This document shows positions 1 through 64,000 of a stretch of DNA of 64,000 bases, piece by piece. The notes beneath the pieces are model-generated. The model made no database searches, was not told where the DNA came from, and saw only the letters and a program-made list of their open reading frames with translations. Source of the stretch: an uncultured Roseobacter sp. (lineage in GTDB: Bacteria; Pseudomonadota; Alphaproteobacteria; Rhodobacterales; Rhodobacteraceae); NCBI RefSeq assembly GCF_947495275.1, contig NZ_CANLYL010000016.1:1-64000 (forward strand), read 5' to 3'. Within the stretch, counting starts at the first letter, position 1. Every line of letters begins with the position of its first letter. A program made the position numbers and the translations under genes.

Positions 1-454
1 GAAGCCATCGTCTTGATGGACCAAAGGCCAATCATGCACTAACTTTCAATTTGGACCACTCAAGTGGGGCTGCTCAAAAGCAGATTGACGAAAACCCAGA
101 ACTGTGTGGCATAAAACGACATATCAGAAATTGCGCTTCTGATTAGATTCACAAGCCCAGGCCGACCAGTGCAACGTGTCTGCAGTTGCTACCAGAGGGA
201 TTTGATAGAGCAGCTTGCAAATCAATAGACGCGACTGTTTAGGTCGGTATTGAAGGGCGTCGCCGCAGTCAGCTGCAGGACACACGGATCGGTTAGGATT
301 CGCGATATGTATTTGTCGCCCTGAGCTGGGCTGGAGTACGCCATCAGGCCCATGGCAATGCGTTTCTTTTTTACTCGAACCGCCCTATTCAGGAAAAGTG
401 CGGCCTTTTCGCGAACACGTGGCAACCAGCGACTCGTCGACCCGCACGGTCTCA
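1..454. other. Left-edge region without a recognisable gene
   Basis: No open frame here resembles a known protein. The first 42 bases carry an open frame on the plus strand that ends at a TAA, and a minus-strand frame (222-458) of 78 codons is open but has no family signature and runs into the idi stop. The stretch is less GC-rich than the PGC. It may hold the decayed end of a mobile element or of a gene lying outside the window; this is a guess from position and composition only. Confidence 0.3.
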
Positions 455-994
455 TCAAGAGACCGTAGCTGCCGCCAGATCACCAAAAATGGTCGCGCCA
501 TGGTCGCGTAGGTAAATTTTGAGCCATGGGGTGAAGCGCTTTGGTTCCTCGGCCACTCTCTTTTGCAACTCACCGAAGCGCATCCATTCCACGGCCATAA
601 CCTCATCGGGATTTTCGGTAATCGAGAGATCAGCGGAGGTTTCGGCAACATATACGTCGACGACTTCATGCTCGGTCAGGCCGCCCCCAACATCCGCACG
701 GTATTCCAGATGATGCCGGTGCTGCGGGCTCAGACCGGTCACGCCGATCTCTTCGTTCAGCCTGCGAATGGCACAATCCAGTGGTGCTTCATCCCAAGCC
801 GGATGCGTACAACAGGTATTCGTCCACAAGCCAGGTGTGTGGTATTTGCTCAACGCGCGCTGTTGCATTAACACCGCGTCACCATCCAGCACAAACACCG
901 ACACCGCCTTGTGCCGCAACCCTTTTTGATGCGCTTCAAGTTTTTCCACAGGTGTCAGCGTGCCGTCTACCCAGGCCGGGATCATGATCGTCAT
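455..994 (-). CDS. idi: Isopentenyl-diphosphate delta-isomerase, type I
   Basis: A 179-residue Nudix-type enzyme that interconverts isopentenyl and dimethylallyl diphosphate in the cytoplasm, supplying crtE and the phytyl/geranylgeranyl tail of bacteriochlorophyll. Seen: the active-site stretch TNTCCTHP near residue 60, the basic/acidic stretch RRLNEEIG of the Nudix box near residue 97, and a length normal for bacterial type-I Idi. The start ATG overlaps the bchP stop by four bases (ATGA), so it is translated with bchP as the last gene of the bchG-bchP-idi unit. A start three codons later (MIPAW) is possible. Confidence 0.93.
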   Translation of the reverse strand: MTIMIPAWVDGTLTPVEKLEAHQKGLRHKAVSVFVLDGDAVLMQQRALSKYHTPGLWTNTCCTHPAWDEAPLDCAIRRLNEEIGVTGLSPQHRHHLEYRADVGGGLTEHEVVDVYVAETSADLSITENPDEVMAVEWMRFGELQKRVAEEPKRFTPWLKIYLRDHGATIFGDLAAATVS

Positions 995-2169
995 ATACGG
1001 GTCGGTGCCACAAGTCCGGTCAGATGTGCAAGGTTCTTGATGCCGATTTTCAGATGCGCCATCGGACGGGCGCGCACCAGTTTCTTGTTCATGTAGGCTT
1101 CAAACGTCAGGCGCTGGACATCAACATCGTGGCACAGTGACACGAAACGTTCGCGTCGGTCATCATTGCGATAATAGGCGTTCTGCATGGAACCCAGGAC
1201 TTTGAAGACCATCTTGTGCTCTTTCATGAACAAGGCGCGCGCCAGCCGTAAATCCTTGACCCGTCCGGAAGCCAGTGCTGCCGCACAGGCGGTTGCCGCG
1301 ACGCGGCCGCCGACCATGGCGTAATAGATCCCTTCACCCGAAGATGGTGCCACAACGCCCGCAGCGTCGCCCGCCAGTAGCACGTCCTTGCCATTGTCCC
1401 AGCGGTCCAGTGGTTTGAGCGGTATCGGTGCGCCTTCGCGGCGCAATGTGTCGCAGTCGCTCAAACCCGCCGCATTGCGCAGGGCCGCCGTTGCCTGCTT
1501 GAGATCGACCGAGGAGACCTCTGTCCCCATGCCCACGCTGGCGCTGTCCCCGTGGGGGAAAATCCAGCCGTAGAAATCGGGCGAAATCTCTCCATCGTAG
1601 ATCACGTCGCAGCGCACGGGGTCATAGACCGCTGATTTGGCGGGTGCCTTGATGATCTCGTGATAGGCCAGCACGTAGGGGATCTTGTCGCCCCCCGGCA
1701 CCTCGGCACGACCTACTTTTGAACGCGCGCCATCTGCACCGATCACCAGTTTTGTGGGCAGGCGCTTTTCCGCACCAGTGGCTTTTTCGCGGTAGAGCAC
1801 CGCAGGCCCCTGGCCGTCTCTCTCGATGCGCAGGAACGTGCCGGTCAGCAAATCCGCCCCGGCCTCCGCGGCCCTGTTGCGCAGGAAGGGGTCGAAATCC
1901 TTGCGATCGACCATGCCCACAAAACCGTTTTCGATGGGAATGTCCACGTGACGCCCGGTGGGTGAAATCATGCGGGCGGTATTGACCTTGGCAACAAGCT
2001 GTTCGTCGCGGATGTCGAAGTCCTGCATGAGCCGGGGCGGAATGGCCCCCCCGCAGGGTTTGATCCGCCCCTCCCGGTCCAGGAGTGCAACTTTGTGACC
2101 GGAGTTCACCAGATCAAGCGCGGCCGTCGCCCCGGAAGGACCGCCACCAACGACAACGACATCATACAT
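991..2169 (-). CDS. bchP: Geranylgeranyl reductase (bacteriochlorophyll a phytyl tail)
   Basis: A 392-residue flavoprotein that reduces the geranylgeranyl tail of bacteriochlorophyllide ester to phytyl in three NADPH-dependent steps. Seen: an N-terminal dinucleotide-binding fold with VVVGGGPSGATAALDL at residues 4-19, then GGAIPPRL, and a second FAD motif LLAGDAAGVVAPSSGEGI near residues 265-283, all typical of the BchP/ChlP family. Its length is normal. It lies three bases after the transporter-like gene and overlaps idi by four bases, which fits the conserved bchG-orf428-bchP-idi order of purple bacteria. Confidence 0.95.
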   Translation of the reverse strand: MYDVVVVGGGPSGATAALDLVNSGHKVALLDREGRIKPCGGAIPPRLMQDFDIRDEQLVAKVNTARMISPTGRHVDIPIENGFVGMVDRKDFDPFLRNRAAEAGADLLTGTFLRIERDGQGPAVLYREKATGAEKRLPTKLVIGADGARSKVGRAEVPGGDKIPYVLAYHEIIKAPAKSAVYDPVRCDVIYDGEISPDFYGWIFPHGDSASVGMGTEVSSVDLKQATAALRNAAGLSDCDTLRREGAPIPLKPLDRWDNGKDVLLAGDAAGVVAPSSGEGIYYAMVGGRVAATACAAALASGRVKDLRLARALFMKEHKMVFKVLGSMQNAYYRNDDRRERFVSLCHDVDVQRLTFEAYMNKKLVRARPMAHLKIGIKNLAHLTGLVAPTRI

Positions 2170-2172
2170 GGT

Positions 2173-3459
2173 TCATTCTCCCGGAACCAAAGCTTCATGT
2201 GGCAGGACGGGCCGTTCCATTACCCGCTGCGCCATATAGGCAGCGGCCAGAAAGAGCCCCGCCTCAAAAATGAAAACACTGCCGAATGCGGCGGCATCGC
2301 TGGTTTGCGTTGCGCGCAGGATATCCACCATTGCCGCACCGACCAATCCGCCGAACCCGGCGGCCAGGGCCTGCGCGGCGCCCCACAACCCCATGCGCGT
2401 GCCTTCGCGTGCCACGCGTCCCTGACCGGCCAGTGCCATCATTGACCCGATGGCCGCCACCGCGAAAACACCGTTGAAAAACCCCAGACCAACCACGGCG
2501 GGCAGCAGCGGCGCGCCCGCGCCGGCATTTCCCAGCAGGGCGATTGTCACCAGCATAAGGGCGGAGCCCAGACAGCCGCCAATAACCCAGGCCCTGAGGC
2601 TTCCGATCTTGAAGCCGGTGGCCATCAGGCCGACCAGTACCATGCCCAGAAAGACGCCGCCATTTTGAGCGCCGGAAAGAGAGGTCGACTGGCCCGGTGT
2701 GAACTGGAAAACAAGGCCCGCGTAGGGCTCCAGAATGAGTTCCTGCATGAAATATGCGGTCATCGACAAAAACACGAAGAGGGTGAAGTTGCGCGCATGG
2801 CGCTCCGACCAGACTTCAGCAAGTCCTGCGCGAAAGGGCATCTGGGTTGGTTCCGGGGCTGCATCCACCTGCGCTTCGACGCGCCAGATGGCAAGGCAGG
2901 TCAATACTACTGCGCCACCGGTCACGAAGGCGACGATTTTCAAAAGCAACGCAGAGGAATAAGGGTCAAGCTGTGCGCCTACCACACCGGCCGTAATCGC
3001 AATGCCCGCGATCATCATCAGCCAACTGATGGTGGCCGCGGCGGCACGGCGATGCGGGGCGGTGGCCGTTGCCAGAAGCGCAAGCAGAGAGGTGCCTGAG
3101 GCCCCTACCCCCAGTCCGATCAACGCGTAGGCCAGCACCGAAAGGATCATACCAATCGCAAAGCTGGTCTCCAGCAGGACAACGCCATAGGCGGCCAGCA
3201 TGGCCCCCAGCGCAAGGGCAATCATACCACCGATGATCCAGCGTGTCCGGTTGCCGCCGGTATCCGATAAAAACCCCCAGTTCGGGCGTGTGATCTGGAT
3301 GCCGTAGTGCAATGCCACCAGCAAACCCGGCAGCACCGCGGGCAAGGCCAGTTCAACGACCATCAGCCGGTTCAGCGTAGAGGTCGTCAGCACCACGATG
3401 GCACCGAGGCACATCTGCACCAGACCCAGACGCACAATGGAAAGCCAGCTCAACGTCAT
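2173..3459 (-). CDS. PucC/LhaA-family MFS protein (ORF428 type)
   Basis: A 428-residue, very hydrophobic membrane protein of the BCH1/PucC branch of the major facilitator superfamily. Relatives (PucC, LhaA) help assemble light-harvesting complexes or deliver pigment; this copy between bchG and bchP corresponds to ORF428 of Rhodobacter. Seen: the family stretch TLNRLMVVELALPA near residue 28, and many hydrophobic segments. The open frame reaches back to 3885, but the ATG at 3459 overlaps the bchG stop by four bases and restores the family length, so the upstream part is treated as a shadow of bchG. Paralogue in this window: lhaA at 15482. Confidence 0.88.
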   Translation of the reverse strand: MTLSWLSIVRLGLVQMCLGAIVVLTTSTLNRLMVVELALPAVLPGLLVALHYGIQITRPNWGFLSDTGGNRTRWIIGGMIALALGAMLAAYGVVLLETSFAIGMILSVLAYALIGLGVGASGTSLLALLATATAPHRRAAAATISWLMMIAGIAITAGVVGAQLDPYSSALLLKIVAFVTGGAVVLTCLAIWRVEAQVDAAPEPTQMPFRAGLAEVWSERHARNFTLFVFLSMTAYFMQELILEPYAGLVFQFTPGQSTSLSGAQNGGVFLGMVLVGLMATGFKIGSLRAWVIGGCLGSALMLVTIALLGNAGAGAPLLPAVVGLGFFNGVFAVAAIGSMMALAGQGRVAREGTRMGLWGAAQALAAGFGGLVGAAMVDILRATQTSDAAAFGSVFIFEAGLFLAAAYMAQRVMERPVLPHEALVPGE

Positions 3460-4364
3460 GACAGCCCCCCCAATCCGCGCAGGGCAAAGGCCGCGATCAT
3501 CATGCCACTGACATAAAGCAACACGCCCGTTCCATTGTACCAGGGCGCCTTGGCTTTCGGGTCCTTGAACATGATCGTCATGGCCCAGAACTGTGCGCAC
3601 AAAACGGCCAGAACGCCTAACGCATGGAATGGTTTGTCCCACAGGAACAAAAGGATAATCACGGCTACCTGTGGCACACTCATCACGGCGCAGGCGACCC
3701 TGGCGGCGCGTTCCGGCCCCAGGGTGACAGGCAGCGATTGAACGCCGGTCTGACGATCTCCTTCCAACGCCTTGAAGTCGTTCAGGGTCATGATCCCATG
3801 TGCCCCGATGCCATAGAGAACGGCGACTAAGATCACTTCGCCCGAAGGTGCACCCGCGGCCAGTACCGCCGCACCGGTGAACCAAGGGAGGGTTTCATAG
3901 CTCAACCCCACAAGGCCGGGACCATAGATGCCAGACCGTTTCAGGCGAATGGGTTCGGCGGAATAGGCCCAGGCCGCGAGGACCCCGAGGATCGTGGCGC
4001 CAAAACCCCATGGCCCTAATTGCCAACCCACCACAAGTGATAGTGCAGACATGAGCAACGCAATCCAAAGGCCCCAACGACCGGGAATGCGTCCTGACGG
4101 AATGGGCCGATCGGGTTCGTTGATGGCATCCACATGCCGGTCGCACCAGTCATTGGCCGCCTGGCTCATGCCGCAAACGATGGGACCCGCCAGAATGACG
4201 CCCAACACAACAAGCAACCACTGTCCCGATGGCGAGGCACCGGATGAGATCACACCGCACAGATACGCCCACATTGGCGGAAACCATGTAATGGGTTTGA
4301 TAAGTCGCAGCGCGGCTGCTGGTTCAGGAAAACGGCGCGACTGTATGACCTGAGTGACAGACAT
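3456..4364 (-). CDS. bchG: Bacteriochlorophyll synthase (geranylgeranyl transferase)
   Basis: A 302-residue integral membrane prenyltransferase that esterifies bacteriochlorophyllide a with geranylgeranyl diphosphate. Seen: the UbiA-family aspartate motif in MSQAANDWCDRHVDAINEPD near residues 66-85, the second motif NDFKALEGDRQTG near residue 196, and multiple hydrophobic helices. The length is typical for BchG. It heads the bchG-ORF428-bchP-idi unit. A PpsR-type box overlaps its start codon region, so repression under oxygen is likely. Confidence 0.95.
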   Translation of the reverse strand: MSVTQVIQSRRFPEPAAALRLIKPITWFPPMWAYLCGVISSGASPSGQWLLVVLGVILAGPIVCGMSQAANDWCDRHVDAINEPDRPIPSGRIPGRWGLWIALLMSALSLVVGWQLGPWGFGATILGVLAAWAYSAEPIRLKRSGIYGPGLVGLSYETLPWFTGAAVLAAGAPSGEVILVAVLYGIGAHGIMTLNDFKALEGDRQTGVQSLPVTLGPERAARVACAVMSVPQVAVIILLFLWDKPFHALGVLAVLCAQFWAMTIMFKDPKAKAPWYNGTGVLLYVSGMMIAAFALRGLGGLS

Positions 4365-4365
4365 G

Positions 4366-4383
4366 TGTAAACTATGACTGACA
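4366..4383. promoter_or_regulatory. PpsR/CrtJ-type box before bchG
   Basis: A perfect TGT-N12-ACA dyad just upstream of the bchG start. This is the known consensus of the PpsR/CrtJ repressor, whose gene follows in this window. Only one full copy is visible here; PpsR usually binds paired sites. Confidence 0.7.
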
Positions 4384-4413
4384 CTTTGAGTCGGCGCAAG
4401 AGGTCAGGCAGGT

Positions 4414-5832
4414 TTACCCGTTCTTGCTGAGCAATCCGTATTTGCGCAGCTTCACGTAGAGGCTTTGGCGTGACAGGCCCAGCATCTCCGCGGCGGCCAC
4501 GCGGTTGTTACCAGTGAGTTCAACCGCTGTTTCGATGCACATTTTTTCGACCACATCGGTGGTTTCGGCCACAATCTCCTTGAGCGAAGTCGATCCGACA
4601 AGATCCATGACACTCCGCGCCGGCTGTGCGGGCGTCTGAGCGGGAATTGTTGCGGATCCCCGCGCGGCTTCGCCACGGCTGACATCCCTGACGACGCAGC
4701 CAACGATGGCATCGCCCGACGCATCGAGGGGCGTTGCCGAAATCTCGACAGAGAGCCTGGCACCCAGGTCGTTGATCAGCTTGGTGGCGTAAATCCGCAT
4801 TTGCCCACCGCGATGGCTGCGATCTGTCAGAACATCCAGATCGATGCGTCCGCGCCCCAGAAAGTCCGAGAAACTGCGTCCCACCACATCCGTCAGATGC
4901 GCCGCTCCGACCATATCGAGAAAACTCTCGTTGACGGAAGTGATCACACCCTCGCCCGACAGAAAGGCCATGGCGTCGCTACCGGCACGGAACAATGCCA
5001 AAGCCTGCGAAGCAGCCGCATCCGGTGCGGTCGCATCGCCCTCGCTGGCAAGCCGACACAACAGGATGCGCTGGCCTCCGGCGCGAAACACCACTGGCCG
5101 CACGATGATCGACTGCCCCGACTGGGAAGAACGCAGCTGAACGCTGCCCCCCTCCTCAGACAATGTGGCGTTCATCAGGCTTTCAATCAGCTCACCCGTT
5201 GCGCGATCAGAGAAATAATGTGCAAAAGACCCGCCCTTGAGCGCGCCGACCTTCAAACCCAGCAACGCCGCCGCCGCCTCATTCGCGTCTTCGATGCGCC
5301 CGGTCTGCACGGAGACAAAAGCGATCGCCTGATCCGCGTTCGCCAGCAAAACCCGGAACCGCGCATCGAACTCACGGCGCGTCTCATAGCCCTGTTCCAA
5401 AGCAATCTGGGCTTGCACAAGCTGTTGTTGCGTTTCTGCGATAGGACGCAAATCCCGCCCCAACAGCAGAGCGGCATTCTCCTGCCCAAAGCGGTGGAAA
5501 GTGTAGCGAACCGGGTATTGCCAAACCGCATTGTCGTAGTGATTCAACTCCAGCGGTTTGTTCGGAACTTCACCGGAAAGATAAGCAGCATGGGCGGCCT
5601 CAAACTTCGGTGCTGTCTCCCGGGTGAGAAATTCAACCAACGGGCGGCTTTCCCAATGCTTCAGATTGCCAAAGGACTCACTGTGGGTGTTCAATACCAC
5701 GCTGAGGATCTTGCCTTCTGCCGAAATGACCAAGGCAATGTCTGATGCCGCGCCGATGATACTGCTTAAAAACTCAGGTTCGATCAGGGGAACAGCGCCG
5801 CTGCTCCAGAAGGTATTTGCACCCTTGGTCAT
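4414..5832 (-). CDS. ppsR: PpsR/CrtJ transcriptional repressor of photosynthesis genes
   Basis: A 472-residue regulator that represses bch, crt and light-harvesting genes in the presence of oxygen. Seen: an N-terminal part and PAS-like domains in the middle (for example around the motif RFRVLLANADQAIAFVSV near residue 157), and a C-terminal Fis-type helix-turn-helix containing NNRVAAAEMLGLSRQSLYV near residues 442-460. A cysteine in the stretch EKMCIETAVEL just before the helix-turn-helix matches the redox-active cysteine known in CrtJ. It overlaps the upstream ppaA by four bases. Its targets are the TGT-N12-ACA boxes found around this cluster, including one upstream of ppaA. Confidence 0.95.
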   Translation of the reverse strand: MTKGANTFWSSGAVPLIEPEFLSSIIGAASDIALVISAEGKILSVVLNTHSESFGNLKHWESRPLVEFLTRETAPKFEAAHAAYLSGEVPNKPLELNHYDNAVWQYPVRYTFHRFGQENAALLLGRDLRPIAETQQQLVQAQIALEQGYETRREFDARFRVLLANADQAIAFVSVQTGRIEDANEAAAALLGLKVGALKGGSFAHYFSDRATGELIESLMNATLSEEGGSVQLRSSQSGQSIIVRPVVFRAGGQRILLCRLASEGDATAPDAAASQALALFRAGSDAMAFLSGEGVITSVNESFLDMVGAAHLTDVVGRSFSDFLGRGRIDLDVLTDRSHRGGQMRIYATKLINDLGARLSVEISATPLDASGDAIVGCVVRDVSRGEAARGSATIPAQTPAQPARSVMDLVGSTSLKEIVAETTDVVEKMCIETAVELTGNNRVAAAEMLGLSRQSLYVKLRKYGLLSKNG

Positions 5833-6611
5833 AAACCCGTCAGCGCTTGATCATGATGCGCATAAAACGCCAAGGCATCTTTCACGCTTCTGGTTACAAT
5901 ATCCACGCCCGTCCGATCCTTCAAATTCTCTGCTTCGTCGAGAACCCCGCCTCCAAGGGCGATCACCGGGCTATCTGACAAGGTTGCCCGAATGGTTTGC
6001 ACGGTCTCGCAGACAGTTTCAAGGGTCTCGCGCCGCGCGCAGGAGATCAAAATCAGTTGAGGATGCTCATCCTTCAACCGTGCGTTGAGATATCCCATGG
6101 ATTCATCAAACGACAGGCTCACCCCACAGCCCAACCGGCGCAGCTGGGCCGCTATCACATTGACGCCCAGGAAGTGTTGCTGGCCCTTCGGCAATACGAC
6201 CAGCGACTGCGGCCGGTCATCAATCAGGGCCGCATCGAGGTCGACTTGCGCCATCGTTTCGTCCAGCAAGGCCTGAAGTCTCATCGCCCCGATGGTAACG
6301 TCCGCGAAGGAAATCTCGTCGTCCTTCCATTCCTGACCCAACGCGCAGGCTGCGCGCGGGATAAACAGATCGACAATCGTATCAAGGGACAGATCACGCT
6401 CCCTGAGCTCATCCAGAATGACAAATGGCTCGAAGATGCGTTTCGCAAGGAGGGCACGCACAAGATGATCCAGTGCGTCCTGACAACCCTCGTCCCGATT
6501 AGCCGCCTGCGTGACGGACATCATTGAACTGGCTGACGAAACATACCCATCCACAAAACTGGACCGGTTATGTTGAAAGCCACGTGCGGTTATGTGATCA
6601 GATTGCGACAT
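5829..6611 (-). CDS. ppaA: PpaA/AerR-type B12-binding antirepressor
   Basis: A 260-residue cytoplasmic regulator of the AerR/PpaA family, which binds cobalamin and counteracts PpsR/CrtJ. Seen: a helical N-terminal half, then a cobalamin-binding-like Rossmann domain with LVVLPKGQQHFLGVNVIA, where the histidine sits at the position used for B12 contact in this family, and a C-terminal PVIALGGGVLDE strand-loop. The frame is open to 6650, but the ATG at 6611 (MSQSDHI) is chosen because the upstream residues look unlike the family. Directly precedes ppsR with an ATGA overlap, the conserved aerR-crtJ arrangement. Confidence 0.9.
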   Translation of the reverse strand: MSQSDHITARGFQHNRSSFVDGYVSSASSMMSVTQAANRDEGCQDALDHLVRALLAKRIFEPFVILDELRERDLSLDTIVDLFIPRAACALGQEWKDDEISFADVTIGAMRLQALLDETMAQVDLDAALIDDRPQSLVVLPKGQQHFLGVNVIAAQLRRLGCGVSLSFDESMGYLNARLKDEHPQLILISCARRETLETVCETVQTIRATLSDSPVIALGGGVLDEAENLKDRTGVDIVTRSVKDALAFYAHHDQALTGL

Positions 6612-6692
6612 GGTTCCACCCGTGCAATTTCTGAAGCCCTCACGGCACACCGTGCAAAACTTCCCCTAAAATCTCGACGTTGACGGCCACAA

Positions 6693-6710
6693 TGTCAAAT
6701 CAAATTGACA
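6693..6710. promoter_or_regulatory. PpsR/CrtJ-type box upstream of ppaA-ppsR
   Basis: A perfect TGT-N12-ACA dyad, with the longer palindromic character TGTCAAAT...ATTGACA, about 80 bases before the ppaA start and about 180 before bchF. Suggests autoregulation of ppaA-ppsR or shared control of the divergent bchF unit. Confidence 0.7.
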
Positions 6711-6834
6711 TGTTTCCCAATTTCAGCAGCCGCAACTTCATCAATAAACCCCGATTTTCACTTATTATCGAAGCAACCAAGCGTTATCCTCGGAGTTTCG
6801 CACTCCCCCAGGTGTCAATCCAGTTAGTCACCTA

Positions 6835-6852
6835 TGTAAGTTATAGTTGACA
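6835..6852. promoter_or_regulatory. PpsR/CrtJ-type box before bchF
   Basis: A perfect TGT-N12-ACA dyad 37 bases upstream of the bchF start. A degenerate copy (TGT-N12-TCA, 6813-6830) stands four bases upstream, which would make the usual tandem pair. Expected to control the long bchF to hemA transcript. Confidence 0.72.
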
Positions 6853-6888
6853 CTTTTCCAACATAGCCGCTACCGTTAAAGGCAGAAA

Positions 6889-10214
<3,326 letters not shown>

Positions 10215-10225
<11 letters not shown>

Positions 10226-13200
10226 TCGTGGCATAAACGGGCAGTTGCCCGGATATCGCGTCGTGATCCTGACGCTCGACAGCCATGCGGCTGGCCCGGC
10301 GATGCGCGCAATGGACCGGTTGAGCCAGGACTATCCGGGCCTGTCGCTGTCGATCCATGCGGCTGCCGAATGGGGCGAAAGCCCCGGTGCTTTCGAGGCG
10401 GCGGAAGAGGCCGTGCAGAACGGCGATATCATCATCTCCAACCTGCTGTTTCTGGAAGAACATATTTCGCGCATTCTGCCCGCGCTGGAGGCCCGCAGGG
10501 ACCATTGTGATGCGATGATCGGCGTGATTGCCGATGCGGCGATTGTGAAGCTGACGCGCATGGGGTCGCTGGACATGATGGCCCCGCAATCCGGCACCAT
10601 GAAGCTGATGAAGCGCTTGCGCGGGTCCTCCAAACCCTCCAGCTCATCCGGTGCACAGAAAATGGCACTGCTGCGGCGTTTGCCAAAAATTCTCAAGTTT
10701 ATCCCGGGCAAGAGCCAGGATTTGCGCGCATGGTTCCTGACCATGCAATACTGGCTCGGCGGCTCTGACGACAATGTCGAAGCGATGGTGCGCTTTCTCA
10801 TCAATCGCTATGCCAAACACCCCGGCTGGGATCTGGCACCGGACGCCGCCGCCCCGGTCGAATACCCCGACGCGGGGCTTTATCACCCGGATCTGCCGGG
10901 ACGTATCACCACCGATGCCGCGCAAGCGCCCTCGCCTCAGAACGCGACAATGACGGTCGGCTTGCTGATGATGCGCTCTTATGTGCTGTCGTCCGACACG
11001 GCGCATTACGATGCGGTCATCCGGGCTTTTGAAGCGCGCGGTATCCGTGTCTTGGCCGGGTTTGCCGGTGGTCTGGACGCACGGCCCGCCATTGATGCCT
11101 ATTTTCGCGATGGCGCGGATGCGAAAATCGACGCGCTGGTCTCCCTGACCGGTTTTTCGCTGGTCGGTGGTCCTGCCTATAACGACAATGCGTCGGCCAT
11201 TGATGTGCTGAACGGCCTTGATGTGCCTTATATCGCGGCCCATCCGCTGGAGTTTCAGACCCTCGATCAATGGTCAGCCTCGGCGCAGGGGTTGGGGCCC
11301 ATCGAGACCACGATGCTGATCGCGCTGCCGGAACTGGACGGTGCCACCACGCCCACGGTTTTTGCCGGCCGACACGGGCAAAATGGATGCAGCGGATGTG
11401 CGCATCAATGTGTGGCCAGTGATCAGGTCAAAGCGATGGCACCCTGTCCCGAACGGGTGGCGGCGCTTGTTGCGCGCGCAGAAAAACAAGTGAAGCTACG
11501 GCAATCTGAAACTTTCAACAGGACAGTCGGGATTGTCCTTTTTGGTTTTCCGCCCAATGCCGGTGCTGCGGGGACCGCCGCTTACCTGAGCGTTTTTGAA
11601 AGCCTTTTCAATACGTTGAACCGCATGAAAACCGAAGGCTACGATGTGGAAGTGCCCGGGTCAGTTAAGGCCCTGCGCACTGCCGTACTGGAAGGAACAG
11701 CTCGACAATATGGGCAGGAGGCCAATGTCGCAGCTCACGTAAGTGCTGATGACATCGTCCGCCAAACGCCCTGGCTCAAAGAGATCGAGGCGCAATGGGG
11801 TCCGGCCCCGGGGCGCGTGCAATCAGACGGGCGTGGTGTCTTTGTTCTGGGCCAGCACTTCGGCAAGGTCTTTGTTGGTCTGCAACCGGGTTTCGGCTAT
11901 GAAGGCGACCCCATGCGCCTGCTGTTTGAGCGTGGATTTGCCCCGACCCATGCGTTCACGGCGTTCTACCTGTGGCTCAAGAATACCTTGCAGGCGGATG
12001 TTCTGCTGCACTTCGGCATGCATGGCGCGCTGGAGTTCATGCCCGGCAAACAAGCCGGACCCTCGGGCGCGGATTGGCCCGACCGGCTGATTGGCGACAT
12101 GCCCAACGTCTATCTTTATGCGGCCAATAACCCGTCCGAGGCTACATTGGCCAAACGCCGTAGCAATGCGGTGACCATCAGCCATCTGACGCCGCCGCTG
12201 GCCACCGCCGGGCTTTACAAGGGGCTGGCAGAACTCAAGGACAGCCTGACCCGCTGGCGCGGCACCGCCCCCGATGCGTCAGAGCGTGAGGAGTTGGAAA
12301 ACCTGATCGCCGAACAGGCCGCCGCCGTCGATATGGAGGGTATTGCTGCCGAGGCGCTCTGGATCAAACTGCTTGAAACCGAAGATGCGCTGATCCCGGA
12401 TGGGCTGCATGTTGTCGGCCAACCCCTGACGGACGCCGCGCGGGCGGAATACCTAGCGATCCTGCCGGAGGTGGACGACGTGACCCGCGCGCGGATCAAT
12501 GATCTCTTGCAGAAAGAAACCGAACTTGATGCCTTGATGGCGGCCCTTGCCGGGCATTTCACGCCGCCCGTGGCCGGGGGCGACCTCATCCGCTCGCCCG
12601 AAATCCTGCCAACAGGCCGCAATATCCATGCCTTTGATCCCTTCCGCATGCCCACTGCCTTTGCCTGTCAGGACGGTGCAAAACAGGCGCAACTGCTGCT
12701 TGAGACGCATAAGACACTGCCGCGCACGGTGGCGCTGGTGCTTTGGGGCAGCGACAACATCAAATCCGATGGCGGCCCGATTGCACAGGCGCTGGCGCTG
12801 ATGGGCTGCACGCCCCGATTTGACAGTTTCGGCCGGATTTCAGGCGCTGATCTGATCCCGCTCGCAGAGCTTGGGCGCCCGCGCATTGATGTGATCATGA
12901 CGCTTTCGGGTATCTTCCGGGACCTCTTGCCGCTGCAAACCCGCATGCTGGCCGAGGCCGCGCTGAGATGCGCCAGGGCCGATGAACCGCTTGCCCAGAA
13001 TTTCATTCGGGCGCATGCGCTGGCCTATGCGGAAAAGACGGGCTGTGAGATTGAAGAGGCCGCCTTGCGGGTCTTTTCCAACGCCGAAGGGGCTTACGGG
13101 TCCAACGTCAATGGGCTGGTCGACAGTTCCGCCTTTGGCGACGAAGACGAGCTGGCTGATGCCTATGAAGCACGCAAGAGCTTTGCCTACGGCACCGATG

Positions 13201-13787
13201 GCAAGGCCGCCGCCAATACCGCGCTGCTGCAAGCCACCCTGGCCGAGGTCGACGTGGCCTATCAAAATCTTGAATCGGTCGAATTGGGTGTCACCACGGT
13301 GGATCACTATTTCGACACGCTGGGCGGCATCGCCCGGGCCGTCAAACGCGCCAGAGGTTCCGACGCGGCGGTCTACATCGGTGATCAGACCCGCGGCAGC
13401 GGCAAGGTCCGCACACTCCGGGATCAGGTGGCGCTGGAAACACGTGCCCGCAGTCTCAATCCGAAGTTCTTTGAAGGTCTGTTGAAACATGGGCCAGAGG
13501 GCGTGCGCCAGATCGAAGCGACGGTGACCAATACGCTGGGGTGGTCGGCCACCACCGGTCAGGTTGATCCCTGGGTCTACCAGCGCATTTCCGAAACCTT
13601 CGTGCTTGATGAAGAGATGCGCCAACGCCTCGCCGATCTCAACCCGACAGCTTCCAGCCGCATGGCCAATCGCCTGCTGGAAGCCCATGACCGCAATTAC
13701 TGGTCTCCCGATGCAGAGACACTCTCCGCGCTGCAAGACGCGGCAGACGCACTTGAGGACCAACTCGAAGGGATCGCGGCCCAATGA
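10215..13787 (+). CDS. bchH: Magnesium chelatase subunit H
   Basis: A 1190-residue porphyrin-binding catalytic subunit that, with BchI and BchD, inserts Mg2+ into protoporphyrin IX. Seen: the CobN/Mg-chelatase H fold over the whole length, the stretch [19 protein letters not shown] in the middle and [20 protein letters not shown] near the C-terminus, which are family hallmarks. The frame is open from 10116, but the ATG at 10215 (MRDDRG) gives the usual length and overlaps bchB by only eleven bases. Its partners bchI and bchD lie in the other half of the cluster. Confidence 0.96.
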
Positions 13788-13809
13788 CCGCATCCCCCAC
13801 ATTTACCCC

Positions 13810-13827
13810 AAGGGGAGCGCGCCCCTT
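13810..13827 (+). other. Small hairpin between bchH and bchL
   Basis: AAGGGG and CCCCTT arms around a six-base loop in the 55-base gap between bchH and bchL. There is no T tract, so it is more likely an mRNA-stability or processing element than a terminator. Confidence 0.4.
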
Positions 13828-13830
13828 TGA

Positions 13831-14741
<911 letters not shown>

Positions 14742-14742
<1 letters not shown>

Positions 14743-15485
14743 TGCGCGACGTCGCCTCCTTCCCGCCACAGGCACCCTTGTCCGAGCCCGCCCAAAAGGC
14801 GCGGCCCGGATATGATGCGACGCGGGACCGGGTGGAGACCTATTTCGACAAGACCGCCACCAGAACATGGGAGCGTCTGACCTCGGACGCGCCGGTGTCC
14901 AAAATCCGCGAAACCGTGCGGCGCGGGCGTGACCGGATGCGCGCCTTGATGCTGAGCCGCTTGCCTGCTGATCTGTCCGGTCACCGGGTGCTGGATGCGG
15001 GTTGCGGCGCCGGGCAGATGACCGTTGAACTGGCAAAACGCGGTGCCGAGGTGCTGGCCATCGACATCTCACCAGCCCTTGTCGACATTGCCGAAAAGCG
15101 CCTACCATCGGAACTGCGCGATCAGGTGACTTTCAACTCCGGCGACATGCTGAGCCCTGCGCTTGGCCGTTTTGATCACGTCATCGCCATGGACAGCCTG
15201 ATCTATTATGACGCCAATGATATCGCGCAGGCGCTGGCCGGACTGGAAGCGCGCACCGGCAACGTGATCGTATTCACGGTGGCCCCGCGCACGCGGCTCC
15301 TGATGGCCATGTGGTATGCGGGCAAGCTATTCCCGCGTTCAGACCGCAGCCCCGTGATGATCCCGCATGCGCCAGGGCCTCTGGCGAAAGCCGCCCGTGC
15401 CAATGGCGTCGTCGGGGAGATCCGCCCCGTCGAGCGCGTGTCCTCGGGCTTCTACATCAGCCACGCGATGGAGGTGCGCAGGTGA
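14742..15485 (+). CDS. bchM: Magnesium-protoporphyrin O-methyltransferase
   Basis: A 247-residue SAM-dependent methyltransferase that methylates the C13 propionate of Mg-protoporphyrin IX, giving the substrate of AcsF. Seen: the SAM-binding motif VLDAGCGAGQMTVELA near residues 85-100 and the following acidic loop VLAIDISPAL. The ATG at 14742 is preferred to the TTG one codon earlier; it overlaps the bchL stop by one base, and the bchM stop overlaps the lhaA GTG by three bases. Confidence 0.95.
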
Positions 15486-16912
15486 GTTCCCGCCTCAAAA
15501 GCCTGTCACTCAAAGCCATGCCCTTTGCGGATGCGGCAAGTGCCGATTTGCCCATGGGGCAATTGCTGCGGCTCTCGCTCTTTCAGGTCTCTGTCGGCAT
15601 GGCCTCGGTGCTGCTGCTGGGCACGCTGAACCGGGTGATGATCGTGGAATTGAGCGTTCCTGCGATGATCGTGGCCTTGATGATCGCACTGCCGGTGCTG
15701 ATCGCCCCCTTCCGTGCCCTGCTTGGCTTCCGGTCCGACACCTATAAATCCGCGATTGGCTGGAAGCGCATTCCGTACCTCTGGTTTGGGTCGCTGTGGC
15801 AATTCGGCGGGCTGGCCATTATGCCCTTCGCGCTGCTGGTGCTGGGCGGCGATGTGGTGCACGACATTCCCTTTGCCGGTGAAGTGCTGGCGGGTCTTGC
15901 GTTCCTGATGACGGGGTTGGGCCTGCACATGACCCAGACCGCCGGGCTGGCACTGGCCTCTGACAGAGCCACCGAAGAAACCCGCCCGCGCGTTGTGGCC
16001 CTGCTCTATGTCATGTTTCTGGTCGGCATGGGCATCTCGGCGTTGATCATGGGCGCGTTGCTGACCGACTTCACCCCGCTGAAACTGATCCGTGTGGTGC
16101 AGGGGGCAGCCGTCGTGGGCGTTGCCCTGACGTTAATTGCCCTTTGGAAACAAGAACATGTACGTCCCATGAGCCGCGCCGAACGCGACACCCCGCGCCC
16201 TGCCTTCGCAGATGCCTGGCAGGATTTCATGGCAGGGGGTCAGGCGGGTCGTTTGCTGGTCTGTGTCTTTGTCGGCACCATGGCCTTCAACATGCAGGAC
16301 GTGCTGCTGGAACCTTACGGCGGTGAGATTCTGGGGCTTTCGGTCTCGGCAACAACGCTGCTGACCGCACTTTGGGCGGCTGGCGCGCTGATCGGTTTTG
16401 CCCTCGCCGGGCGACAGCTTTCCAAAGGATCGAACGCCTACCGCCTCGCAGGTGGCGGCATTGTTGCCGGCATCTGGGCGTTTTCCGTGGTGATTTTCGC
16501 GGCCCCGATGAATTCAAATGTCCTGTTTTTTGCCGGTGCCGGCCTGATCGGCTTTGGCGGCGGCCTATTCGCCGTGGCGACGCTCACGGCCGCGATGAGC
16601 ATGCCCGCAAAAGGAACCGCCGGGCGCGGGCTTGCGCTGGGGGCCTGGGGCGCAGCACAGGCCACGGCGGCGGGTCTTTCCATCGCTCTGGGTGGCGGCC
16701 TGCGGGACTGGATCGACCATGCGGCCACCTCTGGCCATATGGGCGAGGCCCTCAACAGCCCAGCAACCGGATATTCCTTCGTTTACCACACTGAGATTGG
16801 CCTCTTGTTCGCCACGCTCGTAATCCTGGGACCGCTCGTGCGCCAAAGTGGCTCCCTCACACCGACGGAACGCGGCAGGCAGCCATTGGGCCTAGCCGAT
16901 TTCCCCACATGA
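15482..16912 (+). CDS. lhaA: LhaA, LH1 assembly protein (PucC family)
   Basis: A 476-residue MFS-type membrane protein needed in Rhodobacter for LH1 assembly. Seen: about twelve hydrophobic segments and the family stretch GTLNRVMIVELSVPA near residue 42. The frame is open from 15311, but the GTG at 15482 overlaps the bchM stop and gives the length of the Rhodobacter homologue (ORF477). It sits directly before puhA, the conserved order; in Rhodobacter a puhA promoter lies inside this gene. Paralogue of the protein at 2173-3459. Confidence 0.92.
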   Translation: MSSRLKSLSLKAMPFADAASADLPMGQLLRLSLFQVSVGMASVLLLGTLNRVMIVELSVPAMIVALMIALPVLIAPFRALLGFRSDTYKSAIGWKRIPYLWFGSLWQFGGLAIMPFALLVLGGDVVHDIPFAGEVLAGLAFLMTGLGLHMTQTAGLALASDRATEETRPRVVALLYVMFLVGMGISALIMGALLTDFTPLKLIRVVQGAAVVGVALTLIALWKQEHVRPMSRAERDTPRPAFADAWQDFMAGGQAGRLLVCVFVGTMAFNMQDVLLEPYGGEILGLSVSATTLLTALWAAGALIGFALAGRQLSKGSNAYRLAGGGIVAGIWAFSVVIFAAPMNSNVLFFAGAGLIGFGGGLFAVATLTAAMSMPAKGTAGRGLALGAWGAAQATAAGLSIALGGGLRDWIDHAATSGHMGEALNSPATGYSFVYHTEIGLLFATLVILGPLVRQSGSLTPTERGRQPLGLADFPT

Positions 16913-16934
16913 CCCCGTTTCAGGAGGAAACAAC

Positions 16935-17702
16935 ATGACTGGAACATTCTTTGGCGAATTTGATCTGGCGAGCCTGTCGCTGTGGCTCTTCTACGCCTTC
17001 TTTGCGATCCTGATCATCTACATCCAGCGTGAGAACATGCGCGAAGGCTATCCGCTGGAAGACGATGAAGGCAACAAGTCCTCCAATCCCAGCATGTGGC
17101 CGCTGCCCGAAGACAAGACGTTCAAACTGCCCCATGGGCGTGGTGAAGTGACCGTGCCAAGCGGTCAGACGCCCGAGCGGGACGATATCGCGTTGAAGCG
17201 GGTCGGTCCGGGCAACGGTTATCCGCTGGAACCTACGGGCGATCCGATGCTGGACGGCGTTGGCCCGGCCAGTTGGGCCCCGCGCCGCGACGCACCCGAA
17301 CTGGACGGTCATGGGCATCCCAAGATCGTGCCGATGTCCGGTGCCGAAGGTTTCCATGTGGCCGCAGGGCGAGACCCGCGCGGGTTGCCCGTCATGGCTG
17401 GCGACGGCGAGATTGTGGGCAAGATCACCGATATGTGGCTGGATGAGCCTGAACAGCTTGTGCGCTATCTTGAAGTTGAACTGGACAGCAAATGGGGCTC
17501 CGGCACGCGCCTGATGCCCATCACCTTTGCCAAGATCAAATCGGACCGCGTGAACGTTCATGCGCTTTATGGCAAGCATTTCGCGACAATCCCCGCAATC
17601 GCCAGCCCGCGTCAGGTGACGCTGCTCGAAGAGGATAAAATCTCCGGATACTACGGTGGCGGCAAATTGTTCGCCGGAAACCGCGCGGAACCGAAGCTTT
17701 GA
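16935..17702 (+). CDS. puhA: Photosynthetic reaction centre H subunit
   Basis: A 255-residue subunit that caps the cytoplasmic face of the PufL-PufM core and controls electron and proton transfer between the quinones. Seen: a single N-terminal membrane helix (about residues 11-32, LSLWLFYAFFAILIIYIQRE) and a soluble PRC-barrel-like domain with VGKITDMWLDEPEQLVRYLEVEL near residues 160-182. A good Shine-Dalgarno (AGGAGG) precedes the ATG. Length is normal. Confidence 0.96.
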   Translation: MTGTFFGEFDLASLSLWLFYAFFAILIIYIQRENMREGYPLEDDEGNKSSNPSMWPLPEDKTFKLPHGRGEVTVPSGQTPERDDIALKRVGPGNGYPLEPTGDPMLDGVGPASWAPRRDAPELDGHGHPKIVPMSGAEGFHVAAGRDPRGLPVMAGDGEIVGKITDMWLDEPEQLVRYLEVELDSKWGSGTRLMPITFAKIKSDRVNVHALYGKHFATIPAIASPRQVTLLEEDKISGYYGGGKLFAGNRAEPKL

Positions 17703-17718
17703 TCCTGTGAAACCCATT

Positions 17719-17738
17719 CGGGGCGGTCCGTCGCCCCG
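17719..17738 (+). other. Hairpin between puhA and puhB
   Basis: CGGGGCG and CGCCCCG arms with a six-base loop in the 71-base gap. No T tract follows, so it may protect the 3' end of a puhA mRNA, allowing more PuhA than PuhB and PuhC, rather than end transcription. Confidence 0.5.
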
Positions 17739-17773
17739 GACCCGATACTGAAACGCCCAAGGAGATACTCGCC

Positions 17774-18409
17774 ATGTCTCATCACGATGACTTCGAAATC
17801 GAGCCTGTTGAGGGGCTGCCTGCGGAGCCTCCCAAGGGAGAGGAAATCCTCTGGCAGGGACGCCCCGATTGGTGGGCGCTCAGCATCGAAGCGCTCAGTC
17901 TCAAATGGGTCGCGGGGTATTTCATCCTGCTCGCGGTCTGGCGTTTCGTCTCTGTGGTGGATCTGCTGCCGATGGGTCAGGCCATCGGATCGGCTGTGCC
18001 CTTCGTTCTGCTGGGTCTGCTGGTCTGCGGATTGCTGATGCTGGTGGCCTACGTTCAGGCGCGCGCGACGATGTATACCGTCACGGATGCGCGCGTGGTC
18101 ATGCGCATCGGGGCGGCACTGACCATCACGCTCAACCTGCCTTACACACAGGTCAGCAACGCCATGCTGGATCTGCGCAAACGCGGCACCGGCACCATCG
18201 CGCTGGAAACCATGGGGGACACCCGGCTGAGTTACCTTGTCTGCTGGCCGCATGTGCGCCCCTGGCATATCAAGCAAACACAACCCGCCCTGCGCTGCAT
18301 TCCGGAGGCCGAAAAGGTCGCGGCCCTTCTGGCAGAGGCTGCCGAAGCGCGCATTTCCATGCCGCAAATCGTCCGGGTGGCTCCGCAAAACGCCGTGGCG
18401 GCGGAGTGA
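17774..18409 (+). CDS. puhB: Photosynthetic complex assembly protein PuhB
   Basis: A 211-residue membrane protein; the Rhodobacter homologue is a dimeric reaction-centre assembly factor. Seen: an N-terminal acidic stretch, the segment GEEILWQGRPDWWALSIEAL near residue 22 typical of PuhB and related PH-like membrane proteins, two hydrophobic segments and a soluble C-terminal part. Preceded by AAGGAG. Five bases separate it from puhC. Confidence 0.9.
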   Translation: MSHHDDFEIEPVEGLPAEPPKGEEILWQGRPDWWALSIEALSLKWVAGYFILLAVWRFVSVVDLLPMGQAIGSAVPFVLLGLLVCGLLMLVAYVQARATMYTVTDARVVMRIGAALTITLNLPYTQVSNAMLDLRKRGTGTIALETMGDTRLSYLVCWPHVRPWHIKQTQPALRCIPEAEKVAALLAEAAEARISMPQIVRVAPQNAVAAE

Positions 18410-18413
18410 GATC

Positions 18414-18881
18414 GTGACAACACAAACACAGCCCCGCATCCATGCCAAGCCGGACGATCTGGTGCCCCGTATCCTCGTTCGGGTGATGTTTGGGCTGGTG
18501 GCCTGCGTGCTGCTCATTGTCAGCTACGCCACCTTCACCGGGCGGCCGCTGGAAAGCACGCCCCCGGTGGCCGACATCATCGCCGAACGGGCCATCGTGC
18601 TGACAGGTGATGCCTCCGGTGCCGCGCGGGTGCTGGATGTGCACGGTGTCGTCATCGCTGATTTTGCCGCCGACAAGGGCGGATTTGTTGCCGGTGTCGA
18701 GCGGGTGATCGCCCGCGAACGCGCCAAGGTCGGGATCGCTCCCACCGTCCCCGTTTTACTGCAATTGCGCGCAGGCAACCGCCTGTCGCTTTTCGACCCC
18801 GCCACCGGATGGTCAGCCGAGCTTATGGGTTTCGGCGCATCCAACACCCGCACCTTCGCCAGGCTGCTGGACCAACCCTGA
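18414..18881 (+). CDS. puhC: Photosynthetic complex assembly protein PuhC
   Basis: A 155-residue protein with one N-terminal membrane anchor (near residues 22-40) and a periplasmic domain. In Rhodobacter PuhC is needed for efficient assembly of the RC-LH1 core. Start chosen at the GTG 18414, just after the puhB stop and behind the GGAG in the puhB tail; longer starts would overlap puhB heavily. Family assignment rests on position and the conserved segment GFGASNTRTFARLL at the C-terminus. Confidence 0.85.
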   Translation: MTTQTQPRIHAKPDDLVPRILVRVMFGLVACVLLIVSYATFTGRPLESTPPVADIIAERAIVLTGDASGAARVLDVHGVVIADFAADKGGFVAGVERVIARERAKVGIAPTVPVLLQLRAGNRLSLFDPATGWSAELMGFGASNTRTFARLLDQP

Positions 18882-18900
18882 CCCAAGGAGGAAGCCACTC

Positions 18901-19197
18901 ATGGGACTACTGACGAAAGAATTTGAGCGTGCGCCCTGCACCGTTGAAATCAGCCACAAGTTCGAGAGCCTGCACGCGCATGTGCGGTTCAACAACGGCG
19001 CTGTGATCTATCCGGGCGACGAAGTGAAAGTGCATGGCGAGGAGATCATGGCCCCCTTTGGTGAGATTGTCTCCGAAGACCGCGAGGCCACGATCATCCG
19101 CGCCAGCAAGCTCGAACAGCTCTGGACCCGCCTGACGGGCGATTTCGAGGTCATGGAGCTGTGTGAATTTTCCTTCTCAGAGGAGGTCACGCTATGA
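18901..19197 (+). CDS. Small conserved PGC protein between puhC and acsF
   Basis: A 98-residue soluble, acidic protein of unknown function. It follows puhC after 19 bases with a strong AAGGAGG site and overlaps acsF by four bases, so it is made together with the cyclase. Small proteins at this position recur in alphaproteobacterial clusters. It has no cysteine pair or membrane segment that would suggest a redox role; a helper role for the AcsF cyclase is a guess based on coupling. Confidence 0.75.
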   Translation: MGLLTKEFERAPCTVEISHKFESLHAHVRFNNGAVIYPGDEVKVHGEEIMAPFGEIVSEDREATIIRASKLEQLWTRLTGDFEVMELCEFSFSEEVTL

Positions 19198-20309
19198 ACG
19201 CCCCGATCAAACACACCTCCGAGATCACCGACGCCGAAGAGAGCCTGAAGGTTCAGGAGGCGCAATCCGTTCTCGACAGCACATCCGCCACCGAAGTCGC
19301 CATGCAGAACACGCTGCTGACGCCGCGCTTCTATACCACCGATTTCGATGAGATGGACGCGATTGACGTCTCCCCGGTGCGCGAAGATTGGGACAAGCTG
19401 ATAGCCCAGATGGTCTCTGACCCCAACAAGGGCCACTTCAAGAAAAACGAAGACTGGGACCATGTGGATTGGGACGGAATGGAGCCCGGCCTGAAGAAGG
19501 AATTCATCGATTTCCTGATCTCTTCCTGCACCGCCGAGTTTTCGGGCTGCGTGTTGTACAAGGAAATGAAACGCCGCGGCAACAACAAGGACATCACCCA
19601 GCTTTTCCAGTTGATGGCACGGGATGAGGCGCGGCACGCCGGGTTCATCAATGATGCCCTGCGCGAAGCGGGCGTGGCGGTGAACCTCGGGTTTTTGACG
19701 CAGAAGAAGAAATATACCTACTTCAGGCCAAAGTTCATCTATTACGCCACCTATCTTTCCGAGAAGATCGGCTATGCGCGTTACATCACCATCTTCCGGC
19801 ATCTGGAGAAACACCCCGAGCACCGCTTTCACCCGATTTTCAAGTGGTTTCAGGAGTGGTGCAATGATGAATTCAGCCACGGAGAGGCCTTTGCCCTGCT
19901 GATGAAAACCGACCCGAAACTGACCCAGGGCATGAATGTCTACTGGATCAAATTCTTCCTCACGGCGGTTTATTCCACGATGTATGTGCGCGACCACCAG
20001 CGCCCGGCCTTCCACGACGCGCTTGGGGTTGATCCCGACTGGTATGCCCATGAGGTCTTCACCAAGACCTCCAAGCTCAGCGAACAGATCTTCCCGATCA
20101 CGCTCGATATTGACCATCCGCGTTGGCAAAGCGGGTTGGAGAAAATGCAAAAGGCCAATGCCGATCTGGCCAAGGCGGCCGAAGAGGGCCGTTTCTTTGC
20201 CAAGATCGGAGCACAGGTCCGGGCCGTCAGCGCCTTTGTCTCGCTGATCACGATCCCGGCCAAGAAGCATCAGGTGCCTGCTTCCACCAGACTGGAGCCC
20301 GCCTACTAA
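19194..20309 (+). CDS. acsF: Aerobic Mg-protoporphyrin monomethyl ester cyclase
   Basis: A 371-residue diiron enzyme that forms the isocyclic ring E using O2. Seen: two ferritin-like metal-binding motifs, the glutamates in SSCTAEFSGCVLYKEMKRR with ARDEARHAGF, and the later pair in EWCNDEFSHGEAF. No bchE (the anaerobic radical-SAM cyclase) is visible in this window, which fits a strictly aerobic phototroph. Coupled to the upstream small ORF by a four-base overlap and to puhE by one base (TAATG). Confidence 0.95.
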   Translation: MNAPIKHTSEITDAEESLKVQEAQSVLDSTSATEVAMQNTLLTPRFYTTDFDEMDAIDVSPVREDWDKLIAQMVSDPNKGHFKKNEDWDHVDWDGMEPGLKKEFIDFLISSCTAEFSGCVLYKEMKRRGNNKDITQLFQLMARDEARHAGFINDALREAGVAVNLGFLTQKKKYTYFRPKFIYYATYLSEKIGYARYITIFRHLEKHPEHRFHPIFKWFQEWCNDEFSHGEAFALLMKTDPKLTQGMNVYWIKFFLTAVYSTMYVRDHQRPAFHDALGVDPDWYAHEVFTKTSKLSEQIFPITLDIDHPRWQSGLEKMQKANADLAKAAEEGRFFAKIGAQVRAVSAFVSLITIPAKKHQVPASTRLEPAY

Positions 20310-21127
20310 TGAGCTTCTGGACCCCCGCCCTTTTCGCCCTTTTTGTCTGGTGGTTTTCCACCGGGGCGATCCTGTGGGTGGTGAAATCCTCCGACCGGGA
20401 TGGACCCCGCGCCCGCAAACGCGCGGTCCTTCTGGGCCTGCCCTTTCTGGGCGCAGGGGTCTGGGCTTTCTGGGCAACGTTGCACGACACCTCCGCCTTC
20501 GGGGCCTATGTCGGGTTCTTGTCGGCGCTGGCGATCTGGGGCTGGGTCGAGCTTGCGTTTCTGTCGGGCGTCATCACCGGGCCGAACCGAAACCCCTTGC
20601 CGGAAAACGTACCGGAATGGGAGCGGTTCATTCGCGCCTGGGGCACGCTGGCCTATCACGAGATGCTGCTGGTCGCGACGCTGATCGCCATGTTTTTGAT
20701 CGACTGGAACCTGGCTGCCAGCAATAATTTCGCCACATGGACCTTCGCGGTGCTCTTCTTTGCCCGCATTTCCGCCAAGCTGAACCTGTTTCTGGGGGTT
20801 CCCAAGATCAACATTGATTTTCTGCCCTCGACACTGGCGCATTTGCCCAGCCATTTCCGGCACCGCCAGTTGAACTGGCTCTTTCCGGTATCGATCACCG
20901 CACTGACCTTTGCCGCCGCCTGCTGGCTGGAACGGCTCTACGCCACGCAAACACCCGGCACGGCGGCAGGGTTTTCCCTGCTGACCGCCATCACCGTTCT
21001 GGCCCTGCTGGAACACTGGATGATGGTTCTGCCCATCCCGGACGAAAAACTCTGGCGCTGGATGCTTCCGACGCCCAAACCCACCCAAGAATCGACACAC
21101 CACCAAGGGGGACATCATGGACTTTGA
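20309..21127 (+). CDS. puhE: Photosynthetic complex putative assembly protein PuhE
   Basis: A 272-residue integral membrane protein with about seven hydrophobic segments (DUF3623 type). In Rhodobacter PuhE modulates bacteriochlorophyll production and RC assembly. Seen: conserved GPNRNPLP near residue 91 and the segment [20 protein letters not shown] near residues 150-169. Start chosen at the ATG sharing one base with the acsF stop; the open frame reaches upstream to 20123 within acsF. It overlaps hemA by eleven bases. Confidence 0.88.
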
Positions 21128-22331
21128 TGCACTGTTCCAGGCACAGCTCGACGCGCTGAAGGACGACGGAAACTACCGGATATTTGCGGAACTGGAGCGT
21201 AAGGCAGGGGCCTTTCCTACCGCCAGGTGCCATGACGATGATAGCCCTGATCAGGTGACCGTGTGGTGTTCGAACGATTATCTGGGCATGGGCCAGCACC
21301 CGGCGGTGATCCAGTCCATGAAGGATGCGATCGACAATTGTGGCGCGGGTGCGGGTGGCACGCGCAATATCTCCGGGACCAATCACAATCACAAGCTGCT
21401 GGAGGCGGAACTGGCCGACCTGCACGGCAAGGAGCAGGCGCTGCTCTTTACTTCGGGTTATGTCTCCAACTGGGCCGCGCTGAGCACACTGGGCGCGCGC
21501 ATCCCTGACTGTGTGATCCTCAGCGATGAGCTGAACCACGCCTCGATGATCGAAGGCATCCGCCATTCTCGTGCCAACAAGGTACTGTGGCGACACAATG
21601 ACCCCGAAGATCTGGACCGCAAACTCTCCGCCCTGCCCGCCAATGCCCCTAAGATCGTGGCTTTTGAGAGCGTCTATTCGATGGACGGCGATATTTGCCC
21701 GATGAAAGAGATCGTCGAGGTGGCCGAAAAGCACAACGCCATGACATATCTGGACGAGGTGCACGCGGTGGGGCTCTACGGCCCGCGCGGTGGCGGCATT
21801 TCAGAACGTGAGGGGCTGGCAGACCGCATCACCCTGATCGAAGGCACATTGGGTAAGGCTTACGGTGTCGTAGGCGGCTATATTACGGGCTCTGAGGCCC
21901 TTTGCGACTTTATCCGCTCGTTCGCCTCCGGATTCATCTTTACGACCGCTCTGCCCCCTGCCGTGGCCGCAGCTGCGCAAACGTCAATTCAGCATCTCAA
22001 AATTTCCAGCACGGAACGCAAAATGCAACGCGAACGCGTCGCATACCTGCGCAAGCGGCTGGACATGGAAGGTATCCCACATCTGAAGAACCCCAGCCAC
22101 ATCATCCCTGTGATGATTAAGGATCCGGTCAAATGCCGGATGATCGCGGATTATCTGATGCAGCAGTACGGAATCTATGTCCAACCCATCAACTATCCGA
22201 CAGTACCCAAAGGCACGGAGCGTCTGCGTTTCACCCCTTCCCCGCTGCATAGCACCGAAGATATCGAACATCTTGTGAACGCGCTCAAAGACCTTTGGAA
22301 ACAATGCGCAATTTCCCACGCAGTTGCCTGA
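21117..22331 (+). CDS. hemA: 5-aminolevulinate synthase
   Basis: A 404-residue PLP enzyme that condenses glycine and succinyl-CoA to 5-aminolevulinate, the first step of tetrapyrrole synthesis in Alphaproteobacteria (Shemin pathway). Seen: [14 protein letters not shown] near residue 243 with the PLP lysine, and the glycine-rich stretch [17 protein letters not shown] near residue 76. Preceded by AAGGGGG and overlapping the end of puhE. Placing hemA in the cluster couples precursor supply to pigment synthesis. A second hemA elsewhere in the genome is possible but not visible. Confidence 0.95.
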
Positions 22332-22362
22332 TATCGCGGCAATGTGACTGTTGACTCTCGCT

Positions 22363-22403
22363 GTTATCTCCTACGTTGTGTCTCAAGCAACTTAGGAGAT
22401 AAC
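22363..22403 (+). promoter_or_regulatory. Inverted repeat covering the cycA ribosome binding site
   Basis: A perfect 11-base inverted repeat, GTTATCTCCTA (22363-22373) and TAGGAGATAAC (22393-22403), with a 19-base loop. The right arm contains the AGGAGA Shine-Dalgarno of cycA, whose ATG is at 22405, and the left arm is fully complementary to it. Either a translational switch in the mRNA or a DNA dyad for a regulator. A possible -35 (TTGACT) is at 22351. Confidence 0.6.
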
Positions 22404-22404
22404 G

Positions 22405-22830
22405 ATGACACGTACCTTTGCAGCCATCCTTGCACTCAGCTTCGCCGCCCCTGCATTTGCGGACGGACATTCCACCGGAGATGCCGAAGCTGGCGAAAAA
22501 ACATTCAACAAGTGTAAATCCTGCCACATGATCGTTGCAGATGATGGCACGGTTGTTGTCAAAGGCGGGAAAACCGGCCCGAACCTCTATGGGGTGATCG
22601 GACGGACCGCCGGCACTGCGGATTTCAAATACGGCAAAGATATCGTGGCGGCGGGTGAAGCCGGGCTGGTCTGGGACGAAGCGAACCTTGCGGAATATGT
22701 CGCTGACCCACGCGAATTCCTCAAAACCACGCTGGATGATCCAAAGGCAAAGTCGCGGATGTCCTTCAAACTCAAGAAGGGAGGCGAAGATGTTGCCGCC
22801 TACCTTGCTTCGGTCGGCCCGCAAAGCTGA
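22405..22830 (+). CDS. cycA: Cytochrome c2, periplasmic
   Basis: A 141-residue precursor of a class-I cytochrome c that carries electrons from the bc1 complex to the photo-oxidised reaction centre or PufC. Seen: a signal peptide (about residues 1-19, cleaved after FAAPAFA), the haem motif CKSCH near residue 35, and a C-terminal axial methionine in SRMSFKLKKG. It follows hemA after 73 bases, the conserved hemA-cycA order, but has its own leader with an inverted repeat and is followed by a strong terminator. Confidence 0.95.
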   Translation: MTRTFAAILALSFAAPAFADGHSTGDAEAGEKTFNKCKSCHMIVADDGTVVVKGGKTGPNLYGVIGRTAGTADFKYGKDIVAAGEAGLVWDEANLAEYVADPREFLKTTLDDPKAKSRMSFKLKKGGEDVAAYLASVGPQS

Positions 22831-22851
22831 TACATCAGCAATCTGACCAAG

Positions 22852-22885
22852 GCCGCCGCCCCTCGCCCGGGCGGCGGCGTTTTTT
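22852..22885 (+). terminator. Rho-independent terminator after cycA
   Basis: Perfect 9-base arms GCCGCCGCC and GGCGGCGGC with a nine-base loop, followed after G by six Ts. It closes the long bchF-cycA transcript and marks the edge between the photosynthesis operon and the replication module. Confidence 0.9.
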
Positions 22886-22912
22886 GTAGCCTCCCGTCAA
22901 CGGTCGCGCCGT

Positions 22913-23161
22913 CTAGTAACTGATCAACAGCGGCACGCTAAAATCGTTCATCGGGTGATCCGCAGCTCCGGCATTCCGGCTTACCTGCGGCATCGAACAT
23001 GCGCCAACAACGAACACCAACCCCAGAAATGCAGCGGTTGAGACCATGCGCCCCGGAATGGTCCGAGATTTCGGGATTTGCATGCGCGTGGTGCGTTCCG
23101 CACCAGCCAAATCCTCAGCGCCACGTGCAAAAATGAGCTTTCCATCAAAATTATCAGTCAT
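22913..23161 (-). CDS. Small putative lipoprotein, unknown function
   Basis: An 82-codon frame with a good AGGAAAGG site before the ATG. The protein is not recognised. A hydrophobic segment STAAFLGLVFVVGACS near residues 41-56 ends in a lipobox-like VGAC, preceded by basic residues, as in a lipoprotein signal; if so, translation could instead begin at the internal Met27 (23083). The mature tail would be very short (about 27 residues), as in entry-exclusion or lysis-type lipoproteins. It lies between the cycA terminator and the DnaA-like gene, on the same strand as the latter. Existence is moderately supported. Confidence 0.45.
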   Translation of the reverse strand: MTDNFDGKLIFARGAEDLAGAERTTRMQIPKSRTIPGRMVSTAAFLGLVFVVGACSMPQVSRNAGAADHPMNDFSVPLLISY

Positions 23162-23319
23162 CGTTCAAGCCTTTCCTATTTCAAACAAAACCTCAGGCAA
23201 GCACCTGACGTTGAGCTCGAAATTGTAGGGCTGGCGTTTCAATCGGATGTCGCGCCGGGCAGTTCAAAGTTTCGATTGTTTCAAACTGATTTCTCTTCCG
23301 CCACGTTTGATGCCATCGA

Positions 23320-24000
23320 TCAGACGACGATGCGGATTTCGGCAACATCGGCATCAATCTCCTGACAGGCTTTCAGCAGGCGACCTTCCAGATGTGTCTG
23401 AACATATGCCGCATGAAATCTCGACGGTGCTCGGAGGGTCAAGCGCCCCCCTGCCCTCTCGGCACGCTCCAGAGACGCGATCCAACTGGAGTAGCTGCCC
23501 ATGTCCTCTGCGTGCAACAGAGCTTTGGAGAGAGCCCACTCCGTGCCACTTGACACATCGGGCACTGCAACCTTGCCGCGGACAGGCAAAGGCACAACTT
23601 TTTCTGGCAGAACCTCCCTACCCATACGCAACTCGAAATCGCTGCCCACGTACTCCCAGGCAGCTTCCGTATCGCTCAACAGCTGATCAATACCCAACCC
23701 ATATTGGGTCACTCGCCCGCGCGCGCCCTGACGTTTGACCACAAGCCAGCCCTTGGCCCGAAAAAGAGCCATTTCACGTTTTACCGTACGTTCATCCACC
23801 GACCACAGACGTGCAATTTCGCGTTGTCCCACAGCAAGCTCGTCGCGGGCCCAGTTGTAACGCGCGGTAATCAAAGTAATCAGCCGAAGTGCCCTGCGTT
23901 GATCATGTTTGCCCAACGCCAGCGCAAATGCGCCAAGTGCTGTCAGCAAATCATATTTACGCGCAGAAGCTCCGCGACCCACTGGTTTCGTGGAATACAT
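23320..24000 (-). CDS. DnaA-like plasmid replication initiator
   Basis: About 226 residues (249 if a TTG at 24069 is used). It resembles the short DnaA-like replication proteins of roseobacter plasmids rather than chromosomal DnaA, having no P-loop AAA+ domain. Seen: an N-terminal region with a winged-helix-like stretch, VGQREIARLWSVDERTVKRE, followed by a basic wing, KGWLVVKRQGARGRVTQYG, and a C-terminal part resembling the DnaA N-terminal domain, with SYSSWIASLE and LRAPSRFHAAYVQTHLEGRL. It lies back to back with parA across a 440-base region that carries repeats, as expected for a replicon core. I infer that it starts replication at that region. Confidence 0.8.
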   Translation of the reverse strand: MYSTKPVGRGASARKYDLLTALGAFALALGKHDQRRALRLITLITARYNWARDELAVGQREIARLWSVDERTVKREMALFRAKGWLVVKRQGARGRVTQYGLGIDQLLSDTEAAWEYVGSDFELRMGREVLPEKVVPLPVRGKVAVPDVSSGTEWALSKALLHAEDMGSYSSWIASLERAERAGGRLTLRAPSRFHAAYVQTHLEGRLLKACQEIDADVAEIRIVV

Positions 24001-24217
24001 GGCCCTGCCTTCATTCTGTAAGATGCGCGCTTTCAAAAGCTGCGCCTGCCTCAAATACGGGCTGATCAATCAGCCTCTTGTGATGGTTAGCCCGCAAAAC
24101 CCGCCGCTAATCCATCCTGTTCCCTGATTTGCGTCCGAAGTTCCGATTCTGTCAAGCGTTGAGTGAATCTGATCGGCGGCAAAGATCATATATCGAAAAG
24201 AAATATCGGTATAAAGG

Positions 24218-24300
24218 TATTGGGGGACGACTTGTATGTCCCCCAATAGCGTTGTTTTGTCACCCAATAGGATGTGGTGCGCAGAAACTGTCCCCCAATA
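24218..24300. repeat. Iteron-like repeats TGTCCCCCAATA
   Basis: Three direct copies of a 12-base motif: TGTCCCCCAATA at 24237-24248, TGTCACCCAATA at 24258-24269 and TGTCCCCCAATA at 24289-24300, plus an inverted copy with one mismatch at 24218-24229. The direct copies start 21 and 31 bases apart, close to two and three helical turns. This fits binding sites for a replication initiator or an incompatibility locus. Confidence 0.65.
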
Positions 24301-24479
24301 TTTCGAAAAACTTCCAATCTGTAGTCCCGCCTTTTGATGGATCGGCGAATCGGGCTTTTCTTTTGCTTCCGCTTGTGAAGCCTGGTCAAACCGCTCGCGG
24401 CAGTTAATCGCGCGTTCACCATATTCTCTTTTGCATTTTTTGCCAAATCCGCGTAAATCTGAAAAAAACAAGAATTAGC

Positions 24480-24493
24480 GTCCCTGCGGGGAC
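24480..24493. repeat. Candidate parS palindrome, copy 1
   Basis: GTCCCTGCGGGGAC, one mismatch from the perfect palindrome, 20 bases before the parA start. Its place suggests both partition and par autoregulation. Confidence 0.65.
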
Positions 24494-24513
24494 ATCCTAA
24501 ATGACAGGCACAT

Positions 24514-25818
24514 ATGTTCACGCATTCCGATCTTGCTAAGCTTCAGGCGCAATCTCTCAAAATGCAGGGGTTTATCCGCCAGCAAACCTATAGCCCGCAG
24601 AATGAAAAGACCCTGCGGCGTTTTTCCAGCTGGGAAGTGGCCGAACTGATCTTCAAGGTAAATCAATCGACGATGCGCGGGCGGCTTGCGGCGGACCCTA
24701 CCCTGCCCCAGGGAACGGTTGAGGCAGACGGGCGCCAGCACTGGTATTCGCTGGAGGAGATCAACGAGATGCGTCGTCGGTTGAAGGTGAACCGCCGGTC
24801 GTTGATGCCGTATCGACCGGCAGGCAAGCGGGCGATGCGGGCCGCGATCGCCAATTTCAAAGGGGGTGCGGGAAAGTCTACCGTGGCGCTTCACTTTGCC
24901 CATGCGGCAGCGCTTGATGGCTACCGGGTGCTATGTGTCGACTTTGATCCGCAGGCAACGCTCAGCCACTCCATGGGGCTTTCCGATGTGGCGGAGGAAT
25001 ATACCGTCTGGGGTATCATGGCGCGTGATCTGGCCGCTGAAACCGAGCGGATGAACAGGGCGTCCCAAGGTGCTGAGAGTGGAACCGCCCTGCCCCAGCG
25101 CCGCCTGCCCAGCAGTATCGCTGACATGGGGCTCGCCGATCTGCGTGCGGCCGATTTCATCAAGCCGACGAACTGGCCGACCATCGACATCGTGCCCTCC
25201 TGTGCGAATGCGGCCTTTGTCGAATTTGCCTCCGCTCAGTATCGTCATCTTAATCCCGAATGGTCCTTCTTTGCTGCTGTGTCGCGTTTTCTGGATCAAT
25301 TGCCCAATGATGCCTACGACCTGATCCTCTTCGATTGCCCGCCTGCGATCGGCTATCAGTCCATGAACGCGGTCTTTGCAGCTGATATGCTCTACATCCC
25401 CTCCGGGCCTGGCTATTGGGAATACGATTCCACGACCTCTTTCATTGGGCAGCTGGCGGAAGCGTTGGAAGACCTCAGCCGTTTTAACGGGCTTGTCCCC
25501 GCGGGGACAATGAACCTGCCCAAGGTGTTTCTGGACCTGCGTTTCCTGCTGACACGGTTCGAGCCGAACAACGATCTGCATCGGGCGATGCAACAGGCCT
25601 TTGTGAAGGTGTTTGGCGATAGGGTGACGGAACACCCCATCGAAATGACCCGTGCGGTTGAGCAGTCCGGGCGGTTTTTATCGTCCATATACGAGATCGA
25701 TTACCGCGACATGACGCGCGAAACCTGGCGCCGGGCAAGGGCGAGTTTTGATCAGGCCTATGGAGAATTCCGCACCCATCTCTGCGCGGCCTGGGACCAG
25801 CTGGAGGATGAGGCATGA
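24514..25818 (+). CDS. parA: Partition ATPase ParA
   Basis: A 434-residue type-Ia partition ATPase that moves plasmid copies apart together with ParB. Seen: an N-terminal DNA-binding part with a MerR-like segment, SWEVAELIFKVNQSTMRGRL near residues 36-55, then a deviant Walker A, FKGGAGKSTVALHFAH near residues 115-130, VDFDPQATLS, and a Walker B-like LILFDCPPAIGY. Its length matches ParA/RepA of alphaproteobacterial low-copy replicons. It overlaps parB by four bases. A perfect palindrome lies inside the gene at 25493-25510. No repC gene is adjacent, so this is not a RepABC plasmid. Confidence 0.92.
   Translation: MFTHSDLAKLQAQSLKMQGFIRQQTYSPQNEKTLRRFSSWEVAELIFKVNQSTMRGRLAADPTLPQGTVEADGRQHWYSLEEINEMRRRLKVNRRSLMPYRPAGKRAMRAAIANFKGGAGKSTVALHFAHAAALDGYRVLCVDFDPQATLSHSMGLSDVAEEYTVWGIMARDLAAETERMNRASQGAESGTALPQRRLPSSIADMGLADLRAADFIKPTNWPTIDIVPSCANAAFVEFASAQYRHLNPEWSFFAAVSRFLDQLPNDAYDLILFDCPPAIGYQSMNAVFAADMLYIPSGPGYWEYDSTTSFIGQLAEALEDLSRFNGLVPAGTMNLPKVFLDLRFLLTRFEPNNDLHRAMQQAFVKVFGDRVTEHPIEMTRAVEQSGRFLSSIYEIDYRDMTRETWRRARASFDQAYGEFRTHLCAAWDQLEDEA
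25493..25510. repeat. Candidate parS palindrome, copy 2 (in parA)
   Basis: TTGTCCCCGCGGGGACAA, a perfect 18-base palindrome inside the parA coding sequence, where it encodes VPAGT. Confidence 0.7.
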
Positions 25819-26873
25819 GCAAGCGACGCGTCTTTGATATCGACTTTGATGAGGCCACTGTTCCTGCGGGGACAGTGGACGAACCCCCTGCCCGCCGCGG
25901 TCCTATGGCGGCAGCCATTTCGGAAAATGCAGAAGCTTTGGGTGTGCGTCAAACGACGGAAGCCGAAATCAGGGCTGAGAACGACCGGCTTGCCCATGAA
26001 TATGTCGCTCTGAAAAAGAATGGCCAGATCGTCGGATTGGTGCCGCTTGACGAGATCCAGATGACCAAATTGGTGCGTGACCGGTCGGCAGATCGGGATG
26101 CCGATCTGGAGGAGTTGAAGGCTTCCATTCTGGCCGTTGGTCTGTCCAATCCGATCCATGTCGAGGAAGTTTCTGGCGGGTATGAGTTGATACAGGGGTT
26201 CCGGCGATTGAGCGCCTATCGAGAGTTGGCCAAACAGACTGGCGATGCCCGGTTCAAAAGCATTCCGGCAACGCTTCAGGCAAAGGGCGCGCAGCTTGAT
26301 CATCTATACCGTCGCATGGTCGATGAAAATCTGGTGCGGCGCGATATCTCCTTTGCCGAGATGGCCCAGCTTGCGATGTCTTATGGGGCTCGAAGTGGAC
26401 AGTCGGTCGCTGCGGCGATCGAGGCGCTTTATGCCTCGGCTGGCCGTCAGAAGCGCAGTTATATTCGTCATTTTGCGCATCTGTTGACGGTATTGGGCGA
26501 TAACCTGAAGTTTCCTGAAGCGATCCCGCGCGCTACCGGTCTAAGTCTTGTCAAATTGCTGGAGGAGAACCCCCGTTTCGCCGGTCAGGTCAGGGCCGTT
26601 TTAGAGAGCCAACCCAACCGGGATGCCGCCCTTGAGCTTTCGCTCTTACGCAGTGCTGTAACCGGTGGCCAGAAAAAGCCCAAAACAACCAAGCCAGGCA
26701 GTTCCAGAGCCTCTGCAAAGACAACCATCAAGTTGAACCGGCCTGAAGGGGTGGCAAAATGCACCGCGTCTGCCGGTAAATTCGAGGTTGTTCTGGATCA
26801 TGATTTCGGGGCGATTGAACCACGCAAGCTCGAAGCCGCGGCACGGGCTTTTCTGGATCGGTTGAAGGGCTAA
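25815..26873 (+). CDS. parB: Partition protein ParB
   Basis: A 352-residue CTP/DNA-binding partition protein. Seen: a ParB/Srx domain with VPLDEIQMTKLVRDRSADRD near residues 76-95 and the motif YELIQGFRRLSAYRELA near residues 122-138, corresponding to the GERR-type CTP-binding loop, then a helix-turn-helix region. It starts four bases inside parA, so the pair is coupled. Its 3' end overlaps that of the convergent bchO gene by four bases, so the replication module abuts the photosynthesis genes with no spacer. Confidence 0.92.
   Translation: MSKRRVFDIDFDEATVPAGTVDEPPARRGPMAAAISENAEALGVRQTTEAEIRAENDRLAHEYVALKKNGQIVGLVPLDEIQMTKLVRDRSADRDADLEELKASILAVGLSNPIHVEEVSGGYELIQGFRRLSAYRELAKQTGDARFKSIPATLQAKGAQLDHLYRRMVDENLVRRDISFAEMAQLAMSYGARSGQSVAAAIEALYASAGRQKRSYIRHFAHLLTVLGDNLKFPEAIPRATGLSLVKLLEENPRFAGQVRAVLESQPNRDAALELSLLRSAVTGGQKKPKTTKPGSSRASAKTTIKLNRPEGVAKCTASAGKFEVVLDHDFGAIEPRKLEAAARAFLDRLKG
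25859..25874. repeat. Candidate parS palindrome, copy 3 (in parB)
   Basis: TGTTCCTGCGGGGACA, two mismatches from perfect dyad symmetry, within the first codons of parB; it encodes VPAGT. Confidence 0.5.
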
Positions 26874-27733
26874 TCTGACAGGAAGCGCAGAATGTGAGCC
26901 GCAACGATGTCCGGTACCTCTTCATGTACCAAATGACCTTTGCCAGCCAGCTCCACCAACCTGGCATTCGGTATTCGACCGGCGGCCCTGCGGGCGACCG
27001 CCGGCGGGACTGTGCCGTCCTGATCTCCGGTGATGAAAAGCGTCTCGGCAAGCATGGTGGGTAGACTACCGATCAGATGATCAAGCGACCATTGCGCCAT
27101 CATGAGCAACGTGGCGTCGACGTGATCTCGATCCGCTACAAGCCGTCTATAGAAATCAATACCCTGCTCGTCCAGTTTAGAGCCTGTACTGCCAATTAGT
27201 GTCTCAATTCGCCGGGTGCGCGCAGCAGCGACCGAGAATGCTGTAGCCGTGAATGGAATAGCTGCCAGAAGCTTGGCCATCGCGGGGAACATCAGTCCGG
27301 CGATGCCGTCAAATGTATCCAGGGCTGGGTTGATCCCGACGATGCGTGGCGGATGTCCCCGCGGGGACATCAGGGTCTTTGACAGATTGAGGGCGATGGC
27401 GCCTCCGGCGGAGTGACCGATGATGGCATCAGGCGACCAGCCTTCATGCACACACAGAGATTCGATGTCGGCCGACATGGCATCCAGCCCGCATCTGTGC
27501 CGCGCGCCGAGCCTGGTGAAACCCTGTCCGGGCAAGTCGATTGCGATGACCTCGAAGCGCTTTGCCAAATGGGGAATGAGAGACCGGAAACTATGTGTGC
27601 TGCCGCCCGCACCATGTAACAGAAGCACAAGCGGCCCTTTCCCCCTCTGTTGTATGTGCCACCTATGTGGCGGCGACATTACGCGGCGGGACAATTCGGC
27701 ATGGGGCCATTCTGGGGGAGGTGGCCAGCGCAT
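26870..27733 (-). CDS. bchO: BchO, alpha/beta hydrolase of magnesium-chelatase operon
   Basis: A 287-residue alpha/beta-hydrolase-fold protein of unproven biochemical role that is nearly always encoded with bchI and bchD. Seen: the oxyanion-hole motif LLLHGAGGSTHSF near residues 36-48, the nucleophile elbow GHSAGG near residue 104, and a late aspartate and histidine (ITGDQDGTV, GKGHLVHEE). Starts five bases downstream of the bchD stop. A perfect parS-like palindrome lies inside the gene. The stop overlaps the parB stop tail to tail. Confidence 0.9.
   Translation of the reverse strand: MRWPPPPEWPHAELSRRVMSPPHRWHIQQRGKGPLVLLLHGAGGSTHSFRSLIPHLAKRFEVIAIDLPGQGFTRLGARHRCGLDAMSADIESLCVHEGWSPDAIIGHSAGGAIALNLSKTLMSPRGHPPRIVGINPALDTFDGIAGLMFPAMAKLLAAIPFTATAFSVAAARTRRIETLIGSTGSKLDEQGIDFYRRLVADRDHVDATLLMMAQWSLDHLIGSLPTMLAETLFITGDQDGTVPPAVARRAAGRIPNARLVELAGKGHLVHEEVPDIVAAHILRFLSD
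27353..27370. repeat. Candidate parS palindrome, copy 4 (in bchO)
   Basis: ATGTCCCCGCGGGGACAT, a perfect 18-base palindrome within the bchO coding sequence, read in a different frame (as MSPRGH) from the other copies. Confidence 0.7.
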
Positions 27734-27738
27734 GGCGT

Positions 27739-29388
27739 TCAGACGCCCAGAGCGACGCTTACAGCTCCTGTGAGGGTCTGTGCGTCAGCGCGGGGCAAGG
27801 CAAGGTACGAACCGTCACATTCGAGTGCCAACGCTTCCAGCCCCGATTGCGGGCGCGCGGACATGTCGATCACGAGGCTGCTGATGCCATGGGATCGGAT
27901 CAATTGGGCGACTTTTCCGGCATCGGCAGAGGCACGGGCGCGATCAGCGCTACCATCTAGCGCGATGTTGGCGCGCCCGTCGGTCAATGCGATCACAGTG
28001 GGTGTCAAACCCTTGCCGCGACTTTGCAGCGCGAGGAGTAACGCTTGTTGCAGGCCAGTGGCCAGTGGCGTGCCGCCGCCACCTGGAAGGTTGGCAAGGC
28101 GGCGCTTGGTCTGCACAAGAGATCGCGTGGGCGGCAACAGGATTTCAGCATCCAGACCCCGAAACGAAATCAGGGCTACATGATCGCGATCCGCGTAAGC
28201 TTGGGCAAGGAGCAATTCGATGGCTCCTTTTGCTTCGTTCAGTCGTGAAACAGCCGCGGAGCCCGACGCGTCGACCGCAAAGATGAGGAGACGGTCGGAT
28301 TGCTCTTGATAACGTTTCAGGCGTATGTCGGACGGTCGGATCAGCAACTTCGAGGACAGTGCATTCTGTTTCCGGCGGATTGGTTGCCAGGGTGCGGCGG
28401 CTCTGAGCGTGGCTACGAGGTCGATGCGATTGCGTCCGTCAAGACGTCCGGGGCGCGAGGGCAGGGGGCGCCCTCGTCTGTTTCCCTTGCGTTTTTGACC
28501 TGCGCCCTGACCTGTCGATCTTCGTGCTGTCCCCGTGGGGACAAGGCCCGCAAGGACATGTGGCGGTAATAGTGCCCTGACAGCGTCAACCAGCATGTCG
28601 CCTTCGGGTATGTCGCGGGGCGTATCAGCGTTCGGTTCCGCGCCGGTTTCGGGCTCGAGAGCAGGCGTTGTGTCTGGTTCCACGTCGCTGGGAATTTGAG
28701 TGGCGCGTTGCGGGTAAACGAGGCTGACGGCAACTTCGATATCGCGCTGATCCAGTTTTTTATGCCCGCTGAAGGCCGCATGTGCCCGCGCGACGCGAAG
28801 CGCAAGAAGGGGCGCTCGCATGCTGTCGATCCCGAACTGCGAGGCCAAAGCCGTCACCGTGTTCAGATCATCAATGGAACAACGGACGGATTGCGGATCA
28901 ACAAGAGCCGTCCCCGCGGGGACAGGTCGCCATCCGACGGGCATCTTTCCAATTGGAGAGATATGGAATGGCAAGCGTTCTGAAAGGGCAGGGGGGGTGG
29001 CCTCCTCCTCCTCTGCGCCCTCATCAAGGGCGAGGATGCAATGACCCACGTCAAGGTCCAGTTGATGCCCTAGTTTGGCCGCCAGTTCGGTGCTGCATCT
29101 TTCCGCCATGGACAGGATTGCAATGAAGTGATCGTCAAATAATCCTTTAAAATCAACAATATGATCGGATTTTAGCGTTGCTGCAAGATCCAAACCCCCA
29201 AACAAATGCTCGTCAGAGATGTTGGGATGTATTCGATGGGCGTTTAGGGGTTCCAGAGCACGCAGCACCTCGTCTCGTTGGGGGCTTGCGCGCATTCGAA
29301 TAATGGCCCCTCCAAGGTAGCCAGGTGCGAAGGACAACAAGCCCAATCCGAGCGCCGCGAGGTTCCAGCTTTCGGTTTGAGGGGTCAC
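27739..29388 (-). CDS. bchD: Magnesium chelatase subunit D
   Basis: A 549-residue subunit that forms a ring complex with BchI and links it to BchH. Seen: a degenerate AAA+ N-terminal half, a basic and proline-rich linker near residues 265-310, and a C-terminal von Willebrand A domain with the metal-site motif FAVDASGSAAVSR near residues 372-384. Coupled to bchI by a four-base overlap. Two parS-like palindromes fall inside this gene and encode VPTGT and VPAGT. Confidence 0.95.
   Translation of the reverse strand: MTPQTESWNLAALGLGLLSFAPGYLGGAIIRMRASPQRDEVLRALEPLNAHRIHPNISDEHLFGGLDLAATLKSDHIVDFKGLFDDHFIAILSMAERCSTELAAKLGHQLDLDVGHCILALDEGAEEEEATPPALSERLPFHISPIGKMPVGWRPVPAGTALVDPQSVRCSIDDLNTVTALASQFGIDSMRAPLLALRVARAHAAFSGHKKLDQRDIEVAVSLVYPQRATQIPSDVEPDTTPALEPETGAEPNADTPRDIPEGDMLVDAVRALLPPHVLAGLVPTGTARRSTGQGAGQKRKGNRRGRPLPSRPGRLDGRNRIDLVATLRAAAPWQPIRRKQNALSSKLLIRPSDIRLKRYQEQSDRLLIFAVDASGSAAVSRLNEAKGAIELLLAQAYADRDHVALISFRGLDAEILLPPTRSLVQTKRRLANLPGGGGTPLATGLQQALLLALQSRGKGLTPTVIALTDGRANIALDGSADRARASADAGKVAQLIRSHGISSLVIDMSARPQSGLEALALECDGSYLALPRADAQTLTGAVSVALGV
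28528..28543. repeat. Candidate parS palindrome, copy 5 (in bchD)
   Basis: TGTCCCCGTGGGGACA; perfect except at the central two bases. Inside bchD. Confidence 0.6.
28910..28923. repeat. Candidate parS palindrome, copy 6 (in bchD)
   Basis: GTCCCCGCGGGGAC, a perfect 14-base core inside bchD; encodes VPAGT. Confidence 0.65.
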
Positions 29389-30389
29389 CCCAGCACCTCC
29401 TCCACGACGCGCCCAATGCGCGTGCCCGACCCTGCTTCATCAAGGGGGTCGCGGCGCAGCCGGTGCGATAAGGCCGAGGGCGCGATTTCGCGCAGGTGGT
29501 CCCGGTTGAGTTTGCGTTTTCCTTGATAGGCGGCCAATGCGCGGGCCGTCCGCAACAGGGTCAGTTCGCCGCGCAGCCCGTCAGAGCCCAGTGCGATGCA
29601 AATCGCGGCACAATCTTCCAGAATGCCGTCGGGCGTTACGAGTCTAGGCAGTCGTTTGCGCGCCTTGAGAATTGTATCGCGGATTTTTGCGTCTTCGGCG
29701 CTGTATGTCTCCATGAACGCGGCGTGATCGGATTCAAAAGCATCCCGGCGCCGAATAACCTCAACCCTTTCGCCGATCTCATCGGGGGATCGGACCTCGA
29801 CCGACAGACCGAAACGATCAAGGAGTTGCGGGCGCAGTTCGCCTTCCTCGGGGTTGCCGGACCCAACAAGCACAAAGCGCGCCGGATGACGGATGGACAG
29901 GCCCTCCCGTTCAACCACGTTCTCGCCCGATTGAGCGACATCGAGCAACAGATCGACGATGTGATCTTCCAGCAGATTGACCTCGTCGATGTAGAGATAC
30001 CCACGGTTCGCGCGCGCCAGAAGGCCGGGTTCAAACGCCTTTTCGCCGCGCGTTAGCGCGCGTTCGATGTCCAGCGCGCCCACCACCCTGTCTTCGGTGG
30101 CCCCCAGCGGCAAATCAATGACGGGCGTGGGGCGTGTGACCAGTTTTTTGGAACCCAGTTCCGCCCAGTCGGGGCAGTCAGCGGATCTGGGTGAATTGAC
30201 CGGGCAGGTTTCCACCACGCGAATGGGCGGTAGCAGGGCGGCCAGTGCCCGCACTGCCGTCGATTTGCCCGTGCCTCTGTCACCAAAAACCAGAACGCCG
30301 CCGATGCCCGGGTCCACTGCCGTCAGGATCATCGCCTGTTTCATGGCCGTCTGTCCGACAATTGCGGAGAAAGGGAAGGGGGTCTTCAT
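29385..30389 (-). CDS. bchI: Magnesium chelatase subunit I
   Basis: A 334-residue AAA+ ATPase that drives Mg2+ insertion into protoporphyrin IX together with BchD and BchH. Seen: Walker A GDRGTGKSTAVRAL near residues 34-47, Walker B LYIDEVNLLEDHIV near residues 137-150, and the sensor motif LVGSGNPEEGELRPQLLDRF. The frame is open to 30431, but the ATG at 30389 overlaps the crtA stop by four bases and gives the family length. Confidence 0.96.
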   Translation of the reverse strand: MKTPFPFSAIVGQTAMKQAMILTAVDPGIGGVLVFGDRGTGKSTAVRALAALLPPIRVVETCPVNSPRSADCPDWAELGSKKLVTRPTPVIDLPLGATEDRVVGALDIERALTRGEKAFEPGLLARANRGYLYIDEVNLLEDHIVDLLLDVAQSGENVVEREGLSIRHPARFVLVGSGNPEEGELRPQLLDRFGLSVEVRSPDEIGERVEVIRRRDAFESDHAAFMETYSAEDAKIRDTILKARKRLPRLVTPDGILEDCAAICIALGSDGLRGELTLLRTARALAAYQGKRKLNRDHLREIAPSALSHRLRRDPLDEAGSGTRIGRVVEEVLG

Positions 30390-31102
30390 AGAGCGTATTC
30401 CAGTGCGTCGAGCGGGCTTTTTCCATCCCATGTACCCGCGTCACCAAGTATGGCGAAACGCGCGTAAAGTTCTTCGGAAAACCAGTTGCCCTCGCGCACG
30501 GCGCGAATGGCGGCTGCATGGGGTCCGTTGCTGCGGGCAAATTCCGCCATGGCCGCAGCATCCGGCCAGATTGAGAACGTGATCTGGTGCAGCAGGGGAA
30601 CTTCACCGATGCCGATCTTGAAAGCGACGTTTTGATCAGACCCGATCATGCGGCTGATGTCCGGCACACGTCGCCAGAATTTCAGGGCAACGGACGGTTT
30701 GATCGTCGCGCGTGTCAAGGCGGCCAGGGGCCCGCCGGATGCCCGGTGCGTGCTCTGGAAAGGTGCCACGCCTGACCATTGCCCCCGGGCAGAGGCGGTT
30801 TCCAGATATACTGTCCAGTCTTCGTTGGCTTTGCGCCGGTACCGATTGAAAATCTCGGCTTGGGCGGTTTGTGTGCGTGCGGTCTGTTCATCCGGCCAAC
30901 TGGCGAGGATCGCGTAAACGGAGGTGTTGGGGATCGGTGTGAAACCTTCACCGGTGCCGGAACCGCAAAGCTTCCAGAAATCGATTCCAGGTACCTTTGG
31001 CAATGCCGTCCGTGCGAGCCCCATCATCGCAAATGCCCAGAGGCGCGCCGCCGGGCGGGCAAAGCGGAAAAAGCTCAGTGATACAATGGGCGTGCCGGTC
31101 AT
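30386..31102 (-). CDS. crtA: Spheroidene monooxygenase
   Basis: A 238-residue haem-type oxygenase that converts spheroidene to spheroidenone with O2, giving the red carotenoid of aerobic cells. Seen: family stretches MGLARTALPKVPGIDFWKLC near residues 27-46 and GTGEGFTPIPNT near residue 49. First gene of the crtA-bchI-bchD-bchO unit, divergent from crtI with two PpsR boxes between them. Confidence 0.93.
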   Translation of the reverse strand: MTGTPIVSLSFFRFARPAARLWAFAMMGLARTALPKVPGIDFWKLCGSGTGEGFTPIPNTSVYAILASWPDEQTARTQTAQAEIFNRYRRKANEDWTVYLETASARGQWSGVAPFQSTHRASGGPLAALTRATIKPSVALKFWRRVPDISRMIGSDQNVAFKIGIGEVPLLHQITFSIWPDAAAMAEFARSNGPHAAAIRAVREGNWFSEELYARFAILGDAGTWDGKSPLDALEYAL

Positions 31103-31125
31103 TGCGCGCTGTGAAACTCCCCAGT

Positions 31126-31190
31126 TGTCAATTTAGTCTGACACGCAAATGCGCCGATGGGAAGAAGGCAATTGTAAACTTAACTAGACA
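31126..31190. promoter_or_regulatory. Paired PpsR/CrtJ-type boxes between crtA and crtI
   Basis: Two perfect TGT-N12-ACA dyads, 31126-31143 and 31173-31190, start to start 47 bases apart, in the 107-base divergent crtA/crtI region. Tandem spacing suits cooperative PpsR binding and control of both directions. Confidence 0.75.
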
Positions 31191-31209
31191 CATTTACGGT
31201 GTTGGTGTG

Positions 31210-32754
31210 ATGACACGTGTGGATTCCATCGACTCTGTAGACCCCCGCAGCGGGCGGCGTAACCGGGCGATCGTGATTGGTGCCGGGCTCGGAGGATTGG
31301 CGGCGGCCATGCGCTTGGGGGCCAAAGGCTACCGGGTCACGGTGATTGACAAGCTCGATGTCCCCGGTGGACGTGGATCAGCGCTCTGGCAGGAGGGTCA
31401 CCGCTTTGACCTTGGCCCGACAATCGTGACGGTGCCACAGCTCTACCGCGCGCTTTGGAGCGCTTGTGGGCGCAATTTCGACGATGACGTGACCCTCAAA
31501 GCACTTGATCCGTTCTACGAAATCAGATGGCCCGACGGCACCAGATTTGTGGCCCAGCAGGACACCGAGAAACTGCGTGCCGAAGTCGCGAAGTTATCGC
31601 CCGGCGATCTGGCGGGTTTCGACAGGTTCCTCAGCGACAGCGCCAAGCGGTACTGGTTCGGGTTCGAAGACCTCGGGCGCCGTTCCATGCATCGACTTTG
31701 GGAATTGATCAAGGTGCTGCCCACCTTCGCCCGGCTCAGAGCCGACAGATCGGTCTACGCGCATGCCGCAAGCAGGGTCAAAAACGAAAAACTGCGCATG
31801 GCGCTGAGTTTTCATCCGCTTTTCATTGGCGGAGACCCTTTGCATGTGACCTCGATGTATATTCTCGTCGCCTATCTCGAAAAGGAATTCGGGGTGCATT
31901 ACGCCATGGGCGGATTGGCCGGTATGGCGCGCGCCATGGGTAATGTGATCGAGGATCAGGGCGGATCACTGCTGATGGAAACACAGGTGGATGAGATCGT
32001 CGTACGTGACGGCGCGGTCACAGGCGTGCGTCTGGGCTCCGGCATCGAAATGGGGGCAGATATCGTCGTGTCCAACGCTGATTCCGGTCATACCTACAAC
32101 ACGCTTTTGCGCAATCACAAAAAACGCCGCTGGACGCCGAAGAAACTGGCGCGCACGCGGTATTCCATGAGCCTGTTTGTCTGGTATTTCGGCACCAACG
32201 GCACAGCGCGTCAGTGGCCCGATGTGGGTCACCACACAATTCTGAACGGGCCGCGCTACACCGGGCTTTTGCGTGATATCTTCATCAAGGGAAAACTCTG
32301 CGATGACATGAGCCTTTATGTGCATCGCCCCTCTGTCACCGACCCCTCCGTTGCGCCGGAGGGTGATGACACTTTCTATGTGCTGAGCCCGGTGCCGCAT
32401 CTGGGGCATGACAACGGTGTCGACTGGGCGGACGAGGAACCACGTTACAAGGCCAAGATGCTGGCAATGCTCGAAGAGCAGCTATTGCCCGGTCTGGGCG
32501 GCAAGATCAGCACCGAAGTGGTTTTCACACCCGAGACATTCCGCGACCGATACCTCAGCCCGCTCGGTGCTGGATTTTCCATCGAGCCGCGCATTCTGCA
32601 AAGCGCGTGGTTCCGCCCGCATAATATCTCGGAAGAGGTCGACGGGCTTTACCTCGTGGGGGCGGGTACGCATCCCGGCGCAGGTGTGCCTGGTGTCATT
32701 TCCACGGCTGAAGTCCTGAGCACATTGATCCCCGATGCGGAGGTTGTCGAATGA
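31210..32754 (+). CDS. crtI: Phytoene desaturase
   Basis: A 514-residue FAD-dependent desaturase that turns phytoene into neurosporene in this pathway. Seen: N-terminal FAD motif VIGAGLGGLAAAMRLGAKGY near residues 23-42, GGRGSALWQEGHRFDLGPTI, and the C-terminal family signature YLVGAGTHPGAGVPGVI near residues 482-498. The frame is open from 30997, but upstream residues lie inside crtA on the other strand; the ATG at 31210 (or GTG 31207) gives normal length. Overlaps crtB by four bases. Confidence 0.95.
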   Translation: MTRVDSIDSVDPRSGRRNRAIVIGAGLGGLAAAMRLGAKGYRVTVIDKLDVPGGRGSALWQEGHRFDLGPTIVTVPQLYRALWSACGRNFDDDVTLKALDPFYEIRWPDGTRFVAQQDTEKLRAEVAKLSPGDLAGFDRFLSDSAKRYWFGFEDLGRRSMHRLWELIKVLPTFARLRADRSVYAHAASRVKNEKLRMALSFHPLFIGGDPLHVTSMYILVAYLEKEFGVHYAMGGLAGMARAMGNVIEDQGGSLLMETQVDEIVVRDGAVTGVRLGSGIEMGADIVVSNADSGHTYNTLLRNHKKRRWTPKKLARTRYSMSLFVWYFGTNGTARQWPDVGHHTILNGPRYTGLLRDIFIKGKLCDDMSLYVHRPSVTDPSVAPEGDDTFYVLSPVPHLGHDNGVDWADEEPRYKAKMLAMLEEQLLPGLGGKISTEVVFTPETFRDRYLSPLGAGFSIEPRILQSAWFRPHNISEEVDGLYLVGAGTHPGAGVPGVISTAEVLSTLIPDAEVVE

Positions 32755-33788
32755 TTGCGCCACATGATCTGGAACATTGCCGGGAGGCCATTCGCCATGG
32801 ATCCCTGTCCTTCCACGCAGCCTCCAGACTGCTGCCCGCCAGGGTGCGGGATCCGGCATTGGCGCTCTATGCCTTTTGCCGTCTGGCCGATGATGAGGTC
32901 GATCTGAAGGCCGAAAAGGTCGAGGCGGTTCTGCGGCTGCGCGACCGGCTGGATGCGGTCTATGCGGGCCGCCCGAAAGATGCAGCCCCCGACCGCGCAT
33001 TCGCCGCCATTGTCGAGGATTTCGAGATGCCGCGGGCCTTGCCCGATGCCTTGCTCGAAGGTCTGGCATGGGATGCGGCAGAGCGACGTTACAGCACCTT
33101 GTCCGGGGTCAAGGATTATTCTGCCCGTGTGGCCTCCGCCGTGGGGGCGATGATGTGCGTGCTGATGGGGGTACGGGATGCGCATGCGCTGGCGCGGGCC
33201 TGCGATCTGGGTGTCGCCATGCAGTTGACCAATATTGCCCGCGATGTGGGAGAAGACGCTCTTGAGCGCCGCATTTACCTGCCGCTGGATTGGCTCGAAG
33301 AGGCGGGCATTGATCCTGAAACCTTCCTGCAAGACCCCAAGCCCACGAAAGCCATGCGCAGAATGATCAAACGTCTCGTGATGGAGGCCAACCGCCTGTA
33401 CATGCGCTCCGAGGCTGGTGTGGGTGCCTTACCAAGGGGGTGCCGTCCGGGAATTTACGCGGCGCGGTTTATCTATGCGGGTATCGGTGGCCAGCTCACA
33501 GCAATGGGCTACGATTCCATATCCGCGCGCGCACGCACCAACAAGGCGCAGAAGATCGGGTGGCTCGGGCAATCGCTGCTGCTCAGCGGCGCAAGCCTGA
33601 TGATGCCGCGGTCCTCCGTTCTTTACGCGCGTCCCTTGGAGGAAGTTCAGTTTCTGGTGGATGCCGCAGCGCTTGGGCGACCGGCGTCCTCGCGCAGTGA
33701 CGCCCTGATTTCGGTACTGGCAACGCTGGAACAACGCCGCCTTGAACAACGTGCACAGTTGACGGGACGATCCGCTGGGGTAACGTGA
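32751..33788 (+). CDS. crtB: Phytoene synthase
   Basis: A 345-residue head-to-head prenyl synthase that makes phytoene from two geranylgeranyl diphosphates. Seen: the first aspartate-rich motif CRLADDEVDLKA near residues 43-54 and the second QLTNIARDVGEDALERRIY near residues 158-176, with the YSARVASAVGAMM helix between. Coupled to crtI by ATGA and followed four bases later by tspO. Confidence 0.95.
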   Translation: MIAPHDLEHCREAIRHGSLSFHAASRLLPARVRDPALALYAFCRLADDEVDLKAEKVEAVLRLRDRLDAVYAGRPKDAAPDRAFAAIVEDFEMPRALPDALLEGLAWDAAERRYSTLSGVKDYSARVASAVGAMMCVLMGVRDAHALARACDLGVAMQLTNIARDVGEDALERRIYLPLDWLEEAGIDPETFLQDPKPTKAMRRMIKRLVMEANRLYMRSEAGVGALPRGCRPGIYAARFIYAGIGGQLTAMGYDSISARARTNKAQKIGWLGQSLLLSGASLMMPRSSVLYARPLEEVQFLVDAAALGRPASSRSDALISVLATLEQRRLEQRAQLTGRSAGVT

Positions 33789-33792
33789 CGCC

Positions 33793-34275
33793 ATGTTCTG
33801 GCTTCTTTTCTGCATTTTTTTTGCTGCTTGTCTCGGGGCAGGTGCTACCGGCGGGTTGTTCCCACCCGGTGCGTGGTATCGCGGGCTCAACAAACCCTGG
33901 TTCACGCCGCCTGACTGGGTCTTCCCTGTTACCTGGATCACGCTTTACGTTTGCATGTCCGTCGCGGGCGCGCGGGTGGCTCTTCTGGAGGGCAGTGGCG
34001 TCGCTCTGGCATTCTGGTCGCTGCAGATTGCCTTGAACGGGCTCTGGACCCCGGTATTCTTTGGCCTCAAGAACATACGCTTGGGTATGGGTGTCGTGGG
34101 ACTCCTCTGGTTCGCTGTGCTGAGTTGCCTTCTGGCGATGTGGCAGCTGGATGCCGTGGCCGGGTTGTTGTTTGTGCCCTATCTGATCTGGGTGAGTATC
34201 GCGTCTGCCCTGAATGCCGGTGTCTGGAAGCTGAACCCGGAGATGGCGCGAGAGCCGCCGGGTGCGGCGGGCTGA
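33793..34275 (+). CDS. tspO: Tryptophan-rich sensory protein TspO
   Basis: A 160-residue outer-membrane protein with five hydrophobic helices; also called CrtK in older work. In Rhodobacter TspO down-regulates photosynthesis gene expression, probably through tetrapyrrole handling. Seen: WYRGLNKPWFTPPDWVFPVTW near residues 28-48 and the conserved ALNGLWTPVFFG near residue 80. Immediately follows crtB; convergent with crtC. Confidence 0.93.
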   Translation: MFWLLFCIFFAACLGAGATGGLFPPGAWYRGLNKPWFTPPDWVFPVTWITLYVCMSVAGARVALLEGSGVALAFWSLQIALNGLWTPVFFGLKNIRLGMGVVGLLWFAVLSCLLAMWQLDAVAGLLFVPYLIWVSIASALNAGVWKLNPEMAREPPGAAG

Positions 34276-34278
34276 TCC

Positions 34279-35121
34279 TTAGTCAAAATGCCATCTGGCT
34301 CGGCGGGGCACACGCACCGCCAACATCGGTTTGAGCAGCGGGCTTCTGAACCGACGCAGATCAAGCGCTTCATGTACGCCCGTTGTGCGTTCGCCATCCA
34401 ATTGTGTCTCAACGGCAGAGCGAGAATAAAACGGAGCGTCCAGCATGTTGAGCACTTGCCGCGGTTGGCAGCCGGGATCGCCGCGTGTTCCGCGCTTGAT
34501 GGCCCAAAGGCTCCGGCGCAAAGGTGCTACCGGGGGCAGGGCGAGCGTTTCCGCCGTGCCATCGTGGTTGAAACGATACCCTGCGGCCAGGGTTGTTCCG
34601 TCGCATCTGGTCGCGTCGTAAAAGCACGTCGTCCCCATTGCCGTGGGGTATCGTCCCCAAGTCCAGTAGCTGAAATCTTCTTCCAGCGCCCGGTTACCGA
34701 AATTGGCGTCAAAATACCCATCACCTTGCCAGCGCCAGCCCGGGCGGTCGATGTCAACGTCGATGCGCGCCGTGGGGGCAAAGGGGCGCCAGATATGGGC
34801 ACCATCTTCTGTCAACGGCAATTCAACACCAGTGATCGCCGAAGGTATCAGACGAATTTGCCCCTCTATGCGATTGATCAGGGGCGGCCCCGAGATCTCA
34901 TTTATGTCGATGATCAACTGATTGTCGGCCCATCGCATCATGGAGGGACCGACCTCAAAGCGGGCACCGGTCTGGCGCAGGGCCGAAGCACCGCGATCTG
35001 TCATGGTAAAGCGACCACCGGGCCCGTAGGTCGCGACGTTGATGCACACGTGGTTTTGCGGGTTCTTGCGTCCGGACCACTTGTACCATGGCGAAAAAAC
35101 CGACCCGATGAAACCAATCAC
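34279..35121 (-). CDS. crtC: Carotenoid 1,2-hydratase (hydroxyneurosporene synthase)
   Basis: A 280-residue enzyme that adds water across the end of neurosporene, opening the spheroidene branch. Seen: GFIGSVFSPWYKWSGRKNPQ at the N-terminus, INVATYGPGGRFTMTDRG near residue 28, and GYFDANFGNRALEEDF in the middle, all CrtC signatures. The GTG at 35121 gives the length of Rhodobacter CrtC. The same frame continues upstream with PDGYAWWYVDGLSD, which also looks family-like in longer homologues, but no ATG, GTG or TTG is found near it, so the true start is uncertain. Confidence 0.88.
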   Translation of the reverse strand: MIGFIGSVFSPWYKWSGRKNPQNHVCINVATYGPGGRFTMTDRGASALRQTGARFEVGPSMMRWADNQLIIDINEISGPPLINRIEGQIRLIPSAITGVELPLTEDGAHIWRPFAPTARIDVDIDRPGWRWQGDGYFDANFGNRALEEDFSYWTWGRYPTAMGTTCFYDATRCDGTTLAAGYRFNHDGTAETLALPPVAPLRRSLWAIKRGTRGDPGCQPRQVLNMLDAPFYSRSAVETQLDGERTTGVHEALDLRRFRSPLLKPMLAVRVPRRARWHFD

Positions 35122-35147
35122 CGAAATCGCCCGCGTGCCGCAATCGC

Positions 35148-36698
35148 TCAGGCCGTCGACATACCACCACGCATAGCCGTCGGGTCCGACAGGGATGTCG
35201 AAGTTTGGGCGCTTAAGATCGCCTCTGCCGCGTGCCGCGCGGAGAGGGTCGCCATCGGCAGGCCCGCTCCGGGATGGGTGCCGCCGCCCGCGAGCCAGAG
35301 GCCCGGAATCTTCGTGCGTGCGGTCGGGCGCCTCAGCGATGCCGTCAGCCCGTGCGGGCTCTGCCCGTAGAGCGCGCCCATCGTTTCGGGAAACATCTGA
35401 GCGAAATGCTGGGGCGTTGTGATCGTCGTCATCGACGGTTTCGGCGACAAGGTCACCTGAAAATCCGCTAGTCGCTGCATGATCTGATGATGCCATGTGT
35501 CGAGATCCATGGGGGGAGTAAGGGTTTCGGTGGCTGGCGCGTTCGAGATGATCTCGAATCGTTCCAGCGGGGGAACAGGCGTGCCATGCCCGCGGTCCTC
35601 GGCACAAAGATAAAGCGTTGGATCAGATGGTATGCGCCCGGCCATGAGGTCGTCAAATTCAGACTGTGGCGTATCTGCGAAAAAAACGTTGTGGTGTGAT
35701 AGATCGGGTCTCGTTTGGCAGGCGGCAAAGCTGTGCACACGTGCGGAAAAAGACCTCGGTATGGTCAGGGTCTGGGGTGCGATACCGCATAAATCAGAGC
35801 CCAATTTGCCTTTCGCCAGCGCGCGCGGATCGCCTGCGTAGACAATGAATTTGGCGCGAAGATGTTCTGAGCCATTGATTTCAATCCCACTGACTGCACC
35901 GTTGTCCAGCGTAATCTTATCGACATGTGTGTTGGTCCGCATGATGACGCCGCGGTTGATGGCGAGCGCAGTCAGAGCTGTCGCCAGACGTTGCATGCCG
36001 CCCTGGATAACCCAGATGCCTGCCGCTTCGGCCTGCCAGATCAACGACAGGATCGCCGGGCTGAGGTGCGGTGCGCCGCCCACATAGGTGGCGTAGCGCC
36101 CGAAGAGTTGGGACAGACGCGGGTCGCTGAACTGATTGTCCAACATTTGGGAAAGCGTCGAAAGCGGCGCCATTGCGCGCAATAGCCGTGGGTGTCGCAG
36201 CACTTCAAGAGCGAGTCGTGGGACTTTTGGTTTGGCTGCCTGCATCATTGGGATGTCGAAAGCGTCGAAGAGTTGCCGGGCACGCCAATTGAACTGACGA
36301 AACTCCTCTGCCGATTTATGTCCGGCAAATTCGGCTATGGCCGAGGCGGTCGTCTCGGGGTCCGCGTGCAGGTCCAGCTGGCTGCCATCCGACCAGAAGT
36401 GTCGCGCCAGAATATCTTGCCGCATGAGGGTCACGTGATCTTCGAGACGTTCCCCCGCGCAGGCAAAAAGGTCGTCGAAAACGTGGCGCAGGGTCAGCAC
36501 GGTCGGGCCCGCATCAACCGGACCGGCCGCGCTCGGCACAGTTCTGATCTTTCCGCCCATGTGGTTGTGGCGTTCAAGGAGCGTCACCGACATGCCCCCG
36601 GCCGAGAGCCGCAAGGCGGTCGCCAACCCGGCAATGCCCCCGCCAATGACAATGGCGGCAGGTCGCTTGCTCAGACGCGAAGGGGTTTCAACATCCAT
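35148..36698 (-). CDS. crtD: Methoxyneurosporene desaturase
   Basis: A 516-residue FAD-dependent desaturase that introduces the 3,4 double bond on the way to spheroidene. Seen: N-terminal dinucleotide motif VIGGGIAGLATALRLSAGGM near residues 17-36, GGKIRT, and the C-terminal signature LWLAGGGTHPGAGLPMA near residues 468-484. Paralogue of crtI. Transcribed toward crtC from a shared divergent promoter region with crtE. Confidence 0.94.
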   Translation of the reverse strand: MDVETPSRLSKRPAAIVIGGGIAGLATALRLSAGGMSVTLLERHNHMGGKIRTVPSAAGPVDAGPTVLTLRHVFDDLFACAGERLEDHVTLMRQDILARHFWSDGSQLDLHADPETTASAIAEFAGHKSAEEFRQFNWRARQLFDAFDIPMMQAAKPKVPRLALEVLRHPRLLRAMAPLSTLSQMLDNQFSDPRLSQLFGRYATYVGGAPHLSPAILSLIWQAEAAGIWVIQGGMQRLATALTALAINRGVIMRTNTHVDKITLDNGAVSGIEINGSEHLRAKFIVYAGDPRALAKGKLGSDLCGIAPQTLTIPRSFSARVHSFAACQTRPDLSHHNVFFADTPQSEFDDLMAGRIPSDPTLYLCAEDRGHGTPVPPLERFEIISNAPATETLTPPMDLDTWHHQIMQRLADFQVTLSPKPSMTTITTPQHFAQMFPETMGALYGQSPHGLTASLRRPTARTKIPGLWLAGGGTHPGAGLPMATLSARHAAEAILSAQTSTSLSDPTAMRGGMSTA

Positions 36699-36726
36699 AG
36701 GCGATTGTTGACTCGTGAAGGTAATG

Positions 36727-36768
36727 TGTCCAGTATGATTTACACTATTGTGTCCTAATTTAATGACA
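36727..36768. promoter_or_regulatory. Paired PpsR/CrtJ-type boxes between crtD and crtE
   Basis: Two perfect TGT-N12-ACA dyads at 36727-36744 and 36751-36768, separated by six bases, in the 93-base crtD/crtE divergent gap. They would repress crtD-crtC and the crtEF-bchCXYZ-puf superoperon together. Confidence 0.75.
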
Positions 36769-36791
36769 CATTGCCAATGAAAGGGTTCCGC

Positions 36792-37676
36792 ATGGGCATG
36801 ACCACCAGAATCGAAGCGGCGCTTTCTTCGGCCATTGCGGTGGGGCAGGGGCGCGGGTCAGTACCTGCCCGACTGGCATCTGCGCTTGATTATGCAACCG
36901 CCCCTGGCGGGGCACGTATCCGGCCAACAATATTGATGTCCGTTGCGATGGCCTGTGGGGATGATCGTCCGGAATTGTCGGATGCGGCGGCCTCGGCTCT
37001 GGAAATGATCCACTGTGCGAGCCTTGTGCATGATGACCTGCCCTGTTTTGACGATGCTGATGTGCGCCGCGGAAAACCTTCTGTGCACAAAGCCTATTCC
37101 GAACCTCTTGCGGTGCTGACGGGTGACAGCCTCATCGTGCTGGCCTTTGAAACCCTGGCGCGGCAATCTGTTCATGCGCCTGATCGTGTGGCCCAGATGA
37201 TCATGACCCTGGCGCAACGCACTGGCATGCCGGGCGGTATATGTGCGGGGCAGGGCTGGGAAAGCGAGGTCGAGATTGACCTCTCAGCATATCATCAGGC
37301 CAAAACCGGCGCTCTGTTCATTGCAGCCACGCAGATGGGGGCGGTTGCTTCGGGTCAGGAAGCGGAGCCATGGTTTGAGCTTGGCGCGCGTATTGGCGAG
37401 GCTTTTCAGGTCGCGGATGATCTGCGGGATGCGCTTTATGATGCTGAAACGCTGGGTAAACCGGTGGGACAGGATGATCTGCATGGCCGCCCGAATGCGG
37501 TATCGTTGCTGGGTGTGCAGGGGGCGATTTCCCGGCTCAAGGATATTTTGGGCGGTGCGATCGCATCGATCCCTTCGTGTCCGGGGGAGGCCCATCTGGC
37601 CGAAATGGTCCGGACCTATGCAGAGCGGTTGACGCCGGTTGCGCCGAATGTGACTGCTGCGCGCAGCAATGTCTGA
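36792..37676 (+). CDS. crtE: Geranylgeranyl diphosphate synthase
   Basis: A 294-residue trans-prenyl synthase that makes the C20 precursor of carotenoids and of the bacteriochlorophyll tail. Seen: first aspartate-rich motif HDDLPCFDDADVRRGK near residues 82-97 and second DDLRDALYD near residue 208. Start chosen at the ATG 36792 because AAAGGG lies six bases upstream; an ATG at 36777 and a TTG at 36771 are in frame but abut the PpsR box. First gene of the superoperon; its stop overlaps crtF. Confidence 0.94.
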   Translation: MGMTTRIEAALSSAIAVGQGRGSVPARLASALDYATAPGGARIRPTILMSVAMACGDDRPELSDAAASALEMIHCASLVHDDLPCFDDADVRRGKPSVHKAYSEPLAVLTGDSLIVLAFETLARQSVHAPDRVAQMIMTLAQRTGMPGGICAGQGWESEVEIDLSAYHQAKTGALFIAATQMGAVASGQEAEPWFELGARIGEAFQVADDLRDALYDAETLGKPVGQDDLHGRPNAVSLLGVQGAISRLKDILGGAIASIPSCPGEAHLAEMVRTYAERLTPVAPNVTAARSNV

Positions 37677-38793
37677 CACGGCTGGGAATCCACCGCGCTG
37701 GCGGGGGAGTTGGCTCAATCGGTTCATCGCGCGGCCCGGATTCCAGAGCTGGGCCAGCAAATTCCCACTGACACGAGGCCAGGCGCGCCGGGATGGCGCC
37801 GTTCTTTTCAATGTTGTTCAAGGGTTTGTCCAAAGTCAGGTGCTGATGGCTCTGGTGGAACTGGATATCTTGCATCGGCTGCGAGCTGGTCCGCAAACCG
37901 CGCAAGCCCTTGGCCTTGCGGCACAGGTGCCACCGGAAAAAATGCAGGTTTTGCTACAGGCTGCCGCGGCATTGAAGCTGCTCAAGCGTGACAGGGCAGG
38001 GCGGTTCGGCCTGGCGCGCAAGGGGGCGGCTCTGATGGGCGTGCCGGGGCTGGAGGCGATGATCCGCCATCATCATGCCTTTTATGCAGATATGGCGGAT
38101 CCGGTAGCGTTGCTGCGAGATCCCGGCCACACCGCGCTTTCAGAATTCTGGCCCTATGTCTTTGGGGCCAAGGGGGACATTGATCCTGAGGTTGCCGAGA
38201 CATATTCCGATTTGATGTCGCAGAGCCAGCAACTGGTTGCCGAAGACACATTGCGCGCGGTGTCCTTTGCTGATGTGCGGCATCTCATGGATGTTGGGGG
38301 CGGGACAGGGGCCTTTCTGGCCGCTGTTGGTCGCGCGGAACCTCATCTGAGGTTGACGCTCTTCGACCTGCCCGAGGTCACGCAATCGGCTGCCGCGCGT
38401 TTTGAGACCGAAGGCCTGCAGGCTCGGGCCCAGATCCACGCGGGTTCGTTCAGGGACAGTCCTTTGCCGCATGGCGCAGATATGATTTCGCTGATACGGG
38501 TTCTCTACGATCATGCGGATGAGACGGTCGCTGATCTTCTCGGGGCAGTTTTTGAAGCTTTGCCTGCGGGGGGGCGCTTGCTGGTGTCTGAGCCCATGGG
38601 CGGCGGCAGCACGCCCGACATGGCGGGCGATGTCTATTTTGCATTCTACACGATGGCGATGAAAACCGGTCGTACGCGATCTGCCGATGAGATTGCGGCG
38701 CTTTGTGCGGAGGCGGGATTCGAAGCGATCAATAGCCCGAAACCAGCCCGCAATTTCGTCACACGTGTGCTCACCGCCAGCAAGCCTCGGTGA
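37669..38793 (+). CDS. crtF: Hydroxyneurosporene O-methyltransferase
   Basis: A 374-residue SAM-dependent methyltransferase that methylates the C1 hydroxyl made by CrtC. Seen: N-terminal winged-helix dimerisation part, then the SAM motif LMDVGGGTGAFLAAV near residues 205-219 and LFDLPEVTQSA near residue 231, typical of O-methyltransferase family 2. Overlaps crtE by eight bases. An 80-120 base gap with regulatory sites separates it from bchC. Confidence 0.94.
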   Translation: MSDTAGNPPRWRGSWLNRFIARPGFQSWASKFPLTRGQARRDGAVLFNVVQGFVQSQVLMALVELDILHRLRAGPQTAQALGLAAQVPPEKMQVLLQAAAALKLLKRDRAGRFGLARKGAALMGVPGLEAMIRHHHAFYADMADPVALLRDPGHTALSEFWPYVFGAKGDIDPEVAETYSDLMSQSQQLVAEDTLRAVSFADVRHLMDVGGGTGAFLAAVGRAEPHLRLTLFDLPEVTQSAAARFETEGLQARAQIHAGSFRDSPLPHGADMISLIRVLYDHADETVADLLGAVFEALPAGGRLLVSEPMGGGSTPDMAGDVYFAFYTMAMKTGRTRSADEIAALCAEAGFEAINSPKPARNFVTRVLTASKPR

Positions 38794-38808
38794 ATCATTT
38801 GAGCAAAG

Positions 38809-38852
38809 TGTCCGTTTTAGTTGACACAAAAATATGTCAGCTTAAACTGACA
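38809..38852. promoter_or_regulatory. Paired PpsR/CrtJ-type boxes before bchC
   Basis: Two perfect TGT-N12-ACA dyads, 38809-38826 and 38835-38852, eight bases apart, in the crtF-bchC gap. This matches the well-known tandem CrtJ sites at the bchC promoter of Rhodobacter. Confidence 0.78.
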
Positions 38853-38880
38853 GAATGACAGCAATCTGCACGATGAGTCT

Positions 38881-38894
38881 TTGACGAAGATCAA
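38881..38894. promoter_or_regulatory. FNR-like dyad upstream of bchC
   Basis: TTGAC-GAAG-ATCAA, one base from the symmetric FNR/FnrL consensus TTGAT-N4-ATCAA, 28 bases before the bchC start. Single occurrence noted; functional role uncertain. Confidence 0.35.
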
Positions 38895-38922
38895 ATCGAT
38901 CGGTGCAGATGAGGAGAGACAC

Positions 38923-39864
38923 TTGGAAACCACTGCCGTTCTTCTGAAAGGTCCGCGCGATCTTGAAGTGGATAGCCTGACGTTAAAGTCGCCGGGTGCC
39001 GAGGATCTGGTGGTTGAAATTCTTCACTCCGGAATTTCGACTGGTACTGAAAAACTCTTCTGGACAGGAGAGATGCCGCCGTTCCCGGGCATGGGGTATC
39101 CTCTCGTTCCCGGTTACGAAGCTGTGGGCCAAGTCGTGGAAGCACCGTTATCGACAGGATACCGGGCCGGAGATCATGTCTTTGTACCGGGGGCCAACTG
39201 CTATGATGGTGCCTTCGGTCTTTTTGGGGGCGCGTCTTCGCGTGTCGTGACGGCGGCAGATCGGGTGACGCGAATCGATTCCGGTCTGGGCGCACAAGGT
39301 GCGCTGCTGGCGCTAGCCGCGACAGCGCGCCACGCTATGGCTGGTCTGAACAAATCCATGCCGGACCTGATCATTGGTCACGGCGTCCTTGGTCGGTTGC
39401 TTGCCCGGTTGACGATTGCTGCGGGCGCGCCGGCACCCGTTGTCTGGGAAATTGATCCGTCACGGCGCACGGGGGCCAGAGGATATCAGGTCTGTGCTCC
39501 GGATGAAGACGATCATGCCGCATATATGTCGGTCTATGATGCATCGGGCAGCGCGGATGTGCTGAACACGCTGATGGGGTGTCTGGGCAAGGGTGGCGAG
39601 ATCGTTCTGGCCGGGTTCTACAAGGAGCCTCTGAGCTTTGCCTTTCCGCCGGCTTTCATGAAAGAGGCGCGTTTTCGGGTGGCCGCCGAATGGACCCATG
39701 ATGATCTGGCGGCGACACGCGCGTTGGTGGAAAGCGGAACGCTCAGCCTTGATGGGCTGATTACGCATACGGCCGACGCCACGGATGCACCAGCTGCCTA
39801 TGAGCGCGCCTTCTCCGACCCGGCGTGCCTGAAAATGATTTTGAACTGGAGGAACGTGGCGTGA
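38923..39864 (+). CDS. bchC: 3-hydroxyethyl bacteriochlorophyllide a dehydrogenase
   Basis: A 313-residue medium-chain dehydrogenase that oxidises the C3 hydroxyethyl group to acetyl, near the end of bacteriochlorophyllide a synthesis. Seen: [13 protein letters not shown] near residue 36, GYEAVGQV, and a cofactor domain with [18 protein letters not shown] at 38923 (METTAVLL) is chosen because GAGGAG lies just upstream and the protein then matches family length; another TTG at 38881 is in frame but overlaps the FNR-like site. Its stop overlaps the bchX start. Confidence 0.93.
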
Positions 39865-40895
39865 AAGACGGTATCGACGAAAAGCGCCAGACCAAAGGTG
39901 ACGTGCCAAACCTGAAAGAGTTCGACAAGCGGTTGCGCGACGAAGCTGCGGCAGAGCCAACCTTGGAGGTGCCGCAAACTGCGCCGACGTCCAAGACGCA
40001 GATCATCGCGATCTACGGCAAGGGTGGCATCGGCAAATCCTTCACCTTGGCAAACCTCAGCCACATGATGGCGGAGCAGGGCAAACGCGTGCTGCTGATC
40101 GGGTGTGATCCGAAATCGGATACGACCTCACTGCTGTTCGGTGGCAAGGCGTGCCCCACGATCATCGAGACCTCCACACGCAAAAAGCTCGCGGGTGAAG
40201 AGGTGAAGATCGGGGATGTCTGTTTCAAACGTGGTGGTGTCTTCGCCATGGAACTTGGCGGCCCCGAAGTGGGTCGCGGCTGTGGCGGGCGTGGGATCAT
40301 CCACGGCTTCGAACTGCTCGAAAAGCTCGGCTTCCACGACTGGGATTTTGACTATGTGCTGCTCGACTTCCTGGGCGATGTGGTTTGCGGCGGCTTTGGC
40401 CTGCCGATTGCGCGCGACATGGCGCAGAAGGTCATTCTGGTCGCCTCGAATGATTTGCAGTCGCTCTATGTGGCGAACAACGTCTGCTCGGCGGTGGAGT
40501 ACTTCCGCAAGCTCGGTGGCAATGTCGGCGTCGCTGGGCTGGTGATCAACAAAGATGACGGCACCGGCGAAGCAGCGGCCTTTGCCGAGGCCGTCGATAT
40601 CCCCGTCCTCGCGGCGATCCCCCAGGATGATGACCTGCGCAAGAAATCCGCCAACTACCAGATCGTTGGAACGACGCAATCGCAATGGGGCGATCTTTTT
40701 GCGCAGCTTGGAGAGAATGTTGCCGTGGCCCCGCCCGTGCGTCCTTCACCGTTGGATCAGGACGGTTTGCTGGGCCTTTTCGATGCCTCCGAAACCGGAG
40801 GTGACATTGTACTTGAGCCTGCGACCGACGTGGATATGCGCGGCAAGAACGCAGAGCCGAAACCATCGCTGGAGGTCGTATATGATGATGCATGA
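39861..40895 (+). CDS. bchX: Chlorophyllide reductase iron-sulfur ATPase subunit X
   Basis: A 344-residue NifH-like ATPase that feeds electrons to BchYZ for reduction of the C7-C8 bond of chlorophyllide. Seen: P-loop [16 protein letters not shown] near residues 54-69, and the cluster cysteines in [10 protein letters not shown] and [11 protein letters not shown]. The GTG at 39861 overlaps the bchC stop (GTGA) and has GGAGGA upstream; a longer frame from 39825 exists. Overlaps the following small ORF by fourteen bases. Paralogue of BchL. Confidence 0.95.
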
Positions 40896-41043
40896 ACCCC
40901 AAATCCGTTCGTCCGAGCAACAGCCCGACACTGGCCGGAAGGACATGCTCGCCGACCAGATCATGCAGCTTTTGCAGGATATCGGTTTTCTGCCAAGCAG
41001 GTCAGATGACCAGACGCCAGGTAGACTGAATGAAAAAGCTTGA
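40882..41043 (+). CDS. Small ORF 1 between bchX and bchY, unknown function
   Basis: A 53-codon frame beginning [11 protein letters not shown], with a strong GGAGGT six bases before the first ATG, inside the 3' end of bchX. The product is polar, with a predicted short amphipathic helix DMLADQIMQLLQDIGFL near residues 21-37, and no cysteine. It overlaps bchX by 14 bases and the next small ORF by 14 bases. Not recognised. The ribosome site and the unbroken chain of overlaps support real translation. Confidence 0.5.
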   Translation: MMMHEPQIRSSEQQPDTGRKDMLADQIMQLLQDIGFLPSRSDDQTPGRLNEKA

Positions 41044-41206
41044 TCATTTCACACACAGTCAACTCGCGGTGGACCGTGGGGCGCGGATGTGTGCGCAGTC
41101 GGACGCGCGATCAGAGTCCAGTCAGGAAGCGATAGAACAGTCGCGAGAGTTGGCCGATGAATTGACGAGCGATCAAAGCCCCGATCAACGGGTAAAGCCC
41201 GAGTGA
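41030..41206 (+). CDS. Small ORF 2 between bchX and bchY, unknown function
   Basis: A 58-codon frame beginning MKKLDHFTHSQ, acidic and glutamine/serine-rich toward the C-terminus (SSQEAIEQSRELADEL). It starts 14 bases before the end of small ORF 1 and its TGA overlaps the bchY GTG by three bases. Not recognised. It may act as a translation-coupling leader for bchY or as a small partner of chlorophyllide reductase; no direct evidence for either. Confidence 0.45.
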   Translation: MKKLDHFTHSQLAVDRGARMCAQSDARSESSQEAIEQSRELADELTSDQSPDQRVKPE

Positions 41207-42783
41207 AAAACGAGATCACATATGACGACGCGGACAGCGTGCAAGTGATCAAAGGTCATCCCAACGGGGATATCCAACGGGCCCCCACGGGCGCGCACGA
41301 AACGGCGGCGCCGGAACAGGGGTGTCACTCCGGCGGCGATATGGCGGAGGCGGCGCGGCTGGCCGGAAAGTCAGAGATACTCGATAAATTCAGAGCGGAT
41401 TACCCGATAGGCCCACACGACAAACCCCAATCGATGTGCCCGGCCTTCGGGTCTTTGCGCGTGGGATTGCGGATGAAGCGTGTCGCGACGGTGCTGTCGG
41501 GTTCAGCCTGTTGCGTCTATGGCCTGACCTTTGTGTCGCATTTTTACGGCGCGCGCCGGTCGGTCGGCTATGTGCCGTTCAATTCCGAAACGCTTGTGAC
41601 AGGTAAGCTCTTTGAAGACATCCGCGAGAGCGTGCATGAGCTGGCGGACCCGGATCGGTATGACGCAATTGTGGTGACCAACTTATGTGTCCCTACGGCG
41701 AGCGGGGTTCCGCTGCGGTTGTTGCCGGATGAAATCAATGGCGTGCGTATTGTGGGCATCGACGTGCCCGGCTTTGGCGTGCCCACCCACGCCGAGGCCA
41801 AGGACGTGTTGGCAGGCGCGATGCTGGAATACGCCCGCAAAGAGATCGAGGCTGGGCCTGTTGCGCGTCCCAAGGGCGGCAAACATGACCGCCCGACCGT
41901 GGCGATGCTGGGCGAGATGTTCCCGGCCGACCCAATGATGATCGGGCAGATGCTCAGCCCCATGGGGCTGGCCGCAGGGCCCGTTGTGCCCTGTCGCGAG
42001 TGGCGCGAATTATACGCAGCACTTGATTGTGGCGTCGTGGCCGCGATCCATCCTTTCTACACCGATGCCGTGCGCCAGTTTCAGGCGGCGGGCCGCGCGG
42101 TTGTCGGCTCCGCCCCGGTGGGTCGCGATGGGACGGCATCGTGGTTGGCGGCTATAGGCGCGGCTTATGGTGTTGCGGCTGACAAGATCGCGGCTGCCCA
42201 AAACGCTGTTCTGCCAGCGATTGCCGGTGCGCTTGCCGGCAAACCGATCGACGGGACGATCACGTTGTCGGGCTACGAGGGCTCGGAACTTCTGGTTGCC
42301 CGTCTGCTGATCGAAAGTGGCGCGAAGGTTCCTTATGTCGGTACGGCCTGCGCCAAGTCGCCGTGGTCGGAGGATGATGCGGATTGGCTGATGGCAAAGG
42401 GCACAAAGGTTCAGTTCCGCGCATCGCTTGAAGATGATTGCGCCGCGATGGAGGCGATCCAGCCCGATCTGGCCATCGGCACGACACCTGTTGTGCAGAA
42501 AGCCAAGCAAAAGGGCATTCCCGCCCTCTATTTCACCAACCTGATTTCGGCACGTCCCCTGATGGGTGTTGCCGGTGCCGGATCATTGGCTGAGGTGATC
42601 AACGCGGCGATCGCCAACAAGGGCCGTATGAACCGGATGAAAGCCTTTTTCGAAGGTGTTGGCCACGAAGATACTGCAGGCGTCTGGGAGGGCACGCCCA
42701 ACCTGCGACCTGATTTCCGCGCCCAGCATCAAAAGAAGCTCGACAAGCAAGCCAGGGCGGCAAAGGCCGCGCAGATGGTATGA
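41203..42783 (+). CDS. bchY: Chlorophyllide reductase subunit Y
   Basis: A 526-residue NifD-like subunit of chlorophyllide reductase. Seen: conserved cysteines in QSMCPAFGSLR, SGSACCVYG and NLCVPTASGVP, candidate ligands of the 4Fe-4S cluster shared with BchZ, and a further one in the N-terminal EQGCHSGGD. The GTG start overlaps the stop of the upstream small ORF. The first 45 or so residues are polar and look variable. Followed by bchZ after 46 bases. Confidence 0.94.
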   Translation: MKNEITYDDADSVQVIKGHPNGDIQRAPTGAHETAAPEQGCHSGGDMAEAARLAGKSEILDKFRADYPIGPHDKPQSMCPAFGSLRVGLRMKRVATVLSGSACCVYGLTFVSHFYGARRSVGYVPFNSETLVTGKLFEDIRESVHELADPDRYDAIVVTNLCVPTASGVPLRLLPDEINGVRIVGIDVPGFGVPTHAEAKDVLAGAMLEYARKEIEAGPVARPKGGKHDRPTVAMLGEMFPADPMMIGQMLSPMGLAAGPVVPCREWRELYAALDCGVVAAIHPFYTDAVRQFQAAGRAVVGSAPVGRDGTASWLAAIGAAYGVAADKIAAAQNAVLPAIAGALAGKPIDGTITLSGYEGSELLVARLLIESGAKVPYVGTACAKSPWSEDDADWLMAKGTKVQFRASLEDDCAAMEAIQPDLAIGTTPVVQKAKQKGIPALYFTNLISARPLMGVAGAGSLAEVINAAIANKGRMNRMKAFFEGVGHEDTAGVWEGTPNLRPDFRAQHQKKLDKQARAAKAAQMV

Positions 42784-42802
42784 GGTGTGCAACTCCATAT
42801 AA

Positions 42803-44547
<1,745 letters not shown>

Positions 44548-44731
44548 ACGATCTCGCGCCGCGGGGCTGGCAAGGCCGGCGGCGCGACCCGACTGCTCGA
44601 CCGACGTGCGCCTGTCGAGTTCAAAGACTGTCCGCCTCTCAACAAGGTGAGCAGACCCCCGAGGGGGGTAACCCCCAAAGGACCCGGCCGCGGGGTGCGC
44701 GGCGTCAGCATAGCGTTCCGGAGGAATACTT
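44548..44731 (+). other. pufQ-pufB leader with competing G/C arms
   Basis: A 184-base untranslated gap, strongly GC-rich. It holds three consecutive arms, CCCCC at 44656-44660, GGGGGG at 44663-44668 and CCCCC at 44672-44676, so the middle arm can pair with either neighbour. In Rhodobacter this gap holds mRNA processing signals that set pufBA levels. GGAGGA stands before pufB. Confidence 0.5.
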
Positions 44732-44884
44732 ATGGCTGATAATACCGACCTGTCCTTCACAGGTCTCACAGACGAACAGGCGCAGGAACTGCATTCCGTC
44801 TACATGAGTGGCCTCTGGCTATTCTCGGCGGTGGCTGTGGTCGCACATTTGGCGACCTACATCTGGCGTCCTTGGTTCGGTTAA
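44732..44884 (+). CDS. pufB: LH1 antenna beta polypeptide
   Basis: A 50-residue protein with one membrane helix that binds bacteriochlorophyll in the core antenna ring. Seen: polar N-terminus, [20 protein letters not shown], the bacteriochlorophyll-ligating histidine in [15 protein letters not shown] and the conserved C-terminal tryptophans. Preceded by GGAGGA. Too short for usual ORF lists but unmistakable. Thirteen bases separate it from the pufA start. Confidence 0.95.
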
Positions 44885-44896
44885 GGAGAGATGGAT

Positions 44897-45055
44897 ATGG
44901 CAAAGTTCTACAAGATCTGGCTCATCTTCGACCCCCGTCGCGTTTTCGTGGCGCAGGGCGTGTTCCTCTTCCTTTTGGCTGCAATGATCCACCTTGTGGT
45001 GCTCAGCAGCGGCCTGAACTGGTTCGAGGCGGCAGCTGCCGCAGGTGGTCAGTAA
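44897..45055 (+). CDS. pufA: LH1 antenna alpha polypeptide
   Basis: A 52-residue single-helix protein that pairs with PufB around the reaction centre. Seen: [20 protein letters not shown] at the N-terminus and the ligand histidine in [13 protein letters not shown]. An ATG two codons earlier (44891) is in frame but abuts the AAGGAG site, so 44897 is preferred. Followed by the pufA-pufL hairpin. Confidence 0.95.
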
Positions 45056-45106
45056 ATCCTGAGCGCTCGGCAAGGCGTGCTTTTGATCGACTGACAACAA
45101 AATACT

Positions 45107-45143
45107 GCTGCGGGCGGCCTGAGTGTGCGCCTCTGCCCGCAGC
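45107..45143 (+). other. pufA-pufL intercistronic hairpin
   Basis: Perfect arms GCTGCGGGC (45107-45115) and GCCCGCAGC (45135-45143) in the 159-base gap. A hairpin here is known in Rhodobacter to protect pufBA mRNA from 3' decay, giving excess LH1 over reaction centre. No T tract follows. Confidence 0.75.
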
Positions 45144-45214
45144 GAACAAGGGACATAATAATCTGACGGCCTCCGCCTTGATCTAGGCGTGCCGCACACA
45201 CGCGGAGAGTGAAG

Positions 45215-46063
45215 ATGGCGTTGCTCAGCTTCGAAAGAAAATATCGCGTCCGCGGAGGGACGCTGATTGGCGGCGATCTGTTCGACTTCTGGGTGGGTCC
45301 GTTTTACGTGGGCTTCTTCGGCGTTACGACGACCTTTTTCGCCCTGTTGGGGACAATCCTGATTTTCTGGGGCGCTAGCCAGCAGGGGACTTTCAATCCC
45401 TGGCTGATCAATATTGCGCCACCTGATCTGAGCTACGGGTTGGGGCTGGCACCGTTGATGGAAGGCGGGCTCTGGCAGATCATCACGATTTGCGCCACCG
45501 GCGCTTTCATCTCCTGGGCGCTGCGCGAAGTTGAGATTTGCCGCAAGCTGGGCATGGGCTATCACGTGCCTGCCGGATTCTCCTTCGCAATCCTCGCTTA
45601 CATGACCCTTGTGATCTTCCGCCCGTTGCTGATGGGCGCTTGGGGGCATGGGTTTCCTTATGGGATATTCAGCCACCTCGATTGGGTCAGCAACACCGGC
45701 TACGCCTATCTGCATTTCCACTATAACCCGGCGCATATGCTGGCGGTGACGCTCTTTTTCACAACCACGCTGGCGCTGGCGCTGCATGGCGGGTTGATCC
45801 TGTCCGCGGCCAACCCGGAGAAGGGCGAAGAGGCCAAGACGCCAGATCACGAAGACACCTTCTTTCGCGATTTCATCGGTTATTCCATTGGCACATTGGG
45901 CATCCACCGTCTGGGTTATCTGCTGGCGATCAACGCGGTCTTCTTCTCCGCCGTCTGCATCATCATCTCCGGTCCCGTCTGGACAGCAGGCTGGCCCGAG
46001 TGGTGGAACTGGTGGCTCGACCTGCCGATCTGGGGTGAACCCGTCGCCGTGGGAGGGATGTGA
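45215..46063 (+). CDS. pufL: Photosynthetic reaction centre L subunit
   Basis: A 282-residue five-helix membrane protein that holds the active-branch cofactors of the type-II reaction centre. Seen: [20 protein letters not shown] near the N-terminus, [20 protein letters not shown] in the middle, [20 protein letters not shown] with bacteriochlorophyll and iron-ligand histidines, and [20 protein letters not shown]. The ATG at 45215 gives the exact family length and has CGGAG at good spacing. Overlaps none; the pufM start follows two bases after its stop. Confidence 0.97.
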
Positions 46064-46065
46064 TC

Positions 46066-47061
46066 ATGATGTATCCTGAATATCAGAATATTTTCACACA
46101 GGTGCAGGTTCAGGGCACGCCCGAAATGGGCATGGATGACGCCGGCAACAACATGATGGAAGAGCGGGTCGGCAAACCGTTTTTCAACACGCTCGCGGGC
46201 CTTTTTGGCAACGGCCAGATCGGCCCCTATTACTGGGGCTGGACCAGCATGGTCGCCTTTGGCACGGGGCTTGCGTGGTTCTTTATCGTGGGCTTCAACA
46301 TGCTGGCGCAGGTCGGCTGGTCAATCCCGCAGTTCATCCGGCAGCTTTTCTGGCTGGCGCTTGAACCCCCCTCCCCGGAATACGGGCTGACGATGCCGCC
46401 GCTGAATGACGGCGGATGGTATATCATCGCCAGTTTCTTTTTACTGATCTCGGTGATGACATGGCTCTTGCGGGCCTATTTGCTGGCCGAACAGCACAAG
46501 ATGGGCAAGCATATCTTCTGGGGGTTTGCCGCCGCTGTCTGGTTGTTCCTTGTGCTGGGTCTCTTTCGTCCGATCCTGATGGGATCGTGGTCGGAGGCGG
46601 TGCCTTACGGCATTTTCCCGCACCTTGACTGGACCACGGCGTTTTCGATCCGCTACGGCAACCTCTATTACAACCCCTTCCACTGTCTGAGCATCGTGTT
46701 CCTTTATGGCTCCGTGCTGCTGTTTTGTATGCACGGCGGCACCATTCTGGCGGTCACACGTTACGGCGGCGACCGTGAGCTGGAGCAGATTTACGACCGT
46801 GGTACCGCAACTGAACGCGCGGCCCTCTTCTGGCGCTGGACCATGGGTTTCAACGCCACCATGGAAGGCATCCACCGCTGGGCGTGGTGGTTTGCCGTGC
46901 TGACCCCCATCACCGGCGGTATCGGCATCCTGCTCACCGGCACGGTGGTCGACAACTGGTTCATCTGGGCGCAGGAACACAACTTCGCACCGATCTATGA
47001 CGGGTCCTACGGCTACGCGGATTACGGCTCCTATGAGGCCTTTATCGGGAAGGAGAACTGA
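46066..47061 (+). CDS. pufM: Photosynthetic reaction centre M subunit
   Basis: A 331-residue partner of PufL. Seen: [17 protein letters not shown] at the N-terminus, [40 protein letters not shown], and [20 protein letters not shown] with iron- and quinone-site residues. Two adjacent ATGs (46066, 46069) are possible starts behind GGGAGG; a GTG at 46060 overlapping the pufL stop is less likely. Two bases separate it from pufC. Confidence 0.97.
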
Positions 47062-47063
47062 TC

Positions 47064-48179
47064 ATGCTGCCCAAGTGGTTTGACAAATGGAACAAGGACA
47101 ACCCGACGAATATCTTCGGACCGGCCATTCTGGTCGGCGTGGCAGGAGGTGCTATCTTCGCCGCGGCCATGGTTGTGGCCTGGGGTAATCCGGCGCAAAC
47201 GGCTTCCTTGCAAACGGGGCCAAGGGGTACAGGCATGTCTGTGCCGGAGTTCAACGTTGTGCGCACCCTGCCTGACCCGACAATCGAGGATTACTACACC
47301 GAAGAACCCTATGTTCCCGAAGGTGGCGAAGAGTTGGCAGGGGACATCTATGAAAATGTCCAGGTGTTGGGCGCATTGACGGATGACAATTTCAACCGTG
47401 TGATGGCGGCTATGACGCAATGGGTCTCGCCGGAAGAGGGCTGTGCCTACTGTCACGGAGATGGCGATCTGGAAACCTATGGTGAGGATACGCTTTATAC
47501 CAAGGTCGTCGCCCGTCGCATGATCGAGATGACTCAGAACATCAATGAAAACTGGGACGGTCACGTGAACGCCGAAAAGCAGGTTGGCGTGAATTGCTAC
47601 ACCTGCCATCGCGGCGAGAACGTGCCATCGGAAATCTGGTTCAAGATTTCGCCGGTGAATGCTTCGGCGGAAGGCTGGACGGCCAATCAGAACCGGGCAA
47701 CCTCGCTCAGTCAGTCAACCTCATTGCCCTCGGATGCACTAGAGAAATACCTGCTCGATGGTGAGACCATCGCCGTGCATTCGCTGGAAAGCCGCGAGAC
47801 TGGTGTGCCGGGGGGCGAGGATTATGCCTCCATTCAGGATGCTGAACGCACCTATTCGCTGATGAATTACTTCGCCAACAGCCTCGGGGTGAATTGTGTT
47901 TTCTGTCACAACTCCCGCGCATTTTACGACGGCAGCCAGGTGACACCGCAGTGGAGCACGGCAAGCCTTGGCATTCTGATGGTGCAGGAATTGAATAATG
48001 ATTACCTCGTGCCGCTGGCGGAAACCTATCCTGAAGAGCGCCTTGGCCCGATCTATGCGGATGCCCCGAAAGCGGCCTGCAAGACCTGCCACAAGGGCTA
48101 CCAGCAACCCATGCAGGGGATGAACGTAATAGCAGACTGGCCTGAGCTCGCGACGACTGAGACCCCGGTCTACGAATGA
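47064..48179 (+). CDS. pufC: Reaction-centre tetraheme cytochrome c subunit
   Basis: A 371-residue periplasmic cytochrome that docks on the reaction centre and re-reduces the special pair. Seen: four haem motifs, CAYCH, CYTCH, CVFCH and CKTCH, spread from about residue 130 to 348. The N-terminus has one hydrophobic helix (about residues 18-40) with no lipobox cysteine, so it is probably anchored by an uncleaved helix rather than as a lipoprotein. Last puf gene; followed by a 224-base gap with hairpins. Confidence 0.95.
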   Translation: MLPKWFDKWNKDNPTNIFGPAILVGVAGGAIFAAAMVVAWGNPAQTASLQTGPRGTGMSVPEFNVVRTLPDPTIEDYYTEEPYVPEGGEELAGDIYENVQVLGALTDDNFNRVMAAMTQWVSPEEGCAYCHGDGDLETYGEDTLYTKVVARRMIEMTQNINENWDGHVNAEKQVGVNCYTCHRGENVPSEIWFKISPVNASAEGWTANQNRATSLSQSTSLPSDALEKYLLDGETIAVHSLESRETGVPGGEDYASIQDAERTYSLMNYFANSLGVNCVFCHNSRAFYDGSQVTPQWSTASLGILMVQELNNDYLVPLAETYPEERLGPIYADAPKAACKTCHKGYQQPMQGMNVIADWPELATTETPVYE

Positions 48180-48180
48180 G

Positions 48181-48333
48181 GTCAGGGGCGGTGTTCAGAT
48201 CGCCCCTGACTCAGCCGCGCACGGATCATCGGCTTCCTTGATCCGGGCTAAGGGGTCCTAGGCACCCCTGTTCCCTTCCTGTTGGCTACAGGAACCTGAC
48301 GTCGCAACCGGGCTCACCCCCGGATGCGACGTC
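48181..48333 (+). other. Four consecutive hairpins between pufC and dxs
   Basis: Perfect inverted repeats follow each other: GTCAGGGGCG/CGCCCCTGAC (48181-48210), AGGGGT/ACCCCT (48251-48269), TTCCTGT/ACAGGAA (48276-48294) and GACGTCGCA-CCGGG/CCCGG-TGCGACGTC (48298-48333). None ends in a T tract. The first may protect the puf mRNA end or act as a weak terminator; the others could form a leader for dxs. Confidence 0.6.
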
Positions 48334-48403
48334 AACTTTCCCGAGGGGCGGAAACCGGGCTTTGGCAAGAGCCCCGTGTCCCTCAAGACAGGAGATGTGC
48401 GCA

Positions 48404-50350
48404 ATGACCAAGATAAACACACCAACCCTCGACCGCGTGGCAGGTCCGGCGGACCTGCGCCAGATGACGGATCGCGAATTGGCGGATGTCGCCACTGAAC
48501 TGCGCGCCGAAGTGATCGATGCCGTCAGCCACACCGGCGGGCATCTGGGATCTTCTCTGGGCGTCGTTGAATTGTCCGTTGCCATTCACGCGGTGTTCGA
48601 CACGCCACGTGACAAGCTGGTCTGGGATGTGGGGCATCAGTGCTACCCGCATAAAATCCTGACGGGCAGACGTGATCGCATGCCGACGCTGCGGCAGGGT
48701 GGGGGGCTTTCGGGCTTCACCAAACGCGCTGAATCCGAATACGACCCCTTTGGGGCGGCGCATTCCAGTACCTCCATTTCCGCAGCCCTCGGGTTCACCA
48801 TCGGGCGCGATATGGGTCAGCCGACGGGTGACGCGGTGGCCGTGATCGGCGATGGCTCGATCAGTGCGGGTATGGCCTATGAGGCATTGAACAATGCAGG
48901 CTCGGAAGGGCGGCGCATGTTCGTGATCCTAAATGACAACGAGATGTCGATTGCCCCACCCGTTGGCGCGATGTCCTCCTACCTCTCTTCGCTCTCCGAT
49001 CTGACACGCAAAGGCCCCTTTGGCGGATTGGTCGCCGTGGCCGAAGGGATGGAGCAACTGGCCCCCAAACCGGTCCGCGAAGGCGCGCGGCGCGCGCGCG
49101 AAATGGTCACCGGGCTGGAAAGCCGTGGCACCTTTTTTGAAGAGCTTGGGTTTGATTACATCGGTCCCATCGACGGGCATGACATGAACCAGTTGCTGAG
49201 CGTACTGCGCAGTGCCCGTGCGCGCGCAACTGGCCCGGTCCTGATCCACTGCTGTACCGTCAAAGGCAAAGGGTACGCGCCGGCTGAAGGATCAGCCGAC
49301 AAATACCATGGTGTGTCGAAATTCGACGTGGATACCGGCGTGCAATCCAAGGCCAAGGCAAATGCGCCGTCCTACACCGGCGTATTCGGTGATGCGCTGA
49401 CAGAGGCCGCCGCGCGTGACCCCAGAATCGTCGCCGTGACAGCCGCCATGCCAAGCGGCACCGGTGTGGACCGCATGGCCAAGCGGTTCCCGGCACGGGT
49501 TTTTGACGTAGGCATTGCCGAACAGCACGGCGTGACCTTTGCCGCTGGCATGGCTGCGAGCGGGCTGAGGCCGTTTTGTGCGATCTATTCCACCTTCCTG
49601 CAACGCGGATACGATCAGGTGGTGCATGATGTGGCGCTGCAAGGCCTGCCGGTCCGGTTTGCCATCGACCGGGCGGGGCTCGTGGGTGCAGACGGCGCAA
49701 CACATGCGGGCGCTTTTGACATCGGGTATCTTGGGGCGCTGCCGGGTATGGTCGTCATGGCCGCAGCGGATGAGGCCGAACTTGTGCATATGGTCGAAAC
49801 CGCTGCCGCACATGACAGCGGACCCATCGCCTTTCGCTATCCACGCGGCAATGGCACCGGTGTCGCACTGCCTGAAAAAGGCGAGGTGCTTGAAATCGGC
49901 AAAGGCCGTATGATCGAAGGAGGACAGGGAGACGTGGCGCTCTTGTCGCTTGGCACGCATCTTGGAGAATGCGACGCGGCCCGCACAATCCTTGAAGCAG
50001 AAGGCATCAGCGTTTCAATCGCTGATGCCCGCTTTGCCAAGCCGCTTGATATGGCGTTGATCACCACTCTATCTCAGTCACATAGCGCGCTGATCACGGT
50101 TGAACAGGGGGCCAAAGGCGGTTTCGGTGCGATGGTGCTGCAGGAAATGGCGGCCCATGGGTTGCTTGATCACGGATGCCGCCTGCGCACGTTGTGCCTG
50201 CCGGACAGATTTATTGATCAGGCAGCACCGGCTGAGATGTACAGGGATGCCGGTGTTGACGCCGAAGGGATCGTGCAAACGGTGATGGATGCGCTTCAAC
50301 ATGATCGCAAGGTGATTGATCTCGGCCTCGCCCGGCATACCCGCGACTGA
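48404..50350 (+). CDS. dxs: 1-deoxy-D-xylulose-5-phosphate synthase
   Basis: A 648-residue thiamine-diphosphate enzyme, first step of the MEP isoprenoid pathway from pyruvate and glyceraldehyde-3-phosphate. Seen: [16 protein letters not shown] near the N-terminus, the TPP motif [18 protein letters not shown] near residue 147, and [19 protein letters not shown] in the pyrimidine-binding domain. Start chosen at 48404 (MTKINTP) behind CAGGAGA; a frame from 48362 exists. Its place at the end of the superoperon links isoprenoid supply to photosynthesis. Paralogues elsewhere are possible. Confidence 0.95.
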
Positions 50351-50352
50351 CG

Positions 50353-51372
50353 TCAGGCATTCTGATCGCGCCAGCAGGGCAGCAAATCACCCGGCGCGGG
50401 CGTTGCATGAAAGACGGCACGGGCGATGGCGCGCGACAGGCACAGTGATGCCGCATGCCCGATCAGACCCGCATCGCCCGCCGGTTTCGCGCCTGTGGAC
50501 AGGGCAAAGACCAGATCCCCATCCCCCGGAGTGTGCGCCGGAACAATTGCGCGGGCTATGCCGTCATGGGCGGCGACGGCCACGCGGTGGCATTGGGATT
50601 TGCTCAGTCGCGCATCTGTTGCAACTATGGCGATTGTCGTATTGCCACCCTGAGAGACCAAATCGCGTTTGCGGCTGGGCAGGTCAAGACCCAGACCGGA
50701 ACGGCTGTCTGGCCCGAACCCCCCGAATTCGGTGCCAATTTCATAAGGTGCCGCATAGAAATGGCGATCCCCCGGTGTGGTTGCCGAGCCCAGCGGGTTG
50801 GCGGCGACCAAAGCGCCGACCATGCTGCCGTCGTCCAGTCGCAGAGAGGCTGAACCCAATCCACCTTTGAGCATTCCGGTCAGCGCACCGGTGCCTGCGC
50901 CAGCGGTGCCAAGGTCAAATTCAGCGCGTGCCGCATCAAAGGCCGCGCGGCCCAGTGCTGCATATGGGTTCTGTGTCCAATCTTTCTGACCGCCATTCAG
51001 CAGATCAAAGAGAATGGCCCCCGGCACAATCGGAACTCTGACCGGGCCCACCGGAAAACCGCGCCCGTTGGCCCTGAGCCCGTCAACTACGCCGGAACAG
51101 GCATCCAGCCCGAACGCGGACCCACCCGAGAGCACCAGCGCGTCTACTTCTGTCACGGTTTTGTCCGGTGCCAGCAAATCCGTTTCCCGCGTGCCCGGTG
51201 CGCCGCCCATCACATGGACAGAGGCCACGAAAGGCGCGTCCGCCGTGACAACCGTGCAGCCTGATTTCAGCGCGGCATCCTGCGCGTTTCCGACACGCAG
51301 GCCAGTAACATCGGTGATCAGATTACGGCGGCCCGGTTCCATCATCCGGCGTCTTCGCAGAAGGCTTCCCAT
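50353..51372 (-). CDS. P1/S58-family aminopeptidase-like protein
   Basis: A 339-residue protein of the DmpA/BapA family (peptidase S58), self-cleaving N-terminal-nucleophile hydrolases acting on beta-peptides, D-amino-acid peptides or amides. Seen: ITDVTGLRVGNAQD near the N-terminus, VLSGGSAFGLDACSGV near residues 78-93, and the candidate autocleavage site GGNTTIAIVATDA near residue 242, where a threonine would be the nucleophile. A start at 51345 or 51342 is possible. Ends three bases from the dxs stop, convergent. Substrate unknown; neighbouring peptide transporter genes suggest imported peptides. Confidence 0.85.
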   Translation of the reverse strand: MGSLLRRRRMMEPGRRNLITDVTGLRVGNAQDAALKSGCTVVTADAPFVASVHVMGGAPGTRETDLLAPDKTVTEVDALVLSGGSAFGLDACSGVVDGLRANGRGFPVGPVRVPIVPGAILFDLLNGGQKDWTQNPYAALGRAAFDAARAEFDLGTAGAGTGALTGMLKGGLGSASLRLDDGSMVGALVAANPLGSATTPGDRHFYAAPYEIGTEFGGFGPDSRSGLGLDLPSRKRDLVSQGGNTTIAIVATDARLSKSQCHRVAVAAHDGIARAIVPAHTPGDGDLVFALSTGAKPAGDAGLIGHAASLCLSRAIARAVFHATPAPGDLLPCWRDQNA

Positions 51373-51398
51373 GGCATGATGCGTATATCCCCCATCCG

Positions 51399-51749
51399 CT
51401 AGATCCGGGGCTTTGGGGCCGCTGTTTCGGGATCACCGGTGTTTGGCTCGCCCTTGGGCTCGATCAGAAGGACTTTGCACTCGGCTCGTGCGCGGGGGCG
51501 ATGGGTCACACCTTTCGGGACAACAAAAAGCTCCCCTGCTTTTACCGGATGCGAAGCGTCTTGCAGGTCCATGATCATCTCACCTTCGAGCACAAGGAAG
51601 AAGTCATCCGTGTCCTCATGCAGATGATACGGAAACTCGCCCTGAAACCGTACCACCATGACTTCATTGTCATTGTAGTCCGCCACCACATGGGGGTCCC
51701 AGTGGCTGGTAAACTGCGCGAGTTTCTCAGCCAGATTTATCGGTTTCAT
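51399..51749 (-). CDS. Cupin-domain protein
   Basis: A 116-residue single-domain cupin. Seen: metal-site motif FPYHLHEDTDDFFLVLEGEM near residues 39-58, and the second motif FVVPKGVTHRPRA near residues 74-86. Starts four bases inside the upstream short-chain dehydrogenase gene, so the two are coupled. Small cupins of this type are often mannose-6-phosphate-isomerase-like or have no known activity; function not assigned. Confidence 0.8.
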   Translation of the reverse strand: MKPINLAEKLAQFTSHWDPHVVADYNDNEVMVVRFQGEFPYHLHEDTDDFFLVLEGEMIMDLQDASHPVKAGELFVVPKGVTHRPRARAECKVLLIEPKGEPNTGDPETAAPKPRI

Positions 51750-52492
51750 ATGCAGCGCCCTCCATCGACTTCCATCGCGATACCGGTGATCATGGAAGCC
51801 TCCTCCGAACATAAAAAGCAAGCGGCATTGCCCATGTCCTGCGGTGTCGAAAACCGGCCCAGCGGAATGGTGGCCAGAAACTTGGCACGCATTTCGGGCG
51901 TATCCTCACCCATGAATGATTTGAGCAGGGGTGTTTCGCCCGCGACTGGGTTGAGTGCATTGACCCGCACGCCATGGGGTGCGAGTTCAACCGCCATTGC
52001 CTTGGTCGCCGTGATCATCCAGCCCTTGGAGGCGTTGTACCAGTTCAGTCGGGGGCGCGGCGAAACACCAGCTGTTGATGCGATGTTCAATATGGTGCCG
52101 GTTGCACGTTCTTTCATGTGCGGGACAATAGCGCGGGCGGTGAGATACACGGATTTCACGTTTACGGCCAGAACCTGGTCAAAATCCTCTTCGGTGACCT
52201 CTTCCATGGCGGCGGGCAGATGTGTGATGCCCGCATTGTTGATCAGAATATCAATGTGGCCCCATTCTTTCATCGCCTGTGCGACCATTGCGCCGACTGA
52301 ATCACCATTTGCCACGTCGACATGGCAGGCAATGGCGTGATCGCCCATTTGCTCAACGAGGCTTTGTGCGCCTTCCCTGTTAAGGTCCGCAATCATGACC
52401 CGGGCACCCTCGGAGGTAAACTTGCGAACGATGCCTGCGCCAAAACCTGAGGCACCGCCTGTCACAATCGCCGTTTTTCCCGTCAGTCGCAT
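51746..52492 (-). CDS. Short-chain dehydrogenase/reductase, FabG-like
   Basis: A 248-residue classical SDR. Seen: cofactor motif TGGASGFGAGI near residues 11-21, NNAGITHLPAAM near residue 86, catalytic YNASKGW (Tyr and Lys) near residues 152-158. Replacement of the usual YxASK region is normal. Substrate cannot be told from sequence; the FabG resemblance does not imply fatty-acid synthesis. Coupled to the cupin gene by ATGA. Confidence 0.85.
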   Translation of the reverse strand: MRLTGKTAIVTGGASGFGAGIVRKFTSEGARVMIADLNREGAQSLVEQMGDHAIACHVDVANGDSVGAMVAQAMKEWGHIDILINNAGITHLPAAMEEVTEEDFDQVLAVNVKSVYLTARAIVPHMKERATGTILNIASTAGVSPRPRLNWYNASKGWMITATKAMAVELAPHGVRVNALNPVAGETPLLKSFMGEDTPEMRAKFLATIPLGRFSTPQDMGNAACFLCSEEASMITGIAMEVDGGRCI

Positions 52493-52502
52493 GTTAACCT
52501 CC

Positions 52503-53000
52503 CTAGATCTGGTGCTTCAGAACCCATCTGTTGTGCCCGTCGCTGTCTGGCGTTGCCGGGGCATATCGGTGGGGGACAAAGCCTTCGCGCGCCCAGAAAT
52601 GCAACGCACGAGGATTGGATTCCAACACGGCAAGTTTGAGCATGCTCATGCCCGCCTTGCGCGCCCTTGTCTTGATCAACTGTACCACATTGTGCCCGAT
52701 GCCGCTGCCACGATATGCAGGGTCCAACAATAACAACCCGATCCACCAGTCTGTTGGCAATTCATAGCCTTTGGCAATGCAGACGATGCCGGTCATGGCC
52801 GTTTGCTGCATGACCCCGAAATTCATCAGGTCGGATTTGATCAAGCCGGGCGGGACGGCCTCGAAAAAATCATCAATGAATGCGGCATTGGGGGCGTGGC
52901 CCACCTCAAGGATCACGTAATCCGCGGCCCGCTGAGCAAGGTCCAAAGCATCTTCGCTGTGATCTCGCTGGTTTATCGGCAACAGCTTGATGTCAGACAT
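52503..53000 (-). CDS. GNAT-family N-acetyltransferase
   Basis: A 165-residue acetyltransferase. Seen: the acetyl-CoA binding segment LLLDPAYRGSGIGHNVVQLI near residues 91-110 and the following SNPRALHFWAREGF near residues 130-143, both standard GNAT motifs. Overlaps the ABC ATPase gene by eight bases, so it is co-translated with the transporter. Substrate unknown. Confidence 0.85.
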   Translation of the reverse strand: MSDIKLLPINQRDHSEDALDLAQRAADYVILEVGHAPNAAFIDDFFEAVPPGLIKSDLMNFGVMQQTAMTGIVCIAKGYELPTDWWIGLLLLDPAYRGSGIGHNVVQLIKTRARKAGMSMLKLAVLESNPRALHFWAREGFVPHRYAPATPDSDGHNRWVLKHQI

Positions 53001-54606
53001 GGGTGGCTGTTTGCTCCTGCCTGTTGATCTGGGGAAGCTGTGGCACGGCTGCCAACAGTTTTTTCGTATACGCGTGTTGAGGATCGGTAAAGACCGCTTC
53101 TGTCTGGCCTTGCTCTACGATCTCTCCTGCTTTCATGACCATGACCCTGTCGGTGACCGAACGTACCACACTGAGGTCGTGAGATACAAAGAGATAGGTC
53201 AACTCGTAGGCCCGGCAGAGATCGGCCAGAAGGTCAAGTATCTGCGCCCTGACAGACACATCCAGTGCCGAGACCGCCTCGTCAAAAAGGATCAGGTCAG
53301 GTCGGATGATCAGCGCGCGGGCAATTGCGATCCGTTGTCTTTGCCCGCCGGAAAACTCATGGATATAGCGCCCTGCATCCTGAGGTTTCAACCCGACGTC
53401 TGTCAGGGCCGCATCTATGGCTTTTTGCCTGTCAGCGCCGGCCGGCGGTTTTGTGAGCAAATGGAATGGTTCCGTGATCAGACGGGCGACGCGGTGCCTG
53501 GGATTGAAGCTGCCGAAGGGGTCCTGAAACACTACTTGCATACGCCTGCGAACCTCGAAATCGGGTCGTCCTTCGGGGCTGACGGCGGCACCATCGAGCA
53601 TTATCGTGCCTGATTGCGGGGTTTCCAGACCAAGGATCGCGCGTGTCAGCGTGGACTTGCCGCACCCGCTTTCACCCACCAGCCCCAGCCTTTCACCGCG
53701 CATCAGATCAAAGCTCACGTCCTTCACGGCGTCGAATGTACCGGGTGGTTTCAACAGGGTGCGGCGCGGTAAACGGTAACTGCAAGAAAGATTTTTGACG
53801 CTCAATAAGGGGCGTGGTTCGGGCGGTTCTGGCAGATCGACCTTATGCGAAGAGGCTTCAAAGAGCATGCGCGTATAGGTGTGGCGCATATCTCGCAACA
53901 GATCCGCGGTCGGCGCCGTTTCAACGATTTCGCCGTGCCGCATGACGGCAATGCGGTCCGCCATATCGGCAACAACCGCAAGATCGTGGGTGATCATGAT
54001 GAGCCCCATGCCAAAATCAGCCACGAGCGATTTGAGCAGATCGAGGATCTGCGCCTGTGTCGTCACGTCCAGGGCTGTTGTCGGTTCATCAGCGATCAGC
54101 AGTTTTGGCCGCAGGGCAATGGCGATGGCGATCATAACACGCTGCCGTTGCCCGCCGGACAATTCATGCGGATAGCGACTGAGCGGGAAACGCTCCGGCG
54201 GCAGACCGACCCTTGTCAGGATGTCTTCGGCCTGTTTGCGGGCGTCCGCGGCGGAGAGGGCCGTGTGAATGCGGATGGTTTCTGTCACCTGTCGGCCAAT
54301 TTTGTGCACAGGGTTCAGGGCCGTCATCGGCTCCTGAAAGATCATGCCGATGTCATTTCCCCGCAAGTGGCACAGCTCGCTTTCGGTGAGCGACATCAGA
54401 TCCTTACCATCCAATGCGATCTCTCCCGTCGCTTCGGCACCGTTTGGCAGCAATTGCAGGGCGGCCAGTGCCGTCATGGATTTTCCGGAACCACTTTCCC
54501 CGGTGATGGCGACGATCTCTCCTTCTGCGACATCAAGGCTGACATCGCGCAGGATGGGCGTGTCTTGAATGCGCAGCGACAGGTTTTTGATCTGCAAAAG
54601 GCTCAT
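52993..54606 (-). CDS. Dipeptide/oligopeptide-type ABC transporter, fused ATPase domains
   Basis: A 537-residue protein carrying two full ABC ATPase halves (DppD-DppF type) in one chain. Seen: Walker [15 protein letters not shown] near residue 34 and [14 protein letters not shown] near residue 311, signature motifs [14 protein letters not shown] and [14 protein letters not shown], and Walker [13 protein letters not shown] and [12 protein letters not shown]. Energises uptake through the DppC- and DppB-like permeases encoded upstream. Overlaps the permease gene by four bases. Confidence 0.93.
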
Positions 54607-55418
54607 GTACGCTGCCTTTGCAACCGTGGATCAAGCGCATCGCGCAGACCGTCACCCAGCAGGTTCAGGCCCAGCACAATGCCGATGATGGCGAGGCCGG
54701 GGAAGATCGCCAGATGCGGCGCAAAACCAACCATCGTCTGGGCATCCGCCAGCATCCGGCCCAGCGAGGGCGTCGGCGGTTGCACGCCAAGCCCGACAAA
54801 GGACAAGGCGGCCTCCACCTGAATGCCAAGGGCAAACTGAACGGTGCCCTGAACGATCAGGAGATTCAGCACATTGGGCAGAATATGTTCGATGGAGATA
54901 TGGACACGGGATTTCCCGGCGACCTGTGCCGCCATGATGAATTCGCGTTCCCAAAGTGGCAGAGCGCCGCCTCGTGTGACACGGGCAAAGACGGGAATGT
55001 TGAAAATGCCAAAAGCAACAATCGCATTGATCGCCGACGGGCCGAATACAGCCGTGATCAGAATAGCCATGACCAGCAGCGGGAAGGCGAAGATGATGTC
55101 GTTTCCGCGCATGATGAACTCGTCCAGCCAGCCGCCTTTGCGCATGGCGGCGATCAGCCCCAAAGGAACCCCGAAGCACAAGCCGATGGCGAGCGCTACA
55201 GCGGCCACGGCGATCGAGGTACGCGCGCCCACCATGATCATGCTGAGGATATCGCGGCCCAGATGATCTGTCCCCAGAATATGGGTGCCGCCGGGTGTTT
55301 GCAGTTTATCGGGGATGTTAAGGCTGGTGTGGTCAAAGGGCGTCCAGACCAGTGACAAAAGGGCCAGCAGGATAAAGAAGGCGGACAGGATTGCTCCCAG
55401 AACAAGGGTCCGTCTCAT
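54603..55418 (-). CDS. ABC transporter permease, DppC-like
   Basis: A 271-residue inner-membrane permease of the peptide/nickel family. Seen: N-terminal helix, GTDHLGRDILSMIMVGARTS near residues 53-72 typical of DppC, then five further hydrophobic segments and VEAALSFVGLGVQPPTPSLG near residues 217-236 as the ATPase-coupling loop. Overlaps both neighbours by four bases in a tight dppB-dppC-ATPase operon. Confidence 0.92.
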   Translation of the reverse strand: MRRTLVLGAILSAFFILLALLSLVWTPFDHTSLNIPDKLQTPGGTHILGTDHLGRDILSMIMVGARTSIAVAAVALAIGLCFGVPLGLIAAMRKGGWLDEFIMRGNDIIFAFPLLVMAILITAVFGPSAINAIVAFGIFNIPVFARVTRGGALPLWEREFIMAAQVAGKSRVHISIEHILPNVLNLLIVQGTVQFALGIQVEAALSFVGLGVQPPTPSLGRMLADAQTMVGFAPHLAIFPGLAIIGIVLGLNLLGDGLRDALDPRLQRQRT

Positions 55419-56362
55419 GAGCGTGACCTCAAGCGCGGGTCAACGGCGGCATAGGCCAGATCCACCAGGAAATTGATCACAATGACGCCGAAGACGACCA
55501 GCATGACCACGGATTCCACCACAATCAGGTCGCGGGCCGAGATGGATTGAAAAATCAGCCGTCCGAGGCCGGGCAGGTAAAACACCTGTTCAATGATGAT
55601 GGTCCCGGCGAAGAGAAAGGAAAATTGCAACCCGATGATCGTGAGCACCGGGATCAGAGCATTGCGCAGACCATGCCGCCAGAGCGTTTGTCGTTGGGAC
55701 AACCCCTTGGCGCGAGCGGTGCGCATGAAATCCTCGCCCAGCACATCCAGCAGGGCGGATCGCATCACCCGTGTCAGGATGGCGGCCTGCGGCAGAGCCA
55801 GGGCAATCGCCGGCAATGTGAGCGATTTCAGCGCGCCCCAAAACCCTTTGTCCCAGCCGGGAAAGCCGCCTGCGGAAAACCAGCGCAAATGGATTGCAAA
55901 GACCAGCACCAGCATCATGGCGAACCAGAAATTCGGTACGGCCACACCCAGTTGCGTGGCTCCGGTGACGCCAAGATCGCCCGCTTTGCCGCGCCGTGCA
56001 GCAGCGTAGAGCCCGGCGGGAAAGGCGATCACGATGGAGAGGGTCAGCGCATAAAGCGCCAGCGGGATCGACACCCCGATGCGGTCGGCCACCATGTCGG
56101 AAACCGGTGTACGGTAGGTGTAAGAGGTGCCGAAATCGCCCGTCAGCATGCCTCCGACCCAGTTCAGATAGCGCTGTGTCTTTGACACATCGAGGCCAAG
56201 TTCGTTGCGCAGGGCGTCGAGGGTTTCGGGCTGCGCGTTGATGCCCAGCATGAACGAGGCCGGATCGCCGGGGGCCACTTCTATCACGACAAAAATGATG
56301 CAGGATGCAACAGCGAGGCTGAGGACCAGCGAGATCAGTCGTTTGAGCACATAGCGCAGCAT
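55415..56362 (-). CDS. ABC transporter permease, DppB-like
   Basis: A 315-residue permease partner of the DppC-like protein. Seen: MLRYVLKRLISLVLSLAVAS at the N-terminus and the coupling motif region DFMRTARAKGLSQRQTLWRH near residues 208-227. First gene of this transcription unit, reading away from the histone-deacetylase-like gene; the binding protein gene lies separately at 58236-59711 on the same strand. Confidence 0.92.
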   Translation of the reverse strand: MLRYVLKRLISLVLSLAVASCIIFVVIEVAPGDPASFMLGINAQPETLDALRNELGLDVSKTQRYLNWVGGMLTGDFGTSYTYRTPVSDMVADRIGVSIPLALYALTLSIVIAFPAGLYAAARRGKAGDLGVTGATQLGVAVPNFWFAMMLVLVFAIHLRWFSAGGFPGWDKGFWGALKSLTLPAIALALPQAAILTRVMRSALLDVLGEDFMRTARAKGLSQRQTLWRHGLRNALIPVLTIIGLQFSFLFAGTIIIEQVFYLPGLGRLIFQSISARDLIVVESVVMLVVFGVIVINFLVDLAYAAVDPRLRSRS

Positions 56363-56439
56363 TGTGGAGACGTTAGGCGGTGGCTTGCCCTGGGTCCAGA
56401 GGGGTTGTTGATTGCGGCCAATGGTTTAGGTCTGCTCTC

Positions 56440-57564
56440 ATGGGTCAACCACGTTTCATCGGTGCTGAAATATTCCGTCATTCCAGCTATGGGCGCTGGC
56501 ACCCGCTGCGCGTGCCGCGTGTCAGCACTGTGATGGATTTGTCCCGGGCGTTGGGCTGGCTGCCGCCAGAGCAATTCATCACTGCCCCACGCGCGAAACC
56601 CAAAGCCCTTACCGCGTGGCATACACCGGACTACATTGATGCATTGCAACGTGTCGAAGCCGATCAATTCGCCACGGCCGAAGACACCGCGCGCCACGAT
56701 CTGGGGTCCATCACCAACCCGGTTTTTCCGGAAATATATCGCCGTCCGGCCACCGCTGCGGGTGGTTCGCTATTGGCGGGCGAATTGCTGCGGGAGGGGG
56801 GTATCATCTATAACCCACCCGGCGGCACACATCACGGCATGCCTGACCGCGCCAACGGGTTTTGCTATCTGAACGATCCGGTGCTGGCCATGCTCAGCCT
56901 GCGCCGCAACGGTGTCCGGCGCATTGTCTATGTGGATATTGATGCGCATCACTGCGACGGGGTTGCTGTCGGGTTTGCGGGTGATCCCGATTGTCTGATG
57001 ATTTCGGTACATGAAGAACGCCTTTGGCCCAAAACCGGCGTGCTTGAAGACACGGCAGATGGTTCAGCGCTGAATCTGCCGGTGCCGCGGGGTTTCAATG
57101 ACAGTGAAATGGGGTTCATCAGGGACGCGTTGATTGTGCCGCAAACGACAGCCTTTCGACCCGATGCCATTGTCCTGCTCTGTGGTGCCGATGGCGTGGA
57201 GGAAGACCCGCTGGCGCATCTGAGCCTTTCCAACAATGCGCATTGGGCCGTTGTCCGGGCCTTGATGGGTGTCGCCCCGCGATTGCTGGTTCTGGGGGGT
57301 GGTGGATATAATCCGTGGTCTGTTGGGCGGCTCTGGACGGGGGTTTGGGCCGCCCTGAACGATTTTGAGATTCCCGATCGCCTTCCGGTGGTGGCAGAAG
57401 ACGTCCTGCGCGGTCTGAAGTTTGAAGGAAATCGCCTTGGTAAGAACCCGCCTGAGCATTGGTTCACGACGCTGCGCGATGTGCCGCGTGACGGCCCTGT
57501 GCGGGATACGATCAAGGACCGCGTGCGGGTTCTGATACAACGATCAATGGGAAGAGAAGTGTAG
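56440..57564 (+). CDS. Histone-deacetylase-like amidohydrolase
   Basis: A 374-residue zinc hydrolase of the arginase/deacetylase superfamily (AcuC and acetylpolyamine amidohydrolase relatives). Seen: GGTHHGMPDRANGFCYLND near residues 128-146 with the catalytic histidines, the zinc ligands in YVDIDAHHCDGV near residues 164-175, and LLCGADGVEEDPLAHLSLS near residue 246. Start chosen at 56440 (MGQPRFI). It is the only plus-strand gene among the transporter genes. Deacetylation of polyamines or other small amides is more likely than of proteins, but is unproven. Confidence 0.87.
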   Translation: MGQPRFIGAEIFRHSSYGRWHPLRVPRVSTVMDLSRALGWLPPEQFITAPRAKPKALTAWHTPDYIDALQRVEADQFATAEDTARHDLGSITNPVFPEIYRRPATAAGGSLLAGELLREGGIIYNPPGGTHHGMPDRANGFCYLNDPVLAMLSLRRNGVRRIVYVDIDAHHCDGVAVGFAGDPDCLMISVHEERLWPKTGVLEDTADGSALNLPVPRGFNDSEMGFIRDALIVPQTTAFRPDAIVLLCGADGVEEDPLAHLSLSNNAHWAVVRALMGVAPRLLVLGGGGYNPWSVGRLWTGVWAALNDFEIPDRLPVVAEDVLRGLKFEGNRLGKNPPEHWFTTLRDVPRDGPVRDTIKDRVRVLIQRSMGREV

Positions 57565-57712
57565 TCCAAATAAAGTGAAGGGAAAACCGAGCACGGTGTG
57601 ACGTGGGTACAACGTCGGTTCCGTTTCGGTTTTCCCTTCGGTGGGAGGCACATTTCCTGCTCGAAATGTCAGGTTTTTTTGGGCCTGTCCCGTACCGGTG
57701 CGTTCGGGGGAA
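57565..57712. terminator. Long inverted repeat between convergent genes
   Basis: A perfect 14-base inverted repeat, GAAGGGAAAACCGA at 57577-57590 and TCGGTTTTCCCTTC at 57626-57639, spans a 35-base loop that holds a second small dyad (GACGT...ACGTC). It lies just after the deacetylase-like gene and may be a bidirectional transcription end for it and the minus-strand small gene, although it lacks a clean T tract. Confidence 0.4.
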
Positions 57713-57922
57713 TTACACCGGCATATTGTCGAACATGTCTTCGATAACTTCTTCCTTCAGCACGTTATTCAGCCGAATGAGCCGCTGCGGGACAACTTCC
57801 CCGCGGGCGCTTAAAGTTGCGATGACACGATCAATTTGAGGTACGAGTTCCAGTCTTTCCTTTTGTGAAGCTTTTTCGATCTGTTGTTCCAGTAGAGAGG
57901 CGCGCTGTTCGAGAGGGGTCAA
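57713..57922 (-). CDS. Small conserved-looking helical protein, unknown
   Basis: A 69-residue protein starting at a TTG six bases after AAGGAGA. It is rich in charged residues and predicted to be mostly helical and possibly coiled-coil (LEQRASLLEQQIEKASQKER at residues 4-23). No family is recognised. It stands alone, convergent with the deacetylase-like gene. Confidence 0.6.
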   Translation of the reverse strand: MTPLEQRASLLEQQIEKASQKERLELVPQIDRVIATLSARGEVVPQRLIRLNNVLKEEVIEDMFDNMPV

Positions 57923-58235
57923 TGCAGTCTCCTTTTTGAGCAGAAAATCGAGTGACAGTAGTGATTGCAGCTTTGCCTATTCCAAGGTTGGCACAAACAA
58001 GTATACACGCTTAAGTAGAAATTTTGCAAGTAACTGCTCAAGAATTAAGCAAGGAATTTCCGAAAAGATTGGCTTTGGACACTTTACAGACAGCGCGTGT
58101 CTCATCACTGCCCCAGCCTACACAGGCAATTCTGCATTTGTATTGATCTGAATCCGGACAAGTTGCGTCAATTTGAGACAGCGCTAAGACGCCTCACCGA
58201 GCTGGTAGGCGCAAAATTGCGTACAGTGATAGAGG
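57923..58235. other. 313-base gap, no gene seen
   Basis: Lies between the small helical protein gene and the binding-protein gene. More AT-rich than its surroundings. A 71-codon plus-strand frame is present but has no ribosome site or family resemblance. Probably the promoter region of the small gene and the 3' end of the binding-protein transcript. Confidence 0.4.
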
Positions 58236-59711
58236 TCAATTGCCCCAGGTCACCGCCGTGAGATCAGTTGCCTGTGTCGGGGCATTTGCCCACAAACCCT
58301 GCAATTCCGCTTTGGCAACAGAGAGTTGCGCGAGTTGGAACAGGTAACCGTTCACGTAGTCGTCGGCGATGATTTGTTGCGCTTCACCCATTAGTTGGCC
58401 GCGCACATCCGGGTCGGTCGTGCTGTTCAATTTGGTAATAAGCGCCTGAAAATCAGGATTGTCGTATTGGAAGTAGTAGTCGGGGTTGGCGTAGATGCCG
58501 ATGTCCATCGGTTCGGTGTGGCTGACAATGGTCAGGCCAAAATCCTTGCCGCGAAAAACTGATTCGAGCCACTGAGCCCATTCGACATTGTTGATCTTGG
58601 CAGTGATTCCCACTTCAGCCAATTGCGCGGCGATGATCTCGCCGCCCCGGCGAGCATAAGAGGGGGGAGGCAGGTACAGCGTCGTCTCGAACCCGTCTGC
58701 CAGCCCGGCCTCGGCCAACAGGGCTTTGGACTTTTCGGGATCAAAAGCAGACTGACCTGTCAAATCCTTGTAAGCGGGATTATGAGGCGCGAAATGCGTC
58801 CCGATGGGTGTGCCATAGCCGAACATGGCGCCGTCGATAATGGCCTGGCGGTCAATGGCATGCGCAACGGCCTGCCGGACCAGAAGATTGTCGAAGGGCG
58901 GCAATTTGTTGTTGGTGCTCAGAATGGTTTCGCCTTCTGTCGACCCCACCAGCACCTGAAATCTCGGATCCGCTTCGAATTGCGGCAGGTTCTCCGGTGC
59001 CGGAAAGGCGTAGAAGTAATCCACATCCTCAGCCATCACGGCGGCAAAAGCGGCAGTGGGATCAGAGATGAACTTGAAGGTTGCCGCCTCCAGACTGGCG
59101 GGTGTGCCCCAGTAGTCAGGGTTTCTCACCAGTTCGATCCTGTCGCTTTGTACCCACTCGACAAACTTGAACGCGCCGGTGCCGATGGGCATCTGCTTGA
59201 TGTTTTCGATGCTTTCTGGGGCCACGATCACCGCATCACCCCAGGCAAGATTGAAAAGCATATTGCCGTTCTGTTCGCTCAACGTGATTTTGACGGTCAG
59301 CGCGTCGATGACGTCAACTTTGGCGATGGCCGAATACAGCGCTTTCTGGGCGTTGGCACTGTCTTCGGCAAGAATGCGGTCGAGAGAGAACTTGACATCC
59401 TCCGCGTCCATTGTCGTGCCATCATGGAAGGTGACACCTTCCTGCAATGTGAAGGTGTAGGTCAGGCCATCGTCAGAAATCTCCCAGCTTTTCGCCAGAC
59501 CCGGCACAATGGAGCCATCTGCCATGAACCGTGTCAGACCCTCAAAGACATTGGTATAAAGCACCGAGTCGATGGCTCCGGCGGCGGCAGAGGTCGGATC
59601 GAGGTGCGGTGGTTCCAGCTGCAATGCGACGGTAATGTCCGTCTGGGCGGATGCCGTGATCCCAAAAGTTGCGAAAGCGGTGGCAAAAAGGGCGGTTTTC
59701 AACGTTGACAT
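58236..59711 (-). CDS. ABC transporter substrate-binding protein, peptide family
   Basis: A 491-residue periplasmic binding protein (SBP family 5, as in DppA and OppA). Seen: signal peptide (about residues 1-22, cleaved after ITASA), LEPPHLDPTSAAAGAIDSVL near residues 33-52, and KSWEISDDGLTYTFTLQEGV near residue 80, a family signature. Start chosen at 59711 behind GGAGGAC; a longer frame exists. Although 1.9 kb from the permease genes, it is on the same strand and probably serves that transporter. Confidence 0.92.
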   Translation of the reverse strand: MSTLKTALFATAFATFGITASAQTDITVALQLEPPHLDPTSAAAGAIDSVLYTNVFEGLTRFMADGSIVPGLAKSWEISDDGLTYTFTLQEGVTFHDGTTMDAEDVKFSLDRILAEDSANAQKALYSAIAKVDVIDALTVKITLSEQNGNMLFNLAWGDAVIVAPESIENIKQMPIGTGAFKFVEWVQSDRIELVRNPDYWGTPASLEAATFKFISDPTAAFAAVMAEDVDYFYAFPAPENLPQFEADPRFQVLVGSTEGETILSTNNKLPPFDNLLVRQAVAHAIDRQAIIDGAMFGYGTPIGTHFAPHNPAYKDLTGQSAFDPEKSKALLAEAGLADGFETTLYLPPPSYARRGGEIIAAQLAEVGITAKINNVEWAQWLESVFRGKDFGLTIVSHTEPMDIGIYANPDYYFQYDNPDFQALITKLNSTTDPDVRGQLMGEAQQIIADDYVNGYLFQLAQLSVAKAELQGLWANAPTQATDLTAVTWGN

Positions 59712-59876
59712 GACTGTCCTCCGTGTAGGGGCGGGGCACGGGTGCCGCGCCCTGATTTGTGGTGAAGTGTCACAACAAACCCGGCAGCAATCAAGTGGCA
59801 GGCGGGCGGTTTGCCGTAGATTTTCGGGGAGCACATTGTTATCTGGCAGCGAAAGCTGATCGGAGGATTGCGGATC

Positions 59877-60716
59877 ATGAGTGCCACAGCGCAGAAAAAA
59901 GCGCCGATGCCCACCGACATCAGGGCCCGCAAGGGCGGCACGCCCCTCGTCAGCCTAACCGCCTATACGACACCGATGGCACAGCTGATGGATGCGCATT
60001 GCGATTTCGTTCTGGTCGGCGACAGCGTTGGCATGGTGCTGCACGGCTTGCCCTCCACGCTGGAGGTCACGATGGAGATGATGATCCTGCATGGGCAGGC
60101 TGTGTCACGCGGTTTGAGTCGCGCGATGATGGTCATCGACATGCCTTTTGGCAGCTATGAACAGAGCCCTGAGCAGGCCTTTGACAGTGCAGCGCGATTG
60201 ATGCGCGAGACCGGCGCGGGTGCTGTCAAGCTCGAAGGCGGGCAGCATATGGCCCCGACAATCGACTTTCTGGTCAAACGCGGCATTCCGGTGATGGCGC
60301 ATATCGGGCTGACCCCGCAATCCATCAACACGCTAGGGGGCTATACCGTTCAGGGGCGCGGGCCACACGCTGACACGCTGATGCAGGATGCAAAGGCCGT
60401 GGCAGAAGCGGGTGCATTTGCGGTCGTGCTGGAGAAGGTGCCAGAAGGTCTGGCCGACCGGATCACGGCACAGATCAACATCCCCACAATCGGCATCGGG
60501 GCCTCTGCGGGGTGTGATGGGCAGATCCTGGTGGTGGATGACATGTTGGGTCTATTCACGGCTTTCAAAGCCAAATTCGTGAAACGCTACGCGCATCTGG
60601 GGGAAGAAGGGGAGGCGGCCATTGCCGCCTATGCGAGAGAGGTGCGCGCCCGCCGTTTTCCCGGCCCGGAACATGTTTTTGCCGATGAAGCCCCCAAACC
60701 GAAGGCCGGGACATGA
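59877..60716 (+). CDS. panB: 3-methyl-2-oxobutanoate hydroxymethyltransferase
   Basis: A 279-residue enzyme that makes ketopantoate, the first committed step of pantothenate (coenzyme A) synthesis. Seen: [19 protein letters not shown] near residue 24 and the metal-site stretch [13 protein letters not shown] near residues 45-57, plus KLEGG and [13 protein letters not shown]. Start at the ATG 59877 behind CGGAGGA. Coupled to panC by a four-base overlap. Confidence 0.95.
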
Positions 60717-61567
60717 CCGCACCGATCATCCGGCATCTGACCGACTTGCGCGCATGCACCAAGGCGTGGCACCGAGCGGAAGAAACCATTGGCGTGGTGC
60801 CGACCATGGGCGCGCTGCATGATGGTCACCTGAGTCTCGTTGCCGCCGCCAAAGCCGCCTGTGACCGGGTGATTGTGACGATCTTCGTCAATCCCAAGCA
60901 GTTCAACCAGTCAACGGATCTCGACAATTACCCGCGCACCGAAGAAGAGGATGCGCGCAAATTGGCGCGTTTTGAGGTTGATGCAATCTACGTGCCGGAT
61001 GTGACGCAAATCTACCCTGAAGGGTTTGCGACAAATGTATCCGTCGGGGGCATGACAGATGTGCTTTGTGGCGCACACAGGCGCGGGCATTTCGACGGGG
61101 TTGCGACCGTTGTCACCAAGCTTTTTACCCAAACATCCGCTGACAAGGCGTTTTTTGGCGAAAAGGATTTTCAGCAACTCATGGTCGTGCGGCGTCTGGC
61201 GCGCGATCTTGATCTGGGCGTCGAGGTCGTGGGCTGCCCGACCATCCGCGAAGAGGACGGATTGGCCATGTCGTCACGCAACTTGCTGCTGTCCGACAGG
61301 GCCCGGGTGAACGCGTCGCGCCTCATTGAGATCATGGAGGATGTGGCCGGGCAACTCGGCAGCGGGGCGGATTTCGCGCCGCTGCAGGCCAAAGCCCTGA
61401 CACGTCTTGCCGCCGCGGGGTTCACGGATATTGACTACTTTGAGCTGCGCGCCTGCGATACGCTGGCCCTGCTTGCGCGACCAAGCGCGCCTGCGCGGCT
61501 TTTCGCGGCAGCATGGCTGGCGGGTGTCCGGCTGATCGACAATATCGACATTCCGGCGGCGCGCTAA
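60713..61567 (+). CDS. panC: Pantothenate synthetase
   Basis: A 284-residue ligase joining pantoate and beta-alanine with ATP. Seen: [15 protein letters not shown] near residues 24-38 (HIGH-type motif), FVNPKQFN near residue 58, [16 protein letters not shown] near residue 146 and AMSSRNLLL near residue 184 (KMSKS-like). Convergent with the Doc-like toxin gene by a four-base overlap at the stops. Confidence 0.95.
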
Positions 61568-61923
61568 GAGTATTCATCCAATTTGGACAGGCGCGCACGG
61601 AACCATCTCTCAAGCGCCTCCTGTGTCATGGCGCCGGTCACGACATCAACCACGATGTCGTCAATCCGGTCACCGGGTCTCACCGCCAGATCATAACCGC
61701 TGTTGAGGCAAAGTACCTCAGTGGTCAACCATGCGCTACGCTTGTTTGCATCGTTGAAACCGTGAGAAGTCGCCAGGCCGTGCAGCAGGGCCGCAGCCTT
61801 CTTGTGAATGGCGCGGTGATAACCGTGGTAGGGTCTGCCGATAGCACCCAGAATGCTGTCGAGATTGCAAATGCCTGGCAGTCCGCCGAAGGCTTCGAGC
61901 GATTGTTCATGGGCTTCCAGCAC
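61564..61923 (-). CDS. Fic/Doc-family toxin (death-on-curing type)
   Basis: A 119-residue protein with the Fic/Doc motif HGFNDANKRSA near residues 54-64; Doc relatives phosphorylate EF-Tu or modify other targets. The GTG at 61923 is the first canonical start, but the frame continues upstream without a stop as HYRVNLGDVLEAHEQS, which looks like the natural N-terminus, so a non-standard start or a frame issue at about 61950 is possible. It follows the small gene at 61952-62125, its probable antitoxin. Confidence 0.82.
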   Translation of the reverse strand: MLEAHEQSLEAFGGLPGICNLDSILGAIGRPYHGYHRAIHKKAAALLHGLATSHGFNDANKRSAWLTTEVLCLNSGYDLAVRPGDRIDDIVVDVVTGAMTQEALERWFRARLSKLDEYS

Positions 61924-61951
61924 ATCACCCAGATTGACCCGGTAGTGCCGC

Positions 61952-62125
61952 TTACCGATTGGCCAATCGCTTTAGGGCGTCCCTGTTCTTGCTGATCGAG
62001 GAACGCACGACTTTGGGTGTTTTCTTGCCGGAAGCGTGCACGGATGTATCTCCACCATCCTTGCGAACGGTGAATTTGCCGGTACGGGCGGCACGTGCGA
62101 CTGTGGCGCTGTTTGTCTTGGCCAT
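61952..62125 (-). CDS. Small basic protein, probable antitoxin of the Doc-like toxin
   Basis: A 57-residue protein beginning MAKTNSATVARAARTGKF, rich in Lys, Arg and Ser. It directly precedes the Doc-like gene on the same strand with about 28 bases to the toxin GTG, or overlaps it if the toxin starts further upstream. It does not resemble Phd in its visible motifs. GGAAA precedes the ATG closely. The antitoxin role is inferred from order and size only. Confidence 0.6.
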   Translation of the reverse strand: MAKTNSATVARAARTGKFTVRKDGGDTSVHASGKKTPKVVRSSISKNRDALKRLANR

Positions 62126-62221
62126 TTTCCGGTGTCCTTATTCATCCGAAGATGCACATCCTCGGGCAACATATCAAGGGATCGTAAACCGGATGTAACC
62201 AGTTGATCCGCTGCCTGATGG

Positions 62222-63502
62222 TTAGCATTGGGGCAGCAGCAGAATCTCCAGCGTGTGGCCCATCACCTGCGCGCTGTCGATCATATCGTCAATGCCGACG
62301 TATTCATCCGGTTTATGCGCCAGTTCCAAAATGCCCGGCCCGTAGGCGATACAGTTTTTCAGCTTGCCAATCCGGTCGATGTGTTTCTGGTCATAAGTGC
62401 CGGGGGAGGCCACGTATTCGGGGGGTTTGCCCATCACATCTTCGATGGCTTTGGCCACTGTCTGCACCACCGGTGCGTCACGATCTGTCATGGAGGGCAG
62501 AACGCTGTTCAGCTCTGTGAGCTCATAGTCAAAGTCGGCGCGGCTGGCTTTCAACCCTTCGAGCAGCGCTTTGACTTCGTCGCGCACCTGATCCAGCGGT
62601 TCTTCCACCAGAAAGCGCCGGTCAATCACGATGCGGCAACTGTCGGGCACACAATGTGCAGGCAGGCCGGTAAAATCATCGGCCTGCTCCGGCTGCCCGC
62701 CGTGAATGGAATTGATGTTCATCGTAGATTGACGGGCGCCCTCGGGCACCACGGGCATGTCGGTGTGGCGCGCAGCCATGGCCGGAAAGAGCTTGTCTTC
62801 GAATTCCGATAGAACAGCTCCCATGTGGCGCACCGCGCAGTCGCCCAGAAACGGCATGCAGCCATGCGCGATTTCGCCCCTGGTTTCGATCTCCGCCCAC
62901 CAGCCGCCACGATGACCAAGGCATATCCGGTCCTTGTTCAGAGGTTCTGGAATAATCACGTGCTGCACGCGTTCGGGATCGAAAAAACCCTGCTCGGCGA
63001 GATAGGCAACACCGCCGTAGCCACCGGATTCCTCATCTGCCGTGCCCGAGATTTCGATGGCCCCGCAATAGGTTGGGTGCGTTTCGATAAAGGCTTCAAC
63101 GGCGATGATAGAGGCCGCGAGCCCGCCTTTCATGTCGCAGGCTCCGCGCCCGTAGATTTTGCCGTCCTTTTCGGTGCCGCCAAAGGGGTCCATTGTCCAG
63201 CCGCGCCCGACTTCGACCACATCGGTATGGCTGTTGAAATGGACGCAATCACCGGGTTTGCGGCCGTCACGACGCGCCACGATGTTCCAGCGCGGATATT
63301 TGTCACTGTCACCCGGTGTGCCTGTGGCCCGGATCAACTGCGTTTCAAACCCGCAGGCAGACAGGCGGCGGTCCAGAAATTCGCATATGTCGCGGTAGTT
63401 TTCGCCAGGGGGGTTGAGCGTGGGGATGCGAATGAGATCCCGTGTCAGCGCCACAAGATCATCGCGTTTTGCCGCAATGGATTTTTTCAGGGCAGATGTC
63501 AT
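62222..63502 (-). CDS. ArgE/DapE-type zinc deacylase
   Basis: A 426-residue M20-family metallohydrolase (acetylornithine deacetylase/succinyl-diaminopimelate desuccinylase group). Seen: FNSHTDVVEVG near residues 86-96 and IYGRGACDMKGGLAAS near residues 115-130 (metal ligands), then SGTADEESGGYGGV near residue 152 with the catalytic glutamate. Start chosen at 63502. Exact substrate cannot be told; it may act on N-acyl amino acids imported by the nearby transporter or in arginine synthesis. Confidence 0.88.
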   Translation of the reverse strand: MTSALKKSIAAKRDDLVALTRDLIRIPTLNPPGENYRDICEFLDRRLSACGFETQLIRATGTPGDSDKYPRWNIVARRDGRKPGDCVHFNSHTDVVEVGRGWTMDPFGGTEKDGKIYGRGACDMKGGLAASIIAVEAFIETHPTYCGAIEISGTADEESGGYGGVAYLAEQGFFDPERVQHVIIPEPLNKDRICLGHRGGWWAEIETRGEIAHGCMPFLGDCAVRHMGAVLSEFEDKLFPAMAARHTDMPVVPEGARQSTMNINSIHGGQPEQADDFTGLPAHCVPDSCRIVIDRRFLVEEPLDQVRDEVKALLEGLKASRADFDYELTELNSVLPSMTDRDAPVVQTVAKAIEDVMGKPPEYVASPGTYDQKHIDRIGKLKNCIAYGPGILELAHKPDEYVGIDDMIDSAQVMGHTLEILLLPQC

Positions 63503-63557
63503 GGCCGCAGTGTCCAAGCAGTTGCGCGGAATGGCAAGCACCGTGCTGAAAAGAATG

Positions 63558-64000
63558 TCAGGCGGCGGCGATTTCCTTCATGGCTGCCAGAAAGGTGCTG
63601 ACCTCCTCGACGCTGTTATAGTGACACATGGAAACACGCACGGCGGCCTCCAGCCCCAATGGCGTCAGGATATTGCCGGAATAGTGGTCGGCCTTGCGAA
63701 TATGTGTCCGGATACCCTGCGCATTCAGGCGGGCAACGATATCTCCGGCAGGCACATCTTGCAGCGCAAAGCATACCAGCCCTTCGCGCGCCGGATTATC
63801 CGCCCCTCCCAGAATGGTGACGCCCGGCAGTTCCGTCAGACCCGGCAGATTGCCGACGCCGGTCAGCATTGCGCCCGTTAAAGCCTGTTCATGGGCGTGA
63901 ATTGCGGCACCTGCGGCCTCCAACCGGGTGCGGGGGTCATCGCTGTCGCTGTGCTGGTCCCCCAGCCAGTCAAGATAGGAAACAACATCGCAGAATGTAG
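63558..64000 (-). CDS. Class-V aminotransferase, C-terminal part (cut by window edge)
   Basis: The minus-strand frame is open from the window edge to a stop at 63558, giving about 147 C-terminal residues. The part seen (LEAAGAAIHAHEQALTGAML, LQDVPAGDIVARLNAQGIRT, VRVSMCHYNSVEEVSTFLAA) is typical of the C-terminal domain of cysteine-desulfurase-like class-V enzymes. The active-site lysine lies beyond the window, so the reaction cannot be stated. Confidence 0.8.
   Translation of the reverse strand, partial: TFCDVVSYLDWLGDQHSDSDDPRTRLEAAGAAIHAHEQALTGAMLTGVGNLPGLTELPGVTILGGADNPAREGLVCFALQDVPAGDIVARLNAQGIRTHIRKADHYSGNILTPLGLEAAVRVSMCHYNSVEEVSTFLAAMKEIAAA

Follow-up and report, generated by a model that had tools for sequence, protein, structure and literature searches.

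Conserved palindromes were reportedly proposed by Petersen et al. in 2011 as centromeric anchors in the DnaA-like replicons of Rhodobacterales, and they are said to have been described within the replication module. The photosynthesis gene cluster (PGC) can itself be plasmid-borne; Brinkmann et al. (2018) describe such PGCs as carrying a DnaA-like I module at their centre, in a conserved position, and propose that chromosomal PGCs were re-inserted from plasmids, and the passages of that paper on R. litoralis class its PGC plasmid as DnaA-like I and give a DnaA-like module for pRLO149_94 (PMC6052148). In repABC plasmids, parS sites were found within open reading frames downstream of the module, for example in cas3, casA and casB, and positive selection is proposed there in the sections on these sites (PMC9040568). 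RepABC compatibility groups 1 and 2 are also reported to differ in a 14-base palindrome through a single reciprocal exchange (PMC5613091).

In this paper we looked at a set of palindromes whose setting is a DnaA-like parAB replicon within a PGC. The window, that is, the whole analysed stretch of 64,000 nucleotides, belongs to contig NZ_CANLYL010000016.1 (110,073 bases), which carries a plasmid replicon. Our reading, to which we assign a probability of roughly 0.9, is that these palindromes serve as parS (centromere) sites for a low-copy DnaA-like parAB replicon amid the PGC and that the codons they occupy are held by partition. The rep-parAB module is a relative of that of pRLO149_94. A Walker-type ParA (Pfam AAA_31, 2.7e-24) and a ParB with a ParB_N domain (6.5e-06; 26.5 bits against a cut-off of 26.3) are encoded by overlapping genes in a single operon, as in ParABS systems, and matches of the two proteins to the NCBIfam RepA, RepB and ParB models fall below the cut-offs of those models. 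Adjoining parAB is a DnaA-like initiator gene, as in DnaA-like (I) replicons (DnaA_N match at 23323-24069, 25.2 bits against 24.6).

Table 1. Features of the replicon module and the neighbouring bch genes (positions in the window; mismatches are counted against the 14-mer GTCCCCGCGGGGAC).
Feature	Position	Strand	Remarks
DnaA-like replication initiator	23320..24069	-	DnaA_N domain match slightly over cut-off
Four iteron-like repeats around TGTCCCCCAATA	24218..24300	24218 -, 24237 +, 24258 +, 24289 +	Sequence repeats
parS-like palindrome GTCCCTGCGGGGAC	24480..24493	.	20 bp upstream of parA start; 1 mismatch
parA, partition ATPase	24514..25818	+	AAA_31; distantly similar to RepA of repABC
parS-like palindrome in parA	25495..25508	.	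Codons 328-332 (V-P-A-G-T); exact, perfect over 18 bases
parB, 352 aa, predicted palindrome reader	25815..26873	+	ParB_N domain
Degenerate parS-like copy GTTCCTGCGGGGAC	25860..25873	.	Near parB 5' end; 2 mismatches
bchO, alpha/beta hydrolase	26870..27733	-	Hosts one site
parS-like palindrome in bchO	27355..27368	.	Codons 122-127, S-P-R-G in bchO frame; exact
bchD, Mg-chelatase subunit D	27739..29388	-	Hosts two sites
parS-like palindrome in bchD GTCCCCGTGGGGAC	28529..28542	.	Codons 283-287, V-P-T-G-T; 1 mismatch
parS-like palindrome in bchD	28910..28923	.	Codons 156-160 (V-P-A-G-T); exact
bchI, Mg-chelatase subunit I	29385..30431	-	No site in this strain

The motif is an ungapped 14-mer palindrome; a spaced form, GTCCCC-N4-GGGGAC, was tried first and dropped at background frequency. 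All six copies listed by the first-pass annotation were recovered within 24480-28923, at 0-2 bases from the starts it gave and with 0-2 mismatches, and so were its two copies perfect over 18 bases, at 25493-25510 and at 27352-27371, the latter being perfect over 20; a third copy is a perfect palindrome over 14. That annotation had seen no comparable copy elsewhere in the 64 kb, and at up to 2 mismatches the window indeed holds no further place. At up to 3 mismatches there are 5 additional places, 11 in total against 7.05 expected, a number that 11 of 100 shuffles reach, so that a loose scan by itself would miss the clustering. It had also been proposed that background frequency genome-wide would refute the parS reading, which is not what the assembly shows. 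Its 60 contigs (5,083,760 bases) hold 5 places with 0-1 mismatch, every one of them within 24480-28923, and 15 with up to 2 mismatches, 6 of which are at the parAB-bch locus; a reversed control pattern gives 34 places at this last threshold. Three of the copies belong to the module itself. Many relatives have a site near the place of the copy at 24480, at the place of the parA site all 80 related loci have a copy within 2 mismatches, 70 of them an exact one, and the copy at 25860, degenerate here, is exact at the matching place in close relatives (L001-L005, L007, L008 and L010).

The palindromes follow the ParB family. An exact copy is present in all 80 fetched loci with relatives of this ParB, and a search for the 12-base core in 108 replicon loci returned 488 copies, all of them within 4 kb of parB, the 743,439 bp farther out having none. 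Within the genus, each of the 13 genomes with this ParB has 3-14 exact copies, against 0, 0, 0, 0, 0 and 1 in the 6 genomes that lack it. On these sequence comparisons, the earlier proposal that the palindromes are parS sites is supported. The repeats cluster around parAB and are confined to the cognate ParB lineage, with exceptions: in the family, G063 has 89 exact copies and G247, which has no ParB match at E <= 1e-60, has 64, several of them far from any known parAB, and in the genus 5 of 14 copies in G266 are on other contigs and 2 of 8 in G399 are on its largest contig. Of the 97 family genomes whose ParB match reaches E <= 1e-60, 61 have no exact 14-mer; when 20 of these were inspected, 15 had TTCCCCGCGGGGAA 2-6 times, 3 had a third palindrome type, TTACCCGCGGGTAA, once, and 2 had near matches only. 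From one lineage to another the outer base pair varies symmetrically, and ParB residue 211 varies along with it: the pair is complementary in 484 of 487 core copies (GC 426, TA 54, AT 4), and all 80 G-type rows have R at residue 211, where 17 of the remaining 20 rows have Y, K or P. GTCCCC sites are missing from the fetched stretches of Sulfitobacter sp. S190 (L143) and S. guttiformis pSD118; the former has TTACCCGCGGGTAA once and the latter ATTGCCC-2-GGGCAAT twice, beside parAB. The plasmid pDSM14862_b, also classed as DnaA-like-I (PMC9025767), has a palindrome of the TTCCCC type, so more than one type may occur within group I.

One alternative is that the palindromes are bound by the DnaA-like initiator, as origin or copy-number elements, and not by ParB. 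Rep and ParB travel together, and the TGTCCCC half of the iterons TGTCCCCCAATA resembles a palindrome half, yet the iterons, which lie between the rep gene and parA, are a set of their own; similar ones (up to 2 mismatches) occur in all 7 other loci inspected, two to four per locus, and they are probably origin repeats and not parS. On trees of the same 100 loci the palindrome type needs 8 changes for Rep and 5 each for ParA and ParB, so its fit to the Rep tree is only slightly poorer, and the types are told apart best by ParB residue 211 (overlap 0.05), the best residue in Rep having an overlap of 0.25. In RepABC systems, which are homologous, palindromes are ParB anchors (PMC5613091). Based on this evidence we consider binding by the initiator unlikely.

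The parS reading also accounts for what is seen in the coding sequence of the photosynthesis genes. A site is present in bchO or bchD in 40 of 42 parAB-bearing PGC loci, at varied positions and in different frames; L034 has none in either gene. We compared 24 parAB-linked PGC rows of one clade, chosen on a tree built without the site columns, with five parAB-less rows of the same clade, scoring gaps at sites as differences. From the bchO and bchD alignments 8 duplicates each were dropped, and 3 duplicate loci were skipped. The 24-row counts leave aside parAB-linked PGCs with sites elsewhere (e.g., L022, L040, L055, L067, L079 and L132-L135). In the 24 rows the bchO site is within 1 mismatch in 24 (exact in 22), the bchD site at 28529 in 24 (exact in 20) and that at 28910 in 23 (exact in 21). 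The 14 codons that lie wholly inside sites have modal shares of 0.91-1.0, with 12 of them at 1.0, against means outside the sites of 0.50 in bchO (83 columns) and 0.55 in bchD (204 columns). Identity between parAB-linked pairs is 0.965 in the sites and 0.649 outside, with the sites higher in 276/276 pairs. Between parAB-linked and parAB-less rows, two of which are on 220- and 292-kb contigs and may not be chromosomal, it is 0.528 in the sites against 0.622 outside (sites higher in 26/120), and among the five parAB-less rows 0.374 against 0.625 (0/10). Synonymous and residue constraint are both lost where the partition genes are absent, as for intragenic parS, and the first-pass claim of selection on BchO and BchD codons held in the very comparison it had proposed. 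Another run used 28 rows selected partly for carrying the main sites, so that its bchO figures are partly built in; the clade-picked rows give the same picture. A variant with 25 of these 28 rows and four parAB-less rows, to which the main comparison adds a fifth (L085), ignores gaps and gives 0.98 against 0.646 for linked pairs (300), 0.624 against 0.627 for linked versus parAB-less (100 pairs) and 0.496 against 0.648 among the parAB-less (6).

Common ancestry of the clusters is real, and chance or an ancestral repeat set that has yet to diverge could be offered as an explanation; it is contradicted by an identity of 0.97 in the sites when the rest of both genes is at about 0.65, and by the loss of the sites in parAB-less rows of the same clade, and we give it almost no weight. 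Another hypothesis is that V-P-A-G-T and S-P-R-G are functional BchD and BchO peptides, with the sites conserved for protein reasons. Within the clade the parAB-linked proteins do conserve both peptides (bchD codons 283-287 read V-P-A-G-T in most relatives and V-P-T-G-T here). In the main this hypothesis is contradicted by the synonymous codons, which are fixed too. At bchD 341/342 the palindrome occurs, across PGC loci, in three reading frames, and BchO has a gap at or beside the site columns in 17 of 19 non-Roseobacter parAB-less rows and in 8 siteless parAB-linked rows. Structure predictions place the bchO site in a loop, the bchD site at 28910 in a coil and that at 28529 in a low-confidence stretch. 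A protein cause is hardly credible to us. The sites could also be regulatory, with ParB or another repressor acting on bch transcription and partition being secondary. By analogy with other par operons the copy upstream of parA may also autoregulate, and ParB spreading could affect bch transcription, but the sites lie well inside coding sequence, at places that differ between lineages, and parAB has the same palindromes beside it in loci where no bch gene turned up in the fetched stretch; regulation as the main role seems improbable.

A mechanism that fits the centromere reading is that ParB reads GTCCCCGCGGGGAC as a dimer at every site, that a single partition complex spans about 4.4 kb, and that ParA moves this complex to the daughter cells. 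The sites would have arisen in bchO and bchD, at loops and a linker tolerating them, because the parB side offers hardly any free DNA. Selection for plasmid stability through partition would then keep the site codons and the inserted residues fixed, and in a cluster without parAB this constraint would be gone and the sites would decay. Such decay is seen in one parAB-less Roseobacter row (L118), with remnants of three sites at 10, 12 and 11 of 14 bases; remnants were sought in four such rows, and 3 of the 4 have none clearly above background. More tentatively, and in our view less likely than not, the PGC may have captured the centromere of its plasmid, so that the distributed parS array in bchO and bchD would make it physically impossible to separate the pigment genes from plasmid inheritance, and decayed parS codons left in chromosomal clusters would be legible scars of earlier moves from plasmid to chromosome. 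If this is true, the captured centromere would contribute to holding the replication module in its constant position at the centre of the cluster. Even a cluster that shows nothing of the replication module would be marked as moved by an in-frame parS remnant in bchO or bchD; the four parAB-less Roseobacter loci examined show nothing of it, their stretch from bchO to the cytochrome c gene holding no parA, parB or DnaA-like remnant above noise.

The idea of palindromes as centromeres of DnaA-like replicons had reportedly been published before. The replicons of Petersen and colleagues share with this locus the module type (DnaA-like rep, parA and parB) with palindromes, as does the R. litoralis pRLO149_94 locus (L145); in contrast to the reported place of the palindromes in that study, half of the sites here are outside the module, in photosynthesis genes, with evidence for codon and residue selection. 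Sites inside genes of repABC plasmids were known too: the cas-gene sites described in PMC9040568 are likewise parS in coding sequence near a Rhodobacterales partition operon, on another replicon type and in other host genes, and sections 7-8 of that paper contain no plasmid-versus-chromosome codon test, inserted peptides or fossil sites. RepABC groups 1 and 2 (PMC5613091) show a similar symmetric single-pair change of a 14-base palindrome with the partition lineage, in other palindromes and another replicon family. What is new is that such sites are maintained within BchO and Mg-chelatase codons, in part as inserted peptides, together with their fossils. As a case of core metabolic genes whose coding sequence is overwritten by a DNA-inheritance signal it is unusually clean, with a natural control in the same genes without parAB. 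The PGC plasmids of Brinkmann et al. (2018) are the same genetic setting, and the main text of PMC6052148 has no word beginning with "palindrom", so centromere remnants were apparently not used there as evidence; the sites described here offer a sequence-level test of the published proposal that Rhodobacteraceae photosynthesis clusters moved from plasmid to chromosome.

The repeated element in the window is GTCCCCGCGGGGAC, a palindrome without a gap, and its six copies lie at parA, parB, bchO and bchD, where bchO, bchD and bchI come after parB on the opposite strand. The contig has 110,073 bases in total, and its initial 64,000 make up the window. The first-pass annotation had noticed no comparable copy elsewhere in the 64 kb, and a scan of the 5,083,760-base assembly agrees, as all five places with zero or one mismatch are window copies; with up to two mismatches there are 15 places, six of them window copies. 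In the same genome two further homologues of ParB are more distant (identities of 33% and 31%), and the 14-kb surroundings of both contain no palindrome copy at up to two mismatches; around one of them a palindrome of another kind, GTTTCGC-1-GCGAAAC, occurs twice. Between the DnaA-like gene and parA (24218-24300) lie four iteron-like repeats around TGTCCCCCAATA, with a TGTCCCC half that resembles the parS half, and similar repeats appear in all seven other loci inspected.

Genes of the replication module and copies of the palindrome in the window
Feature	Position	Strand	Mismatches
DnaA-like replication gene	23320-24069	minus	
parA	24514-25818	plus	
parB	25815-26873	plus	
palindrome copy	24480		1
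palindrome copy	25495		0
palindrome copy	25860		2
palindrome copy	27355		0
palindrome copy	28529		1
palindrome copy	28910		0

These palindromes are best explained as the parS sites of a DnaA-like replicon in a distributed array, and the copies in bchO and bchD would be held by selection for plasmid inheritance. We infer that ParB binds the sites and that a joint complex forms, with effects on stability; ParB spreading across bchO and bchD might also alter their transcription.

After removal of duplicates, parB adjoins bchO in 42 photosynthesis gene cluster (PGC) loci, and 40 of them carry one or more sites in bchO or bchD, counted at up to one mismatch for three types of palindrome. By the same measure no site was found in these genes of L034 and of L143 (Sulfitobacter sp. 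S190), whose ParB has 34% identity, and in L055 the only such site is at the extreme end of bchO. The main positions are bchO residue 122 (33 loci), bchD 156 (25) and bchD 283 (29), and rarer ones occur in fewer loci; one of these, bchD 341/342, is occupied in three reading frames. Such variety in position and frame suggests that the sites arose repeatedly and that selection acts on the DNA rather than on one peptide. In AlphaFold models the bchO site is predicted to lie in a loop (118-129), the bchD 156-160 site in a coil, and the bchD 283-287 site in a segment of pLDDT <50 (282-304) that separates the AAA lid from the VWA part. In Roseobacter insulae (L001) a 1,074,209-base contig carries six exact sites together with bch genes and a complete DnaA-like module; it may be a megaplasmid or a cointegrate, or the module may have been retained after a recent insertion into the chromosome.

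Clusters without parAB provide a natural control. bchD is present in 17 of the 19 genus genomes, and in four of these parB is not beside it: G395 (row L118; 4,133,097-base contig), G396 (4,519,919), G394 (756,090) and G408 (219,993). In these four loci bchO is followed by a cytochrome c gene after a gap of ~75 to 630 bp, an interval in which no remnant of the replication module was found. A tree made without the site columns (quick method, SH-aLRT supports) places all four among parAB-linked rows: G395 is sister to R. litoralis pRLO149_94 (100), G394 is sister to L002 (96), G408 adjoins that pair (94) and G396 is apart. The clade (support 100) has 29 rows, 24 with parB adjacent and five without, the fifth being L085 (G342; 292,407-base contig), judged on 1.5 kb beside bchD only.

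In the 24 linked rows the bchO and bchD 283 sites are present in all at up to one mismatch (exact in 22 and 20, respectively) and the bchD 156 site in 23 (exact in 21), L016 being the row without it; in the five parAB-less rows the motif is absent at all three positions. Of the 14 columns whose codons lie fully within the sites, 12 have a modal share of 1.0 and the remaining two have 20/22 and 23/24, compared with means of 0.50 in bchO (n=83, none at 0.95) and 0.55 in bchD (n=204, three at 0.95) for conserved degenerate columns outside. When gaps at sites are counted as differences, nucleotide identity between linked pairs is 0.965 at sites versus 0.649 outside (sites higher in 276/276), between linked and parAB-less pairs 0.528 versus 0.622 (26/120), and between parAB-less pairs 0.374 versus 0.625 (0/10). 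The earlier proposal that selection for partition acts on bch codons is supported by the comparison of linked with parAB-less clusters, with fixed codons in the former and no motif in the latter.

At the residue level the bchO site appears as an inserted S-P-R-G, and a gap of at least three residues at or beside its columns is seen in 17 of 19 non-Roseobacter parAB-less BchO rows and also in eight parAB-linked rows without this particular site. L118 retains 10, 12 and 11 of the 14 site bases, and of the 2,500 14-mers across its bchO and bchD just two have 11 or more, these being the two bchD places; against its sister L119 (pRLO149_94) 33 of 42 site bases are equal, with 0.79 and 0.82 outside, so that divergence is about equal. 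The other three parAB-less Roseobacter rows retain 6-10 of 14, alone not distinct from background, and L085 retains 1-5.

The palindrome also travels with this ParB family. In the best 80 of 374 confirmed loci from a contig scan for relatives of the window ParB (51-88% identity), at least one exact copy is present in every locus, and the parA-internal site is exact in 70 and within two mismatches in all 80. Across 108 replicon loci, the 801,166 bp that lie no more than 4 kb from the parB start contain the core TCCCCGCGGGGA 488 times, and the other 743,439 bp do not contain it at all. Within the genus, each of the 13 of 19 genomes with a window-type ParB (at least 72% identity) has 3-14 exact copies, while the six without have 0, 0, 0, 0, 0 and 1; some copies lie away from parAB, with 5 of 14 on other contigs in G266, 2 of 8 in G399 and 1 of 6 in G402. 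Among 394 family genomes an exact copy occurs in 41, and in 36 of these a ParB match at E <= 1e-60 is present too; the others are G247 with 64 copies and G118, G199, G202 and G318 with a single copy each. A one-to-one link is counted against by 61 of the 97 ParB-positive genomes (same threshold), which lack the exact 14-mer. From 20 of these fetched for inspection, 15 contain TTCCCCGCGGGGAA two to six times, three contain TTACCCGCGGGTAA once, one has imperfect GTCCCC-type forms and one a TTCCCC-type form with one mismatch.

Some genomes are rich in copies. The family members G063 (89 exact copies) and G247 (64, without a window-type ParB match at E <= 1e-60) carry them on large contigs (loci L166-L173), some pairs being 25-33 bp apart. 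Six replicons, five of them from Leisingera (L027, L028, L051, L054, L058 and L071), have 10-15 sites each at up to two mismatches, many ~50-150 bp apart downstream of parB, and no bch genes in the fetched stretch. Dense arrays may form where parB has no essential gene next to it.

The outer pair changes symmetrically: in 487 flanked core copies it is G..C in 426, T..A in 54, A..T in 4 and unpaired in 3. L132 (G105) has TTCCCCGCGGGGAA upstream of parA as well as in parB, bchO and bchD (four places in all), and the parA site is GTCCCTGCGGGGAC. With one common set of 100 loci, five changes of palindrome type are needed on the ParB tree, five on the ParA tree and eight on the DnaA-like tree; when the sets differ in size (111, 110 and 100 loci) the numbers are 6, 5 and 8. 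All 80 G-type rows have R at ParB residue 211, where 17 of the 20 other rows have Y (8), K (5) or P (4). At residue 176 the G-type rows have R (76) or K (4), and 18 of the 20 others have K. Both are beyond the ParB_N match (76-145), probably where the helix-turn-helix region is expected. As the rows are related, this association is a prediction and not a proof.

Petersen reportedly described in 2011 that palindromes are conserved in DnaA-like replicons and proposed them as centromeric anchors. In the searched literature GTCCCCGCGGGGAC was not found printed, its 12-base core being present in eight unrelated papers, and parS in bch genes was not found in the titles and abstract openings searched. 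According to earlier work, parS can sit within ORFs, even cas genes, and selection was proposed (PMC9040568); in plasmid PGCs the DnaA-like I module is at a conserved central place, and chromosomal PGCs may be re-insertions (both in PMC6052148). In S. guttiformis pSD118 (L141/L142) a RepB replicon is at the same PGC place, with ATTGCCC-2-GGGCAAT once on each side of parAB. pDSM14862_b (L178) has a TTCCCC.. palindrome and pRLO149_94 (L145) a GTCCCC.. one, and PMC9025767 and PMC6052148 class both plasmids as DnaA-like I, so that this group may include plasmids of different partition specificity. A symmetric change is also reported for RepABC plasmids in PMC5613091, where compatibility groups 1 and 2 are told apart by one base pair that is reciprocally exchanged within a palindrome of 14 bases.
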